Shown here one piece after another: positions 1-64,000 of a stretch of DNA of 64,000 nucleotides. This DNA comes from Fragilariopsis cylindrus CCMP1102. Its lineage: Eukaryota; Bacillariophyta; Bacillariophyceae; Bacillariales; Bacillariaceae. The stretch is taken from contig FMBT01000321.1 in the NCBI GenBank assembly GCA_900095095.1, positions 248,001 through 312,000 of the forward strand, read 5' to 3'. Under the pieces are notes generated by a model. That model did not search any database. It was not told the origin of the DNA and worked only from the letters and a program-made list of their open reading frames with translations. The translations under genes were made by a program, and so were the position numbers. Within the stretch, counting starts at the first letter, position 1. Each line of letters opens with the position of its first letter.

Positions 1-2
1 AA

Positions 3-2026
3 GGACGTGGGGGTGGCAATTTTCCTCCTCCTCATCCTCCGTTCCCTCCACCAACAAATGCCGGAGGAGGTAGTGGTGGCGGCGGAGGAGGAGAGCCACA
101 TCAAGACGTGTATATTTCTCATCTCCAGGATCGGATTCAACAACAAGAACGTCAACTATTAACTTTATGCTCGCATATCTTGTTGGCGCCACCAACTTCG
201 CCCGAGGGAGAAAACAACGGCGACAACAAAAACGAAAACAACAACAATAACAACAACAACGGAAATACTAATAACTTCAGTGGGGGTCATGGTGGTCCAA
301 TGTCATCGCCCGGTGGGCCGGGAGGACAACACAATCAGCATCACGCTGCTGCTGCTGTTGCAAACATCAACGCTACTGCTGCAATGGTAAAGGAATTACA
401 AAGTTACGCTGCTGCCGGTGCTAATGTTAGTGGGGGTGGTGGTGTTGATGGGGGTGTTATGAACAACTACGATAACAGTGGTCGGTTCAATCAACATCAT
501 CACCATGCTGCCGCTTTTGCCGCCGCCCAACACGCACACGCTGCCGCCAACGCAAGTAATAATAGTAGCAACAACAACAATAATAATAATCATGCTTATG
601 ACAACAATAGCATGGGTCATCACACTGTTCCTCCGGTTCCATTCGTTAAGACTCAATCCTCTTCATCGAACGGTACATCAAATAGTAACAAATCTTCGGG
701 CAAAACAACCAGTGCTACCAAGAAGAAGAAAAAGAAGACAAGTAAGACTGCGCCGGCGACAAAATCAACAGGTAAAGGAACCGCTTCTAAAGCTATAAGA
801 TCGGATGATGGCGATGCCGTAGCAGCTCTACTGGCGCTCGGAATTGGCAAATCTCCATCGACATCGTCGAGTCCTCCTGCACCACCATCGACTGGTGAAG
901 AATCTCCATCAGTAGATTCAATAGATGAAGAAGACGGATCTTCGTCTTCAAAAAAGAAAAGAAAGTCGTCACCGAGTGGACTAAGAAGACAGTTACCGCT
1001 TAAGAAAAAGCAAGCCCAAGGAAAAGAGGAAGGGGAAGAGGAAGAGGAAGACGAGACTGTTAACAGCAAAAGTAACGAAAACAACACCAAGCCTCCTCCC
1101 CAAATAGCAAGTACTAATCAAAATCAACAGAATACACAGCAGCAACAAGAAAGCACACCCAACCATAATTACAGTAGCAACATACTTCATAATGGTAAAA
1201 TTCTGAGTGCACCTATGGAAATTAATGGTCAAGTATTGGAAACATATTTGTACGGACAATCACCAGTTACCGATCCACATATACATGTAAGCACTCTTAA
1301 TTTACTACGATGACCACAAAGATACAGTGACCAACTAGACTGAACTCGACTGATCTCGACTCGACCCTGTTTTCCGTGTTTCTCATATTAAAACAACAAC
1401 ATTTCATCTCACTCTGTACGGCAATTTTTACTGTGATTTCATTCTCCTACATTCTTTCCTTCATCTCCAGGATGTTCTTTGTGGTCGCGGGGCTCTGACC
1501 AACGAGCACCCAGGTAATGAGTGGTGAGTGATTATTTTTGCTGTGTTTTATTTTTTTGGTATGCTTTTCCATCTTCCTTAAATTGAATGCATGCATCAGT
1601 CTAACAATTTCTCCTTTTTTGTACAGGTTCCGTAGATTGGTTCGTAGTAATCGGCAATTATATCGGAGCTGTCCCAAACACACCAAATTACTTGTTGCGA
1701 AGGCAATTGTACAGGCGGTCCAACGGAACCAGAGAAATCCACCGGGAAGATTTCTAGAGAAGACCAAAACAGATGATGGGTCAATAAGTAGTACGTGGAC
1801 ACCAATCAACTACAAAAGTGCCGTCGAGAAGGCATCACAGGCACTACGAGAGAAGGTAACACCAAACTGGGGAGCGCCGCCTTCGAATTTTCCGCTCTCC
1901 AAAGCTTTGGAAGCAGCAAGGGCCGTTGCGTATCTCGAAAAGGAATACCCATCAGGGGATGCTTTTGCTGGTACAAACTTGTTGGCATTGATTATGGCTG
2001 TTGTCCAATCGGCCGGTTTAGACTAG
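3..2026 (+). CDS. DUF6824-domain (DVLCGRG-type) protein, 5' truncated, three exons
   Basis: The open frame enters from the left edge and runs 3..1286. I then infer GT-AG introns at 1287-1470 and 1524-1626, giving exons 3-1286, 1471-1523 and 1627-2026. The short middle exon encodes DVLCGRGALTNEHPG, the signature opening of the DUF6824 domain. It splices in frame to GNEWFRRLVRSNRQLY and then VAKAIVQAVQ and SQALREK, which follow the order usual for this diatom-expanded family. The first exon is low complexity: Asn, His, Gly and Ser runs, two Lys-rich stretches that could be nuclear localisation signals, and an acidic stretch. About 110 residues follow the domain. The biochemical role of the family is not established; a nuclear regulatory role is often assumed, which is inference. 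The true start lies outside the window. Confidence 0.85.
1287..1470 (+). other. intron 1 of the DUF6824 gene
   Basis: The donor is GTAAGC directly after a CAT codon, and the acceptor is a pyrimidine-rich TCATCTCCAG. Removing it joins the frame at phase 0 to the DVLCGRG exon. Without splicing the frame stops at 1311-1313. Confidence 0.85.
1524..1626 (+). other. intron 2 of the DUF6824 gene
   Basis: Donor GTGAGT and acceptor TTTTTTGTACAG. The split codon TG|G gives Trp and continues into FRRLVRSN, the expected next part of the domain. A competing donor at 1514 (GTAATG) does not keep this frame. Confidence 0.8.
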
Positions 2027-2383
2027 GTAGTTTAAACAGTATGTACCAATAAGGGATGGTATTACATTATGTACAAACAGTATAACTATAGCTACAACGC
2101 TATGCATGATATTACATATATACGATATATTCGACATAGATCATAAGCTATCATCAATTTGGGAGGACATGACTTGAACAAGACGTCATGATTCCTCCTA
2201 TCTTCTACAGGGAATATTAGATTCATAAAAACAACACAAGGAGAATTACCAAGAAGGAAAAGAAAGAGTTCACACGAAGAATATTATCAGCTGATATTAT
2301 AAATATATTAATAACTATTTAATTCCTCTTATATTACGTTGAATATTTTACTTCTACATTGACTCTCGCTTCATTTACTCTTC
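2027..2383. other. AT-rich convergent intergenic region
   Basis: This lies between the 3' ends of the DUF6824 gene and the aldo/keto reductase. It holds TA-rich sequence and no credible ORF, as expected for two back-to-back 3' untranslated regions. Confidence 0.6.
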
Positions 2384-3451
2384 TTAATCAAAAATATCAG
2401 TACCATTATCAGTGAAACAATCTGGTCCACCAATAAAACTTTCTAATGGATTTGGATTTGTTTTATAACTAACACATTTATCCAATGTACGTAATTTATT
2501 CATCTCGTCATCGGATAAATTCATACCAAATAATGTAATATTTTCTTCCATTCTTGATGTTTTAATACTTTTAGGTAAAACAACGACACCTGATTGTAGT
2601 AAAAATCGCAATAGTACCTGTGCTGGTGTGACATTCTTATTTTCTTTTCCGGCAGCAATTTCTTTTACAATTGGATCATCTATTGGTGATGATGAATTTG
2701 TCCATACTTCATTTGCATTCCCACCACCTAATGGCGTATGGGCCGTGACACAAATATTTCTTGATAAACAGTAATTGATTAAACTTTCACGTTGATAATA
2801 CACATGTGTTTCAATCTGATTGCAACTCACCGGAACATTGGCTTGACAGGTTAAGTCATGTAATAATAATAATGGATAATTTGATACACCAATGGATCGA
2901 CATTTTTTAGATGCCACTAATTTTTCCATTTCACGCCATGTATCAATAAGGGATGTATCATTATCTAATTCTGACTGACCCCATCCAGGTGTATCGATAC
3001 CGGTATGCTTCCATGCAATAGGAAAATGGATTAAATATAAATCAAAATAGTCAATACCTAAATTATTTAATGAATAGTCACATGCCTTTGATACAATATC
3101 TGTTCCATGATCCGAATTCCATAATTTACCAGTAATAAATAATTCATCACGTGTTACTAATTTTTGTGCACCGAAAATTGCATCATTAAATGCTTTCCCA
3201 ATTTCTTTTTCATTCCCATACACATGTGCACAATCAAAATGACGATAACCAATTTTAATTGCATTCATGATACAATCATACACCTCACCTGGATTTGATC
3301 GAAATGTTCCATATGCGACCACAGGCATTTCATATCCAGATGCTAATTTAAATGTTGGAATACTATTTTCTTCACTTCCTTCTCGAATTGTAACTAAATC
3401 TTGTTTACCTGTACTCGTAGTAGTTCCAGTTGCTGCTGCTGATGTTGACAT
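2384..3451 (-). CDS. aldo/keto reductase (AKR superfamily)
   Basis: An intact, intronless 355-residue NADPH-dependent aldo/keto reductase of the (beta/alpha)8 barrel fold. The catalytic tetrad is visible: Asp73 and Tyr78 in FDCAHVYGNE, Lys109 in ITGKLWNSDH and His142 in YLIHFP. The strand GYEMPVVAYGTF opens the barrel. The segments IGVSNYP, CNQIETHVYYQR and VVLPKSIKTSRMEENI match the usual substrate- and cofactor-binding parts. A roughly 30-residue Ser/Thr/Ala-rich N-terminal extension has no clear targeting signal, so a cytosolic location is the default guess. The size is slightly above the usual 310-330 residues because of that extension. The substrate (aldehyde, sugar or ketone) cannot be told from sequence. 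A second, more divergent AKR lies at 15.5-16.7 kb. Confidence 0.93.
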   Translation of the reverse strand: MSTSAAATGTTTSTGKQDLVTIREGSEENSIPTFKLASGYEMPVVAYGTFRSNPGEVYDCIMNAIKIGYRHFDCAHVYGNEKEIGKAFNDAIFGAQKLVTRDELFITGKLWNSDHGTDIVSKACDYSLNNLGIDYFDLYLIHFPIAWKHTGIDTPGWGQSELDNDTSLIDTWREMEKLVASKKCRSIGVSNYPLLLLHDLTCQANVPVSCNQIETHVYYQRESLINYCLSRNICVTAHTPLGGGNANEVWTNSSSPIDDPIVKEIAAGKENKNVTPAQVLLRFLLQSGVVVLPKSIKTSRMEENITLFGMNLSDDEMNKLRTLDKCVSYKTNPNPLESFIGGPDCFTDNGTDIFD

Positions 3452-4225
3452 GATGATTTATTTTGAGATGCTATTTAAAGGAGTGATTAGCTTGTTTGTG
3501 ATGTTTGTGTAAGTTTTTTAGTCTGTTGAGTGATACGAACAGGAGTCACAACTCAGAACTCTTGGCATTGTGCAATATGGAAGGGCTACGACGGTACAAT
3601 AATAGCTAGGACTACTTGAAGTAGTGCGTCGTAGCAATCGTCGAGATCTTAAAAAGAGTTCACTTTCGGTTCAAGTACATATTTAACGTTTACCGAAGCA
3701 GAGATAACCACGAGATCTTTCGCTTTTTCTATTCAAATCAATCCCGGGGGGATTTTAAATTAAAAAGTTTTCTGAGTCGTGTCTGAAAGTCCTACTGTTG
3801 TTATATTGTTGTTGATGAATTCTTACCTTTGAACCTAGCTACGAGCGAGGAAGATGTTGTGTTTTTTGTTGTTGTCCCAGACTTCTTCACTATGGAACGG
3901 ATTTGTTACCACAACACTAAAGAGTGACGAATTGAGGGTGGGAAGTTGTCACAATAGTCTCCCGTCGTCGCTTTTCGTCGAGAAAAAGGAGAAGTCTCGG
4001 TGACATTGCTATAATAAAAGTCTTGGGGGAAAAGAATAAGAAAACAATACTTCCTGTAGCTTCATCTCATCTCGTAAATCAAAAACTGGCGTAATAATAG
4101 CAATCAATAGCATATTTGAATATGTTGAGAATTATACGGCAAAATGACGAGACAAAAACAACCATGGTCCCAGCCCAAAAAATAGTAAGAAGAACGCAAG
4201 GAGCGGCGAAACTGGTGGTACTGCT
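3452..4225. other. upstream region of the AKR gene
   Basis: No gene is supported here. The AKR promoter and 5' untranslated region should lie in the first few hundred bases, on the minus strand. No TATA box or known operator could be assigned with confidence. Confidence 0.5.
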
Positions 4226-5013
4226 ATGTCAACGAGGAATGCCATCACAGCAGCAATACTATTGATGATCCATCCCACCAGAATTATTCACCATGTTGCA
4301 ACAAAGACTGTAGCAACTTTAATGAATTGTGATGGGATCAATACTCTCATTGATGCGAGCGAAGAATACACTGAGGGGGAAGACGTTCCGCAGCTAACCG
4401 CGGTGCATTTTATATGGAGAGCCTTACGGAACATCACATTTGAAAAGAATGCGACGAAAGATACACTGAGCCGATACCAATCAATCGCCTTATTCGATAC
4501 GGGAATTGATGTCATCTCTCGAATCAAATCCGTACCTGCTGACGATGATTTTGCTTCAAAGACTATGAAGGGCGTATTTTATACTTTAGCAAATCTAGTA
4601 AATACAAATTATGACGTCACCAGTGAAAAGTATGCAATGCATGTTGTGTTAAATAACGATCGATCAGTTGCCATGTTCGATATGGGAATTGATGTCATCT
4701 CTCGACTCAAATCCGTACCTGCTGACGATGCTTTTGCTTCAAAGACTACGAAAAGACGTATTTTATACTTTAGAAAGTATAGTAGATGCAAATTATGATG
4801 TCAACTGTAGAAAGTGTGCGATGAATGATATTGATAAGTAATGATCGAGCAATCGCCTTATTCAATGCGGGAATCGATATTGTCTCCCGGTTCAAATCTG
4901 CTGACGGTGATACCGCTTCAGTTTCACTCGGACGTGCATTTACTACTCTTCGTATGAATGTTCTCCATGATTACGTGACAAAGATATACTTTCAAGAACA
5001 AGATATTCTCTAA
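4226..5013 (+). pseudogene. armadillo-like helical repeat locus with tandem, frame-broken units
   Basis: The first 190-residue frame begins with helical sequence (GINTLIDASEEY, FIWRALRNITFE) and then a 61-residue unit of the type ALFDTGIDVISRIKSVPADD..YTLANLV, which resembles armadillo/HEAT-type pairs of helices. The unit recurs as DNA at 4487, 4670 and 4855, that is after 183 and then 185 bp. Single-base gains near 4752 and in the 4790-4850 stretch break the frame, so the third unit is read only in another frame (4825-5013). Downstream sequence at 5270-5350 could encode one more decayed unit (RSGAMEHLEALLVSNN). I infer a tandemly duplicated, decaying gene. An unrecognised splice pattern is the alternative. 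No function is proposed. Confidence 0.5.
4487..4990 (+). repeat. three tandem copies of a ~183-bp coding unit
   Basis: Copies begin at about 4487, 4670 and 4855. Copies 1 and 2 are nearly identical over the stretch encoding GIDVISR.KSVPADD.FASKT. The third is more diverged. The spacing changes from 183 to 185 bp, which destroys the reading frame. Confidence 0.8.
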
Positions 5014-6106
5014 AAATGTTTGTAGGTTTTGAAGAAGACTGACGCATGTAGTGGTAGAAGTAGATCATACATAATGGAAATTGCATTTAAATTCTTCAAC
5101 TCTTGCCGATTGAAACATCTGTTTAACCAGCGTTCTTATAACGCGAGAAGCTTCTTCCCCTACTTGTTAAAAGTTTGAAGGAATTCCCTTCGAATTACTG
5201 GATTCGAAACGAGAACATGTATGTGCTTCGAAGTTCGTGTTCTACGCTTACCGGTAGGGGGGGGGGGGGGGGGGCTATTGAAAGATCGGGTGCGATGGAG
5301 CACCTTGAAGCATTGTTAGTATCCAATAATATTAACGAATACGAAAAAATAAGGTGCGCGATCTTCTCTACAAGATCATCACATCTCATCTACGACTATA
5401 GATGGCACAAGCTACGCACAAATATATTATATAATTGTGCAATTATTTTATTGAGAACAATACAAATATGCTATTATACAATCATTTGTTGGATACCTGT
5501 TAGATATGATTTATTTCCATAGTAAAAATGTTTTTGAATCCCCAACCACGTGTTATAGATAGCAGGTCCACTGCGTTCGATCGAAACGATATTACCGGTA
5601 GTCTCCATCGCCGGGACGTGCCTGATGATAATATCAATTCGATCCGCTTTTAAACTTCCCAGTACTGTAATATCTGTGAAGATCATTTTTCCAAACCACA
5701 TTCCTCAATTTTCTACTTCGTCATATTCTCACGTTAGTTTGCATTCCAAAGAATTAATACTACTACCACTTCCATATTATCCTTAACAAGTACCCAACGT
5801 CCGAGTCATAAGGATCTTCAGAAGCTTGTTAATAATTTAAGACTTGATTATGCTTCTATTTCGTGGGGGTCATCTTTTACAGCTTTTTAAATACACAAGA
5901 TTTGCACCAATATATCATTCAACTTTCTTAGATTATTATTACCAGATGATGAGGATAATGATGATAATGATGACAATTTCTGGCTGGATTCTCATTCTTC
6001 ATTTGGATGCTTGCTTTTCTTGTAGTAGTGTGTACGTATGGACGGACGTATATTTACTGTTATTTAATTATCTACTTTTCATTTTTTTTTCTGTTGGCTT
6101 ACTATA
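5014..6106. other. gene-poor region with poly-G tract
   Basis: A G homopolymer of about 18 bases sits at 5257-5274. Short ORFs here (5175-5522 on plus, 5474-5701 on minus) have no convincing protein features apart from a possible armadillo remnant near 5280-5350. The right end is the 3' flank of the minus-strand gene at 6107. Confidence 0.5.
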
Positions 6107-6832
6107 TTAGGATGTATGTTCCTTACGATAGTTACGAACAAATTGTTTGGATTTTCGTTGAGCACTGGCAATTTTCCATGATTTTAGATAAAGTACTGGG
6201 AAACTTTGATATAACGTGATCTTACGTTGTAATCTTTCATATTTAATTTGACGTTCCATGGATGTAAAATCTTTGTCTGTAAATCCTGCTCTTTCTAATA
6301 TACCACGTCGTTTATAATAATTTAAATAAAATTCTCTGGGTGATCTATTTTTTACTTTACCTGTTTTCAAATTTTGTATTTGTACTATTCTACCAAAATT
6401 CTTGGTGGTCTCATAGTCATCAATTAAGATAGTTTGTAGTTGTTCATAGTCCCATTCTAAACATACCGGTGATCCAATCGATGTTGCTGGATTTGTACCT
6501 AATGTCATGCCATAATTACGTACTGTAACTGTACCGAATCGAACACAATTTTTGTTGTTTTTGTTTTTGCTGTTATCGTTGTTTTTTGTACTTTTACCAC
6601 TACTATTCATATTATCGGGAAGTCCATCATCATCATCTCCTTCTACTTCTTCTCCTCTAGACAATTCATTTTCATCATCCTCAATTACAATACGTTTTTG
6701 ATGTTGTTTTTGATGTTGATGTTGCTGTTGTTTTTGAAGTTGCGGTTGCCCATCATCCACCTCTACTGCTTCTACTGCCACTGCCACTTCTGCTTCTGCT
6801 TCTGCTTCCGCAATAATCATCGTTTCCGTCAT
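6107..6832 (-). CDS. conserved unknown protein with VRFGTVTVRNY motif
   Basis: The first ATG in frame is at 6832, giving about 241 residues; the frame stays open a little further upstream without an ATG. The N-terminal half is low complexity: an Ala/Glu/Val run, a Gln/His run and an acidic run. The C-terminal half is compact and begins VRFGTVTVRNYGMTLGTNP, followed by GSPVCLEWDYE, a central NRSPREFYLNYYKRRGILE and a basic C-terminus. From memory of stramenopile genomes, short proteins with this VRF..V.VR.Y.MTLG.NP core recur in diatoms without a named domain. No catalytic residues can be assigned. The basic tail could bind nucleic acid, which is speculation. It is divergently arranged with POLD3. 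Confidence 0.75.
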   Translation of the reverse strand: MTETMIIAEAEAEAEVAVAVEAVEVDDGQPQLQKQQQHQHQKQHQKRIVIEDDENELSRGEEVEGDDDDGLPDNMNSSGKSTKNNDNSKNKNNKNCVRFGTVTVRNYGMTLGTNPATSIGSPVCLEWDYEQLQTILIDDYETTKNFGRIVQIQNLKTGKVKNRSPREFYLNYYKRRGILERAGFTDKDFTSMERQIKYERLQRKITLYQSFPVLYLKSWKIASAQRKSKQFVRNYRKEHTS

Positions 6833-7366
6833 GATTTTATCTTTATGTTGAGTATAATTATAATGATATGTACGAGAGACTGATGATGATCGACTCACTC
6901 ACTTCTTCTATCCTACAGTACTTCTTCATGTTTGTTAGGATCTTTCTTTGATCTTGGTTGATGTCTTTCACGTGAGGGAGTCGTGCGTGGTGAGATGTTT
7001 CATCGCGGAGTATACTGTATGTACAGAGTGGTACAGTAGCACAATTATATTATTGAGCTAACTTAGTGTCTTATTGGCATATTTATTTGGCCCTGTCAAA
7101 AGAATCAATCAATCAATACATTATTTAAATATTTGGCGCGTAGTACATTGTACGCGCTTCGTTTTTCTAATAAAAAAAAGCAATAAAAATGACAGCAGAA
7201 AAGTACCTACAACTAGTAACGTTAGTTCGTAGTAGCGGAATGCATTGCGAGCAAAAAAGCAACCTGTGGTGCTGTCTCATTTAATGATTTCAGCCACAAT
7301 ACAACAGCAACAACAACAAACAAACAAACTCCCTCCTTTTTAAAAGCTAGCTAAATATAAAATACG
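6833..7366. promoter_or_regulatory. divergent promoter region, unknown protein / POLD3
   Basis: A 534-bp gap separates the two divergent start codons, so both promoters must lie here or overlap. CA-rich leader sequence precedes the POLD3 ATG. No individual element could be identified. Confidence 0.5.
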
Positions 7367-9183
7367 ATGTCCACCACCAGCAGCAGTAGCGGAGTAAAAG
7401 AACAAGTCTTATCATGGTTACATGATGATGAATCATTAGTAACAAGTCAAAGGATTCAACAACATTGTCGTCATTATAATAATGACAATAATGACAACAA
7501 TGACAATGGCGATGATGATGGACATGCAATTAGTCGTTATGAAGGATCACAATTATTACGTGAATTATTTATGGATGGACGAGGAAACGGAGGAGGAGCA
7601 GGAGCGGGAGGAGATGGTAATAATAATAATAAATATATTCCAACATTATGTACTATTAATGAATATACAACTCCTGTATCTTCGGATAATAAAGGTGGTA
7701 TGCAACATGACTACAAAACGACTGGTACGTTTTACGTTACCGTTGCGTTGCGTTACGTTACCGTTGTGTTGTATTACGTTACGTTACGTTACGTTACGTT
7801 ACGTTACGTTACGTTACGTTGAACAACAAACAACAAATGGAATGGAATAGAATGTATCTGTGTTGCGTTGCGTTGCGTTGTGTTGTGTTCTGCTGTGTTC
7901 TGCTGTGTTGTGTTGTGTTGCTGTGTTGTTTTAGATTCTCCTAAATAAGATGCCAGCACTCACCTTCTTTTTCTTGGTTCATTTTTTCCTTTTTCTCGAA
8001 AGAATTCAATTTAAATTCAAAACGGAAGCATGATTCAAATACTATTCCTGATGATGCAATAGTATTTGCACTTCAATCACATCAATCATTAGATCCAATC
8101 GATTCCATCCATGAACAAGATATGTCATTTTTAAGGGATCAGATTACAGATCAAAATATTGTCTGGTATTATGATAATGAATTATGTTATATCAAACAAT
8201 CATTGGCATTAGGTGTCAAAGATGATAATAAACCAGCAACAGCAATTGAAAAAACATGGCATAAACGTGTCAAAATTACAAATAATGCCACTAGTAATAA
8301 AATTTCTAAACCAACCACAGCGAAAACATTTTTCAATAACAAAGATAATAAAGAAGCTACTACTACAGAAGCTGCTACAACAAAAACTGCTGCTGCAGGA
8401 AAAACAAAAAAGAACATGTTTGCTGCTGCTGTCGTCAAGAAGAAGAAGTCCGTAGAAAAGTCTACCACCGTTGCTGATGCTGTTGCTGTTGCTGACGTCA
8501 ATAGTAATAATGATAAGAAGAAGAAGAAAATTCCAGCTGCATTTACGAAACGTACTCGTCCAGCAGAATCATCATCACAATCACAATCACATGACGATGA
8601 TATTGTGGTGGCACAGGAACAAAAGAAGAAGAAAAATGTTGTTGGTACAGCAGATGATTTTATTGGTGATGAAGATGAAGATTCGGAGGATGAAGATGAA
8701 ATGGATAATAGACGTATAAAATCAAAAGAAATTATTAGAAAACAAATTGAACAGGATGCTATTATGATTGATGCATTAGGCGATGAAGAAGATCAGAATA
8801 TGGAAGATGACAAACCAATATTAGTTCGTGGTGCAATGGATGCATTTGCTATTACCAAGAAGAAAGATGCAAATGCCAGTGCAAGTCAAGATGATGATGA
8901 TGGTAATGGTGGTCGAAAAAAGAAAAAACGTAAAACGATTAAAGAAAAAACTGCAGTAAATGCACAAGGGTATTTAGTAACAACCACAGAAGAAGTTTGG
9001 ATTGAAATTGATACTGATGATGAAGAAGAAGAAAAACAAAAGAATAAAACATCGTCGTCGTCGTATACATCCTCAAAATCTTCCACAAAAAGTAAAATCA
9101 AAATTAATGTTACAAAGAAAAAAGCTGCAAGTGATATGAAACAGGGATCTATTTCTGGTTTCTTTGCAGTTAAAAAGAAATAG
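7367..9183 (+). CDS. POLD3: DNA polymerase delta subunit 3 (p66/Cdc27-like)
   Basis: Two exons, 7367-7724 and 8003-9183, join at phase 1 to give about 512 residues. The N-terminal part (LSWLHDDESLVTSQRI.., SQLLRELFMD, YIPTLCTI, IVFALQSHQ, SFLRDQI) follows the winged-helix region of Cdc27/p66, which contacts the B-subunit of polymerase delta. The middle is a long disordered Lys- and acid-rich linker. Near the end comes NAQGYLVTTTEEVW, close to the conserved segment before the C-terminus in this family. The last residues QGSISGFFAV form a PCNA-interacting (PIP) box of the Q-x-x-I-x-x-F-F type. Its expected role is lagging-strand and leading-strand synthesis through tethering to PCNA in the nucleus. 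The PIP box and overall order make the assignment good despite weak N-terminal similarity. Confidence 0.82.
7725..8002 (+). other. POLD3 intron containing pentanucleotide repeats
   Basis: Donor G|GTACGT and acceptor TTTTTCTCGAAAG. Splicing joins the Thr codon to GAATTC in frame. The 278-bp intron is larger than others here because of TTACG- and TTGCG/TTGTG-type arrays. Confidence 0.8.
7731..7920 (+). repeat. (TTACG)n and related TTGCG/TTGTG array
   Basis: About eight uninterrupted TTACG units occur around 7775-7820, flanked by degenerate forms. A second block of GTTGC/GTTGT units runs from 7861 to 7925. All lie inside the POLD3 intron. Confidence 0.9.
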
Positions 9184-9937
9184 TGACATAATGAAATAAT
9201 AAGAAATATAATATATAATATTAAATGAAAGTATACGAAGAAAGTGAAATGAATATATAATGAATTAATAGTGACACGGAACGAAATGAAAAGGAGTGAA
9301 ATAAGAAGAAAAAGCAGAAGTAACAAAAAAAAATCATACAACACGATACATAGCAGAAAAAAACACTATAATAAAAAATAAAATAAGATGCATTTATAAA
9401 ACGCATGAATTGTAGTCTATAAATAATGCATAACTTTAATTCTATCCTAGATGTAAAATACTTATCAATGATTCCTACCTTCATTCTCGCTCCAGTATTT
9501 ATTTTTTGTAGGTATGGTAGTACTGTAGGTATTTGGAGGACATACAATCTGTGGAAAGGACAACAAACCTACGTGAAATGTATTAGCACTCCAATCCTAT
9601 TATGTATAAAAAGAGCTTTATGACGGATTGTTGGCATGTGAAATTACTAGTGATTGTTATCTATGTTATTTAGATGTTTAGTTAGTTAGTTAGTTAGTTA
9701 GTTAGTTCTTTAATTAGTTCTTTAGCTCGTTATGTCATGTGAGATTCGTAAATTCGTTCGTTCATATCCAAATTACAATATTTAATTTACAGTCTACTAT
9801 CATTATTATTATTCTTATTATTATTATTACCAATATTATGTATCTATCCTTGACCGTCCAATGCAGTTCTCGGTCTCGAGTCGAGCCGAATCAATCATCG
9901 ATCTATCCCTCCTATTTACTTGATCATCCTTATGTAT
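9184..9937. other. convergent intergenic region with TTAG repeat
   Basis: This lies between POLD3 and the EF-hand-like gene 3' ends. It is AT-rich, with a TTAG tetranucleotide run near 9679-9710. Short ORFs (9426-9623, 9739-9963) show no protein-like features. Confidence 0.6.
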
Positions 9938-10876
9938 TCATTCCAACCCACATTTTTCCATGAGATTGCAGAGAAGACTGTCATCAGAATCTTCTACGCT
10001 CGTACTACCAGCCGTCAACGACGATGACGATCGGGTGGATGACGCAATCGTATTAGAAAAGTTATCGATGGTAACGTAACCACGTGCTAACCCATGACGA
10101 TTGACACGAATATTACCCATCGTAGAATTGGTCGAAGCAAATGGATTATTACGGTTTTCATTAATTGAGGTGGTGGTGTTCACACCCTGCTGCTGCTGCT
10201 GCTGCTGATTTTCTTCCATCGTAGAGATTTCTTGTTCCAGTCTTGTAATTTCATCAATTAACTCTGTCATAGGAGTAGTCGTACCTGAATTAGCATCAAC
10301 AAGATCGTGAATTTTATGGTTATGATGACATTGTTCATATCCACCTTTCTTCTGACAAACCTTACAGTGATATCCTCTACTGGTGACCCCAACGACGACG
10401 TGGGTATCGGATGGTACGTCTGGTCCTACTGGTTGTTGTTGTGCTTCTACTTCATCATCGCTACTGTCCTCATCTCCAAATAACCAATCAATATACCACA
10501 CAAGAAAGTCTGATTGATAGATGCGATTTGTGTCTTTCTTCAGTCTCTTGAGAGATTTCTTGTGCTCTTCTTCACAATACGTGGATCCCATAGATTCAAA
10601 CAGATCACCAAACTGATCAACAGTGATATAAGATTCCCCCCCTTTTACCTCAGATAGTTTTCCAAAGACATCCTTGGCCTTTTCTTCTTCCTTTGCTCTT
10701 TCCTCTTTATCAGAATCTAATGAGGCATCATGTTGAAAAGTAGCAGCAGCAGGAGCCGCGACAGAAGATGTGCGTTGTTTCTTATTGGTTTCATCATTAT
10801 TACTGCTGCCTTGATTAACAGGTCGTTTGGTAGCATTCGTATTCGCTGCCGACATATTATTGTTATTCACGCACAT
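9938..10876 (-). CDS. acidic EF-hand-like protein with Cys/His motif
   Basis: An intact 312-residue frame starts MCVNNNNMSAAN; a start at the second Met is equally possible. After a low-complexity N-terminus with KKQR, a charged helix (KEERAKEEEKAKDVFGKL) leads into an EF-hand-like helix-loop-helix (YITVDQFGDLFESMG...RLKKDTNRIYQSDFLVWYIDWLF). The canonical calcium loop is not fully present, so metal binding is uncertain. Next comes a Cys/His cluster, YHCKVCQKKGGYEQCHHNHK, which could hold zinc. A coiled helix (LIDEITRLEQEISTMEEN) and a Gln run encoded by CTG/CAG repeats follow. The family is not named; domain pairs of this kind occur in diatom proteins of unknown role. The opposite-strand neighbour is POLD3, arranged tail to tail. 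Confidence 0.75.
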   Translation of the reverse strand: MCVNNNNMSAANTNATKRPVNQGSSNNDETNKKQRTSSVAAPAAATFQHDASLDSDKEERAKEEEKAKDVFGKLSEVKGGESYITVDQFGDLFESMGSTYCEEEHKKSLKRLKKDTNRIYQSDFLVWYIDWLFGDEDSSDDEVEAQQQPVGPDVPSDTHVVVGVTSRGYHCKVCQKKGGYEQCHHNHKIHDLVDANSGTTTPMTELIDEITRLEQEISTMEENQQQQQQQGVNTTTSINENRNNPFASTNSTMGNIRVNRHGLARGYVTIDNFSNTIASSTRSSSSLTAGSTSVEDSDDSLLCNLMEKCGLE

Positions 10877-11579
10877 GATTGAAAATTTTGTTCTTTGTAT
10901 GAAGATTTGCTATTACCACAGAAGAAGTGTTGGGGTATAGGTAAAGGTTATGTTATATACGAAGGTACTACAGTATACACGAATGGTTAAAGGGTGGGGG
11001 ATATTGGCGCCTCGTTTCGGGTTGTGGGTCTGGTTCTTGTTGTTTAAAATATAAGGGTATGCTTGTGCTTGTGTGAAGACAGGTAGGGCGTGTTAGATGA
11101 TAACAATATTTATAAAATAACAGTTGAAACTCCTTTTTCTACGCATGAGTATGGGTCAACGTTATTAGTATGACATGTGCGATACGGTATGTATGCAACC
11201 AGAGAAATCGGAACCACAGAGACATACAAGGAAAAACCTGAAAACCCACGCTCTGCTCATAATGGAACCATCTCAAAGGGCGGCTCGCTTAGTATTATTG
11301 GTTCAACGTTCGGTGGCTCCACGATTTGGACTTCTCACGAAAACCTCGAATTGGATGCTTTAGTTTGTAAAATGTGGTATGCAATCTCGCTCGCCCATCA
11401 CTTTGGAGTGTCAATCGTGGGAAATAGGGCTAAGTCTGTCTTGCTGTGGGTCAAAATGCATATCCTTTAATTAAATTTGTTCGAGGGGCAAAATGCATAT
11501 GATGTGTACGACATAATTTAAATTTGTTCGGAATGCACCAGCAACATTCAACTCGTCCGTGTAGTACACTGTCAGTACC
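10877..11579. other. upstream region with short unassigned ORFs
   Basis: Two overlapping short frames (11175-11363 and 11177-11470) have fairly normal composition, for example GSLSIIGSTFGGSTIWTS, but no recognisable family and no clear start. They could be a decayed gene or exons of the following ORF. The left part should hold the promoter of the EF-hand-like gene. Confidence 0.35.
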
Positions 11580-12170
11580 ATGGGTCCTCTTGCTTTGACA
11601 AGTGCAGCAGCATTTTACCCGTCGATAGCGGCATGTTCAGCACACACCGTGCTCACATCTCCTCCCGTCGTAGGAGCGGCTGCTTACTGGGTTGGAGCCA
11701 ACGCTTTATATCTTGCTCGGCGATCTCATCTACGGCAAATGTCAATGACACGACTTTTTAAAATTCGAACTACTCGGGAACATGGAGTTTCTTGGCCACT
11801 GTATGTCACTATCATTCTTGTCTGGCAAGCTTTCGTGTTAGTTTTCCCGTTGGCTGAATCTGCCGCCTATTCATTTCGCCGGGTAAGCTTTTTCTACTCC
11901 TACCCACGGGCAAATGGGTGTGGAATAATTCTGGAGCCGTGCGACGTACAGCATTTGGGTCAGTCACAACGAGCCAAGCATCAAATTCGAATGGATTGGC
12001 ATCGTTTTTCTGTAAATATTGGAAATGTTGGTAGAGAAGGATATCGTCATCCACCCTCCATACAGCGCAACTTGCCACATTTGGATATTCCTCAAAAGGG
12101 AATGAAACACTGGCCTTGGCGCCGTAGAAAAATATATATGAATCCGAAGGGAGGGACTAAAGTAGATTGA
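11580..12170 (+). CDS. hypothetical membrane protein, GC-richer than neighbours
   Basis: A 196-residue frame with an ATG start. The first 100 residues look membrane-associated: a hydrophobic N-terminus (ALTSAAAFYPSIAACS), VVGAAAYWVGANALYL, and PLYVTIILVWQAFVLVFPLAES. A strong donor-like GGGTAAGC occurs at 11880-11887, so the second half may be intron or 3' sequence rather than protein; the basic tail (WPWRRRKIYMNPKGG) is less protein-like. Base use is visibly richer in GC than surrounding genes. I do not recognise the family. It could be a real small membrane protein, one exon of a longer gene, or remnant inserted DNA. Confidence 0.35.
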   Translation: MGPLALTSAAAFYPSIAACSAHTVLTSPPVVGAAAYWVGANALYLARRSHLRQMSMTRLFKIRTTREHGVSWPLYVTIILVWQAFVLVFPLAESAAYSFRRVSFFYSYPRANGCGIILEPCDVQHLGQSQRAKHQIRMDWHRFSVNIGNVGREGYRHPPSIQRNLPHLDIPQKGMKHWPWRRRKIYMNPKGGTKVD

Positions 12171-12874
12171 GGTACCATGCTAGAAAACGAATTCCAAAGC
12201 AAGCTGAAGTGTTTTCGACCTAACGCAACACAATATTGATATGCTAATAAAATAAGGAACGATATTGAATTTTTGTAGTGAGGGAAGAAGGTGTGAGGTG
12301 ATGGCATCTCCTCTCAGAAATAGGAAGGTGGTCTTGAAAAATAGAGTAAAAGAGACGCGATGCGAACGAGAATGTGACATGAATTAGGTGTGCCAGATCC
12401 TACTGTATTTAAAATAAAAAAATAACAATAATAATAGCAAATACATGTCTTTAAAAAGTAGCAGTGGTTTAAAAAGAGACGCGATGCGAACGAGAACGTG
12501 ACATGAAATAGGTGTGCTAGATCCTACTGTATTATGGATAGTTAGACAAAAATGTTTAAAATTAAAAAAATAACAAAAATAATAGCAAATACATGTCTTT
12601 AAAAAGTAGCAGTGGTTTATCATTGCTAGCTTGTAGCTAAATAATTGTTGATAGTAGATCTTTCGCAAATAGTAACGGATGGTAATATGCTCGTTTTGCG
12701 TTTCCAATTAAACGTTGTCGAGAATCTATATATAAGATTTTTACCGGACTTATAACGATAATTGATAGCGATGACATCGACAATAGCCTGTGTGCAAGAT
12801 CTTTTTGGGCACACGCTGGTATAATGCCGCCATCGACAATATTTCAGGTAGACTTTTCGGTAGTGCTACAGTAA
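12171..12874. other. intergenic region with tandem duplication
   Basis: This lies between the hypothetical ORF and the LRR gene 3' end. It contains a partial tandem duplication (listed separately) and otherwise AT-rich sequence with no gene. Confidence 0.6.
12351..12619 (+). repeat. tandem duplication, ~124-bp unit
   Basis: Both copies start AGAGACGCGATGCGAACGAG (12351 and 12475) and end AAAAAGTAGCAGTGGTTTA. Copy 2 carries an extra block of about 23 bp (near 12534-12556). The few other differences suggest a recent origin. Confidence 0.9.
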
Positions 12875-14370
12875 TTACGTACTATGTTTTCGTTTTCGTT
12901 TGACTTCACGATCACTATCCTTGTTATCATCGTAAGATCGAAATCGACGTGCATGATCTTCTGCAAGTAGTAGTGGAATATGATGACGAACTAAATGGAA
13001 CATTCCAGATGAACACCTTTCACGATCCTTCTCTTCCTGTACTTGCCAATCGTAATAGTGATTAATTTCGTATGACTTTTTGTACGCCCTTTCTAGTATT
13101 GTTGGCCATAATGCATGGTTTATGATAGTAGTCGATTCATCATTATTGTTTGAACCACCTGTTGTTATCTCTTCAGCTTCCATTATAAATTTCTTTCCGG
13201 CGTGGTTGATTCGTAAGATATGCTCAACGTCTGGTTCGTACTTTTGGTCCGGTGACAAATCAAGACTTGAAATTCCAAACGCATCAATGATAGTTAGCAA
13301 TGCTACTTTTTCCTTTGGATCATTTGTGACAACCAATGACTTCGACACAGAATTGGATTCCGTGTGCACTTGTAAGACAGGGTTACTACCAAGACCTAAG
13401 CTGCGTAGGTTATTATCACGGAACGTTATAGATCCTGATGATGACGCTAATGATGATATACGCTTGATTCTATCTTCAATACCTCGAAGACTTTTTACAT
13501 CATTCCTATTTATGTTAATCGTGAGAAGTTTAGTAAATCGTTGACGAATTTCAAACATCAATCGTTCCAAATCAATTTCGTTCAGATTACATCGCGCCAT
13601 CTTGATTGTTCTTAGACTGTGTTTGAAAGCAAAACCATCATAATGTTGAAGACAATCTAGGATTCCATCTGATTGTGCTCTTTTTGCTCCAACTAACCAC
13701 AGTTCTTCCAGCTTATTCGAAAATATCTTCAAAAAAGATGACATTGAAGAACCTAATTCTGACTCAAAAATTGTCAATTTTTCAACTGAAGGAAGATGCA
13801 GTCCAGCTGGAATGATTTCAAATATGGTATCGAAACAACAACTGAAATCAATTTGTTTCAATTTCGGTAAGTTACCCAACTCAATTGGAATATGTATACA
13901 TTGATGCAACTCAATACGTTCAAGGCTTTGAAGGCATTCGATAATACGTGGCAGGGCGAAAGGGATGCACTCTGAATTGTGATCCCAACATTTCAGACAC
14001 AAAGATGTAATCCTGCCAGTTTTGGGATCAATCTTAATGTTGGATCTCAAATCAACATGATCTTGGGGTCTATAGAATACCAATCCTCGTGCTCCCTACC
14101 GTTCCACTCTAATTCATCTAAAACGGGTAAATACCAGTCTAATATACCTGCCTTATACATCAAGAAAAACAATATGCATTTATCTTCCCCATTCATATTG
14201 TCTGGGAGGTACCCCACGAACTCATAACCTCTCTCGTCGACGAGGCTTTTTGCTTCCGCCAGTATTTCATCAAATGTATGCATATTGTATCTTGCTTCTG
14301 CTTCGTGAAATGAAATGATCAATTTGATCAATTCTACTCGATTTTCTGCTTTCGCCAGTATTTCATCCAT
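12875..14370 (-). CDS. leucine-rich-repeat protein, frame broken once
   Basis: Two minus-strand frames belong together: 14370-14047 (MDEILAKAENRVELIK...) and 14083-12875. The second contains leucine-rich repeats of the form LQSLERIELHQC, LPKLKQIDFSCCF, LPSVEKLTIFESEL, KLEELWLVGAK and SLRTIKMARCNLNEI over roughly its residues 45-200. After that come a linker and a basic C-terminus (KRKRKHST) that could be a nuclear signal. The join at about 14050-14085 needs one added base. The N-terminal helical segment EARYNMHTFDEILAEAK repeats EARYKIQTMDEILAKAE encoded just upstream. Many similar LRR proteins without known function occur in diatoms. Whether this copy is functional depends on whether the frame break is real. 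Confidence 0.65.
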
Positions 14371-14420
14371 TGTTTGTATTTTGTATCTTGCTTCTACTTC
14401 GTGAGATGAAATGGTCAGTT
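14245..14420 (-). repeat. ~93-bp tandem repeat at the 5' end of the LRR gene
   Basis: A segment encoding F/HEAEARY-MHT/IQT-DEILA-A occurs at about 14258-14310 and again at about 14351-14405 with moderate divergence. The upstream copy partly lies outside the open frame. Confidence 0.7.
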
Positions 14421-15387
14421 CTGCTCGTTAGATTTAGTCACCACTACCGTAATCAGGCAATCTTTATGACTCTTGCTAGTTTTCGGATAGCCGTAGAAAC
14501 AAAAAAGAATGTTGATGTGTACTTTCTTGCTTTTATTTATGATTTTTAATTTTGTTGATGATGTGCATACAGTTAGCTACTCTCCCAAAGCGCGCTTTTG
14601 TGCTATTGGCGCGACAAAATTTGCGCGAAGTGAAATACACCTCCTTTCTTGTGAAGAGAAGATGTAAAGCAAACTGTCTGTCAATTTGGGCAGTCATGCC
14701 ACCCTAAACCAGTACATGCTGGTTCAGAAATACGAATGCGGGAGCTAGAGAAAGAGAAAGCTTGAGCTTATAGAATCAATCAACATTGACTTGATCAATA
14801 TCACAGACCCTCAATTAACTGGTGCTGATGGGTGTTCTGAAGGGGGACACTCATCCCCATTATCATGAACTAGTTAGTTTGGCTGGTATCAGACTGACCC
14901 ATTATTGAGATCCAATGAGTTGCCACAGTTGCAAGGAAATGTAAGGTATGAAAGAAGGAGGTTATTTTGGCATGTAGATGTAACATGATGATTTCACTTT
15001 TTATTTTGTTTGAATCCTTGTAGGATTATCAAAGTAGATTATCAAAGTAAGTTTTGGCATGCTACTGCTATCTACATTTCAATAATGGTTGAATATATCT
15101 TCATCTTGAACCATGTGCAGCAACAAAATAACGACAAAGAATCTGTACCCAGTGGAATGGAAAACATTTTATCGATTTTATTTTAAAAAAAAATTACATC
15201 TTTGAATTGGCATGATGGTCGGTGATGTGACAAATACGATTAATAAACGAAGTTGCATTCTTAGTTCCTATTTTGAATTCATCTACCTAAATACATATAT
15301 GTATACGATACTATTATTTTATGTCATTATTGTTGCTAGCTGATTTTTTACCTATTTTAGATGTTGATTGGTATTTCAAATAATGAA
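14371..15387. other. intergenic region, LRR promoter side
   Basis: No credible ORF is present. It should include the LRR promoter (minus strand, left end) and the 3' flank of the aldo/keto reductase on the right. Confidence 0.5.
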
Positions 15388-15623
15388 TGAATCTGGACAA
15401 AACCAGCTGATGAAAATAATGTTGGATTATCATCTGATTTGATTATAGTAGTTAATTTATTCATTTCTTCTCCTGTTAATGAACATCTGAACGTAATTTC
15501 ACAAACTAAATGAATCTGGACAACCAGCTGATGAAAATAATGTTGGATTATCATCTGATTTGAGTATATTAGTTAATTTATTCATTTCTTCTCCTGTTAA
15601 TGACCAATCAAATACATCTGAAC
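15388..15623 (-). repeat. tandem duplication of an aldo/keto reductase 3' end
   Basis: The sequence encoding the last part of the reductase (LTGEEMNKLT..KSDDNPTLFSSAG) occurs at 15511-15623, in the gene, and again at 15388-15492, beyond the stop at 15499. The downstream copy is about 105 bp long with a few substitutions and a 2-bp difference. Confidence 0.85.
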
Positions 15624-16738
15624 GTAGTTTTATACTTGATTCACATTCATTACTACTACTTGCAGAACAAATACTTTTACCTAGTCCATAATCTAATGTT
15701 GGTCGGACGCTAACAGCAGCACCGGATTGGATGACCCATCGTAATGCAACTTCTTCTGGTGTACGCGATGAATCACCATGATTCTTAAAATTATATATAT
15801 TGTTGGTTCCATCACCAATTGTTTTAGTAGTGGATTACTTAATAATTCAATTGATTTATTTGCTTCTGGTTCACCAAATGCACCATATGCAAATGTTTTG
15901 ATTTTATATCGATCACAATAGTCACGTAATTTATATCCACGTAACAGTTCACTACCACTTAACATACTTGTTCCAGATGATGTCATACCAACATGTAAAT
16001 AATAGTAATTTATAGCAGGTTTAATTTTACAGGACTTGAGTAAACAACGTAATGATTCTTCACAGTAGTTAACAACACCAATTGATTTTGTTTGACCCGT
16101 CAGGAGTGCATTTTCTAATACAGCCCATTGGGATTTCATTACTTCACAATCTGGACTATCACGTAACATTAACATATCCACATAATTTGTATTCAATGCC
16201 TGTAAGTCCTCATCAATTTGTTTTTGTACTTCGATTGCAGCATTTTCTGGTGATGTTCCTGGTTTTGGTTTCCGAATTTTTGTATTTAAAAACAATTTTG
16301 ATCGATCTATTTACCAAGTTTCATAAATTGTGATACACCGTCACGTTCCTTTCCTGGATGAAAATCAAAATGTGTAAAGCCATATTGTACAGCAATTGTA
16401 CAGGCTCTAACAGTATCGTCTGCTGATAATCCTACAGTATTTAATGCCATGGTAGGAAATTGTACTTGATTATTTTTTGGTCCAATTGTCCATGTTGGGA
16501 ATACTTTTTTTGTAATACTTGTGCTTGTTGTGCTTGAAGTTGAGGTTGGTTCTGCAGCCATCGCTACATTGTTATTGTTGGACGACGAATATGAGTTGAA
16601 AAGAAGTGACGATGATACGATCCCTCCCACTCCGATCAGAGCTTTTCGACGGTCGACTAGACTAAAATTAACCTCGTCGTCGTCGTCCAAGTCGTTGTTG
16701 TTGTTATTGTTGTCCTTCTTGGAAGAAAGAATAAGCAT
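15499..16738 (-). CDS. aldo/keto reductase-like protein with twin-Arg leader, frame broken twice
   Basis: The first ATG is at 16738 (MLILSSKKD). After an acidic stretch comes VDRRKALIGVGGIVSSSLLF, a twin-arginine type hydrophobic segment as found before thylakoid-lumen proteins; without a visible plastid leader the destination is inferred. The barrel follows: FPTMALNTVGL, FDFHPGKERDGVSQF, LFLNTKIRKPKPGT, YVDMLMLRDSP, IGVVNYCEESL, TPEEVALRWVIQSGAAVSVRP and a C-terminus ending DDNPTLFSSAGCPDSFSL. The Tyr and His of classical AKRs are not in standard context (FDFHPG; MLRDS), so this is a divergent member and may not be a normal reductase. One base seems missing at about 16300-16312 and another at about 15815-15835. 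It is either a pseudogene or affected by consensus error. Confidence 0.65.
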
Positions 16739-17398
16739 CGTCGTTCTACTTGTACGTGACGATTGAATCACCGACAATGACGACGACGACCGACGGACAA
16801 TAATGAGGACGGTATTATTAAGCCGAAATTACCTGTACTAAAACAAGAGGAGGGCGAGATCATCATCAACATCATTGTCGTGACGAGTGTAGTAGTAGTA
16901 TTGCCGTCTGCCATTGCCACTGCCACAACCAGTAACGGTTGGAAGGAAATCGCTAGTCATTTAATAATTGCTTTTTATAAAAACCAAGATTTAGGAATTG
17001 AATTAATAATTGCACTACAGTTGTAATATAGAAATCGGGTACGCACTGTGGGAGCTAGGCAGCAATAGATCTAATGCATATTATTATACTAATATATTAT
17101 GATTTAATGTTTTTAAGTAGAAGTAGGACTTACGGTACAAGTGCGAGTTCTGGTTGTTGGATATGATGTAATGTGTTGTTGAATGAAGCGAGAAAAAAGA
17201 TACATTAACACATCCGTGACTGACTTATGCAATGCGGGATTAAGCGTGTGTGGTCCTGTAGAGAGGGGGTAGTGGTAAAATAAATAAGCAAAACATAATT
17301 TTTAATTGGTGTTTGTCTTGGTATGAAATTATGTGAAATAAAAAATTAATGTGAAAACAACAATACAACGCAACGCAAATGCACCATCGCGCATTGCC

Positions 17399-17432
<34 letters not shown>

Positions 17433-17490
17433 TAACAAACCTTTTCCGTACTGAGCTGTACCAAGATAAACATTCGCGGCATACATAATA
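16739..17490. promoter_or_regulatory. divergent promoter region, AKR-like / MYND genes
   Basis: The 750-bp region between divergent start codons contains a (CA)n microsatellite at 17400-17430, just upstream of the MYND gene ATG. No specific factor site is recognised. Confidence 0.45.
17400..17430 (+). repeat. (CA)15 microsatellite
   Basis: An uninterrupted CA dinucleotide tract lies about 60 bp upstream of the ATG at 17491, probably in the 5' untranslated region. Confidence 0.95.
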
Positions 17491-18875
17491 ATGGCAACGT
17501 ACGAAGACCTCCTTGCAATTGCCCGCAACAACAGACCCGAAGCTGATACTAGTGTTAGTATACCATTGATTCGGAATATTGATGGTATGTGTTACATGCG
17601 TCCATGGAATTCGCCACGATGGATGACCTTCACTGCCAGCATGGCATTGATGAGTAAGTATAAAGTTACCCTGCCACCATCCACAATCAATTTACTGAAA
17701 ACTGTTATGACAAAATCCACAGAACCTATGACTTTTCGATTAATTGCATCGTGTTTTCTTCACACCGCCGATAAAAGTCCTCAAGAAGACGGACGTGGTA
17801 TTCATTTTTATTTGAACGAAGCTTTAAAATTTTATGACTTAACAACACCTCGTGAAAGAGAACGTACTGTTGAAATAATGGATTATTCTGGACGGGGGGG
17901 GGGGAAATGCAAGCGAAGGTTGGAGATGAATTGGACAAATATAAGAAACAAATTGAAGCACAAATTGAGGCTGATCTGACTATTCAAAGAGATCCTCTAC
18001 AGTATATGAAGGATGCAGGGGCAAAAGCTGGTATACAAGATGCATTTACTGAGGATTTATTTAAGTTCATACAGCGACCTGAGGTAATTGGAGGTTTGAT
18101 AGACACTCTAGAATCCTGCCCAGAAATTAATCCGACCACTATTGAAAAAGTGAAAACTTTACCAGAAGAAAAGGATTTTGCTATGTATATCCGCAAAGAT
18201 GATGAGAAACAATCCTCCTCTATACCAAATAGTAACTCATCAGTATCTGAGAAATTCAAGACTTACCGGGTGCTCACAATAGATATGAAAAGACTAGAGC
18301 ACTTAATAGAAAATAATAAGAAGCAATACTCGGCTTTCGATCAAATTCAAGTGACAAGAGTGGAATACGAGAAAAAGGAAGAGGATGTTCTCCCTTATAT
18401 TTTTGCACTAGCTTGTCTGCGTCCTTTCCTCGGACTTCCGGGGTCGAGTAAACGAATCCCATTTCGACCGGGAAAACTTCTTTTGATTGATAATGAAGTT
18501 GCAAATAATCCTGGAATCAAACTAATAGTACTAATGATGGGATGTTCTGATGTTCAGTCCATTTCACCTGATCTTGCCAAGATTGTTAATGATAATATGG
18601 TAAAGATACAAATGAATTCTGGGAAGAATATGTATGGTGATGACAAAGATCTTGGAGAAAAGGCATGTCCTACTATTAATGCAGCTTTGAATGGGTATGT
18701 TTGTTTGAATTGTAAAAAGGCAGATATGGACATAATGCAATGTGCATGCAAGAAGGCATACTTTTGTTCCAAAGAATGTCAAACGACGAATTGGCCTTCG
18801 CATAAGAAGGAGCATAAAAGGATCATGACAAAAAAAGCTAAGAAGGAAGGAACGTATACAGGGAAACGTAAATAA
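17491..18875 (+). CDS. MYND-type zinc-finger protein, frame broken at poly-G
   Basis: The N-terminal frame (17491 onward, MATYEDLLAIARNNRPEAD...) passes into the C-terminal frame at an 11-base G tract, 17894-17904. Twelve Gs would give a continuous protein of about 460 residues. The C-terminus carries a MYND finger: CLNCKKADMDIMQC.CKKAYFCSKECQ..NWPSHKKEHK, with the expected Cys pairs and terminal Cys/His spacing, followed by a Lys-rich tail. MYND fingers bind proline-rich peptides and recruit partners. No SET domain is present, so a methyltransferase role is not indicated. The middle (VLPYIFALACLRPFLGLPG, FRPGKLLLIDNEVANNPGIK) is unrecognised. The homopolymer location makes a sequencing slip the simplest explanation. 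Confidence 0.8.
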
Positions 18876-19482
18876 TTTAATCTGAGAATATCTATTTTTG
18901 TACTATATAACTATACATGGGACGGAAAAGAGAAGAAATCTTGAGTACGGTCGGAAAGAAAACCACATCGGTTATTTTTCCTTTAATATGTATATATATA
19001 TATAGTAGATCGACTACAGTATTCAATGCAGATTCAATTTAAATATAGGGCTATTAACTTCAATCTTTTTTCTTTAAAAATCATTCGCGTGGATTGTTAG
19101 TCATGCGGGATTAAAACGATAAAATATTATTGGATCTTCTGAAATCTTGTCACAAAGCAACATTTCACACGCAACCGCGACGGCACATCCAAAGCAGACA
19201 GACACCAATTCTATAAATCACAACAAACAAACAAGTCGCATATTGATCATTCGATTCCAATCGCCGCCGCCTCTCTCTCTCTGTCTCTCTCTGTCTCACG
19301 TATAATATTAAGAGAATCTATCTATTGTGACTCTCAAGACATAGCAAGAAACAGACAGGTAGCCTACTTGTATTGGTAGCGAAGTTTTATATTAGTTTTG
19401 CGAAAAAGAAATACTTTACAAGTACTGTAATCAGCGACAAAAAAACAAAGCAACAAACAGCAACAAACAAACAAACAGACGA
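18876..19482. other. intergenic region with CT-rich stretch
   Basis: No gene is seen. A CTCTCT/GTCTCT tract lies at about 19269-19300 and a CAAACAAA-rich leader precedes the next ATG. It holds the 3' flank of the MYND gene and the promoter of the membrane-protein gene. Confidence 0.5.
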
Positions 19483-21120
19483 ATGCTTTCCTTTCGTTTT
19501 TTGAATCGTCATTTAGTTGATAAATATCCATATCAGAGAGATGATGTATGTTATCTTAATCCAGATATTATATGTAAAGATCTACCACCGAATCGATTAC
19601 GATTTCTTGGTACATGGTGAGTGAGTTTAACAAATACTGTACACGTACACATATATGTACCGATACGAAGTATTGTATGTGTTTCTTTGACTGATCTGAC
19701 CTGATTTGATTTGATTTGTCTTGTTTTTGTCTCTATTCCTACTAAATTGCATTCTAAATTTTCAAGGTATTTGACACCGGAACGTCATTTTCAAGAATGG
19801 ATTAGTATTGTCTTTATTGGGATATTCATATTAATATTTCTTCGTCAGTTTGGACAACAACAACAACAATCGTCGTCGTCGTCAACAGCAACAAGCACAC
19901 AATCCGATAATAGAAAGCAGCAGCACCCTTATTATTATTTACAATCAAAATTATGGATGAAAATTTCCAATCTATTATTTTATCCATATGTTGCATATAC
20001 AAAATTGTCATGGGATAATTCAAATTATGCAGGTAGATGGTTACTATTTTTAGGTATGCCTGTTGGATCTATGTGGTTACTATCATTCTACTTTAACTTC
20101 TTAATAACTTATCATACTCCTGTTGGTGGAAGCAGGAGTACTGATAAAAGACGACAACAACAAACTCTGCTGCGACGACGACGATCAGCAGTAGTAGCAT
20201 ATACTGTAATACAACTAGTATGGATATCATTATTCCATGTTTATTTCCTGTCTTTATTGAGTTATACCATGGTTCATTCAGGATAATAAACAATACGTTC
20301 GTGGTACGAATGCGGCACTACTAAGACTATGTGGGAAAATACTATGAATTATCCTATTTTTGTCATACATTATATTTATTTTTGGTACCTATGTATTATG
20401 TATTAATTGGAGAATTATCAATAATGTTTCCATTGTCATCATCCTCGTCATCGACCAATAACAGCATTAACAGCAACAAAATAAATACCAAAATGAAATA
20501 TGTTGCATCAATAATTCTTATGTAATGAAACAACAAGTCATTGGTACAACAATTATATCATTATATTATTTTGGTATAGTTACACCGTCCTCAATTATTG
20601 CTGGATTGAATGTGAACTTCTATTGGTACCATGTATGTTCATGGTAGTTACAATGCTAACTTTCGTTTACAGTATATCCTTGATTGGTTTGTACAAGGAT
20701 GTAAAATACGATTCTTTTTATGTGGTATTGAATTAGTTAGAACTGTTTTGGTTGGTATTGGTTTGATAAATAATAATGATGATAATAATAATAATATAGA
20801 CAATCATGGCAGAAGCGATGTCAGTAATAGTACTACTACTAGTGACGATGATAGTAACGGCAGTAAAAAGGAATAATAGTAATGCAGAGGAAAACCAGGA
20901 ACGTAACCTTAATAAACTATATCTAGTATCTTTCTTTTTTGTCTTTTTCTATAAGATCTTATATTTGTTCTGTTGTAGACTAGTTGTTCCTTGCTGCATA
21001 ATACCAGTAGCGTTGTTTCTGAATCTTGTACAATGTAGCTTGCCGTGGCCCGGGACTGGATCAGTCACGTGGGATACAGAGATGTTCTATTCACTAGTGA
21101 ATAGACAATATCATTGCTAA
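19483..21120 (+). CDS. multi-pass membrane protein, several exons, frame broken
   Basis: Exon 1 (19483-19616) encodes MLSFRFLNRHLVDKYPYQRD...RFLGTW and splices with a consensus donor/acceptor (intron 19617-19766) to YLTPERHFQEWISIVFIGIF. At least six hydrophobic helices follow: WISIVFIGIFILIFL, RWLLFLGMPVGSMWLLSFYFN, AYTVIQLVWISLFHVYFLSLL, LYLFLVPMYYVLIG, IGTTIISLYYFGIVTPS and IRFFLCGIELVRTVLVGIGL. A 40-bp intron at 20633-20672 has GT-AG ends and a GCTAAC branch site. Frame changes near 20284 and 20330-20350 are not explained by obvious introns. The end at 21120 is tentative. The family is not recognised. It may be a broken gene or one affected by consensus errors. Confidence 0.5.
19617..19766 (+). 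other. intron 1 of the membrane-protein gene
   Basis: Donor TG|GTGAGTGAG and acceptor TTTTCAAG. Splicing restores a Trp codon and continues GTWYLTPERHF in frame. Confidence 0.8.
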
Positions 21121-21284
21121 TTCTAACCTAATCTAATAGATCATGATTACATTCTCACACTAGAACCAATCCCTAGCTAACTATGAGTAGCTAGAGACAG
21201 GGCATGGCATAGCTGATCCTGAATCTCTTTACTTTTGATTTCTGTCTGAAGTGCACCAGTACATAATATAGTGTGGTCAACTCT

Positions 21285-21370
21285 TAAGAAGAATGTATGC
21301 ACAATGATGTTGTGGGTACCTCCATTATTCAGAAATCATTTTACTCTAGTTAGAAGATAATAAGTTGTAC
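21285..21370 (-). repeat. dispersed repeat A, copy 1
   Basis: Contains GGGTACCTCCATTATTC and flanking sequence matching, in reverse complement, 61410-61495. The similarity is high over about 85 bp. Confidence 0.8.
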
Positions 21371-22610
21371 TTTTACTGTATTTAAGCATATGATACCTTG
21401 ACTCTAGCTAAAGTGTGTAAAAGTGCATTGTCTCTGTGTCTTCTTGAATCTTGTTGTTGTTTGGGATGGACTTACAATGACCAAAGAAAACTCAATTCTA
21501 GTCTACACCCAGTACTTAACTAACATTCTTTGACCAGATTTACAGCAGAATTTGACGTTGTAGAACCAATTAGATCTTGTTATAGAGTATAGAGTGTATT
21601 TTAGGTATAAACTAAGTATTGTGTGCACAAAAAAGAGGTAGTTATACATGAGACAACAATAACAACAACAACAATAACACCACTAGCCAATTAATCCTAA
21701 CAGATCAATCAATTGAATAGAAAAAACCAGAAGACCATAATGTTTTAATGTGAGGAGAATAATGGCGATGATCATCCACCTAGTGGCACACGGCATAGAG
21801 GTGCTGCTGTTGTTTATTGAGTAGGAGTCGATTTTATAACACACACAAATGCCCAACGGCATGGGGATGCGGCGTTGTTATTTACTTAGTTGAGTTGATT
21901 CTACAAGGACATGATTCAATTCCACTACTTTTAAAAACATGTCAAACATATCTATTGGCAATGCGACCCCTTTCAAGGCTTTTGGGGGAAGCTGCTAGAC
22001 AACAGGTTATTTTTCATAAGTATTTTCACTAAATATTTTAAAAATGGCTCCTGTGGACACTCAGTTTGCACCTCTTTTGTTTTGAATTCAAAAGGTATAG
22101 GGCAATATTATATCTTTGGATGGTAGTTCAGACTGTATGTTGGGCCCAGTTGGGCCCATACAAAGCAATCAGGACTTATTTTAATTGATAAGAAAGCACG
22201 TGCTATTGAAGGGGCTTGCATTCTCTCTCTCTCTCAAGAGGGGGTGAATAAGTCCCTTTTTGAGGGAGATACACCCCATTTAAGAATACACAGGAACCAA
22301 AACACTGTCTCAATATTGAGACAATAACTGGAATGCCATATGGTTGGTTGGTACTGTTCAATACACATCTACTGGTTATGGTGCTTTGAGGGAGGTAGCT
22401 ACCAAAGAAAAGGAAATTGGGAATGGAACTCATAAATTACTACTCAATCAACTCAGTACCAAGCCATTTGTCTTTGCTCTTTGTTCAGACAGTAACTTTA
22501 TGAAGACACTTTCTAGTTTACATTCTCCAACTAATGTACAAGGAATAATACTGAAGAGAAGAAAAATGAACCAAAACACCAGTAACAGAAAAAAGAGACA
22601 GGGAAGAGAT

Positions 22611-22901
22611 TATGGTGGCTTCAGGTGGGTTACTTTGTTTTATGAGTATTTGCATGGATGTTCCTGTCAAAATTGGTGTGGGTGTATTTTCCAACCAGCA
22701 GTGACTATTTAAATATGGTCCCTGATTGGATGATGATGATTTCCATTCACAATTTATATGACTTAGTGAGGGTAGTGAATCAATTTTGTGTCCTAATTTA
22801 TCTGGTGGTATGTGGTATGTGTAAATCAAGATAATGAAGAGCTGTGTTTTGGTGGGCTATAATCTTACTGTGTAGTGTGGGGTGGTGTATTTATTTCCTA
22901 T
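22611..22901 (+). repeat. dispersed repeat B, copy 1
   Basis: The core TGGATGTTCCTGTCAAAATT and the downstream TCTGGTGGTATGTG are shared with a direct copy at 62825-63110 and an inverted copy at 61508-61865. Similarity is about 80 percent or more by eye over most of the length. Confidence 0.85.
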
Positions 22902-23064
22902 TTTAATATATAGATATGACAGTAACAAATACAAGCTACATTAATTTATCTTATCATCTCACTATCACACTCACTAACAATGTTGGTTGTAATATCTAGA
23001 ATATGAGAAACATCATGATGTCGTTGTATTAAACTAAGCAGATACATGTATTAGAATAACAAGT

Positions 23065-23370
23065 GCACACATATTACTTTTCCTACAGCTGCTCTTGTCA
23101 TTATCTTATGCATGTATGTGATTTTGCTGACTATTCATTCAGGGGGAAAAAGTGGCGGGAGAACTATATATATAATATAAATCCCACATAATGCCTACCT
23201 ACCCTCCTATACCATTATTGGCAGCATGATAGATGTAGAACAGCAGCTGCGCACATATGATTTCTGTACAGTTACTTTGGGGGTTATCTCATGCATGTAT
23301 TTGATGTTGCTGACAATTTATCTAGGAGAAAAAATTGGCGGTAGCAACTATATACATAATATAACTAGCC
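23065..23370 (+). repeat. degenerate tandem duplication, ~184-bp period
   Basis: Two copies (from about 23065 and 23249) share CACATAT, TCATGCATGTAT, TTGCTGAC and GGCGG..ACTATATA..ATAATATAA in the same order. Confidence 0.75.
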
Positions 23371-23761
23371 CATACTAGATATAACTGCTAAGTAATTTAA
23401 ACCGCGAGGTGATTTAGTTTTTAATTGTGTTGGTTGACGGACGGACAACAAAAATACGATTTAAAAAGGTACGTTTCGATCAACCAACATTTCATTGCTG
23501 TTTTGTCTCTGGAGTTAGATGTTGTTTCATCCTCGGTGTTATCGCTGCTTTGCTATTTCTGCAGGAATACACCACACGAGACTCATCAGCTAAGCTAGCT
23601 AGGAATAACACCGGTTCAGTGACTAATTCAAAAATGCCATTTCGTTATGACTGCTAACACTATGAATATATTTGCAAATAGTCCACTTAGTATCATATTT
23701 TATTGTATCAACAATTTTTTGTTATATTTTTATTTCTACTATTCATACGTTTTAATTTAAT

Positions 23762-25039
23762 TTAACTTAATTTGAATGCCAATACTTTTAATCGTCGATT
23801 TTGTGCCTTGACACGATTATTGTATCGATTCTTGATTGAATTTTGTGGTCTAATTCCTGGACCCGGTAAGATTTTTTGTATCTCGGACCATTTATTACCT
23901 AATACACGCTGGTGTTTAAATAAAAGTTGATCTTCCTCTTCCGTCCAATTTGTTTTCTTAATATTCGGATCTAAGTAATTGACGTACCGGTCACGGATGT
24001 AATCACCCGTTCGTCGTTCCAGACGATTTGCTATATCCGCCCACATAAATCCATCACGTTTCATTGTTAGGATACATTCATCTTCGTATTTTTCCCATTT
24101 ACCATAATGCTTGGTTGGTTGTAAATACTTATTCCAACGACATTTACATTGAATAGCGGACCGACTTGGTAATGAATACGAAATAATTTTCCAATCGATA
24201 TTGCTGCTGCCTCGTTGGAATTTTTTTACTTCAATCTTCAGTTGTTCATCCTCTTGTTGTGTCCAATGCTGATGTCTAGTAGCTTTATTGGCCTTGTCGT
24301 TGTTGCTACTACTACTAGTATACGTGATGCCGCTTGACGATGATGCTGTAGTATAATACGAAGTTAATTGCCCATTCAACCACGGTGATGGGGTTGAGGG
24401 AGTTGTTACATCATCATTGTCATCTTCATCGAATGTTACCTGTGGCACCAACGATGGATAAAGACCAGTTGTCGTTGACATAGCAGTAGTTGCTGTACCA
24501 ATTAATCCCGTTATGAACTCTTCATCATCATCGTCATCGTCAACCTCGTTCTCATTCTCATCTATCGTCTCTTCATTATCATCGTCATCCTCAATAAGGA
24601 GTGACAGACCTTCTTTCATCAATTCGATATCACTTTCATCATATTCGTGGATAATATCTGAAACCTGACACGAAACATTGTTGTTGCTGTTGCTGTTATT
24701 GTCGTCGTTAGACAGGTTTGTCAAAACATCTAATAGTTCTTGACCAAGTTCTTTGGTGATAACATCCATATCGGTGGAGGTATCATCATCAATATCCAAT
24801 AGTTCTTCTTGATCATATCAAGTTCTTCGGTGATAACAATAACACTATCTTCGTCGTCGGAGAGGAAGAAGAGGAGAGGATGATGCATCAAAATCAACAA
24901 CATATTCATCAAAAGTAGAATACATTAATTCATCATCGTTATCATAATCGTTGTTGTTGCTGTTGTTGTCGTCGTCGTCCTCGTCAAAGGAAACACTTGC
25001 TGCATTGATTCGATCGTATCGGTTTGTTGTTCTCACCAT
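23762..25039 (-). CDS. three-repeat MYB (R1R2R3) transcription factor
   Basis: The main 345-residue frame (24799-23762) ends with three MYB/SANT repeats: HWTQQEDEQLKIEVKKF..NIDWKIISYSLPSRSAIQCKCRWNKYL, then KWEKYEDECILTMKRDGFMWADIANRL..YIRDRYVNYL, then NWTEEEDQLLFKHQRVLGNKWSEIQKIL..SIKNRYNNRV. Each has the three spaced aromatic residues of the fold, and the third has a typical recognition helix. It should be a nuclear DNA-binding regulator. The N-terminus is acidic and Asn-rich, suggesting an activation region. A better start is the ATG at 25039 (MVRTTNRYDRINAASVSF), reached by allowing two single-base corrections at about 24860-24880 and 24795-24815. Without them the protein would start within the acidic part, still keeping all three repeats. 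Confidence 0.85.
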
Positions 25040-26700
25040 ATTGATTGATTAATTAATTGATAGTGAAGTTAAGTAGTTTATTTATTTGTTGGTTATTGTA
25101 TGTATTTATTTGAAAGTGGTTCTAAAAAATAAGTTGTGAGGATTGTTGAATAAAAGTTTTAAAACTACTTTTCTTCTTTCCAGTATGCAATGCAATGCAA
25201 TGCATTCATATTGTCGGAGGGAGGTGAGCGAAATCATAGGAGGGATATAAAACCAATAGAATGTTGTATTTGGTTTTATAGTCATGGTTTTCGTTATTAT
25301 TTGATCGATCGATTCATTCATTCTTTTGTGGTTTAGCTTTTTCTTTTTCTATCAAAAATCGTTGTGGTTTTATTTATTCATTTATCTTATTGAGTACGAC
25401 ACCAATCTCGATGCTAGAAGCCCTTAAGTACCATAACTACCACCGTAGGGAAATAATACACGAATCGGTACTTAGCTGTAGGGCGACCGTATCATCATCC
25501 TTTTCGTCATCGGCTTTACTAATTAAAACTCAAAGCGATGCTGCCTGCCGTGGCTTATTGAAATACATTCATCCATTCCGATTGATTCCGATCAGCAATC
25601 GTTTTCATATTCTATACTCTATATTCTTATTCTCGTTATCATCAGCGGCCGCAGTGTTGGCAACAACAACAACTCAAGAATCATAACAATGCATAAACAA
25701 TGAGCATTTTCACTTGGTGTGTTGCCATGCATTCATCACAAACATCCACGACATTACAGTACGTACTAACATTAACACAAACCACAAAAAACAAAAAAAC
25801 TCAAACAAGCGAAGAAATCTTTGATGCTGGACCATCCTGTGTAAAAATTGAGTGAAAACACCATCCAGAATAGTTTTCTCCAAGCACCCACTTTCTTAAT
25901 TTTAATTATACGGTTTTTCGCGTGATTTTTGGTCTCAGTTTGGGACTCAGGTGTTTGGATTTGGATACTCTGGTTCATCTTTTCATTCATCATAATATTG
26001 TACAAGAAGGAATATAAAGTGTAGTCGCTTGCAGTGCGATCACAATGATACGTCAAACACACGATGCAGATGAATACCATACAAGATGACATCCTGTACG
26101 GCCGGTCTTGGTTCGAATGACATCCCGTACGTACCGCTCTCGAATACGAATGGTATCGTCTATGAAATGAGGAGAAGAAAAAAGAAAGAGATGAAGAACT
26201 AAAGCTATTCGTTTCTTTTTGATGACGATGACGATGACGATGATGAAACAAAAAGTAATTTCTACACAAAATGCACTGCGGTACTCAAGTTCATTCGGAA
26301 TGCTCCTCCAATTTGCATTGGTTTCGAAAAGTGATCTAACACTAGTAGATAACATGACATCATTGTTGCGATTGGAACGACCCTGCATTGAATTGACTGC
26401 CGAAGAAAAATATATACTTCCATACAGTTTACTGCGTGATGAACTTGACATGATCAACCGGACACTGTACATCGTCCAAACAAACAAGAAAGGAAGATGC
26501 TTAACAATTACTATTTATTTTTGAACAGTAATATAGTTAAGAGCTTTATATCCACTAGAAATCATGAGTCATAATCTTCTGGCTGAACTTACACGGGTAG
26601 TAATAGTACAGTACCTAGCTAGAGCGGGCAAATTATTAGTACTGTATGAAAAAATTGCAAACCCTGTAGATACATTTATATTTGTTACAGTTTTTATTTT
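25040..26700. other. MYB promoter side and 3' flank of the reductase gene
   Basis: Frames at 25411-25686 (MLEALKYHNYHRREIIHES..., hydrophobic end) and 26219-26524 (MKQKVISTQNALRYSSSF...) are about 90-100 residues each and have no recognised domain. I do not support them as genes. The left end should hold the MYB promoter. Confidence 0.4.
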
Positions 26701-29700
26701 TTACATTTCAAATGATTCTTCATAGAATACGCAGTTGGCAACATTATCATTAGCTTTGTCCCCTTCCGTATCACGAAATTGTTGTTGGTTCTTATGGACA
26801 CCAGACTTGATCGTATTAACAAACCTTCGGGACCACAATAAAACACACCCGGTCGTTGTGCTTTGATAATGTTTCTCAATATTGGCGTTGCTTCTGCTTC
26901 TGCTGATGTCGCATGAGCGTCGGTAGAATCATTGTTAGAATCCTCACTAGCATTGTTTTCATCATCGTAGTCTCGTCGAACAATATCGGTCTCCGTTTGA
27001 GATTCCCAATTCTAGTAACACCTTCTTGGTACCACGACTAGACGTGCCGATCACTTTCGATGAGGTTCCCCTGGTGACAAAGATCTTAATGTTTCATCGT
27101 TGCCACCACAAAGCTAGTATTCTCGATCCCAATGTTGCCGCCGGTGATGCCATTATTGTTGTCATCGTCGACGCCTTCGTCAGATAGAGCCAATTCGTTG
27201 TTAACCTCTGTAGCTGTATACCCATTCTTGTAACGTCTTGTTGACGAGGACGACAAAAATAACCAAAACCGCCAGAAACCATCGACGACAACACCCACAA
27301 CGATACTCAAAATTAGGATGCCGTAAAGACCGTATGGGCGGATAAAAAATTGGTGGGTATTTTCAAGGATGAATGAGGTACAACCAGCGATGCAATACCA
27401 TTCCAAGGATGGATACTGACACGAATGATATGGATGCGATAACAGCTGTTGATGGTGACGAGAAAGGATCGTGATAAAATTTTGATGGTCGCATCGGATA
27501 TCCGCCAGCATTAGCACAACGTGGACTCGCCATGGTGTGGGTGAATATGCTAGTACGATGATGGCCGTAGTTCTCTTGACTGTGTGTATCTTCTTCTGGA
27601 GTAATCTCGTCACGGAAATATCGGTGTCTGCTGCTGCTGCTACCTACTGTTAGGACAGGCAGGAACGATGTTGTGGTCTTCGTCGTCATCATCGAAGAGC
27701 TCAAAGGGTTGCTTGTCGTTTTGATTCCGTGAGGTATTATAGATCATTAACTTAAATCGAACACAATTAGTATTGGATGTGAAAACCCCACCGCCGCCAT
27801 CTTCATGATCCAAAGTCGTATTCTGATTCTGATGAAAAAGCGGTAGAAAACATGACCGAATAACGTGCTTGATCAAGGCTTCGTCGCGACAACACCAAAG
27901 GAACGATACTGTATTGAGAGTCGATAGCTTATCGTTGCGATTGTTGTCGCTGTCATCGTACAAATATGACGAAAATTCTTTCAATAGCATCGGTAAAAGA
28001 GTAAGGAATGGTGTTACTCCAATTCCACCTGCAGCAATCAAAACAACATCATGATTTAATGCATTTGCAATCCAATCAGACGTCCCTGAATAAAATCCAT
28101 CTACAAGAATCAGAGGCAGATGTAGCTGTGTATGCTTTTCCCTGTCGTCGTCGCCGTTGCCGCTAACGAAGATATCACACTCGTCCGCATTGCCATTATC
28201 AATACTTCTAATCCGCCGTTGATCGGCTTCTTGCTGTTGTTGTTTTTGTTCTTTGTGGTGTTTTAATCGATTCAAAATAGTAGTAGTAAAATATCCAACC
28301 TTCTTGAAAAGTATTTTGAACTGAACCGGTCCCATCGACTTTTCAGTTTCAATTATAGTAAAGGGATACCATAAAAGAGAAATAGATGGAACACATATCT
28401 TGACAGATTTTGGACGATATGACGATGAAGAACCACTAGTACTGATACTTTTCGGTATTATTCTTTCGTCTACAGAAAACGTCAATTCAACACAATCCAT
28501 ACCATCATCATCGGCATTATTGTTGTTGTCATCTCCAGGTTGAGAGGATGAAGACGATGATAGTACTAATTTATATTCATCAATTTGGACACCACCACCA
28601 CCACCACCACCAGCATAATTATCGTTACACCAAAATATTGATGAAAATGAAAGCCAGTAATCAAACGATGGTAATGATTGTAACAATTGTTGTATTACTG
28701 ATGGTATAGTTGTTGATAAATATAGAATGATACTTGGTAATATATATAAGATATTATTTCTCATATGCATGATTGTTGCAATCACAAATATGGTAGCATA
28801 GAAAATATGTGATAGGTAAAAGAAACGATATGATTTCGTCTGATTGTCGACAAACTTGTCATGACCAATAATAGAAATGATAAAGTTCCAATTAATCCAT
28901 AAAAATTACGAGAATATCCATAACAGGATGATCCATGACCACCACCATGTTGAAGAAGACGATGATGATCATCGCCATTAGTAGTAGTCGCAGCAGTAGT
29001 AGTCGAATTTGTACTATTGTTCTGATTTTGATCATCGTCGGGAATGTGATACCAAGGGCGACATTCTTTTGGTGGAATCATTGCTAAATATGCAGAACGA
29101 ATGAAAATCCATACATAGTACTCCACGTATGATTCGGAACTTGATCTTGAGTTTCTTCCTGATCACGAATAATACCAAAAAATCCATATATGAGTGTATA
29201 ACATAACGAATGAATCATAATCCATACAAATGAGACATATCCAGCCCATTGATGTAACCGCAATGCATCATGCATAAGATTATTAGTATTTGCAGTTGCA
29301 GTTGCATTATTGGAACTGTTGTTGTGGGTATCATCGTTGCTGTTGTTGTTGCTGTTATATGGCTTAGTGGGCATCACAATATACGAGGACCATAAGGGAC
29401 AATGTTTCCCAATTGTACCAAACACATATATTCCCATTGACACCATCCCAGCAGTTCCAGCTGGCATAGCAGATGCCATAATAAGTATCTTAATCCAATC
29501 CAGAACTGATATTGTCGTTGATGCTGCTGATTGATCATTATTATCTCACCATTGTCTGAAATCATTTGCAGTTTTCTACGTGGTATACCATGATATGTAC
29601 CATAACAAAATACCCACAATGATGGTAGTATAATCAATCCAAACAAAATTAGTCTCCATGTCTTGATCTTGATCGGAAGAAGAGAAGCAACGGAAAAAAG

Positions 29701-30646
29701 GTATCGACTTTTTGATGATGCAGTAGTTGTTTTCGTTATTATCATTGACAACAGCAACAACAGGGTGGTCAAAATCAACGGTCTCGCTATTACTACTCTG
29801 CTCGGTGTCGCCTTCTTGTTCTTCCTCCTCATCGCCGTCGTCGTTGTCATTAATGTTGAAACCAGCATCCCATATTCTTTTTCTTGATTTCCAAAGCAAA
29901 AGATACCACTATCACAACAAAAGCAGCAACAAACATGATCTATCATCGTAATCAATAGAGGGGAAAGGTATATTAAAGTACCTGTTACAATCCACCAACA
30001 GGACCAATGATATATATTATTTTAGATACATCAATGTTGTATTTCTTCTGTTGTTCTTCTCCTTCTCCTCTTCTTCCTTCCCATCATCTTTCTTCTTCGT
30101 CGCGTTTTTATCATTTTCATCTCCACCTCCACTACCTCTTTCACCACGATTATCATCACCTCTACTACGATTATTGCTACTGTTCTTATTCTGTATTCCC
30201 TCATTATTACCGTCCTTCATCATCTCGTGTCGACTTTGTTCGATGCTTACATTGCCATTGCCATAACCGTAAATAGCGTGGTCGCTAACGTTACCTTCAA
30301 CAACATGACTGTGATTGAAATCAAAATTGCTATTATTAGTATTAGTATTAGCGTTAGCGTTAGTTTTGTTCGAATCATCTTGTTCTTGTCCTTTGATATT
30401 GCTTTTGCTGCTGCTGCTATGGTTGTTATTAGTATGAGGTGTATAATTCTTTGTTGTAAACCATGTTAATGCAATTGTTGAAAATAGAAATGATAATATA
30501 ATCATATAACGTAAGAATAATTGAACTCGATATCTTATTAAAATAAGTCTTCTACTTCTTCTACATCTTTTTCGTAATCCTTCAGCATGGTCATGATCGT
30601 CTGCGGTTTCGACAACGACGTTATTACTACTACTAATTCGCCTCAT
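26701..30646 (-). CDS. ferric reductase / NADPH oxidase-like flavocytochrome, multiply frame broken
   Basis: Adjacent minus-strand frames assemble into one FRE/NOX-type protein. It starts MRRISSSNN at 30646 with an early membrane helix. Haem-ligand helices include ALRLHQWAGYVSFVWIMIHS (about 29210-29265) and RRNHIVSFTYHIF..YATIFVIA (about 28790-28850), preceded by MIPPKECRPWYHIP. The FAD-binding motif is WYPFTI, the NADPH motif is AGGIGVTPF (about 28005-28030), and the C-terminal CGPEGLL and VFYEESFEM complete the family order. The enzyme moves electrons from cytosolic NADPH across a membrane to iron or oxygen; which acceptor cannot be decided. At least five to seven single-base gaps interrupt it, for example in T4 runs at about 28795 and 29597. 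The gene is either a decayed copy or distorted by consensus errors. Confidence 0.75.
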
Positions 30647-31485
30647 ACTGTATATTTCGAAACGCTGTACAACCAATGTATTCAATAGTATTCTGTCTAA
30701 AAGGGAAGGTATTATAATGTCAAGAATGGGAAGGTCAGACTCTTGCTGGCTTTAGTTCCTTGTATTATCGAACGCTACGCAATCATTATTCTGTTTTTAT
30801 TCAGCAAACGCCACAATACGGTAGCAACCATTGCTGCAATCAATCGGCAATGGAACTTGTCAATCAATTATTCCAGAACAAGAAGGAATCGACGACTAAA
30901 ATCAAATTGAATGGAAGATTAGATTGATTCATCGAATCAATCTGTGATAATGCATGGCTGATGCATACATGCTTAAATGTTCAGTCAATTCTTGATATGC
31001 CTAATACCGGTATTTAACGATAGATGGTTGATTTAACGGTAGAAGAAGATAGATCCTCATCATCATCTGTGTTTCGAAATAGCGTGGTCGACGCGTGTGA
31101 TGCACATGATCACAAAGTATTGAATTTTTAGGTTCGGTAAACCAAAGATAGGAAGATAAGTTTTAATATAGTAGGACTACAGTAGTCTTAACGTAGTGAC
31201 TGATTGAGTCGCGAGCTAGCAGTTTTACGTGAGTACAATAACGTACGGTACAATAAAAGTTCAAGGTACTGTACAGCCATCATCATGTAAAAGAAGCAAG
31301 GATGATAATTGATTGATTTCAATCGCTGCTGACGACGACACGACGGACGACGAAGCAAACACACTTCCTCAACAGCGTATTACAGAATAGGAGGTAGGAC
31401 TAATACAGAAAGGAGGAAGTTGTAGATATAAGGAGAGACTGTTGACGACGACGACGACGACAAGACCGCTTATCATTCAACAATT
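30647..31485. promoter_or_regulatory. divergent promoter region, reductase / fibrillin-like genes
   Basis: An 839-bp region between two divergent start codons. It contains a GAC-repeat leader just before 31486 and no recognised ORF or known element. Confidence 0.45.
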
Positions 31486-32719
31486 ATGATGACGATGAGG
31501 ACGATGATGATTTTATCGATGGTGACATTACTTCTCGCGTATATTAAGAACACGCCGTCGTTCGTATCATCGTTTTCAATAATACCCCCTGTTACAACGA
31601 CAGCAATCACGACTAGTACTACAAACGCATCACCATCGCCGAAACTATTGACACCGCTACAACAATGGAATTCGAAATTGAACTCGAATTCCAGTTCCAA
31701 TTCATTTTTTTCTTCTACTACGAGTAGTTTTACTAGTTCTAGGAGTAGTAGTAAATATCCTTCATCATCTTCGGCTCTATTATTATTAGCTGATAACAAT
31801 GGCGTTACAGATGCATCAACTACTTCGACATCAGCAGTAGGATCATCAGTATTATCGAAAAACAACAACAACAACAATAACAACAATAACAATAACAATA
31901 ATTTAGTGGGAACAAATAAATTAAACTTTTTTAATTCACTGGATACGATGGATACATTAAATGATGCCACAAAGGAACGTACCACATTATTAAATAAAAT
32001 GATTAATGAAAAGTTGATTGTGAACGTGAATAATGAAGTAGTTAATGTTAACGAAAGCAGTGATAGTAATTCTATTATAAATGAAGAAATAATAGTACCA
32101 ACAATAAGTTATAATAATCCAGGATCAAGTGAAACATTTTTAAAAAGTAGTGCCAGCAACACAGAAACTAAACCAAATTCACAATCATCACAATCATCAC
32201 CAAATCCTCCATTGCTGTTGGTAAATGGAAAGTGATATATGCACCACATATATCCACAGCAGCGAATGTATTGCATGGTAAATTTGATGTACGGTATGAT
32301 TTATTTTATGATATAGAGGATGGTTCAACTGTTGTAAGTCATGCCTATTATGATTTTCCAATTATTGGGAAAGGATATTTATCTGTCAGTGGTACATATG
32401 GTAGTGTATTAACAGATAGTAAGGCAGCAGCAAGTACTACTAGTACTAGTACTAGTGATGAGTATTATTCAAAAGTTGATTTTAATAAAGCATGGATTAC
32501 ACCAATATCCAAATCCAAATCACAAAAAGAATCACAATCACAACCATATGCAAGTTTCAATGATGTACCAGATTCCATGATAAAACAATTATTAATGAAA
32601 TTGGCAAACGTGCCTTTGTGGAATCAGTGGCTGTATTTCCTGTCTCATTTTTAGATGCAAATATGATAGTCTTTGAATTTCAATTATTTGGTACAAAAAT
32701 TTGTGCCTATAAACAATAA
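31486..32719 (+). CDS. probable plastid PAP/fibrillin-like protein, frame broken twice
   Basis: The N-terminus MMTMRTMMILSMVTLLLAYI is a signal peptide followed by SFVSSFS, similar to the ASAFAP-type junction of complex plastids. A Ser/Asn-rich linker follows. The conserved part, in a shifted frame, reads GKWKVIYAPHISTAANVL, FDVRYDLFYDIEDGSTVVS, GKGYLSVSGTYGSV, VDFNKAWI and, after another shift, GKRAFVESVAVFPVSFLDANMIVFEFQL. The W.V.YAPH start and the beta-strand pattern resemble plastid-lipid-associated (PAP/fibrillin) proteins, which bind lipophilic molecules at thylakoids or plastoglobules. The fit is moderate. One missing base is needed at about 32140-32215 and one at about 32600. It is convergent with the mannosidase gene, 167 bp away. 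Confidence 0.55.
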
Positions 32720-32886
32720 GATATTTCATTATGATAATAATTTTAGTAACAACAATATAAAGAATATAGCATAGTATGATGCATAATAAAGAAAAGATAT
32801 TGAGTAGTACAGTAATATGTATGATTGTAAAATTAGTTGATGTGCCGTTCTCTACTACTGTAGCTAATCACCAGTCATGGTTACTA

Positions 32887-35800
32887 TTATTTGATTTGAA
32901 TCTTAAAAGTTCGAATATCCATTGGTGTCAACGTTATGGTATAACTTTCGCTGCTCACATCGTCGTTTTTCTTGTCGGTTTCGCCAGTGCCAGTGCCAGT
33001 CCAATCAAAGCGTTCATTTCTCCAATCCTCTATATCACGATTGCCGCTTAGGGTCGTTTCTTGGATATCCTTTATCGATTGACCTGGAAATATAATAGAT
33101 AAATCTATAATGACTGGTAGCGACAGGACGATGTCTTCCCCGATGGCGTATTGATGACCTAAACGTACTAAGAACGTTGATGTTGATGTTGGTGTTGATT
33201 CTTTTTCTTGTTCTTCTTCTTTTCATCGTTGTCGTCCACAGTAGTTGTTTGGTGATAAGCATAATGTTATGAGGCAATGATTTTTTTAAACCGGAAAAGC
33301 TCTTAACGCGAAAGGGTGTTTCCTCTGATGATGGAGCAGTTCCAACAAAAACGAGTGGTTCCGCAAAGGATGCGTCCATCTCCGATCGAGCTAGTTGAGC
33401 TCCAAAAGAATCATCAAAATCATTACTTTTATTACCAACTTCGGTGGTGGTGTTGGGTGGTGGTAGCGCTGATGGTCGTTTCTCTTTTTCATCAACAACG
33501 ATAATGCGATGTTTACCCCTGATAATCAACCCCTCACCGATCCGATTGTATTCCCGTACGGTGGACAAGAGTGATACCGATATCGGTTTCATTAATAGGC
33601 TCTCCCACCCCTCTTCCATCATCTACTAGTGTCCTCGATGACCATAAGTTCGACTGTAATCCATATAGATGACCCACCCTGTGTACGATCCGTAACAACA
33701 GCAAATGCTACGATCGTGATGGTGACGATGATTTTCGTTGCGTTGTCCTTGTTGCTTCCTTCCACGTAAATAGCTGTATTGACGGGGTAATAATTTCCAG
33801 CTACAGGTTCGTATACGACAAGTCCCAAGTAGGACGATGGTTACGTTGACGTTTCATAAATTCTCTCCCATTCGAATCTGTGTAAAAATAGCATCGTTGT
33901 CGACGTTTGTATTGTACCTGGTCACAATTTCTTTCCCAACCCCATCATTGACAGGAATCGGCCGACTATAAATAAGAAGAAATAAGAGAGAGAGAGAGAG
34001 ATAGAGATGGTGAGCATAATATATGTATATGCGTTTAAAAGATATGGTTGCTGATTTGATTGATTTGATTGATTGATTCAGTACTTTACCTTGATATTCG
34101 ATTCGATGTATGGAACGTCTTTGCGATACGAGTTATGGTTTGAATCCAAGATTCTTCATACTTTGTATGGATTTCTATACCACCATACCACCACCACCAC
34201 TGTCCGCATTTTATTGACAACAGTCGTATTTGTAACCGGAATCAAATGCAATTTTTGATTTGGTGTACTTGGTCTAAAAATGTATGCACCTGAATTCTGA
34301 GATGAAGTGCCATTCGAATCAAATGATGTATAATATCCCCACGCGCTTAGTCCTGCTAATAAATTGTTTTTATTTTGTCCTTCTGTCCTTCCTGTTGTTG
34401 TTGTTGTTGTTGTTGTTGAATAATCATGAGACCGATCCGATGTATATTACCAGTTTTAGTATTAACTACAACAGTAAAACGACCATTGAAATTTCCGTCA
34501 AGTCGTCATCGTCATCTCGATAATGTTGTTGTTGTTGTTGTTACCCTTAATTTGTTGCTGGTTCTTCTTGTCAACCAATAATTCGGAGTCGGTTTGTTTT
34601 CGAATCCGGAATACTTTTGCACCCACTGGTGGAAGAGAATCTGCCATGAAAGAAAAACAAAAGAAGAATCGTTATCGTTATTATCGTTGTTATCAACGCT
34701 TTACTACGCGACAATATGAATGGCCGCTGTTGTGCTTCGATGGTTTGTTTATAAGTATGCTGTTTATCATCTTATCCTCCTCTCCTCATCTTCTAATACA
34801 CGAATGAATCCACAATAATATATTTGCCACTTGAACCAACAGGAAGATCAATTACTGTCGATCGTTCGGATGCTAAACTATTGTAAACGATCACGTACAA
34901 ATCTGTGTTACTACTATTGCTGCTTGTGGAAGAAGTAGAAATATCACATATGGTTTCATTTAATAATTGACAATATGTCAAATCCTTCAAGTACTTGTTA
35001 TCATTATTATCATCATTATCATTATCATTACTACTACTATTGCCACCAAGAAATTGATCTTTCAATTTATGTATTAAACATGGAACAACACCATCAATCC
35101 CTTCTTGTAATCGTTTTGCATAATCGTATGCCACATGTTGTTTCGATGTACCCGAAACACCATCATGATGTTGTAGTACACCATGTGCATCATCTAACAG
35201 ATACATTTGATCTGTACAAGTATTGGACACAGTAGGATTAGGAGATGCTACTTGTACTGTACTAGTCCTACTACTAAGTATTTGTCTTGATGCTAATATA
35301 AATGATGAACCAATTCTTTCAAACTTTTTTAATGATGGACGTGATGTAAAGTAGCCTGTCCAGAAACAATTTGGACAATCACTATATGGAAAAAAATCAT
35401 CATACTTTGTGGTCCATTCTACACCACCACCATCATCACGACTACCACTACCGACATCGTCGCCATCCTCATCATCATCATCATCATCATCATTATCATC
35501 GTCGACTTTTACATCATGCGGTTTTGTTGTTGTTGCTGCTCGTCGAAGACGATTGTTCTTGTTCTTGTTATTGTTAAATTCGTTGACAGTGCCATCATCT
35601 AAATCTACTTCTTCTTCTGTCGCTACTAATACTACACCACCACTACCACTACTACTTGTACCTCTATTACTACTTGTACGAATTTCTTTTTTTAGCTCTG
35701 ATTTTGACTCCACTGATGATTTTGATTTTGATTTGACTGATTTGACTTTTGATGATGTTTCATTGTATTTACATTGTGTATAATATTCGGGTGAGGAATA

Positions 35801-37295
35801 AAAGATATTAATTTGATTATATTGTGGTCCAAAAATTGATGGTATATCAATATCAGTATTATTTTGCATTATTGTATTTATCAATAAATCTAAATTCGCA
35901 TAATTGATCGATGCATTTTGATATTGAAAATCTTCTCCCATTGTTATCATAATATTATTACTCTTCTCAGCAGTACGTTCACTTTGTTCACGAACTGATA
36001 GTAAAAATGTCTTATATGTTGTATTAATTGTTGATGTTTCATATCAATTAATGGTATATACCCTTTCCCACAATGTATATCAAAACAAAAATTACCTGGT
36101 GGACCATAATTACCATTATACGATCCAGTAAGTCCCCAAAATATACTACTATTATCATCAGCTGAAGTCTTACTAGGATCATCCTTCATATTAAAATTCC
36201 ATAATCCTTCACATTCTTTTGTCAATTGTCGGATTGATAAATCTTGATAATCAATTCGACCAAAATATAAGGCATTCATACCCATTTTATACGTCAACAA
36301 GGATGCTTGTGTTTTTGAATGTCCAAATGGATCTAATTGCCAACCAATAGTGGGTATAACATTTAATTCTTGCCTTAGAAATGTATGTCCTAATGTTGTT
36401 TGATCAATCATACCAATATAATGTGTCGTACCTTCATCGTGCATACACCAACCCCCGTTCACAAAATTCAATTGTTTCGTACTATGTATTAAATGATAGA
36501 CTTGTTGTTGTAAATCAAGTGATTGTTGATTATACCACAACGTAAAAAATTTCATTTCGACATACGTGAATGTCCGTTTTGGATTTTCTAGAAGGGATTG
36601 TATTACCGATGTTAAGATATTTTGGACAGACACATCTTGAATGGTATTATTCAAACCATAATAATACTGATCAATAGTTTTTAACCAACCAACATCATCA
36701 TGGGAATGTGGTACCACATGTATATTCAATACTGACACTGCTTCTTGTACTTCTTGTACTTCTCCTTCTTGTACTTCTGCTTTTGTATTTGTACTTGTTC
36801 TGCTTGTGCTTCTGCTTGTACTGCTTTTTGCGGAAGTGGAATTAGATTGTTGTTGTTGTTGTTGTTACTAATAGTGTTACTGTTACTGTTACTCGTAATA
36901 ATTGAAGAAGCTGCTGATGCTTGACCTTCTTCGTTCGTATTCTTTATCGTCGCTGTCCAGAACGATAACAATGATAACGTTGATAACGATGATAATGATG
37001 AAAAGGATGATAACGATGATGATGATAACGATGATGTAACAGAAAGAATAATTCCAATAACACACATAGTAATAATTGATCCACCGACTACTCTTCTGCT
37101 ACTACTTTTACTACTACTTCTACTACTAGTAGTGCTACTAGTACTGCTCCTAATTGCATTTTGAGCTGGCATCGACGACGACGATGACGGCGACATACTC
37201 CTCCTTGTTGTTGTTCTCGTTGAAGAAGACGAAGACGATGATAAATTATGACGATGAAATGATGATGATGATGATGATTCCTTCTTCCCCATCAT
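32887..37295 (-). CDS. glycoside hydrolase family 38 alpha-mannosidase
   Basis: The start at 37295 (MMGKKES) is followed by a Ser-rich tail and a signal-anchor helix (IITMCVIGIILSV). The GH38 catalytic domain begins NIHVVPHSHDDVGWLKT, with the zinc-binding His and Asp. The nucleophile motif is WQLDPFGHS (about 36325-36350), then ITMGEDFQYQNA and the zinc-site HHDGVSGTSK (about 35145-35175). The C-terminal beta domains include LPPVGAKVFRIRK, SGAYIFRPS, PIPVNDGVGKEIVTRY, PVAGNYYPVN, ARGVGEP-like GRGVGEPINET and a final PMDIRTFKIQIK before the stop at 32887. An intron at 33966-34089 fits. It should trim mannose from N-glycans in lysosome, vacuole or Golgi; the closest type looks like the lysosomal enzyme. 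Breaks of one base occur at about 36775 and 36045, with others downstream. Confidence 0.85.
33966..34089 (-). other. intron in the alpha-mannosidase gene
   Basis: On the minus strand the donor is AG|GTAAAG and the acceptor TTATTTATAG. Splicing joins RIS to SRPIPVNDGVGKEIV, as expected for GH38. The intron contains a CT-rich/GA-rich tract. Confidence 0.75.
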
Positions 37296-37552
37296 ATTAT
37301 TATTGTGTTGGCTATTTGCTAGAGGGGAGGTCAAAACAAAAGATATGTTTTGTTGAAATTCAGGGTTCTTTGACGTTTTAGTTTACGTCTATTCTAAGAT
37401 ATGGTCTGACCGTCAACACGCCCATTATTTCAGTAATGTAAAAGCTGCTACATTGTACCGTATTAATTAATATACCGGTATCTATGCCGGTACAAAATAT
37501 AATTTTCAATATTTTCCTCCTGGGGAAGTCCGAAAACGGCTAAATTAGTCTT
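37296..37552. other. mannosidase upstream region
   Basis: No gene. This should be the promoter side of the minus-strand mannosidase. It borders the fold-back elements. Confidence 0.5.
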
Positions 37553-38058
37553 TACTAGCTCGTAATTTTCAATCGTGGAAAAAAATCGAAAAAAATGATC
37601 AGGTTTTTAGTCGCGCAGCCGTTGCTTTATCTTGTAAACCAAAACAGAAAAAATTAGTAATTTAAGCGAAGGCTTATTCTACTAATTTCTTTAGTAATTA
37701 GTACTAGTAGATTAGTTAATCTACTATTTTTTTTGGAAATTAGTAGAATATGCCTTTCCTTAATTTACAAATCGTAGAACAAACTACTAGCGTATAGTAT
37801 AGTATGGTCGCGGAACCATAATTAGTAAAATAAGGAATATTAATATTACTAATTTTTCTTTTAATTAGTAATAGTAGATTAGTTAATCTACAAATTATGC
37901 CAAAAAATCGTAATTTTAATATTCCCTATATTACTAACATATCAATTATTAGTTTACCCCAGCCCCTGTCATTTTTTCAAACCAACTGCCGCGCGACCAA
38001 AAATTTCATTACAGTTTTAAAAAAATTCTTCCACGATTAAAAATTACGATTTAGTAGG
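37553..38058. mobile_element. MITE-like fold-back element with nested inverted repeats
   Basis: The outer ends are inverted repeats of about 70 bp: TCGTAATTTTCAATCGTGGA at 37559 and its counterpart TCCACGATTAAAAATTACGA ending near 38050. Shared inner sequence reads TTTTTAGTCGCGCAGCCGTTG against its complement around 37980-38010. A second inverted pair sits inside (TATTCTACTAATTTC at about 37674 and GGAAATTAGTAGAATATGCC at about 37735). No ORF is present. This is the structure of a non-autonomous DNA element; target-site duplication is not clear. Confidence 0.7.
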
Positions 38059-38214
38059 TACTATTTTAGTCAGCCATGCGCGATATTCAAATATTATATA
38101 GAAAATCACCTAACGGTCGATTTTTTATTTCGTTTCAAACCAACATTTTAACTGCCAAAATCAGATTAAAAAAACTAAATAATCTCCAAATCAAAGTAAA
38201 AAACCTAAATAATC

Positions 38215-38625
38215 TCCAAAGTTTAAATCAATTATAGCTATGTATGGGCTAGTTATATCATATATATAGTTGCTGGCGCGTTCCAGCTCAAGGTGGGTCA
38301 GTTTTGCGCAATAAAGGACAATCTGCGGACAGACGCTTCTACTACAACACGCGCTATGCAGTGAAGTACTAACTATTGGGGGGATTTTTAGCTTCTACAG
38401 AAGCTCTTCTTTCCTATAACTGACCAATCATAATCCATGCATTGAATCAAGACGCATCGACAGGTGTAGTGGTGTCAGCGAAGCCCTGCTAGTTAACTAA
38501 GGAGAATTCCGCCCATATGGTGTACTTGTGATATTATTTTTTTCCATCGCGGGATTAATTCATCGCGCACCTATGCAGTGAATAAGAGGAAAATTCATTA
38601 TTAACACATGACAATGGGAATGTAT
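38215..38625 (+). repeat. dispersed repeat C, copy 1
   Basis: CTACAACACGCGCTATGCAG and CGCGCACCTATGCAGTGAAT match, in order, sequence at 62283-62598. The left end (TATGGGCTAGTTATATCATA, then GTTGCTGGCGCG) matches 23331-23400 in inverse orientation. No coding capacity is seen. Confidence 0.75.
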
Positions 38626-39145
38626 TGAAACGGACCTCCATGGATATCGATCTATCTAATAAAAGCTTATGAGACGAAATACAGATGTCTGTACTCTTAA
38701 CAAGGACAAAAAATTTCGATTTAATCTGATGTATTTTTAACTACTTAAACTCCCTCTTAGTAAAAGACACACATGATCGGATTTTTCGAAAAAAACACGT
38801 CCTACATACCCGTTGATAATGGGTCCTCTCTTAATATACCAATAAGAATAAAAATTATCGCATTAGCTAATATAATAGTAATAGAGACATCTGTATTAGC
38901 AGTTTATCTATTAGTCCATTATTTGATTTTTAATCTTCCTCTCTTATGCACCTCTTCCTGGCGATTTGAAATATGCCTTCCAGTCATGTGCGACCCTATA
39001 GAATTTTCCCCAAATGACCAAATACAACCGAAATTTTTTACCCTTGTTAAGAGTATAGATATCTATATTTCGTCTCATAAGCTCTTGTTATATAAAGCGA
39101 TATCCATGGAGGTTCGATTCAATACATTTCCATTCACATGCTTAT
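38605..39145. mobile_element. fold-back element with ~115-bp inverted arms
   Basis: The left arm at about 38605-38720 (ACCTCCATGGATATCG, AGCTTATGAGACGAAATA, ACTCTTAACAAGG) recurs inverted at about 39030-39145. Identity is near 85-90 percent by eye. The roughly 310-bp centre contains part of a 165-residue ORF (38773-39270) with no recognised domain, which I do not call as a gene. Confidence 0.75.
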
Positions 39146-39299
39146 CGCGTCATTTAAAAACAGTTCTCGGTTTTAGCGCGGAAGCCGGACAATGGCAGAA
39201 AATTGATCGATTGTATGGTACGATTGTACGGTATAAACCATATCTTAAGATATACTATCATACGGTATGATCATACGTTGGGTTCGTACAGTGGAAAAT

Positions 39300-39580
39300 A
39301 TTTGAAATCAACGCGTACAGTAGAAAATCCTATCTGGAATCGAGTATTTTAACGCGTGATTTGGGACCGATACGTTACGCGTAACGTATCGGTTCAAACA
39401 ACACGCGTTAAAATACTCGATTTGACGTATCGGTCCCAAATCACGCGTTAAAATACTCGATTCCAGATATGGTTTTTTTACCAAAAAAAAAATTGGAGTT
39501 GACTGTAATGTATGTATTGGTCCAAAAACACGCGTGTTAAAATACGCGATAAAAATGAAAAAAAATTGGACTTGACGCGA
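39300..39580. repeat. ACGCGT-rich palindromic cluster
   Basis: A perfect 44-bp inverted repeat (39331-39374 with 39426-39469) encloses a perfect 28-bp palindrome (39366-39393, centre ACGCGT). A third copy of ACGCGTTAAAATACTCGAT lies at 39403, and looser copies are near 39309 and 39530. Confidence 0.95.
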
Positions 39581-39914
39581 TTGCAGATGTAAAATAATAG
39601 TAGCTAATAAGAAGGAGACACATCAACAAGTCAAACAACATCAAAAATGAACAAAGTAGTAAGGTAGGTACCTTGAGATGACGAATTCTCCTACTATTTG
39701 GGTGCTTAGAGAATACTACAATGAAACAAATTCAGAACAACTGTAGCATATAATGGTGATAGGTCTAATTTAACTGCTATAATTAAATTCCATTCCTTTC
39801 AAAATGTGTCGAATTTTTCCATTTTTTAAATTATCTTCCTTCTTATTTCAACAACAACAACAACAATCACAACCACAACCACAATCTTGGCAATGGCACT
39901 TTGGTGTTGAAATA
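39581..39914. other. intergenic spacer right of the palindromic cluster
   Basis: No gene is supported. The short plus-strand ORF at 39804 is the antisense of the following gene's tail and a CAA-repeat. Confidence 0.5.
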
Positions 39915-40424
39915 TTAGTTGTAGAAGCTAGCTTGCTGCGAAAAATGCTGATCTTCATCGTACGAGTCGTCATCGGAATCAAACTGGAGTTTTGAGGAAG
40001 GTAAATCAGTAACAGTGTCATCGTCAGTGTCATTATCTTCATTACTATCATCGCCATCATTACTATCATTGCTATCATTACTATCATCACCATGGCCACC
40101 ATGGCCACCATTGAGTGTTTCACCAACAACAAGTTCTTCATTACCATCGAATCCATCAGCAGCAGCAGCAGCAGCTGCGGCTTCATCATCATTGATAATA
40201 CCGATAGCTACAACACCAACTGGTGGAACACCAACTCCCAATCCAAAGGAATCAAAAGCTTGTTCTAGATTTTCCTCAAATCCATCATAATCAGTAGAAC
40301 AGAACAATACACCATCTAATGTGATGTGAACTTTACCTGTGAAGTTTTGAAGACTACATGTGATACACTTCTTATCACCGTTCAACTTAGAAAAAGGAAT
40401 GAAGATTGGATTTGAGTCCGGCAT
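39915..40424 (-). CDS. small acidic protein of unknown function
   Basis: The ATG at 40424 gives 169 residues. The first 60 residues form a compact beta-type segment: MPDSNPIFIPFSKLNGDKKC, ITCSLQNFTGKVHITLDGVLFCS. An Ala run and a strongly acidic Asp/Ser/Asn tail follow, ending FSQQASFYN. No family is recognised. The frame extends upstream of this ATG through hydrophobic sequence that looks like leader DNA. It is divergent with the gene at 40827, about 400 bp apart. A plasma or nuclear location cannot be told. Confidence 0.6.
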   Translation of the reverse strand: MPDSNPIFIPFSKLNGDKKCITCSLQNFTGKVHITLDGVLFCSTDYDGFEENLEQAFDSFGLGVGVPPVGVVAIGIINDDEAAAAAAAADGFDGNEELVVGETLNGGHGGHGDDSNDSNDSNDGDDSNEDNDTDDDTVTDLPSSKLQFDSDDDSYDEDQHFSQQASFYN

Positions 40425-40826
40425 GGTGTTGATTCTGCTTTGAAGAAGGGGTGTGATGCACGGTGATATGTTTATGTATTTGTTTTTATTATGAGAAAGA
40501 AAGAGATGATATGAAAAAAGAAAGGAGATTGAATCAATTTGAATTAGACATAGCATTACCAACTCCCATTTACCGGTATGTTCTACTCAAAAAGACACTC
40601 CAACTTTGCAATTCAAATATTTCTAATTCAAATATTAACTAATTCAAATATTGATTAATTCAAATATTGATAATTCGATAAAAATTCAGTTCGACTCAAC
40701 CAATTATTATTTGTACTTGTACTGTATCAACAAGAAAGCATATCAATATAACATCATACCAAATCATCAACTCACTTCCATAATAAAACAGTAAGCAATA
40801 GACAAAAAATTGATCAGTACAGTACG
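40425..40826. promoter_or_regulatory. divergent promoter with four AATTCAAATATT repeats
   Basis: Copies of AATTCAAATATT start at 40610, 40625, 40641 and 40657, spaced 15-16 bp. They lie between two divergent small genes, so they could act as a repeated factor-binding site. That role is inference. Confidence 0.6.
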
Positions 40827-41192
40827 ATGAATTCTTCAGCAACATTAACAACATTTGGATCACCACTATGCTCTCGCAAAGGTCCACACGACAGTATTAA
40901 TAGCGAAGGATTCTTTTTTGTTGATGATGGTATGATTGTTGTTCATCATGAATTAAAAATGATTGGTATTTTTGAAAATGGTGTTGACACTATTCCTGTA
41001 TTAGAAATCAATCTTACAACAGCAACTCAGATCACCTTCAAGAAGATCCGAAGCAGCAATAATACTTTTGAAGGAGGTCGTGTTCAAATTTCCGGCATCT
41101 TTGATCGAGGATATGAAGAAACTGTTACTATTAAAATGTACACAAATGAATACAAACGTCTTGGACGATTACTACAAAGCATTGGTGTGTAG
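40827..41192 (+). CDS. small conserved-looking protein of unknown function
   Basis: An intact 121-residue frame with an ATG start, MNSSATLTTFGSPLCSRKGP. The sequence is mixed alpha/beta with no low complexity: FFFVDDGMIVVHHELKMIGIFENGVD, VLEINLTTATQITFKKI, VQISGIFDRGYEETVTIKMYTNEYKRL. The alternating strands suggest a small beta-rich fold. I do not recognise a family. It shares a promoter region with the acidic gene on the left. Confidence 0.65.
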   Translation: MNSSATLTTFGSPLCSRKGPHDSINSEGFFFVDDGMIVVHHELKMIGIFENGVDTIPVLEINLTTATQITFKKIRSSNNTFEGGRVQISGIFDRGYEETVTIKMYTNEYKRLGRLLQSIGV

Positions 41193-41433
41193 ATGATAGA
41201 TTCCGTCAACGATATAATTATATAATCAAATTGATTATACAAAACAATAGTACAATAGTAAATATACTCTATCTATAAATGATAAACTCATACTAATAAT
41301 AGTAAAGAATACAGTTGTGTTTCGTACATGATATAATAATATATATATTAATAATAAGCACTAATACTATGCTTTATTTATCTTCACCTTAATAGTTGTA
41401 GTACACTATGCACTTCCGCGTACAGTAGTAGTA

Positions 41434-42039
41434 TCATACAACACTATCGTCAATACTGTCTTGCTCTTGCCGGCGACAATCGATTAGATTTAACTGCAAA
41501 TTGGTTGATAGCTCTGGTTTAGCTGCGTATAAAACTTTGAACTGTTCAACAGCATTCTTTCTTCTTTCTCTCCTCAGGTCTTGTTCTCTTTCTGCTTTCA
41601 CAGGCCCTCTATCCGTAGTAAACTTTCTATTGCGCTGTTTTTTTACCACCTCTGATATTTTGGCAATGGTATTATTCTGATACAGCTTCTCTTGTCTGGC
41701 ATAATAATTAGCAGCGCCTGCCTTATCACGGATTTTTCCTATAGTAGTACATTTTCTGTATGTTTGATGTGCTTGCTCAACCCAGTCTTCATAGTATTCA
41801 GCAATACCATCGTAAACATCCATCATCTCAACTATATGATCAGAAACATAGTGTCGTTTGGGAGTCTTCATTGACAAGTGTAATCGTTTTATTGATTTGT
41901 CAATCAATGGAATAACTTCTCGCAGCTGATCCAAGACTGCTAATTTTTTGACTGGATCTTTCATTACATACTTTGGTGTTCTTGTAAGTGATACCATATG
42001 TGATGTCATCAAGAAATGAAGCTCAAATGACTCAAACAT
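41434..42039 (-). CDS. possible transposase-derived fragment
   Basis: The ATG at 42039 gives 201 residues. The stretch SMKTPKRHYVSDHIVEMM, DGIAEYYEDWVEQAHQTYRKC recalls the K-x-H...DH...E...E..H pattern seen near the C-terminus of some eukaryotic transposases. The tail is charged (RGPVKAEREQDLRRERRKNAVEQF). The match is from pattern memory, not a domain search. If right, the N-terminal catalytic part is missing, so this is a remnant. The 5' end overlaps the antisense start of the CCCH-finger frame at 42003, so one of these starts is probably wrong. Confidence 0.4.
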   Translation of the reverse strand: MFESFELHFLMTSHMVSLTRTPKYVMKDPVKKLAVLDQLREVIPLIDKSIKRLHLSMKTPKRHYVSDHIVEMMDVYDGIAEYYEDWVEQAHQTYRKCTTIGKIRDKAGAANYYARQEKLYQNNTIAKISEVVKKQRNRKFTTDRGPVKAEREQDLRRERRKNAVEQFKVLYAAKPELSTNLQLNLIDCRRQEQDSIDDSVV

Positions 42040-42623
42040 TTCTTCGACTTCTTCTTCTGGGACCACACTCTCTGGAATCGAAAGAGAATAAGAAACGATG
42101 CATAGAAAAATTCGCTCGGTTGTCCTTCTACAAGCACTATATGAAATGCCGAGAAATGAAAAAATCTACTATGATATTGGATAGAAAAGGATTACGCCCA
42201 AATAACGTGTGTTTATGCGGTTTCATCCGAGGGTGTATGCAACAATTAAGGACGAAATATTTTCCATCATTACCCATGAAGTTACAGGTATTGGCGGCGT
42301 ATGCCGTTCCTAAAGAAGCTATTCACGAAGCAAGTATACATACCGAATGCTTGATTCGTTCAAAGAATTCTGCACGGTGCATCCAGCGGCAATGGAGGTC
42401 GTATCTGCATTATAGAACACGGGTCTGTAAATTTAACATGCGGGGTAGCTGTCGCCGTGGAGTACACTGCACCTTTGCTCATGGTAACCACGATGTGCGA
42501 TTTTTTTTTGATCATAGTAACCACGATGTGCGAAAGAAAAATACTGGTCCAACGCCAGTCGATGACTGCATTAGCAATCTTGATGAATTCCTCCTTTGGA
42601 TGCAGGGTGTTTGTCGTCGTTAG
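42003..42623 (+). CDS. CCCH zinc-finger protein with IQ motif
   Basis: A 206-residue frame from ATG 42003; ATG 42141 is an alternative that avoids the antisense overlap. ARCIQRQWRSYLHYR is an IQ-type calmodulin-binding helix. It is followed at once by CKFNMRGSCRRGVHCTFAHG, a C-x7-C-x5-C-x3-H zinc finger of the RNA-binding class. Downstream, HGNHDVRFFFDHSNHDVRKK comes from a short direct DNA repeat around a T8 run. An RNA-related role is inferred from the finger. The combination is unusual, and I know no named family with it. Confidence 0.55.
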   Translation: MSSRNEAQMTQTFLRLLLLGPHSLESKENKKRCIEKFARLSFYKHYMKCREMKKSTMILDRKGLRPNNVCLCGFIRGCMQQLRTKYFPSLPMKLQVLAAYAVPKEAIHEASIHTECLIRSKNSARCIQRQWRSYLHYRTRVCKFNMRGSCRRGVHCTFAHGNHDVRFFFDHSNHDVRKKNTGPTPVDDCISNLDEFLLWMQGVCRR

Positions 42624-43021
42624 AGTTTGTTGCACTTTTGTTTTTTGAACTTGATAGCAGCCTTCCCCAACTGGCCACCACCAGTTCTAAACGATTGAAC
42701 AGTACCAACCATGATAAACAAATATTTATCTTCATAATCAAATAATTATCGCGCAGCTAACATTTTGCACAATTTCTAGCGATAACCGCGAATATTCCCA
42801 CAGTGCTCTTCCATAAATGAGTAGCTACGGGCTTATAACGCAGCGTAGGTGTGACCCATACAAAGCAAACTTTGCGTATTTCAACCTGATAAAAAGACAA
42901 GTATCTTTGAGCGGGGGCGTACTGTGTCTCAAAGGTGGGTGCTAGGTCCAATTTTTGAGGGAATTAAAGTGGCGCTTTTATAATAGATCAAATATTTGGT
43001 ACTTTCTTTTAGAGTAGGCTA
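42624..43021. other. intergenic region
   Basis: No gene is seen. It carries the 3' flanks of two convergent genes. Confidence 0.5.
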
Positions 43022-44125
43022 CTAGTTATTTTTCTTCCATATCCGTATTGCATCATCTAATCGTCGTATTATAGCACGTTCTGTTGTACGTTTTATTATT
43101 GTATCACCATCAATATCACAACGACGGAGTATTATTCCAATGTTACTACTTTTAATTTTATTTGCACTTGTATTTATATTTATGATTTCAATTTGCACAC
43201 CACCAGGACTCCAAGCATCTACTTTCGCATTTTTACGATCTGGTATTGAACCATTCTTTTCCATCGATTTTTGTTCCTTGTAGCTTAAATATCGTTTCGG
43301 TGGACGGAATATTAATTTCATTGTCATCATGATAATGTTATTATTATCATTATTATCATTATCATTATCATTATTATCATCATTATCATTGTTGATGTCA
43401 TCATTACTTATCTTAAACTTAGAGGATGTAACAGGTGTCGTCAATCCTTTATCATTTTGAAGTGATATTCTCGACCATACTTCAAGAAAATTCGTTAAGC
43501 TTTCTACTGATGTTGATGTTGATGATGTTGTTGATGATGTCATTGATGATGTTGTTGATGATGTCATTGATGATGGCGTTGATGATGATAATCTAGCAGA
43601 TTCTTCTATCTCAATTTCTGTTGCTAACTCCTCTTGCTCATAATGCGCGTCGTCGTCTTCCCAAACATTCTCCCAGTGTGCTAATATTAAATCAGGATTA
43701 TCATCCTCCTGCTTCTTCTTCGTATCTTCTTCGTTTATTATAGATGGAAATAAAATTGATTCCAAATTGTTCCAAAATGATCTCTTATTACTATTTCTGT
43801 TGATATTATTGTTGCTACTATTGGTGACTATTACTGCTGATGTTGTATCGGTGGGAATTATTGTTGTTGTCCAATTAGATATGGCTGCTGCTGTCGTTGT
43901 CGTCGTTGTTGTTGTCGTTGTTGTCGATGGGGAAGACCGTAAACATAATGATGACGACGATGACGTCAATGTCAATGGTGTAGCGTGGTGAACAACGAAA
44001 AAAGCGTTAACACCATTATTGCTTATAATTACACGCATCAGTATTACTTGTAGTAGCGACAGTATCATCGCCATCGATAAAATTGGTAGAAGCAACAACA
44101 TCGGTTGTTTTGCTTTCTTCGGCAT
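43022..44125 (-). CDS. plastid-targeted protein of unknown function
   Basis: I chose ATG 44125 because MPKKAKQPMLLLLPILSMAMILSLLQVILM is a typical signal peptide, followed by VNAFFVV with the Phe expected after the cleavage site of complex-plastid proteins. An upstream in-frame ATG at 44218 lies in a triplicated non-coding segment. About 367 residues: Thr/Ser and Asn/Asp runs alternate with short folded pieces (ILAHWENVWEDDD, SLTNFLEVWSRISLQ, FRPPKRYLSYKEQK, DAWSPGGVQIEI). The C-terminus is basic: IIKRTTERAIIRRLDDAIRIWKKNN. No family is recognised. Confidence 0.65.
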   Translation of the reverse strand: MPKKAKQPMLLLLPILSMAMILSLLQVILMRVIISNNGVNAFFVVHHATPLTLTSSSSSLCLRSSPSTTTTTTTTTTTAAAISNWTTTIIPTDTTSAVIVTNSSNNNINRNSNKRSFWNNLESILFPSIINEEDTKKKQEDDNPDLILAHWENVWEDDDAHYEQEELATEIEIEESARLSSSTPSSMTSSTTSSMTSSTTSSTSTSVESLTNFLEVWSRISLQNDKGLTTPVTSSKFKISNDDINNDNDDNNDNDNDNNDNNNIIMMTMKLIFRPPKRYLSYKEQKSMEKNGSIPDRKNAKVDAWSPGGVQIEIININTSANKIKSSNIGIILRRCDIDGDTIIKRTTERAIIRRLDDAIRIWKKNN

Positions 44126-44133
44126 TATATCGC

Positions 44134-44447
44134 TCGTCGTAGTGGAGTAAGTTAGTTGGACGTGATGAGATAGTATATTCGTAGCACCATGGCATGTGTT
44201 GGTATGTGGTTCCCCCATCGTCCATCGTTCTGTTGCCTAACTTTTAACATATAAACAAAACACAAACACATCTTGCTATTAATATCTTTTGATTTTGATT
44301 ATTGATTCATTCATTTATGCTGACTGACTGACTCACTGAGCCTGATTTAAGAATGATAGGAGGATATGAAAAATTAAATAATATGTCAAAATATTTATAT
44401 TGAGTGGATTTTTTTAAATCGATTTTTTAAGTTTGCTACATTATCGT
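44134..44447 (+). repeat. promoter-segment repeat, copy 1
   Basis: It includes AAGTTAGTTGGA, GTAGCACCATG.CATGTG, TTGCCTAACTTTTAACAT, CTGACTGACTGACT, AGAATGATAGGAGGATATG and AAGTTTGCTACATT in this order. All are also in copy 3 (46598-46960). Confidence 0.9.
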
Positions 44448-44456
44448 TCGTCGTTT

Positions 44457-44550
44457 TCTATTCTATTCTATTCTATTCTATTCTTCTTCTTCTTCTTCTT
44501 CTTCTTCTTCTTCTTCTTCTTCTTCTTCTTCGTAGTAGTAGTAGTAGTAG
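44457..44550 (+). repeat. compound microsatellite (TTCTA)n(TTC)n(GTA)n
   Basis: About five TTCTA units, some sixteen TTC units and about six GTA units follow one another without interruption. Confidence 0.95.
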
Positions 44551-44770
44551 GAGTAAGTTAGTTGGATGTGGATGTGATGATCGTTTCGCAGCAGCATAAT
44601 GGATGCCAAGGTTAGTATTTTCCTACCACCATGTTATGTGTAGGTATGTGGTTTCCCCCTCCCATGGTCCATCGTCATGATGGTTCTGTTGCCTAACTTT
44701 TAACATAAACATTTTTGATTTTTGATTGATTGATGAATTCGATTCATTCATTCATGCTGAGTAAATGGTA
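44545..44770 (+). repeat. promoter-segment repeat, copy 2 (partial)
   Basis: Shares AGTAAGTTAGTTGGATGT, the ACCATGTTATGTGTAGGTAT block, TTGCCTAACTTTTAACATAA and the CATTCATGCTGA end with copies 1 and 3, but stops before the CTGA array. Confidence 0.85.
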
Positions 44771-44874
44771 ATCAACAATTATATTACTTCACATAATGAT
44801 TTTGAATTATTTAAAACAATCTCCCACAAAGAAAAAAATAGATGTTTCTTTGTGTCGGATCAAGTTGAACGATT

Positions 44875-46310
44875 TCAAAGAACAGCCCCCCTCTCACTCT
44901 GGACGCAGGAAGTATCATCCCGTGACCGAGGATTGTTATTATATTTCTTTTTTTGCAAATCATCGGCCCACTGCACTAATGCCGAAAAGTACGTCTCATT
45001 CACATAAAACTTATCCACACGATAGGAATAAGGATCATGATTATTATTATGGTGGCAAGTGAATTCGGGCGGAGGCCATCGTCCCCTGACCAATTTAGGT
45101 CGATAGATGGAATGCGCAACAGCTGGAATGCGCATTGGAGGGTTTTTGATAGTGTGCTGCATAAAGGAACGGTCCGAGAATTGCCATCCAAATGGCCATC
45201 CATCCACCGCCACGTGCCGTCCACGAGGTAGGATAGCTATTGCAGTGGGTTTGTTGTACCACATCATGAAAACACGTGACAAAGGCACTGTATGTCACAT
45301 CTGTTTCCGAGCTATTGGCTGCCTGACCAGCCATCCGGCATTCCTCCCATCCAGCCACGCCATCATCTGCCAAACGGTGTAGTAGATGCCAGTGGAGTGC
45401 ACCGTTATCCGAATTTGCTCCTCCGTAGTGTAGTAGCTGCCTACCATCATCATCCTCCCCGAGCTGCTGATGGACATATTTCTCGGGATACAATTCGGCC
45501 CATGATCGTATATAGTCGCGTCCAAACTTGCTATTCTTCACTAGATAGCAGTATGCCAGGACCTCGTTGTTATGAAATCTCAGGCTATGAATGACATCTC
45601 CATTGTATCCGTTCTTACTTGCCTCAATGTACTCCTCAATTCGATGATTGGAATTGATCACCGCAATATCCCCATCTAACACGAGGAACCAATGATCCTG
45701 CTGCTTCTCTGAATTCAGACGACTAGAAGCACTGTTTGCGTTTGCGGCAGCACTCATCATCATTAACTTTTGAACGGTACACTGTCGCTGAAAATGGATA
45801 TCACTCGTCCTCTGTTGGCACTCACTATCGATATTCGCTGAAATGAACTCGTATCCTTGTAATCGAGCGTAACAATCGAGGTTGTCAATGTTGTGGGCTA
45901 GTTTGGAGCGACTGGGGTCATCGGAGACCTGTACAATCGAAATACGCACTTGTTGGGGTAGTAGAGCTGGCAGCAGAGACAACACACCCTTCTTAAATAA
46001 GGAATCTGTAAGGTTTGTTGTGGAGCTGGCCGGAGGCGGCAGCAGCAGCTGCATGTGGTGGTGGCCTTTTCTGGTGCGCCATCTAGATAGGAATCGAGGA
46101 CGGAATCGAGATGGGACACCGTGGACTTCTCGTGGTTCACCCCAAAAGTGACCACCTCTGTATGGTAAATAAGACTGAGATTGATATACGACAAAACAAT
46201 GCAGATCGATACTGCAAAGACAATAATAATGTGGTTGTGAAACCGAAGGATCGTCGCAAATTAAAAATAGACTTCTTCTGTAGTACGGGTGGTTTCCTCA
46301 TTATTCTCAT
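44875..46310 (-). CDS. DUF273-like (putative glycosyltransferase) type II membrane protein, frame broken
   Basis: The core frame (46054-45095) reads VRISIVQVSDDPSRSK, LDCYARLQGYEFI, FQRQCTVQKLM, WFLVLDGDIAVINSNHRIEEYIE, DVIHSLRFHNNEVLAYCYLVKNS, RDYIRSWAELYP and GGANSDNGALHWHLL. This is the order of the DUF273 family, whose LDGDIAV corresponds to a DxD-like nucleotide-sugar site. The C-terminal part in another frame (ILPRGRHVAVDGWPFGWQFSDRSFMQHT) also fits the family. At the N-terminus MRKPPVLQKKSIFNLRR precedes a hydrophobic IIIVFAVSICIVLSYINLSLIY in a shifted frame, giving a signal anchor. About three single-base corrections are needed (about 46245, 46060 and 45205-45245). Golgi glycan transfer is inferred; base use is GC-richer than its neighbours. 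Confidence 0.7.
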
Positions 46311-46983
46311 GATGCCTTGTGCATGAAATGAATGCTTTGACAGTCTGGTGGGACGGCATTAATTGTTGTGCAGGTAGGTTCGCTTCTGCTGCTGCAGCGC
46401 GGAAATATTATATTTGACTACTCTTTTTAAAGAGAGAGAGAGATTACTTGACCGATATTTTTGTAGTGTTAACAGAGTAAAAGAGTGAAAGATTTGTGAA
46501 CTAAAGCGAACCTATCCACAGTACTGTAGCGGTTTCTCTCAACTTATATTCAAATAATTATCTATGCCATTTCTTGTCAACGGATAAAGTAGGACTGACT
46601 TAGTTAGTTAGTTAGTTGGATAGGATTTTGTAGCACCATGTCATGTGTAGGTATGTGGTTTCCTCCTCCATCGTCCATCGTCATGGTTCTGTTTGCCTAA
46701 CGAACTTTTAACAGAAACACATCTTGCTAATTAATTAATATATCTTTTTGATTTTTGATTTGATTGATCTGATTCATTCGATATTCATTCATGCTGACTG
46801 ACTGACTGACTGACTGACTGACTGACTGAGCCTGATAGAATGATAGGAGGATATGGTAAAGTAATTAATAGGACTAGGAATTGTTTTTATTGTTTAATAA
46901 TTATGATTTTTTTTTAAAATCGATTTTCAATATATTTGTTAAGTTTGCTACATTTTCATTTTCATCATCAACACCGTTTTATT
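46311..46983. promoter_or_regulatory. divergent promoter region with promoter-segment copy 3
   Basis: Lies between the DUF273-like gene and the saccharopine dehydrogenase-like gene. The right half is copy 3 of the triplicated segment with a (CTGA)n array at 46795-46829. Confidence 0.6.
46598..46960 (+). repeat. promoter-segment repeat, copy 3
   Basis: The most complete copy. It ends AAGTTTGCTACATTTTC about 25 bp before the ATG at 46984. Its CTGA array is expanded to about eight units, against three in copy 1. Confidence 0.9.
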
Positions 46984-48567
46984 ATGACGATGCTGGTATT
47001 GCGGCGACATCATCGTCCATCTGGAGTATCATTACTACTATTTGCATCATCATTTTTAGTCAGTGTTGTTAACGGCTTCGGGTTGTCATCAAGTAGTAGT
47101 AGCAGTAGTTTTTCTACAACAACAACAACTTCAATACGACGAAAACGAATACAAGTACAAAAACGAACATTATTGACGTCGTTGACAAACAATGATGAAG
47201 ATAATGTTTTTAGTATTACGGCCTTATCGGCTGGAAACAACGACGGCGGCGATAATAATGATAATACTGGTACTACACCAGCAACACCAACAATACCACC
47301 AGCAACAACTGTATTAGTGGTGGGTGGATCAGGTCGTGTGGGTGGATCCACTGTACGGTGGTTACAAGAATTAGCGGGACGTACTGAAAATAATAAATTA
47401 AATATAAAAATTAAAGTGGGTGGTCGTACAAAAAAATCCTTCGAGCAAGCCAAGAAACGTGGTGTACTACCCTTGGAGATGAATGCTGAGGATGATTTTA
47501 TACAATTGGATTGGGCTGAATGGAATGAGGAACAAATTGAAACTGCCATTTTATCATCATCTGATAGTAATAATAATATTGGATTAGTAGTTCATACCGC
47601 TGGTCCATTCCAGGGACGGACGGATCCCACGTTATTACGTTGTTGTATCAAACATAATATTCATTATGTGGATGTCTGTGATGAATATGAATTAGCAGTC
47701 ACCTCCAAAGAATTATTTCATGATGATGCGAAACAATTAGGTATCACCGCTGTTGTCTCCTCCGGTATCTGGCCGGGTGTATCCGCATTAATGGCAGCAA
47801 ATGCTGTGGAAAAACTAGAAGAACAAGACGAAAATAAAAATAATGAAAATTCAAATAAAGCGGATACGATTGATTTTTCTTTCTTTACCGCCGGTACGGG
47901 CAATGCCGGACCCACCATTGTCTCTGCCACATTTTTATTATTAGCTACACCGGTACTAGCCTATCGCAATTCTAAAAAAGTAGAATTAGAACCCTGGACG
48001 GAAAAACGAATGATTAATTTTGGAAAATCAATTCAGGAGAAATCGGTGTGGTTATTAGATAATCCCGACGTTCCAACCACCGCAGTAAGTTTAGGTAGTG
48101 GTAGTAGTGGCATACCAAATGTCTCCTCACGATTTGGTACCGATCCCTTACCATGGAATTATTTATTTGGTGCTATGAAAGCGATCCCTCGATCGATTTT
48201 GTACAATCGTGAAATAATGCAAAATTTTGCTTTATTTTCGGAACCAATTATTCGAGTTGTCGATCAGATGGTGGGTTCGACCAATGCTATGCGTGTCGAT
48301 GTCTCTAATAAAGATAACACAAAAACTATTACCTCCTTAATTGTACACAATGATTTAGAAATGGCGGTGGGATTAGCCACAGCTGCCTTTGCTATAGAAG
48401 TATTAAAAAGTAATAATAAAAATGGAGATAATGATGACGATGACGAACAACAAGAACAGCAACAAACCATTCCATCAGGTGTTTGGTATCCAGCAGAATT
48501 ACCAAAACAAGCTCGATTAAATATATTAGAAGTAGTGAAGGAAGGTACTATAACGTATGAAGTATAA
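46984..48567 (+). CDS. saccharopine dehydrogenase-like NAD(P)-binding protein, plastid-type leader
   Basis: The ATG at 46984 gives 527 residues in an intact frame; the extra upstream codons lack an ATG. MTMLVLRRHHRPSGVSLLLFASSFLVSVVNGFGLSS is a signal peptide with a Phe shortly after the probable cleavage, which suggests the plastid. A Rossmann fold opens with VLVVGGSGRVGGSTVRWL, then KVGGRTKKSFEQAK, VVHTAGPFQGRTDPTLLRCC, HYVDVCDEYELA and TAVVSSGIWPGVSALMA. These are the hallmarks of saccharopine dehydrogenase-like (Sacchrp_dh_NADP) proteins. The C-terminal half (FFTAGTGNAGPTIVSATFLLL, WYPAELP) matches family members of unknown substrate rather than the lysine-pathway enzyme. Confidence 0.88.
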   Translation: MTMLVLRRHHRPSGVSLLLFASSFLVSVVNGFGLSSSSSSSSFSTTTTTSIRRKRIQVQKRTLLTSLTNNDEDNVFSITALSAGNNDGGDNNDNTGTTPATPTIPPATTVLVVGGSGRVGGSTVRWLQELAGRTENNKLNIKIKVGGRTKKSFEQAKKRGVLPLEMNAEDDFIQLDWAEWNEEQIETAILSSSDSNNNIGLVVHTAGPFQGRTDPTLLRCCIKHNIHYVDVCDEYELAVTSKELFHDDAKQLGITAVVSSGIWPGVSALMAANAVEKLEEQDENKNNENSNKADTIDFSFFTAGTGNAGPTIVSATFLLLATPVLAYRNSKKVELEPWTEKRMINFGKSIQEKSVWLLDNPDVPTTAVSLGSGSSGIPNVSSRFGTDPLPWNYLFGAMKAIPRSILYNREIMQNFALFSEPIIRVVDQMVGSTNAMRVDVSNKDNTKTITSLIVHNDLEMAVGLATAAFAIEVLKSNNKNGDNDDDDEQQEQQQTIPSGVWYPAELPKQARLNILEVVKEGTITYEV

Positions 48568-49003
48568 AAAGTATATTATAAGATCAATCATATTAGCTTT
48601 ATTACTAGCAGCTAAAAGTTACTGAGTGCATTATGTAAGAAAAGAAACAATAGTAATAATGATGTCGGGAATTGCACTGTTAATAAAGAGCAGAAAGTAG
48701 AATTGTTGGAATTTGAACTTAAAGATGGCAACCATGAAGAAAGAAAGAAAAGGAATAGTGATATAAATGATGAATTTCTGGCAGTTTCCCTAGTAGTTGT
48801 ATATATTAGTAGTAGGACTACTAGGAATAGAATCGTAAGAAAAGTCTGTTTTTATCTACTTTTAATATAACACTAGTGAGCTAATGGAACGGATCCGTAT
48901 CTATATCTAATTTGCTGTAGCTTTTCTAATATTTTCCCTCAAAAAAAATGACCAAATCGAGACCTCTTTTCTAAATTTGGTGGCCACGTATTGATTCATT
49001 CAT
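48568..49003. other. convergent intergenic region
   Basis: The 3' flanks of two convergent genes; AT-rich, with no ORF of interest. Confidence 0.6.
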
Positions 49004-50308
49004 CTATTTAGCAAAACCTTTACTACTAGTACTACTCGTGTTTGAGTTATTGGTAGTAGTCTTCTTTCTATTCTTGGTTTTGTTTTTCTTGTTCTTGTTC
49101 GCATTATTATCACTGCTGCTTTTTTTGAAACCACCACCACTACCAGTCGCAGCCGTTGCTGTTGCTGTTGCAACTGCTGATGATGTTAACATACTACTAC
49201 TAGTAAGAGTAGTAGCTTTTTTATTCACCACATTTTTTCTTCGTTCCGACATATCGGACATAATATCAGTTAACATATTGTCCGCTTCTTCTTTTGTTGT
49301 TGTTGTTGCTGCTGCACCATTACTACTACTATTTCCGTTACCGTTATTCCCTGAATTATTATTTTTTAAATCAGATGATATACGACTTAACCAATACCCT
49401 TCCCCATAACTCAAAAAGATTTCTTGATTTTTTCCTATATCTTTTGTTGCTACCATACCTACATGTGCACCATCTTCCATCAGAAAATTAGCTGAATTAT
49501 AGTTGGAGACCGAATTTGTATAATATACTTCACGTTTTGTGGCATCAAAATCATTTAAATACGCACCATCATTGGCATAATGGGCACAATAGGATGTATC
49601 ATATGGAATAAAAGTTGGATCACCAATAATTGAGATAGAATCATTCAATTCTGTTTCATATCCACGACTTTCATAGGTTAATATACGATCAATTTTACGA
49701 TCTTTTATATCAATATGATCCCCAAACATTACATTTGTTATTAATGGAATATTTTTTTTCTTACTATCTTTGCTAGTCTTCTTGTTACCATCTTCATCTT
49801 CATTTTTTCTAATAATAACAGCATCACCCGGATATAAGGTAATTAATTCACCATTTTTGATATTCCGACTAGCAAATAAACCATTCCCACCATTTGGTAT
49901 AGTACTGTTACGAACGGTACAACGATTTAATTGTAACTCAGAGAATCGTGTCGATAATAATCGTAAACATAACTCATGATCTTCTACACCTAATTTTTTT
50001 ATATTATCACGATAATATTGTCGTGTTTCTGCTAATCTTAATAATAATTCCTCTTTTGTTAAATAATCATTCTCATTCTCATTCTCATTGTTGTTGTTGA
50101 TGTTGTTGTTGTTGCTGTTGTTGTTGTTGTCGTCTAATGCTCCTGTCGCCTTGAGAGGTTTCAGGTAATAATTCCGCTGCTCCTGCTGGTGGTGGTGGTG
50201 GTGGTGATGTATCTTATTTGAATTTGTTGTAGTTGCTGGTACGACCACGAAACTTGAAATATGTGGTAGTGGTGTCATCATCATTATCATCATCATAAGA
50301 AACGTCAT
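49004..50308 (-). CDS. SET-domain protein with N-terminal leader
   Basis: Intact, 434 residues. The N-terminus MTFLMMMIMMMTPLPHISSFVVVP resembles a signal peptide with a Phe-containing junction, so plastid import is possible. The SET domain spans roughly residues 125-310: STIPNGGNGLFASRNIKNGELITLYPGD at its start, AHYANDGAYLNDFD in place of the usual NH.C.PN motif, and EIFLSYGEGYW at its end. The last Tyr and the GNGLFA start fit protein-lysine methyltransferases. The Asn-His-Ser-Cys core is altered, so activity is uncertain. The C-terminal 100 residues are Ala/Ser/Lys/Asn-rich and very basic. In plastids, SET enzymes act on Rubisco or aldolase; applying that here is speculation. Confidence 0.85.
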   Translation of the reverse strand: MTFLMMMIMMMTPLPHISSFVVVPATTTNSNKIHHHHHHHQQEQRNYYLKPLKATGALDDNNNNSNNNNINNNNENENENDYLTKEELLLRLAETRQYYRDNIKKLGVEDHELCLRLLSTRFSELQLNRCTVRNSTIPNGGNGLFASRNIKNGELITLYPGDAVIIRKNEDEDGNKKTSKDSKKKNIPLITNVMFGDHIDIKDRKIDRILTYESRGYETELNDSISIIGDPTFIPYDTSYCAHYANDGAYLNDFDATKREVYYTNSVSNYNSANFLMEDGAHVGMVATKDIGKNQEIFLSYGEGYWLSRISSDLKNNNSGNNGNGNSSSNGAAATTTTKEEADNMLTDIMSDMSERRKNVVNKKATTLTSSSMLTSSAVATATATAATGSGGGFKKSSSDNNANKNKKNKTKNRKKTTTNNSNTSSTSSKGFAK

Positions 50309-51005
50309 CGTAAAAGTAGTGTATGGATGATTGCGGAATACGATGCCGTTTTATATATGAGACTGGTATGATATGAGACTGGTATGGTGTGTGTTGTTGT
50401 TGTTGTTGTTCTTGTTGTTGTCGAGAAAATATTAGTTAGAGATGCTTTTGTTTTTTATTGATTTAGCCAAGAGGGATCCTATTGATTATTAAACGAACGG
50501 ACAGTACAAGTTGGTACAGGTCTTCCGTTAGTAGTCAGTCGTGCATTATAAAGGGGGGGGGACTAAAAGTCGTTCAATAATTCCCCCTTGTTGAAACAAG
50601 TGAACAAGAAGATGAATTTTATTTATGGCACATTCATAAGTTACTCCTGTGATGTGAGACACAAGGAAAGAATGGGGAGTGGAGTGACTAAAATGTCAAG
50701 ACATGTTGAGAAACTGGAAGCAGTTTTGGAAGAGATTCTGACGGCTTACTATGTATGAATCCAAGCTGGTATGTTGGTAAGATAGAAGATGCCTACAAGC
50801 AATACTTCAAGGAGATGCCAAACTAGAAGAACAGATCACCTCTAGTGAAAGAATACCATCCAGATTGTGCCATGCACTACTGAACTATATGCAGTCGAAC
50901 ACGCATATCCATCCTTCACGAGACGTCGCGTTATGTAAACTTATTCTGAATATATGGAATAGGCTTTTTTTTTAAGACGATTTAAAATTAAAATAAAACT
51001 TATCT
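50309..51005. other. intergenic region with GTT and poly-G tracts
   Basis: A (GTT)n tract at about 50393-50425 and a G run of about 9 at about 50561 are visible. The segment 50600-50880 has better base complexity, but its frames contain stops. It could be a decayed element; I see no gene. Confidence 0.45.
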
Positions 51006-51506
51006 TTACTTTTGTTTTGCCATTTTGTCGTATGTCGTCGTCGTTCCACATCCAAGCTGATAATACAATCCAGCACGGGCAATAAGTCCAAACTTGACCA
51101 CATCCCCAATTGCATTATCTTCAGGTGGTGAGATAAATTCCACTTTACCACCACTGCTACTACTGATGTCGGTTCCACATAGTACTGATCCGTGACTTTC
51201 AAATCCAATATAGTCTGCCGATTGTAGATTTGATACAACCATTATCCTTTCACCGACCATACTAGTTACATTAATACTACTAGTATTTGTACAACTACGA
51301 AAACTGGAAACAATTGTTCGTGTCTGATCATCTCCACAATCAATCTCTTCACAGATTAGTTGTGGTTCATTGCTTTCATTGTCGTCCTCGTCGGACTGAT
51401 ACGGCCAAGTCTTTACGATGCATCCCACCTTAAATACAATCTTACAAATGTCAGGTTGTGGTGATTTGTGTGCATTGTTAATTAATTCTTGAGTAGTCGT
51501 AGCCAT
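51006..51506 (-). CDS. stand-alone EMAP-II/tRNA-binding-domain protein
   Basis: Intact, 166 residues, start MATTTQELINNAHKS. From residue 22 the sequence follows the oligonucleotide-binding fold of the EMAP-II/Arc1p/Trbp111 class: ICKIVFKVGCIVKTWPY, an acid-rich loop, LICEEIDCGDDQTRTIVSSFR, then MVGERIMVVSNLQSADYIGFESHGSVLCGTD and KVEFISPPEDNAIGDVVKF. In this class the domain binds the outer corner of tRNA and helps aminoacyl-tRNA synthetases. Here it is not fused to a synthetase and lacks the helical extension of Arc1p. It may work in trans with a synthetase. The last 15 residues differ from the usual EMAP-II tail. Confidence 0.8.
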   Translation of the reverse strand: MATTTQELINNAHKSPQPDICKIVFKVGCIVKTWPYQSDEDDNESNEPQLICEEIDCGDDQTRTIVSSFRSCTNTSSINVTSMVGERIMVVSNLQSADYIGFESHGSVLCGTDISSSSGGKVEFISPPEDNAIGDVVKFGLIARAGLYYQLGCGTTTTYDKMAKQK

Positions 51507-52423
51507 TGTGTATTGTTTATTATGTACTATAATTTATCATTAGTACTACGTCTACTTACTGCCGGTACCTTATACACGTATTGCTATATAATAAACTGAA
51601 CTTGCTTGTTCGTACAGATGATTCCTTCAATTGGATTCGACTTTATTGCGATGTGCTTTTATCTATCCCTGTTTAGCTAGATCTAGTCTACACGTTTAGT
51701 AACCTCCTATTCTTGAGGGTTCTGGTGGTATGATGTTTGTCTAACATTGCGGTATGTAAATTTATTTTTGGTTTGGAGATCTCAGTAAAGCAAGTTACAA
51801 TATTTTTATCGGCTCATGTTGTCGTTGAATGAATCGTAGAACGTGCTTCAGATGTGTGATTGAATTGATCACGCGGTATTGCGCGAAAATGAAGAAGGAT
51901 CCGGGCAGAACGTTAGAATTCTACACGAAATCGAATCCATCAATCACATTTTTCCAATACTAACTAGAGATTATATACGATTAGTCCCAATAACAGCTCG
52001 AAAATTTGATGCTGACAAACTATGCTAAGATCTTTAAAGAATGATAAGATGAAAGAGTTAAATGATTAGAAGAATGGGCGTTCTACCTGTTCAACCAATT
52101 ATGCCTACTTAAAAGTGACCGTATGCTGGTATATACTGTACCTACATTACAATTGTGTCGTTAACTCGTATGCTTTCTCTTATTGATGCTAGCTAGACGC
52201 GACCACAGCAATAGAATGGAGACAACAGGAGATTTTATCCTTGTACTATATGAGCTAGTTATTTTAATGGGGACCAATTTCAACGGTATATCTGCTGTAG
52301 ACGAAACTGAGTTTGTAAAATATAATGTTTCAGGAAAAATAACAGAATATAATAAATTATGTTAACTGTCCTATTGCGATAATCTTATAATGAAACGTCG
52401 GGATCATAGCCGTATTTTTAGAA
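51507..52423. other. intergenic region
   Basis: Contains the promoter of the EMAP-II gene at the left and the 3' flank of the tRNA ligase at the right. A 60-residue ORF at 52183-52365 is not protein-like. Confidence 0.5.
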
Positions 52424-55400
52424 TTAAATCGAAATGACTTCGTTGGTGTGATTCCAAAAAGAAAACTTCCCAATCAACGTCATGAGTGGTTCATCGAAAT
52501 CGATACGGAAAGCCTTCCCTGATTGTACCAAATCAGGCAATTCATTTGAATGAAATGCTTCAGTTTCAGGTGCACACCATACCGTAATATGCGGAAAAGA
52601 ATTTTCACAACTTGGGATAGAGACACAATCTTCTACACCATCAGACTTTAGTCCGATAGGCGATGAGGCGATACTAATAGCAAAAGCGGCATGGGTCGAG
52701 CTCCACAAGAAACCAGTTACAGTCACCAATACCTCCCGACCTTGTAAGTGACGAAATGTTGAAATCAAGGTTTGGGCTGAGTTTTTCTCCCCGGCAAAGG
52801 CCATAGTTACATGAGGGTTGACGATGAAATTGGCGGATTGAGACTCGGGTGGTGACGACGACGATGATGATATAATTGAATTGAAAAAAGCACTGAGTAG
52901 TCCAGATTCGTGATTGTGCTTCTGAAGAAGGTCGTGCACTACAGTCCTATCGATATCCAAGGAGAACAGCTTGATACTTTTGACAATATCTTCTCCTTTT
53001 GTTGTCGAGGAATCCATCACTGTCACATCCGTCTTATCACTCAAAGAATTCATTCGATCCATAACTTGCTGTTTAAAAGCTTTCTGTGTATCTTCCAAAC
53101 TAACAGTCATTGCTTGAATCGTCTCTTGGTGCAATTCAATACATTGGCGTAATCTGGCTTCCATATCGATCATTTGCGGATCATCCTTCTTCACTTTGTA
53201 TTTCTTATTCTTATCGTGACCGTGTCGTAGTTGAAGAGCTTCAATGAGTAACGTTTTCAGTTCATCAGGAAGATCCTGTTCTTGATGAATGGATGCGACC
53301 AAAAAAGGAAGTTCTATAGGTTTCAACGTTTTTGCTTTACTTTCTAGTTTCCCATCAAGTTTTTCTATAAATGTATCGGATGAAATATATCGATAGAATG
53401 AGTAGAACTGCACGACAACCATACACGCCACTGGTGATCCACTGTCCAATTTCCCCGAATGTTCTCCTGGAGGACGGCTTAGCACTCGTGATAGAGACAC
53501 GGTCAAAAACTTCAGTGAAAATGGATAGAAGTGTGATGAATGAGGTAAAAGTACTCCATCTGGTTGGATCGTTCCCTCAATAGTAGTTGTTTCAAGTACG
53601 GTCGAATCTGGTAGCACGGGAAGGGGATACTATTTGAGTCGTTGCAAGTTTGTCCTACTCTAGGCCAAGATGCTGGTGGCGCATTTTTGTCTGCTATGAC
53701 GAGTGCGGTGGGATTATTATCGTCATCATCAGACAATATATTGCCAATAACGTCCCAAAAATTCTTTCCCATCTTATCACCTTCTTTCACGTAGACGTTT
53801 CTATCGTATAGATCATTCTTCTCTATCTGACGTGATGTCATTTCTTTCTGTAGGCTGACTTCCATTGGTTGTAAAAGACTTGACTTTCCACAGCCGGAAT
53901 ACCAGGAAAGAAGATTAAGATCCCACCGTGAGTTGGCGGTTTGGATCGTTTCTTGGCTTCTTGTTCTATCAATGACCGACCAACGGCTCGGATCTCGTCG
54001 AAACCGTTCCTTCCAGCTCTTCTGTTGCTGTTCTTGTGATAACAGCAGCTATAGAATCCTCCAATTTAGGCTCGAATTCTACAACTGATCGAGACAATGT
54101 GATGCATTTTGCACACGGGAATTTCTTCCATGGCTTCCACATATTGACTAGCTTTTTACGTCCACCATTGGATACGATATCGAGCCACGACGAGTTGTCG
54201 ATGATGACGGTACCGATCCACCAGCTTCTTGCTGGTCTATTGTCGTCATGGTAGTAGCATTAGGTGTTTTCTGGTTTCCTGTTCCCTGTTAAAGTAACTG
54301 TAATATCATCCATATCAGATCCATAAATACTAATATGGAATGCTTTGGAACTTTTTTACAGATTAATTTTTGATACCCTTTGTAAGATCCGTCACATTCG
54401 CGTATACGACACAATTCTTAGTACGGTTATACTTTGTTGCTTCACCCAAACTATACACCGACATTTTTATTTCGTTCATTGTTTTTTCGTTATAATCGCT
54501 GCTGCTGTTGTTATTAAATCGGTTCGCAAAATGATTCGCAATAGCCAATGCTACTCCGTCGATTGTGATACAAACAAACAAAAGTTTAACCTCGGGAGAC
54601 GTTGCTATAGAAGCAGACGACATCCGTGTTGTCGTTTGGATTTTCCATCTTCATATAATTTGGTGTAATACTCGAGATGATTCAAGTAGGAAAAGTTTGT
54701 TAGTGGTCCCAAATCTAACGGGATACCGTTGTCATCATTGTTGCTGTTGTTGTTGTTGTTGTATCGCAATACGTACATAGCCCATCCACGAAAAAATGAC
54801 ATCCAATGTTCCTGTGACTTGTTGGACATTCCCCATTTTTCTAATAAACCAGAAGCATCCGCTCAAATTCTTCGGTTCCCTTTTGTTCTATTACTTTTAG
54901 TAAATTTCGACAAATGAATGTACGGACCATATACGGTAATAGTTTCATTTTCAACATAAGTGGTGGTGCTGTTGATGCAGCAGCATCAGTGCCACCAGTA
55001 ACATCAATAATATCGGTAGCACACGATGTATGATATCGTCATTGTCAGCTTCATTATCGATGTTTCCTTTTGGATGATGATGATGAGGATACAATCTCAA
55101 CGCAAAATCCACGAAATAAGTCATGTCATTTGGTTGTTGTGTCATTTTTTGATATTTGAAAAAGGTTGGATCATTATGAACGTGGATCATACAGTACAAT
55201 TTATTTTGTTTTTCCAACCAGGTATATGTAACAGAATTGTTTTTGATTCCATCTAAAGTTTGTAGTAGGGTAGCAATCCTTATTGTTTCCTTGTTGTCGT
55301 TGCCGTCTTGCTGTTGTTGTTGCTGGTGCTGCTGCTGCTGCCTGTGTTTTTCAAGTAAACTTTTCGTCAGTGTGGCAAATGAAAATTATTGATAAAGGTA

Positions 55401-55469
55401 GTATTGTTCTTTTCTCTTTGCTTGTCGATTTCGATTTTTTTCAAATCATGTCGTTGTTGTTCCTCTTTG

Positions 55470-55502
<33 letters not shown>

Positions 55503-57066
55503 ATCAATAGCTTCTTCAGTTCTTCAGAAAATAATTCAGTTCGTCGACGTTGTAGTGTGCCAGTAGTCAATGATTTTTTGTTACCATCGCCTACTACATC
55601 AACACTGTAGGGAATTGATATCGATCGATACAAATCACGTAGGTCCGTTGTTAGTACTGGATCAGTAGTAGTGTCATTGTTGCTGTTGTTTGTTGTATTC
55701 TTATTATTGCTGATATCACTGATTTCTTCTAGTATGTCCCGTGCAGTTTGGGCTAATTTTTCCATTTGTTGCGATTGTGGTGGCGACGATACACCGCGGT
55801 AGTTGTTGTTGTTATTGTTGTTGTTATTGCTATTGCTATTTTCAACATATCGTACAATAAATCCTTCACATATTGTACCTTGATATAGTGAATGCTGTAC
55901 CGGACTTGGTATGTAAATATCTGAAATATTAGTAAGTGCCTCGACTGTATTGTTCGTGTATCCAATTTCTTTTAATGTAGTATCATATAGATTAAATAAT
56001 TGTTGTGCGATGTAGATGATGAGAATATCCAGATATCATTATGTGGTAATTTATATGTTTGACAAAATTCTAATACTTGTAATGTGGATAAAAATCTTTC
56101 CTGTGTTCGATCCGCAATAGCAGTCACAACCACATAATCTTTTTTGGGTATCTGACCATGATCACCTAATCCCAACAAGCCGGTAACAACTTCAAATGCA
56201 ATTGTATATCGATGTTCTTCAATAAAATTAGAACATTCCTGATACAATAATGAAGTAGTACTACTAGCAGTATTAGTAGTAGCAGTGGTAGTAGCAGTTG
56301 TAGTAGTACCAAAATATTGTCGTAATAAAATTTCCGCAACACGTGTAAATTCATTACAGGAACTATTTTTGGAATAATATCGTGTTGAGCCACTCCATAA
56401 TACTAATGAACCAGAATGTTTCAATGATACCTCTAAATATTCCCCAACACCACCACCAACACCTGATGCAGTACCTGAATTATTTCTTCCTGCTGATGAT
56501 GTATTTGCATTTGTTGTTGTTATTGCACCTGTACTACTTTCTGGATTATTAAGATTGAGTCTTTGTAGCATAGTACGACGAATATCATCTCCACCACCAC
56601 CGCCACTGCCACTGCCACTGCCACTTCCATTCTTATTACTATTATTATTACGTTCATTATCAAACTTTGGGTGAAAAATAGCTTCCAGTCGTAATCCAGT
56701 AACTACTACTTCTTCTTCTTCTTCTTCTTCTTTACCGTTTGTTGCGGTGTTAATGTTGATGTTGGTGTTGTCATCAGCATCAGCATCAACATCAGCATTA
56801 GCCGTAGATAATAACTCTGTCGTTGTCGTTACTGCTGTCGTTACTGCTGTCGTCGGGTTCATTCTCGTTGTTGTCATTGTTTCTTCTTTTTCGATTGACA
56901 TATTGCTAGTATTGTCGTTGTCGATTTCGATTTTATCGTTGTTGCTGTTGTCGTCGTCTCGTGAACGTTTCCTACTAGATAATGTTGATGTTGATGATGA
57001 TGAAGATGAAGCGTTATTAGCATTAGCACTAGCAGAAGTAGTAGTAGTATTATTGGAAGAATTCAT
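52424..57066 (-). CDS. RNL: trifunctional plant-type tRNA ligase (ligase, kinase, phosphodiesterase)
   Basis: Start MNSSNN at 57066, then a long low-complexity head. The adenylyltransferase part holds LKHSGSLVLWSGSTRYYSKNS, YTIAFEVVTGLLGLGDHGQ, KKDYVVVTAIADR, LPHNDIWIFSSS and, after a frame change, QHSLYQGTICEGFIVRYVE. These follow the plant RNL ligase domain in order. The kinase P-loop is FFPGIPGCGKSSLLQ at about 53870-53910 with one base missing, then TALVIADKNAPP. The cyclic phosphodiesterase end has two H-x-T motifs, NPHVTMAFAG (about 52800-52825) and FPHITVW (about 52573-52595). The enzyme heals and seals exon halves after tRNA splicing, and in plants and fungi also acts in unfolded-protein-response mRNA splicing. 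Several single-base breaks occur between 54.3 and 56.0 kb. The total fits a protein near 1,200-1,400 residues. Confidence 0.85.
55479..55502 (+). repeat. (GAC)n trinucleotide repeat inside the tRNA ligase gene
   Basis: About eight GAC units; on the coding strand they specify a Ser run. Confidence 0.9.
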
Positions 57067-57591
57067 TGAGTAGTAACTATCTATCTGGTGAGTGATGTGA
57101 TCATTGAAGGTGTAACCTTGCTTTCGGCACTGGCAACGTTTCAAACCTCTTCTATTGATTGGCTGATCTTCTTCGTTTTGTTGATCTTAGTAGCTTTTGT
57201 GTGTCGTTTTCATGTAGTTCATACTATGATAATAGCTGTCATGTTTGAATGAATGAATCTTGTCATGTTTGTTTAAATTTATTTGTTGAAAAAAAGAAAC
57301 TCTTCCATTGTCTGTCCTTCCTTCGCACCTAGTTTTACAAAACAAAACAATCAACTAAATATATTTTCTCTAACACCCCCTCATGTTCGCGAGTAAAATA
57401 ACTTGACTGACTGACACGTGTAAGTGTAAGAATGAAGATTTTCTTCAAAACTTCTTCAAAACCTCGTCTCTTCTTTGATGCGACAATGAAGTAGATCAGT
57501 GAGTGCGTCTACGACAACAGTACATAATCGAAACGACATCCGAAGATAAAGGACATAAACGACTGAAGAAAAAGAAAAGAACAAGAACAAG
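57067..57591. promoter_or_regulatory. divergent promoter region, tRNA ligase / TPR protein
   Basis: 525 bp between two divergent start codons. No element recognised; an AAGAAAAAGAAAAGAACAAG leader precedes the TPR gene ATG. Confidence 0.45.
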
Positions 57592-59042
57592 ATGACGAGG
57601 ATTGGTGCTTCATTTACCTCGTTTGTTGGATGGTATTGTTGGTGTTGTTGTTTGATTCTTGCTAGCGGATGGACGACGACGACGACGACGACGACAGGAT
57701 TTTACGCTATGGCTTGGATACCAACTACTACTACTACGACAACGACGACGACGAGGACTACGTACGGCAAGTTCAAAAGCAAGATAGATGATGATAATGA
57801 CGACGATTCAATTGCGCGTCCAACAACATCAATACCAATAATAGATACTAATACTGATAACAGTCATACTTATACTATATTAATAATGGAGGACAACGAC
57901 GACGACGACAAATTTTAAAAGAATTTACAAAAGGAATTTCCTTTTTTGCAACAACAGCAGCAACAACAGGATTGTCATCTTTACCTGCATTTGCATTTGA
58001 TTACGATAATGATGGTAAATTGACATCCTCCGTGGTGGATGCTGTGACATCCTCCTCGACATTAGGTCCAATTGAATTAACACCATTATCCTCTGATTCA
58101 AAAAATTATTTAATGAAGGTCGTGCATTAGAATCACAAGGGAATATGATTGCAGCACAACGTTTATATTCCAAGGTCACAAAAATTTCACCACGATTCGT
58201 CTATGGGTATAGTAACTTGGGTAATACACAAGTGGCATTAGGTGATTTAAATGATGCGGATTCCAATTATTCCAAAGCAATTGCATTATGTCGAGAATCC
58301 TCATTGCAGGCACAAGAACAAGGATTTGGTATCAAAAAATGCAATGATTTATATGTCTTTTATTAAATCGTGGTTCGGTACGATTAAATACACCAACAAA
58401 TCCAATTATAAACAAGAAGCACTGAAAGATTTACGTGAATCGAATACATTACGAGATCGACCCGATGCCATTATATTACAAAATTTAGCCAGAGCCGAAG
58501 AAATTAATGGTTTTTATAATTTAGCGGATAAAAATTATGGATTGGCAATATCCATGACCTCCAATGAAGTGAATCCCTATTGGTTACGATCCAGTATGGT
58601 CAAATTACAATTAGGTGATATCAAGGGTGGACAAGATTTATTAAAACGTATCGAAAATCGTTTCCCCGATGCACCGGAAGTGAAAGCTGCATCCGCAACA
58701 TTCTTATGGGCATTAAGTAAAGATGAAAAACAAAAAAAGGAACTGGTTATTACTAGTCCAAGGAGTGATGACAGTAGTAGTAGTAGTAGTAGTAGTGATG
58801 TTGCTAGTAGTAGTAGTAGTAAAAAGAAATCTTCTTCTTCTGCTGCTGCTGCTGCTATTATTACACAACCACGTACTAGTGAAGATTATCAAATTGAAGC
58901 GCAACGTAAATTTTTAGAAATACCTGATCGACAAAGATTAAAATTTATTGATCAAGAATATTTAAATAATATCCTTGCTTGGCCACCAATTATGATGGAG
59001 GGTGTACAATCAATTGCAAGAACTGTAGGTGATTTACAATAA
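57592..59042 (+). CDS. TPR protein, probably thylakoid-lumen or plastid, frame broken
   Basis: MTRIGASFTSFVGWYCWCCCLILASGW is a signal peptide. Then come Thr-rich linkers (GAC/ACG repeats), an acidic stretch and a second hydrophobic leader, GISFFATTAATTGLSSLPAFAFDYD, with an AFA-like lumen cleavage site. Tetratricopeptide repeats follow: ALESQGNMIAAQRLYSKVTKISPRF, YGYSNLGNTQVALGDLNDADSNYSKAI, NRGSVRLNTPTN, AIILQNLARAEEINGFYNLADKNYGLAI and WLRSSMVKLQLGDIKGGQDLLKRI. The C-terminus has IPDRQRLKFIDQEYLNN and a conserved LAWPPIMMEGVQS. TPRs act as protein-binding scaffolds; a role in photosystem assembly is only possible. Single-base breaks are at about 57915, 58105, 58370 and 58415. Confidence 0.7.
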
Positions 59043-59105
59043 ATGAAAAATGAAATGAAATGAAATGAAATGAAATGAAATGAAATGAAATGAAATGAAA
59101 TGAAG
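59042..59105 (+). repeat. (GAAAT)n pentanucleotide repeat
   Basis: About twelve AAATG units directly after the TPR stop codon. Confidence 0.95.
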
Positions 59106-59189
59106 TTTTATATATAATACTGATCATCCGATATTCTAGAAACTAAACTAAATTAGATCTAAACACTATTAACTACCTCCACTCACTAT

Positions 59190-59213
59190 CTAGCTAGCTA
59201 GCTAGCTAGCTAC
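59190..59213 (+). repeat. (TAGC)n tetranucleotide repeat
   Basis: Six TAGC units, self-complementary as TAGCTAGC. Confidence 0.9.
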
Positions 59214-60319
59214 AGTCTACTCTTTAACAAATACACTCTCCATAACAAATACACCGTATCGGCTTGCACATGATTCGTGACTGTGTAGTCAGTAATGTGT
59301 CCCGTGTAGTGACTCATTGACATAAAAATAATCAAACCAATATAAAAACTAATTCATGCAAAGATTTTACTAGTATTTGTTAGTCTAGTATATAACAAAA
59401 ACTTTAGCATCAAGTATATACACCTGAAAACTCTTTTTTTTGAAAGATTAAACTATTAAGTTTACAATAGACCTATTGGATGGAGAAATATCACATTCCT
59501 TAGTCTCGTAAGCCTACTGGAATCTCACAATATAGGCTCACACACACACAGCACACAGCAAATAACCCCCCAAAATGGCCCATTTGCAGTGTTTTATGGA
59601 CATACAGTACACTCAAAAAGGTAAATCATCCCAGAATATGTAAATGGAGTGAACCATACATACCAAAGGGAGCTAACTCTTGGTGCTTTGTGTTAATTAT
59701 CCAGCTCAGGTGCGCAAAAAAGGGGAAACCCTGTTTTGGGGCCTAAATGGCCCATTTTGTGGTTAATGCAGCCCTACAACTTCATAACCTCCATAGAAAC
59801 CTAAGCATTATGTGATCTTTGTATGTATAGGTATAATGGTGATCTCCATATAATTTTTCAGGTGTACTAAGTCCATATTGATGGTGCATCACGACCTTGA
59901 TTGCATATAGTTTTGTTATTTTGAGCATTTTAGTGTGCTTCAAAGAGTTGGGTTTTCACCGATGACACCCTAAATATATGTATGGCTTTCTAAACAATGG
60001 TAGTATCCAATTCTTCTATGATTAAGATGGATCCTTAGCTATTTTATCTGTGATTAGCACTCAAATATTTTTGCAATGTGTGTATTTTTGGCCAATTTAT
60101 GTCTATTTTATTTTTCCCGTCCCACCACAACACAATATGGCAAATGTTCCAAGTAGTGTTGGTGTATCTTGATCATATGCATATATGATATTGAAGGTAT
60201 CTAGATGTTCAAACCATGGCCCAACTGCTATTTTTGATGTTGTGCTAGCCTATTATTTCTAAATACTACTACTTTTTGTTATGGAATTATGACATGTTGG
60301 CCGAAATGTGATGTTGAGG

Positions 60320-60430
60320 GTTGCAGCAACACCTGCTGGGTCAGGCGCACTAGCATCCACATAGTGTATTGGAACATTATGTTTGCCTCCTTCAACTTTT
60401 CATTTCTTTTCCTGTGGCTGTGGAATATAA
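60320..60430 (+). repeat. dispersed repeat D, copy 1
   Basis: GGTCAGGCGCACTAGCATCC and ATGTTTGCCTCCTTCAACTT match 63162-63320, where part of the unit is itself duplicated. Confidence 0.8.
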
Positions 60431-60962
60431 TACATTTTGCTGCTATGGCAGGCACACAAACAACATGATTTTTGATCAGAAATGAACAACAAAATATCTC
60501 ATTTGAATGATTTGAATGGATTTCAGATGTGTGTTTACATAGCACATTTTGATGATAGTAATGTACAGTTTATGCACTGAACTTACAGGTTGCTTGCCTG
60601 TTAGATATCACTGTGAATTATATACATGGTAGGCAGTCCCTAACCACCTGGCATAATAATCAGCTACTAGATACTACATACAGTAGTAGGTAGCTACTCC
60701 AACAAAAAGAGTTTGTACAATGTATGATCTGTTTGTTGTTGTGCTAGCATTTATTTATACGTAATACCACCATTATACACACAAGGATGGAATATAGTAA
60801 GATAAGGTAGTCCCCCATCCACATGTATTATGAACAACTATAATTCTTTTCTATCTACTTACTTTTAGACTAGATCATTATTATGTGGTGTTGTAAAGGA
60901 AGGAAGGTAGACAGATTGAGGTGGTAAAAAAAGCAGTGTAGAGATTAAATTATGAGGAGTGA

Positions 60963-60967
60963 AAAAC

Positions 60968-61027
<60 letters not shown>
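60963..61027 (+). repeat. (CAA)n(CAG/CAA)n trinucleotide repeat
   Basis: About twenty CAA/CAG units with one CGA interruption, within the large element and not in a supported gene. Confidence 0.9.
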
Positions 61028-61028
<1 letters not shown>

Positions 61029-61262
61029 TGTTCCATTGCATACATATATCTTCTCATATTCTAGGTTGCAATTGATGAGACACATACTTTGATGTATCAG
61101 CTGTATATCAGCCCAAACACCATCTCCCATCAGCCCCCAATTGTCACTGTAGTGCAAGCATATCGTCAAGCCTTCCAGTGAATTTTCTGTCATGGATGCT
61201 TGAATTGATTACCCATAAACAGCTTACCCAGACAAGCACCATAGAACCTTGCAACATGATCA

Positions 61263-61275
61263 GGGGGGGGGGGGG
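61263..61275 (+). repeat. poly-G tract of about 13
   Basis: An uninterrupted G homopolymer, one of four long G runs in the window (also near 5257, 17894 and 50561). Confidence 0.95.
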
Positions 61276-61409
61276 CAGTCAGCTATACTATTATATACTA
61301 TTATTCATCCCAAACAACAACAAGATCAAAGTAGACATCATAGAGACAATGCACTATAACAACACTCTAGCTAGAGTCAAGGTATCATACGCTTGAATAC
61401 AATAAAATA

Positions 61410-61495
61410 ACGACTTATAATCCTATAACTAGAATAGAATGATTTCCGAATAATGGAGGTACCCACAGCATCATTATGCATGTATTCTTCTTAAA
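61410..61495 (+). repeat. dispersed repeat A, copy 2
   Basis: The inverse of 21285-21370: AATAATGGAGGTACCCACAG with matching flanks. Confidence 0.8.
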
Positions 61496-61507
61496 ATAAA
61501 AAATAAA

Positions 61508-61865
61508 CACACCATCCCACACTACACAGTAAGATTATAGCCCAAAACACAGCACTTCAATATCTTGATGATTACACATACCACCAGGTGAATTAGAACA
61601 CAAAATTGGTTCACTGCCCTCACTAAGACATATAAGTTGTGAATGGAAAGCATCATCATCAATTCCCACCATTATTTTTGGTGTAAATGCAGTATACCCC
61701 TGTTTTCAAAGATATCTCATATACAAAAATATCTCATATAAAGCAATTGAGGACCATATCTAAAATGGTCACTGTTGGTTGGAATGCCTTCACACCAATT
61801 TTGACAGGAACATCCACACAAATACCCATGAAACAAGGTAACCAATCTAAAGCCACCATTACTTT
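61508..61865 (-). repeat. dispersed repeat B, copy 2 (inverted)
   Basis: The reverse complement of the B unit at 22611-22901 and 62825-63110. It shares AATTTTGACAGGAACATCCA and CTACACAGTAAGATTATAGC. Confidence 0.85.
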
Positions 61866-62282
61866 CACCTCTGGTTTATATGGTACACCAGCTAATAATA
61901 AGGTTTTGGCTGATGGCAAAGAAAGTGAACCCCTGTTCATCAATATTGTTCTGCAGACATATTATAATTGAGCATGTTTAATGGGTTCCATACCTTTATT
62001 GTCTGGAAACAGTTTGTCTAGCAAACATAATAGCTGCAACAAATTGACTGGTAACATGGTATGTGTTAAAGGCAAGTTATTAGTCATGGATGTGTGCATT
62101 AACTGAGTTGTGGAGCACTGCAAAATTTTGAACCAACATTTGTTACCCACACGGGAAGGTAGAGGAACACTCCCTGCCAAAAAACTTTCCCTCTCTTGGA
62201 AGTTATACTCTGTTCTGTTTCTAGAAGAACAAAGAAACTACCTGACTAGAGTACTGATTGCACAGAACTGATACAACAGGTG

Positions 62283-62598
62283 CAGGCATGTTCCGGCTCA
62301 ATGTGGCTCGTGTTTGCCAACTGTGTTACAAAATCCTACAACACACAGTATGCAGTAAAGTACCATTTTTCTAGAATTTTTAACTATATCGTAGCTCCTC
62401 AAACCTGCTACAGTACCTATCCCCACACAAATCTATAGATTCCAACTTAATGTGTGGGCTATGCTAGGTATTGTGTTTTAGAGCATCCACCATACAGTTA
62501 AGGGTCCCAAAAGGTTATTGTCAAAAAAGTTGAAAATAATGATTTATTGCACACCTATGTAGTAAATAGGCAGAAAATTCCTTATTAATGCACCATGC
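62283..62598 (+). repeat. dispersed repeat C, copy 2
   Basis: Matches 38279-38625 in order: TGTTCCGGCTCAATGTGG, CTACAACACACAGTATGCAG and GCACACCTATGTAGTAAATA. Confidence 0.75.
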
Positions 62599-62824
62599 TT
62601 ACTAGTTGCGGCTATTATTTTTGCTAGTGGAACTTTTTCTGGAAAATAAAGTTATGGAACCAATTATATTATGTTTAATCTTTATATGTCTGCAGGACGA
62701 CATTGGTGAACAGGGGTTTTCTTTCTTTGCCAAGGGCCAAAAACAAATTTGGGCCTATATTAGCTAAAATCAACTAAAAATTACTTTGCACGAGGTGTAC
62801 CATGTGAGTGAACAAGAGGCCCTA

Positions 62825-63110
62825 CTAACGGGGGCTTTAGGTGGGCTAGTTTATTTCATGAGTATTTGTGTGGATGTTCCTGTCAAAATTGGTGTAGGAT
62901 CATTTTCCAACCAACAGTGAATTTTAAGTTTGGTTTTTATGAGTAATCTTGGAAAACAGGGGTAAACTGCAATAACATCCAAAATAATGGTGGGTTGGGA
63001 TGATGATGCTTCCCATCCACAAGTTATATGTCCTAGTGAGGACAGTGTGTTCTGAATTTATCTGGTGGTATGTTTAAATAATGAAATAATGTATGTATTT
63101 TGGACCAAAT
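62825..63110 (+). repeat. dispersed repeat B, copy 3
   Basis: A direct copy of 22611-22901, including TGGATGTTCCTGTCAAAATT and TTTATCTGGTGGTATG. Confidence 0.85.
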
Positions 63111-63161
63111 ATTTTTGATCAGAAAGAAATACAAAATGTACTCAGATGAAAGGGTTGCGCA

Positions 63162-63320
63162 GAGGATAACACCAGATGGGTCAGGTGCACAAACATCCAC
63201 ATAGTCTACTAGAACATTGTGTTTGCCTCCTACAACTTTTCTGTTCTTGTGGGTGTGGAAGTCACAAAAACAACAACGTTGCAGAGGACAACACCAGATG
63301 GGTTGGGTGCACTAGCATCC
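63162..63320 (+). repeat. dispersed repeat D, copy 2 with internal duplication
   Basis: AACACCAGATGGGT occurs twice, at about 63168 and 63289. The whole is similar to 60320-60430. Confidence 0.8.
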
Positions 63321-63660
63321 ATCATATCCATACCTACAAGGTCCTCATAAGGCCATTTAGGCCTCAAAACAGGGGTTTCCACTTTTGTGCGCACCTAAGC
63401 TTGATCATCAACATAAAGCACCAGAAGTAAGGTGCACCCCATCCATATGTTTTGGGATGATTCACCTTTTTGAGTGTACTGTATGTCCACAAAACACTGT
63501 AAATGGGCCATTTTTTGGGGTTATTTGATGTGTGCTGTGTGTGAGTCTACATTGTGAGATACCAGTAGGCTTACAAGACTAAGGAATATAACAGGTCTCC
63601 ATCCAATAGGTCAATTGTAAACTTCATAGTTTAATTTTCCAAACAAATGACTTTTTAGGA

Positions 63661-63971
63661 AAAAATTGGCATGATTTAGTTACTAGTTCCACGCGGAGAT
63701 TTATTCAATGCTTTCGACAGATCCCCCGGCGCGAAAATTCAATTAGTAAAAAACAAAAGAAAAAGAAACTCATCGAAGACATAATGTACGTACACATGAG
63801 TTCAACATCAACATCAACACATACCGTACATACAAAGGATTAGACTAAACAATAATCGACGACGAGGACGTATTGACACAATCTATCTCATCATACAATC
63901 GCATACAGTAGATAAAGCAAGCAAGCAAGCAAGCCACAAACCAACCAACCAACCAACCAACCAACCACACC
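63661..63971. promoter_or_regulatory. promoter/leader of the gene starting at 63972
   Basis: Short simple repeats (AAGC)n at about 63918-63934 and (CAAC)n at about 63941-63966 directly precede the ATG, as in other leaders in this window. Confidence 0.4.
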
Positions 63972-64000
63972 ATGCCGTCGAATAGCAGTAGAATCAAAAG
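63972..64000 (+). CDS. start of a gene cut by the window edge
   Basis: The ATG follows CACACC and a CA-rich leader. The visible codons read MPSNSSRIK and stay open to the edge. Nothing can be said about function. Confidence 0.35.

Follow-up and report, generated by a model that had tools for sequence, protein, structure and literature searches.

In the 64,000-nucleotide stretch of Fragilariopsis cylindrus CCMP1102 analyzed here (the window), a perfect palindrome is tentatively best explained as one copy of a modular array that lies in the spacers beside the ORFs of several mobile elements, is exchanged between them, and is bound by a protein as an accessory or regulatory site. The array occurs in multiple copies beside unrelated ORFs, occupies or is missing from the same spot in close copies of two element families, shows a mosaic pattern at one locus, and has no second intact core in any array read. 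The window is part of contig C303 of the genome (67.9 Mb, 818 contigs), and the ORFs described throughout are mechanical open reading frames, that is, putative genes.

Structure of the array in the window

The core palindrome, P (ACCGATACGTTACGCGTAACGTATCGGT; 39366-39393), is perfect over 28 bp and centered on ACGCGT (39377-39382), as the original prediction had it. The left perfect arm of 45 nt (39331-39375, plus strand) includes an inverted module, M (39338-39358), and M copy 1 (39402-39422, plus strand) mirrors it about the core. Together with P, these two modules form an 85-bp imperfect palindrome that is symmetric about the core. The right perfect arm of 45 nt (39425-39469, plus strand) consists of a half core and M copy 2 and partly duplicates the right half of this palindrome; 39384-39422 is partly duplicated onto 39425-39462 with 90% identity. 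The gap between the two perfect arms is 49 nt, and the arm length becomes 52 nt if two mismatches are allowed. The prediction of perfect arms was therefore correct, except that their length is 45 nt and not 44. A decayed third half-unit (39512-39551, plus strand) retains a half core (80%) and M (81%). ACGCGTTAAAATACTCGAT recurs exactly, in direct orientation, at 39403 and 39443, and more loosely near 39530; the copies at 39403 and near 39530 had been listed before, but the third, near 39309, turned out to be the hexamer ACGCGT (39311) inside a 29-bp iteron. The inverted repeat is located outside recognized coding sequence, as the original prediction had assumed. For comparison, 50 sequences as long as the window were generated under a first-order Markov model. 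Perfect palindromes in them reached at most 22 bp and perfect inverted arms (gap ≤200) at most 16 nt, each maximum occurring in 1/50; the palindrome and arms of the window are far above this chance expectation. When the plus strand was folded as single-stranded DNA, the z score was -15.7, in keeping with the possible cruciform. The 45-nt arms probably arose by duplication of the right half of the M-P-M palindrome and may have been kept identical by recency or fold-back conversion.

On the left side of the array, a palindromic iteron (ACTATCATACGGTATGATCATACG; 39254-39277, plus strand; C303:287254-287277) with one mismatch belongs to a family that forms 32-bp tandem iterons elsewhere. It is followed by a 29-bp iteron stretch (CGCGTACAGTGGAAAATATTTGAAATCAA; 39285-39333, plus strand), whose 49 nt recur unchanged at the end of a tandem array of 14.6 copies on C726. 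This tandem array (L011:4085-4507) is succeeded by other tandem repeats, and the 29-bp iterons are also found at L012 (C73). A separate fold-back repeat with 109-nt arms (38613-38721 and 39026-39134, 87% complementary) lies directly left of the array, and related sequence is present on C31 (L016:7222-7315). The right part of the window contains an inverted repeat pair (59423-59752 and 63351-63659; 332 aligned columns, 82% identity).

The same structure was found on C407, which overlaps C303 (99.5% over 10,000 bp compared, collinear with the window, with one 1-nt gap in an arm), and on C265 (96% over 281 bp, the arms having one gap and one mismatch). An assembly chimera, which had been considered as a source of the inverted arm, is unlikely in the light of these two copies; C407 may derive from the same reads, and C265 is an independent copy. 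A block comprising the array and the neighboring ORF's 3' end is common to the window and C265 (39213-40062, 95.6%), and the stretch 39544-40083 is also found on C354 (88.6%). The 169-aa ORF (39915-40424, minus strand), with its 3' end toward the array, belongs to a small multicopy family with DNA matches at C265:511129, C308, C700, and C762, and a Pfam search with it gave nothing above the cut-off. Inspection by eye of the flanks of its paralogues revealed iteron-like sequence and no M-P-M at C265:511 kb, C308, and C700, half a unit at C714, and neither iteron nor M-P-M at C384. Another ORF (41434-42066, minus strand) contains a remnant of a 717-aa protein of C265 (57% identity over 88 aa), which on that contig sits beyond the array.

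Conservation of the core and composition of the arrays

The 20-bp core of P, ATACGTTACGCGTAACGTAT, is present at 13 genomic places (C407 overlapping the C303 of the window), and its inner 20 bp are identical in all of them. The search was conducted with a 24-bp pattern allowing up to three mismatches, and a reversed-pattern control gave 0 matches; mismatches among the 13 copies are confined to the outer four positions of the pattern. In the local alignments through the core among eight arrays, which are non-independent comparisons of copies found via the core, the core matched 20/20 in 28/28 pairs, whereas the non-core columns agreed, for example, in 78/112 (window-C354), 36/47 (window-C86 right), 24/39 (window-C733), 79/89 (C733-C52), 132/142 (C31-C52), and 156/160 (window-C265). 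Locally aligned flanks between array lineages are mostly 60-90% identical, and the contrast between core and flank, like the presence of at least one core per array, is partly ascertained by the search. A plain comparison of 20-base flanks (means of 10.0 and 9.2 of 20) mixes non-homologous modules and overstates divergence, and it was set aside. A second intact 20-mer was found in none of the 12 core-bearing arrays read; the nearest second cores have one mismatch (C733) or five (C354), and the remaining arrays have half sites. C714 and C297 hold arrays or part-arrays that lack an intact core and are decayed relatives. Together with the 13 core copies and the mobile-element ORFs alongside, they speak against the suggested fresh fold-back insertion, if this is meant as a local event. 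The invariant 20-letter core hints at a working site with a putative function, and the replication- or protein-binding site named in the original prediction is a putative candidate on the same grounds.

The arrays consist of M arms, P, and, in most cases, iterons. The module order is ORF end, M arm, P, and iterons in the window, C265, C354, C733, C31, and the C52-type copies. Iterons of 29 bp are present in the arrays of the window, C265, and C354; those of 32-33 bp, of the type TATCCAAGGTATGATCATACCGTATGATAGTA, stand three to four in a row, with 32-33-bp spacing in L015 and L020, and the 22-bp iterons (TTACTAGTGATTTTCAAAAAAA) number about four. Spacings of 22 and 32-33 bp are close to whole helical turns, and 29 bp is not. 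The left array of C86 is composed of three 153-bp units of M arms, one of which has P. Iterons also occur without P next to other hairpins, which differ in sequence, on C297 (L066:344-491, 56-nt arms, 89%) and C178 (L067:366-427, 29-nt arms, 90%). Further iteron places detected by sequence search are on C195, C155, C462, C610, and at C297:489865.

Mobile elements beside the arrays

The contexts of the arrays are a Crypton, a 5.2-kb element, a 588-aa ORF on C31, the low-copy element block of the window, C265, and C354, and C86. Cryptons carry terminal direct repeats of 4-6 bp and no terminal inverted repeats. The Crypton on C733 encodes a protein with an NDC10_II domain (PF16787, E = 3.2e-27), of the tyrosine recombinase type by profile match, and the adjoining 212-aa ORF matches GCR1_C (PF12550, E = 8.4e-6; 26.4 bits against a cut-off of 23). 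This combination resembles that of CryptonF, described in the Crypton paper as a tyrosine recombinase (YR) with GCR1_C; CryptonS is recorded there in oomycetes and one diatom (PMC3212892). The right homology edge of the C733 element is near L015:4660. A second copy, interrupted by one stop within its matched stretch, lies on C736.

The 5.2-kb element is 98-99% identical over about 5.2 kb among C518 (L018), C412 (L019), and C52 (L020), and 97-99% identical over 2.9-3.1 kb to the copy on C337 (L027). One of its ORFs, for a RusA-like resolvase, has a RusA domain (Pfam E = 2e-5, above cut-off; PHROG E = 7e-7). Its large ORF, open over 912 aa on C337 and broken on C518, C412, and C52, is a putative tyrosine recombinase by motifs recognized by eye alone; Pfam/HMM searches with it gave no match, and its comparison with the C733 protein gave no meaningful similarity. 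Structure models were poor, with pLDDT values of 34 for the recombinase-like stretch and 47 for the RusA-like protein. Sequence like AAAAATCCG is found at both ends of the element copies, and one head-to-tail junction was seen by eye on C52. As read by eye, the element fits short shared ends, no target-site duplication (TSD), and copies joined end to end.

The 588-aa ORF of C31 has a second copy on C195, which ends at 62320; C195 has iterons at 63480-63535, and the core is absent there. This ORF and the 717-aa ORF of C265 may be transposase-like, judging by their appearance, and Pfam gave no support for a transposase in either. On C86 (L014:2834-8990), about 5.5 kb are flanked by two arrays that are inverted relative to each other, with 113-nt arms (95%) and a distance of 5.6 kb between the cores; the enclosed ORFs of 336 and 366 aa are related to each other (26% identity over 191 aa), and no family was assigned to them. 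PDB sequence searches with the RusA-like, 699-aa, 534-aa, 588-aa, and 717-aa proteins gave nothing usable.

Presence, absence, and exchange of the array

On C182, C324, and C139, the 5.2-kb element, with a protein that is 97-98% identical, has an unrelated spacer where C52, C412, C518, and C337 have the array (234 bp of this alternative spacer were searched, and the C139 copy is known from search rows alone). Likewise, C81 carries a Crypton copy with 94% identity whose sequence is different where the array would be. The large frame of the 5.2-kb element is open in two of the three copies without the array (916 and 914 aa) and in one of the four with it (912 aa). The array is dispensable for its host elements.

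A 105-bp piece of the alternative spacer is common to C104, C315, and C524 (95-98%). It is located at C104:4198 and 9521, C315:14225 and 19558, and C524:100203, and the spacing of ~5.3 kb in the first two contigs is what direct terminal repeats would show if they belonged to another element. When four sequences were aligned, the C31 array agreed in its middle with the 5.2-kb element in 71/72 columns and with the Crypton in 38/70, whereas at its left edge it agreed with the Crypton but not with the 5.2-kb element. Judging from this single internal segment and single edge, the C31 array appears to be a mosaic of two other arrays. From the presence and absence at the same spot in two families, together with this mosaic, we infer an exchange of modules between families. 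The element families appear to trade spacers, the array being one such piece, and the older state may have been with or without the array.

Proposed function and alternative explanations

Here, we propose, as our tentative first choice, that the array is an exchanged accessory or regulatory site of the mobile elements. The arrays would spread between co-resident elements via ectopic recombination or gene conversion. P and the iterons would be bound by a dimeric DNA-binding protein, encoded by an element or by the host, and the bound P and iterons may have an accessory or regulatory role. Such a putative bound site would agree with the constancy of the core, with the absence of a second intact one, and with iteron lengths (22 and 32-33 bp) that come close to whole helical turns. 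The core site of tyrosine recombinases has inverted 11-13-bp arms around a 6-8-bp spacer at the crossover point (PMC3212892). The window core can be read as 11-6-11 (arm-spacer-arm); however, it is internal in the 5.2-kb element, and the array is probably not an obligatory recombination site because core-less element copies are also dispersed. Being dispensable, the array is hardly the crossover site.

A close rival, and quite possibly the correct explanation, is a neutral mosaic spacer, in which the repeats would arise from slippage or fold-back repair and be passed on by recombination, and the core would be identical because of recent spread and self-correction of the palindrome. The dispensability of the array agrees with neutrality, and so do the patchwork nature of the alternative spacer with its 105-bp piece, the hairpins of different sequence beside the iterons at C297 and C178, and the small changes by which the arms of C407 and C265 differ. 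On the other hand, the non-core columns have changed from 4/160 to 15/39 while the core has 0 changes in the 28 alignments, which are non-independent and concern copies chosen by the core. Moreover, self-correction equalizes the two halves within one copy and not separate copies.

The bound-site reading can be extended to a common trans-acting machinery (e.g., for replication or cruciform resolution) that would serve all of the unrelated element families and thereby lead them to trade a palindrome-plus-iteron cassette; the RusA-like Holliday-junction resolvase of the 5.2-kb element would be a candidate partner. We regard this extension as unlikely.

An element acting at the RNA level is improbable. 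Read-through transcripts of the adjoining ORFs would fold into a long hairpin, which would either mark 3' ends or supply a small-RNA pathway with an effect on every element that carries the array. The minus strand of the window copy does fold strongly as RNA (-92.4 kcal/mol, z = -15.9), and long inverted arms are also present in C265, C297 (56 nt, 89%), and L015 (47 nt, 83%), but the inverted repeats listed for the C52-type array are at most 17 nt, and the loopless core is better suited to DNA than to RNA. The 3' end of an ORF faces the array in 7/8 contexts, the exception being C86 left, and this carries no weight because 6/8 are expected with two flanking ORFs of random strand.

Less probable still is the possibility that the array is itself a MITE or foldback transposon, with other elements as its insertion targets. 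The internally repetitive inverted repeats resemble the Foldback/Galileo termini (PMC3573991), and several unrelated elements are hosts. In the two comparisons of copies with and without the array, however, the array replaces another spacer instead of forming a clean insertion, and its edges vary by locus, with neither defined ends nor target-site duplications seen by eye.

The MCB cell-cycle box (ACGCGT) of a host gene, also raised in the original prediction, is highly improbable: six of the seven ACGCGT of the window do cluster inside the array, within about 220 bp, but a Markov model predicts 6.1 over the window as a whole, the copies belong to one repeat family whose M reads ACGCGC in five related arrays (C31, C52, C337, C412, and C518), and the array is at the 3' side of a repeat-family ORF, whereas MCB boxes belong to promoters of G1/S genes. 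Nothing direct spoke for integron-like cassettes, protelomerase hairpin telomeres, or centromere sites, which were weighed as analogies.

Comparison with known systems

Galileo, a Foldback-type transposon of Drosophila, has long, internally repetitive terminal inverted repeats (TIRs) and chimeric copies within one transposon family (PMC3573991). The arrays share with the Foldback/Galileo elements of that account the tandem units inside inverted repeats, the variable length, and the chimeric copies that suggest sequence exchange. In Galileo as described there, the partners in the exchange are subfamilies of a single transposon, whose ends are formed by the repeats, whereas the array is situated in the spacers of families with unrelated ORFs and is internal in the 5.2-kb element. 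The word stem "palindrom" is absent from the text of the Crypton paper (PMC3212892), and the close Crypton copy on C81 is without the array.

The homologous regions (hrs) of baculoviruses are scattered palindromic repeats with enhancer and origin function. They are a model for a multi-copy bound palindrome, and the arrays resemble them as dispersed units with a conserved palindrome. Unlike the situation with hrs, no viral protein was recognized at any locus examined. Neither the viral collection (IMG/VR) nor the prokaryotic collection contains an exact match of the core, and single-protein searches of the viral collection with three array-adjacent proteins, which reach only close relatives, found none; a viral origin was accordingly rejected.

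A search of an open-access library found no paper on an element that pairs a recombinase with a RusA-like resolvase, and a eukaryotic element with a recombinase-like protein and such a resolvase would be unusual. Nor did this narrow search, by which absence is unproven, find a report of one palindrome module common to unrelated element families. Should the core prove to be a working site, elements that differ in their mobility proteins would have one cis-acting part in common, much as plasmids share origins. Such a shared part, if true, would provide a testable handle on cooperation or parasitism among the mobile elements of protists.
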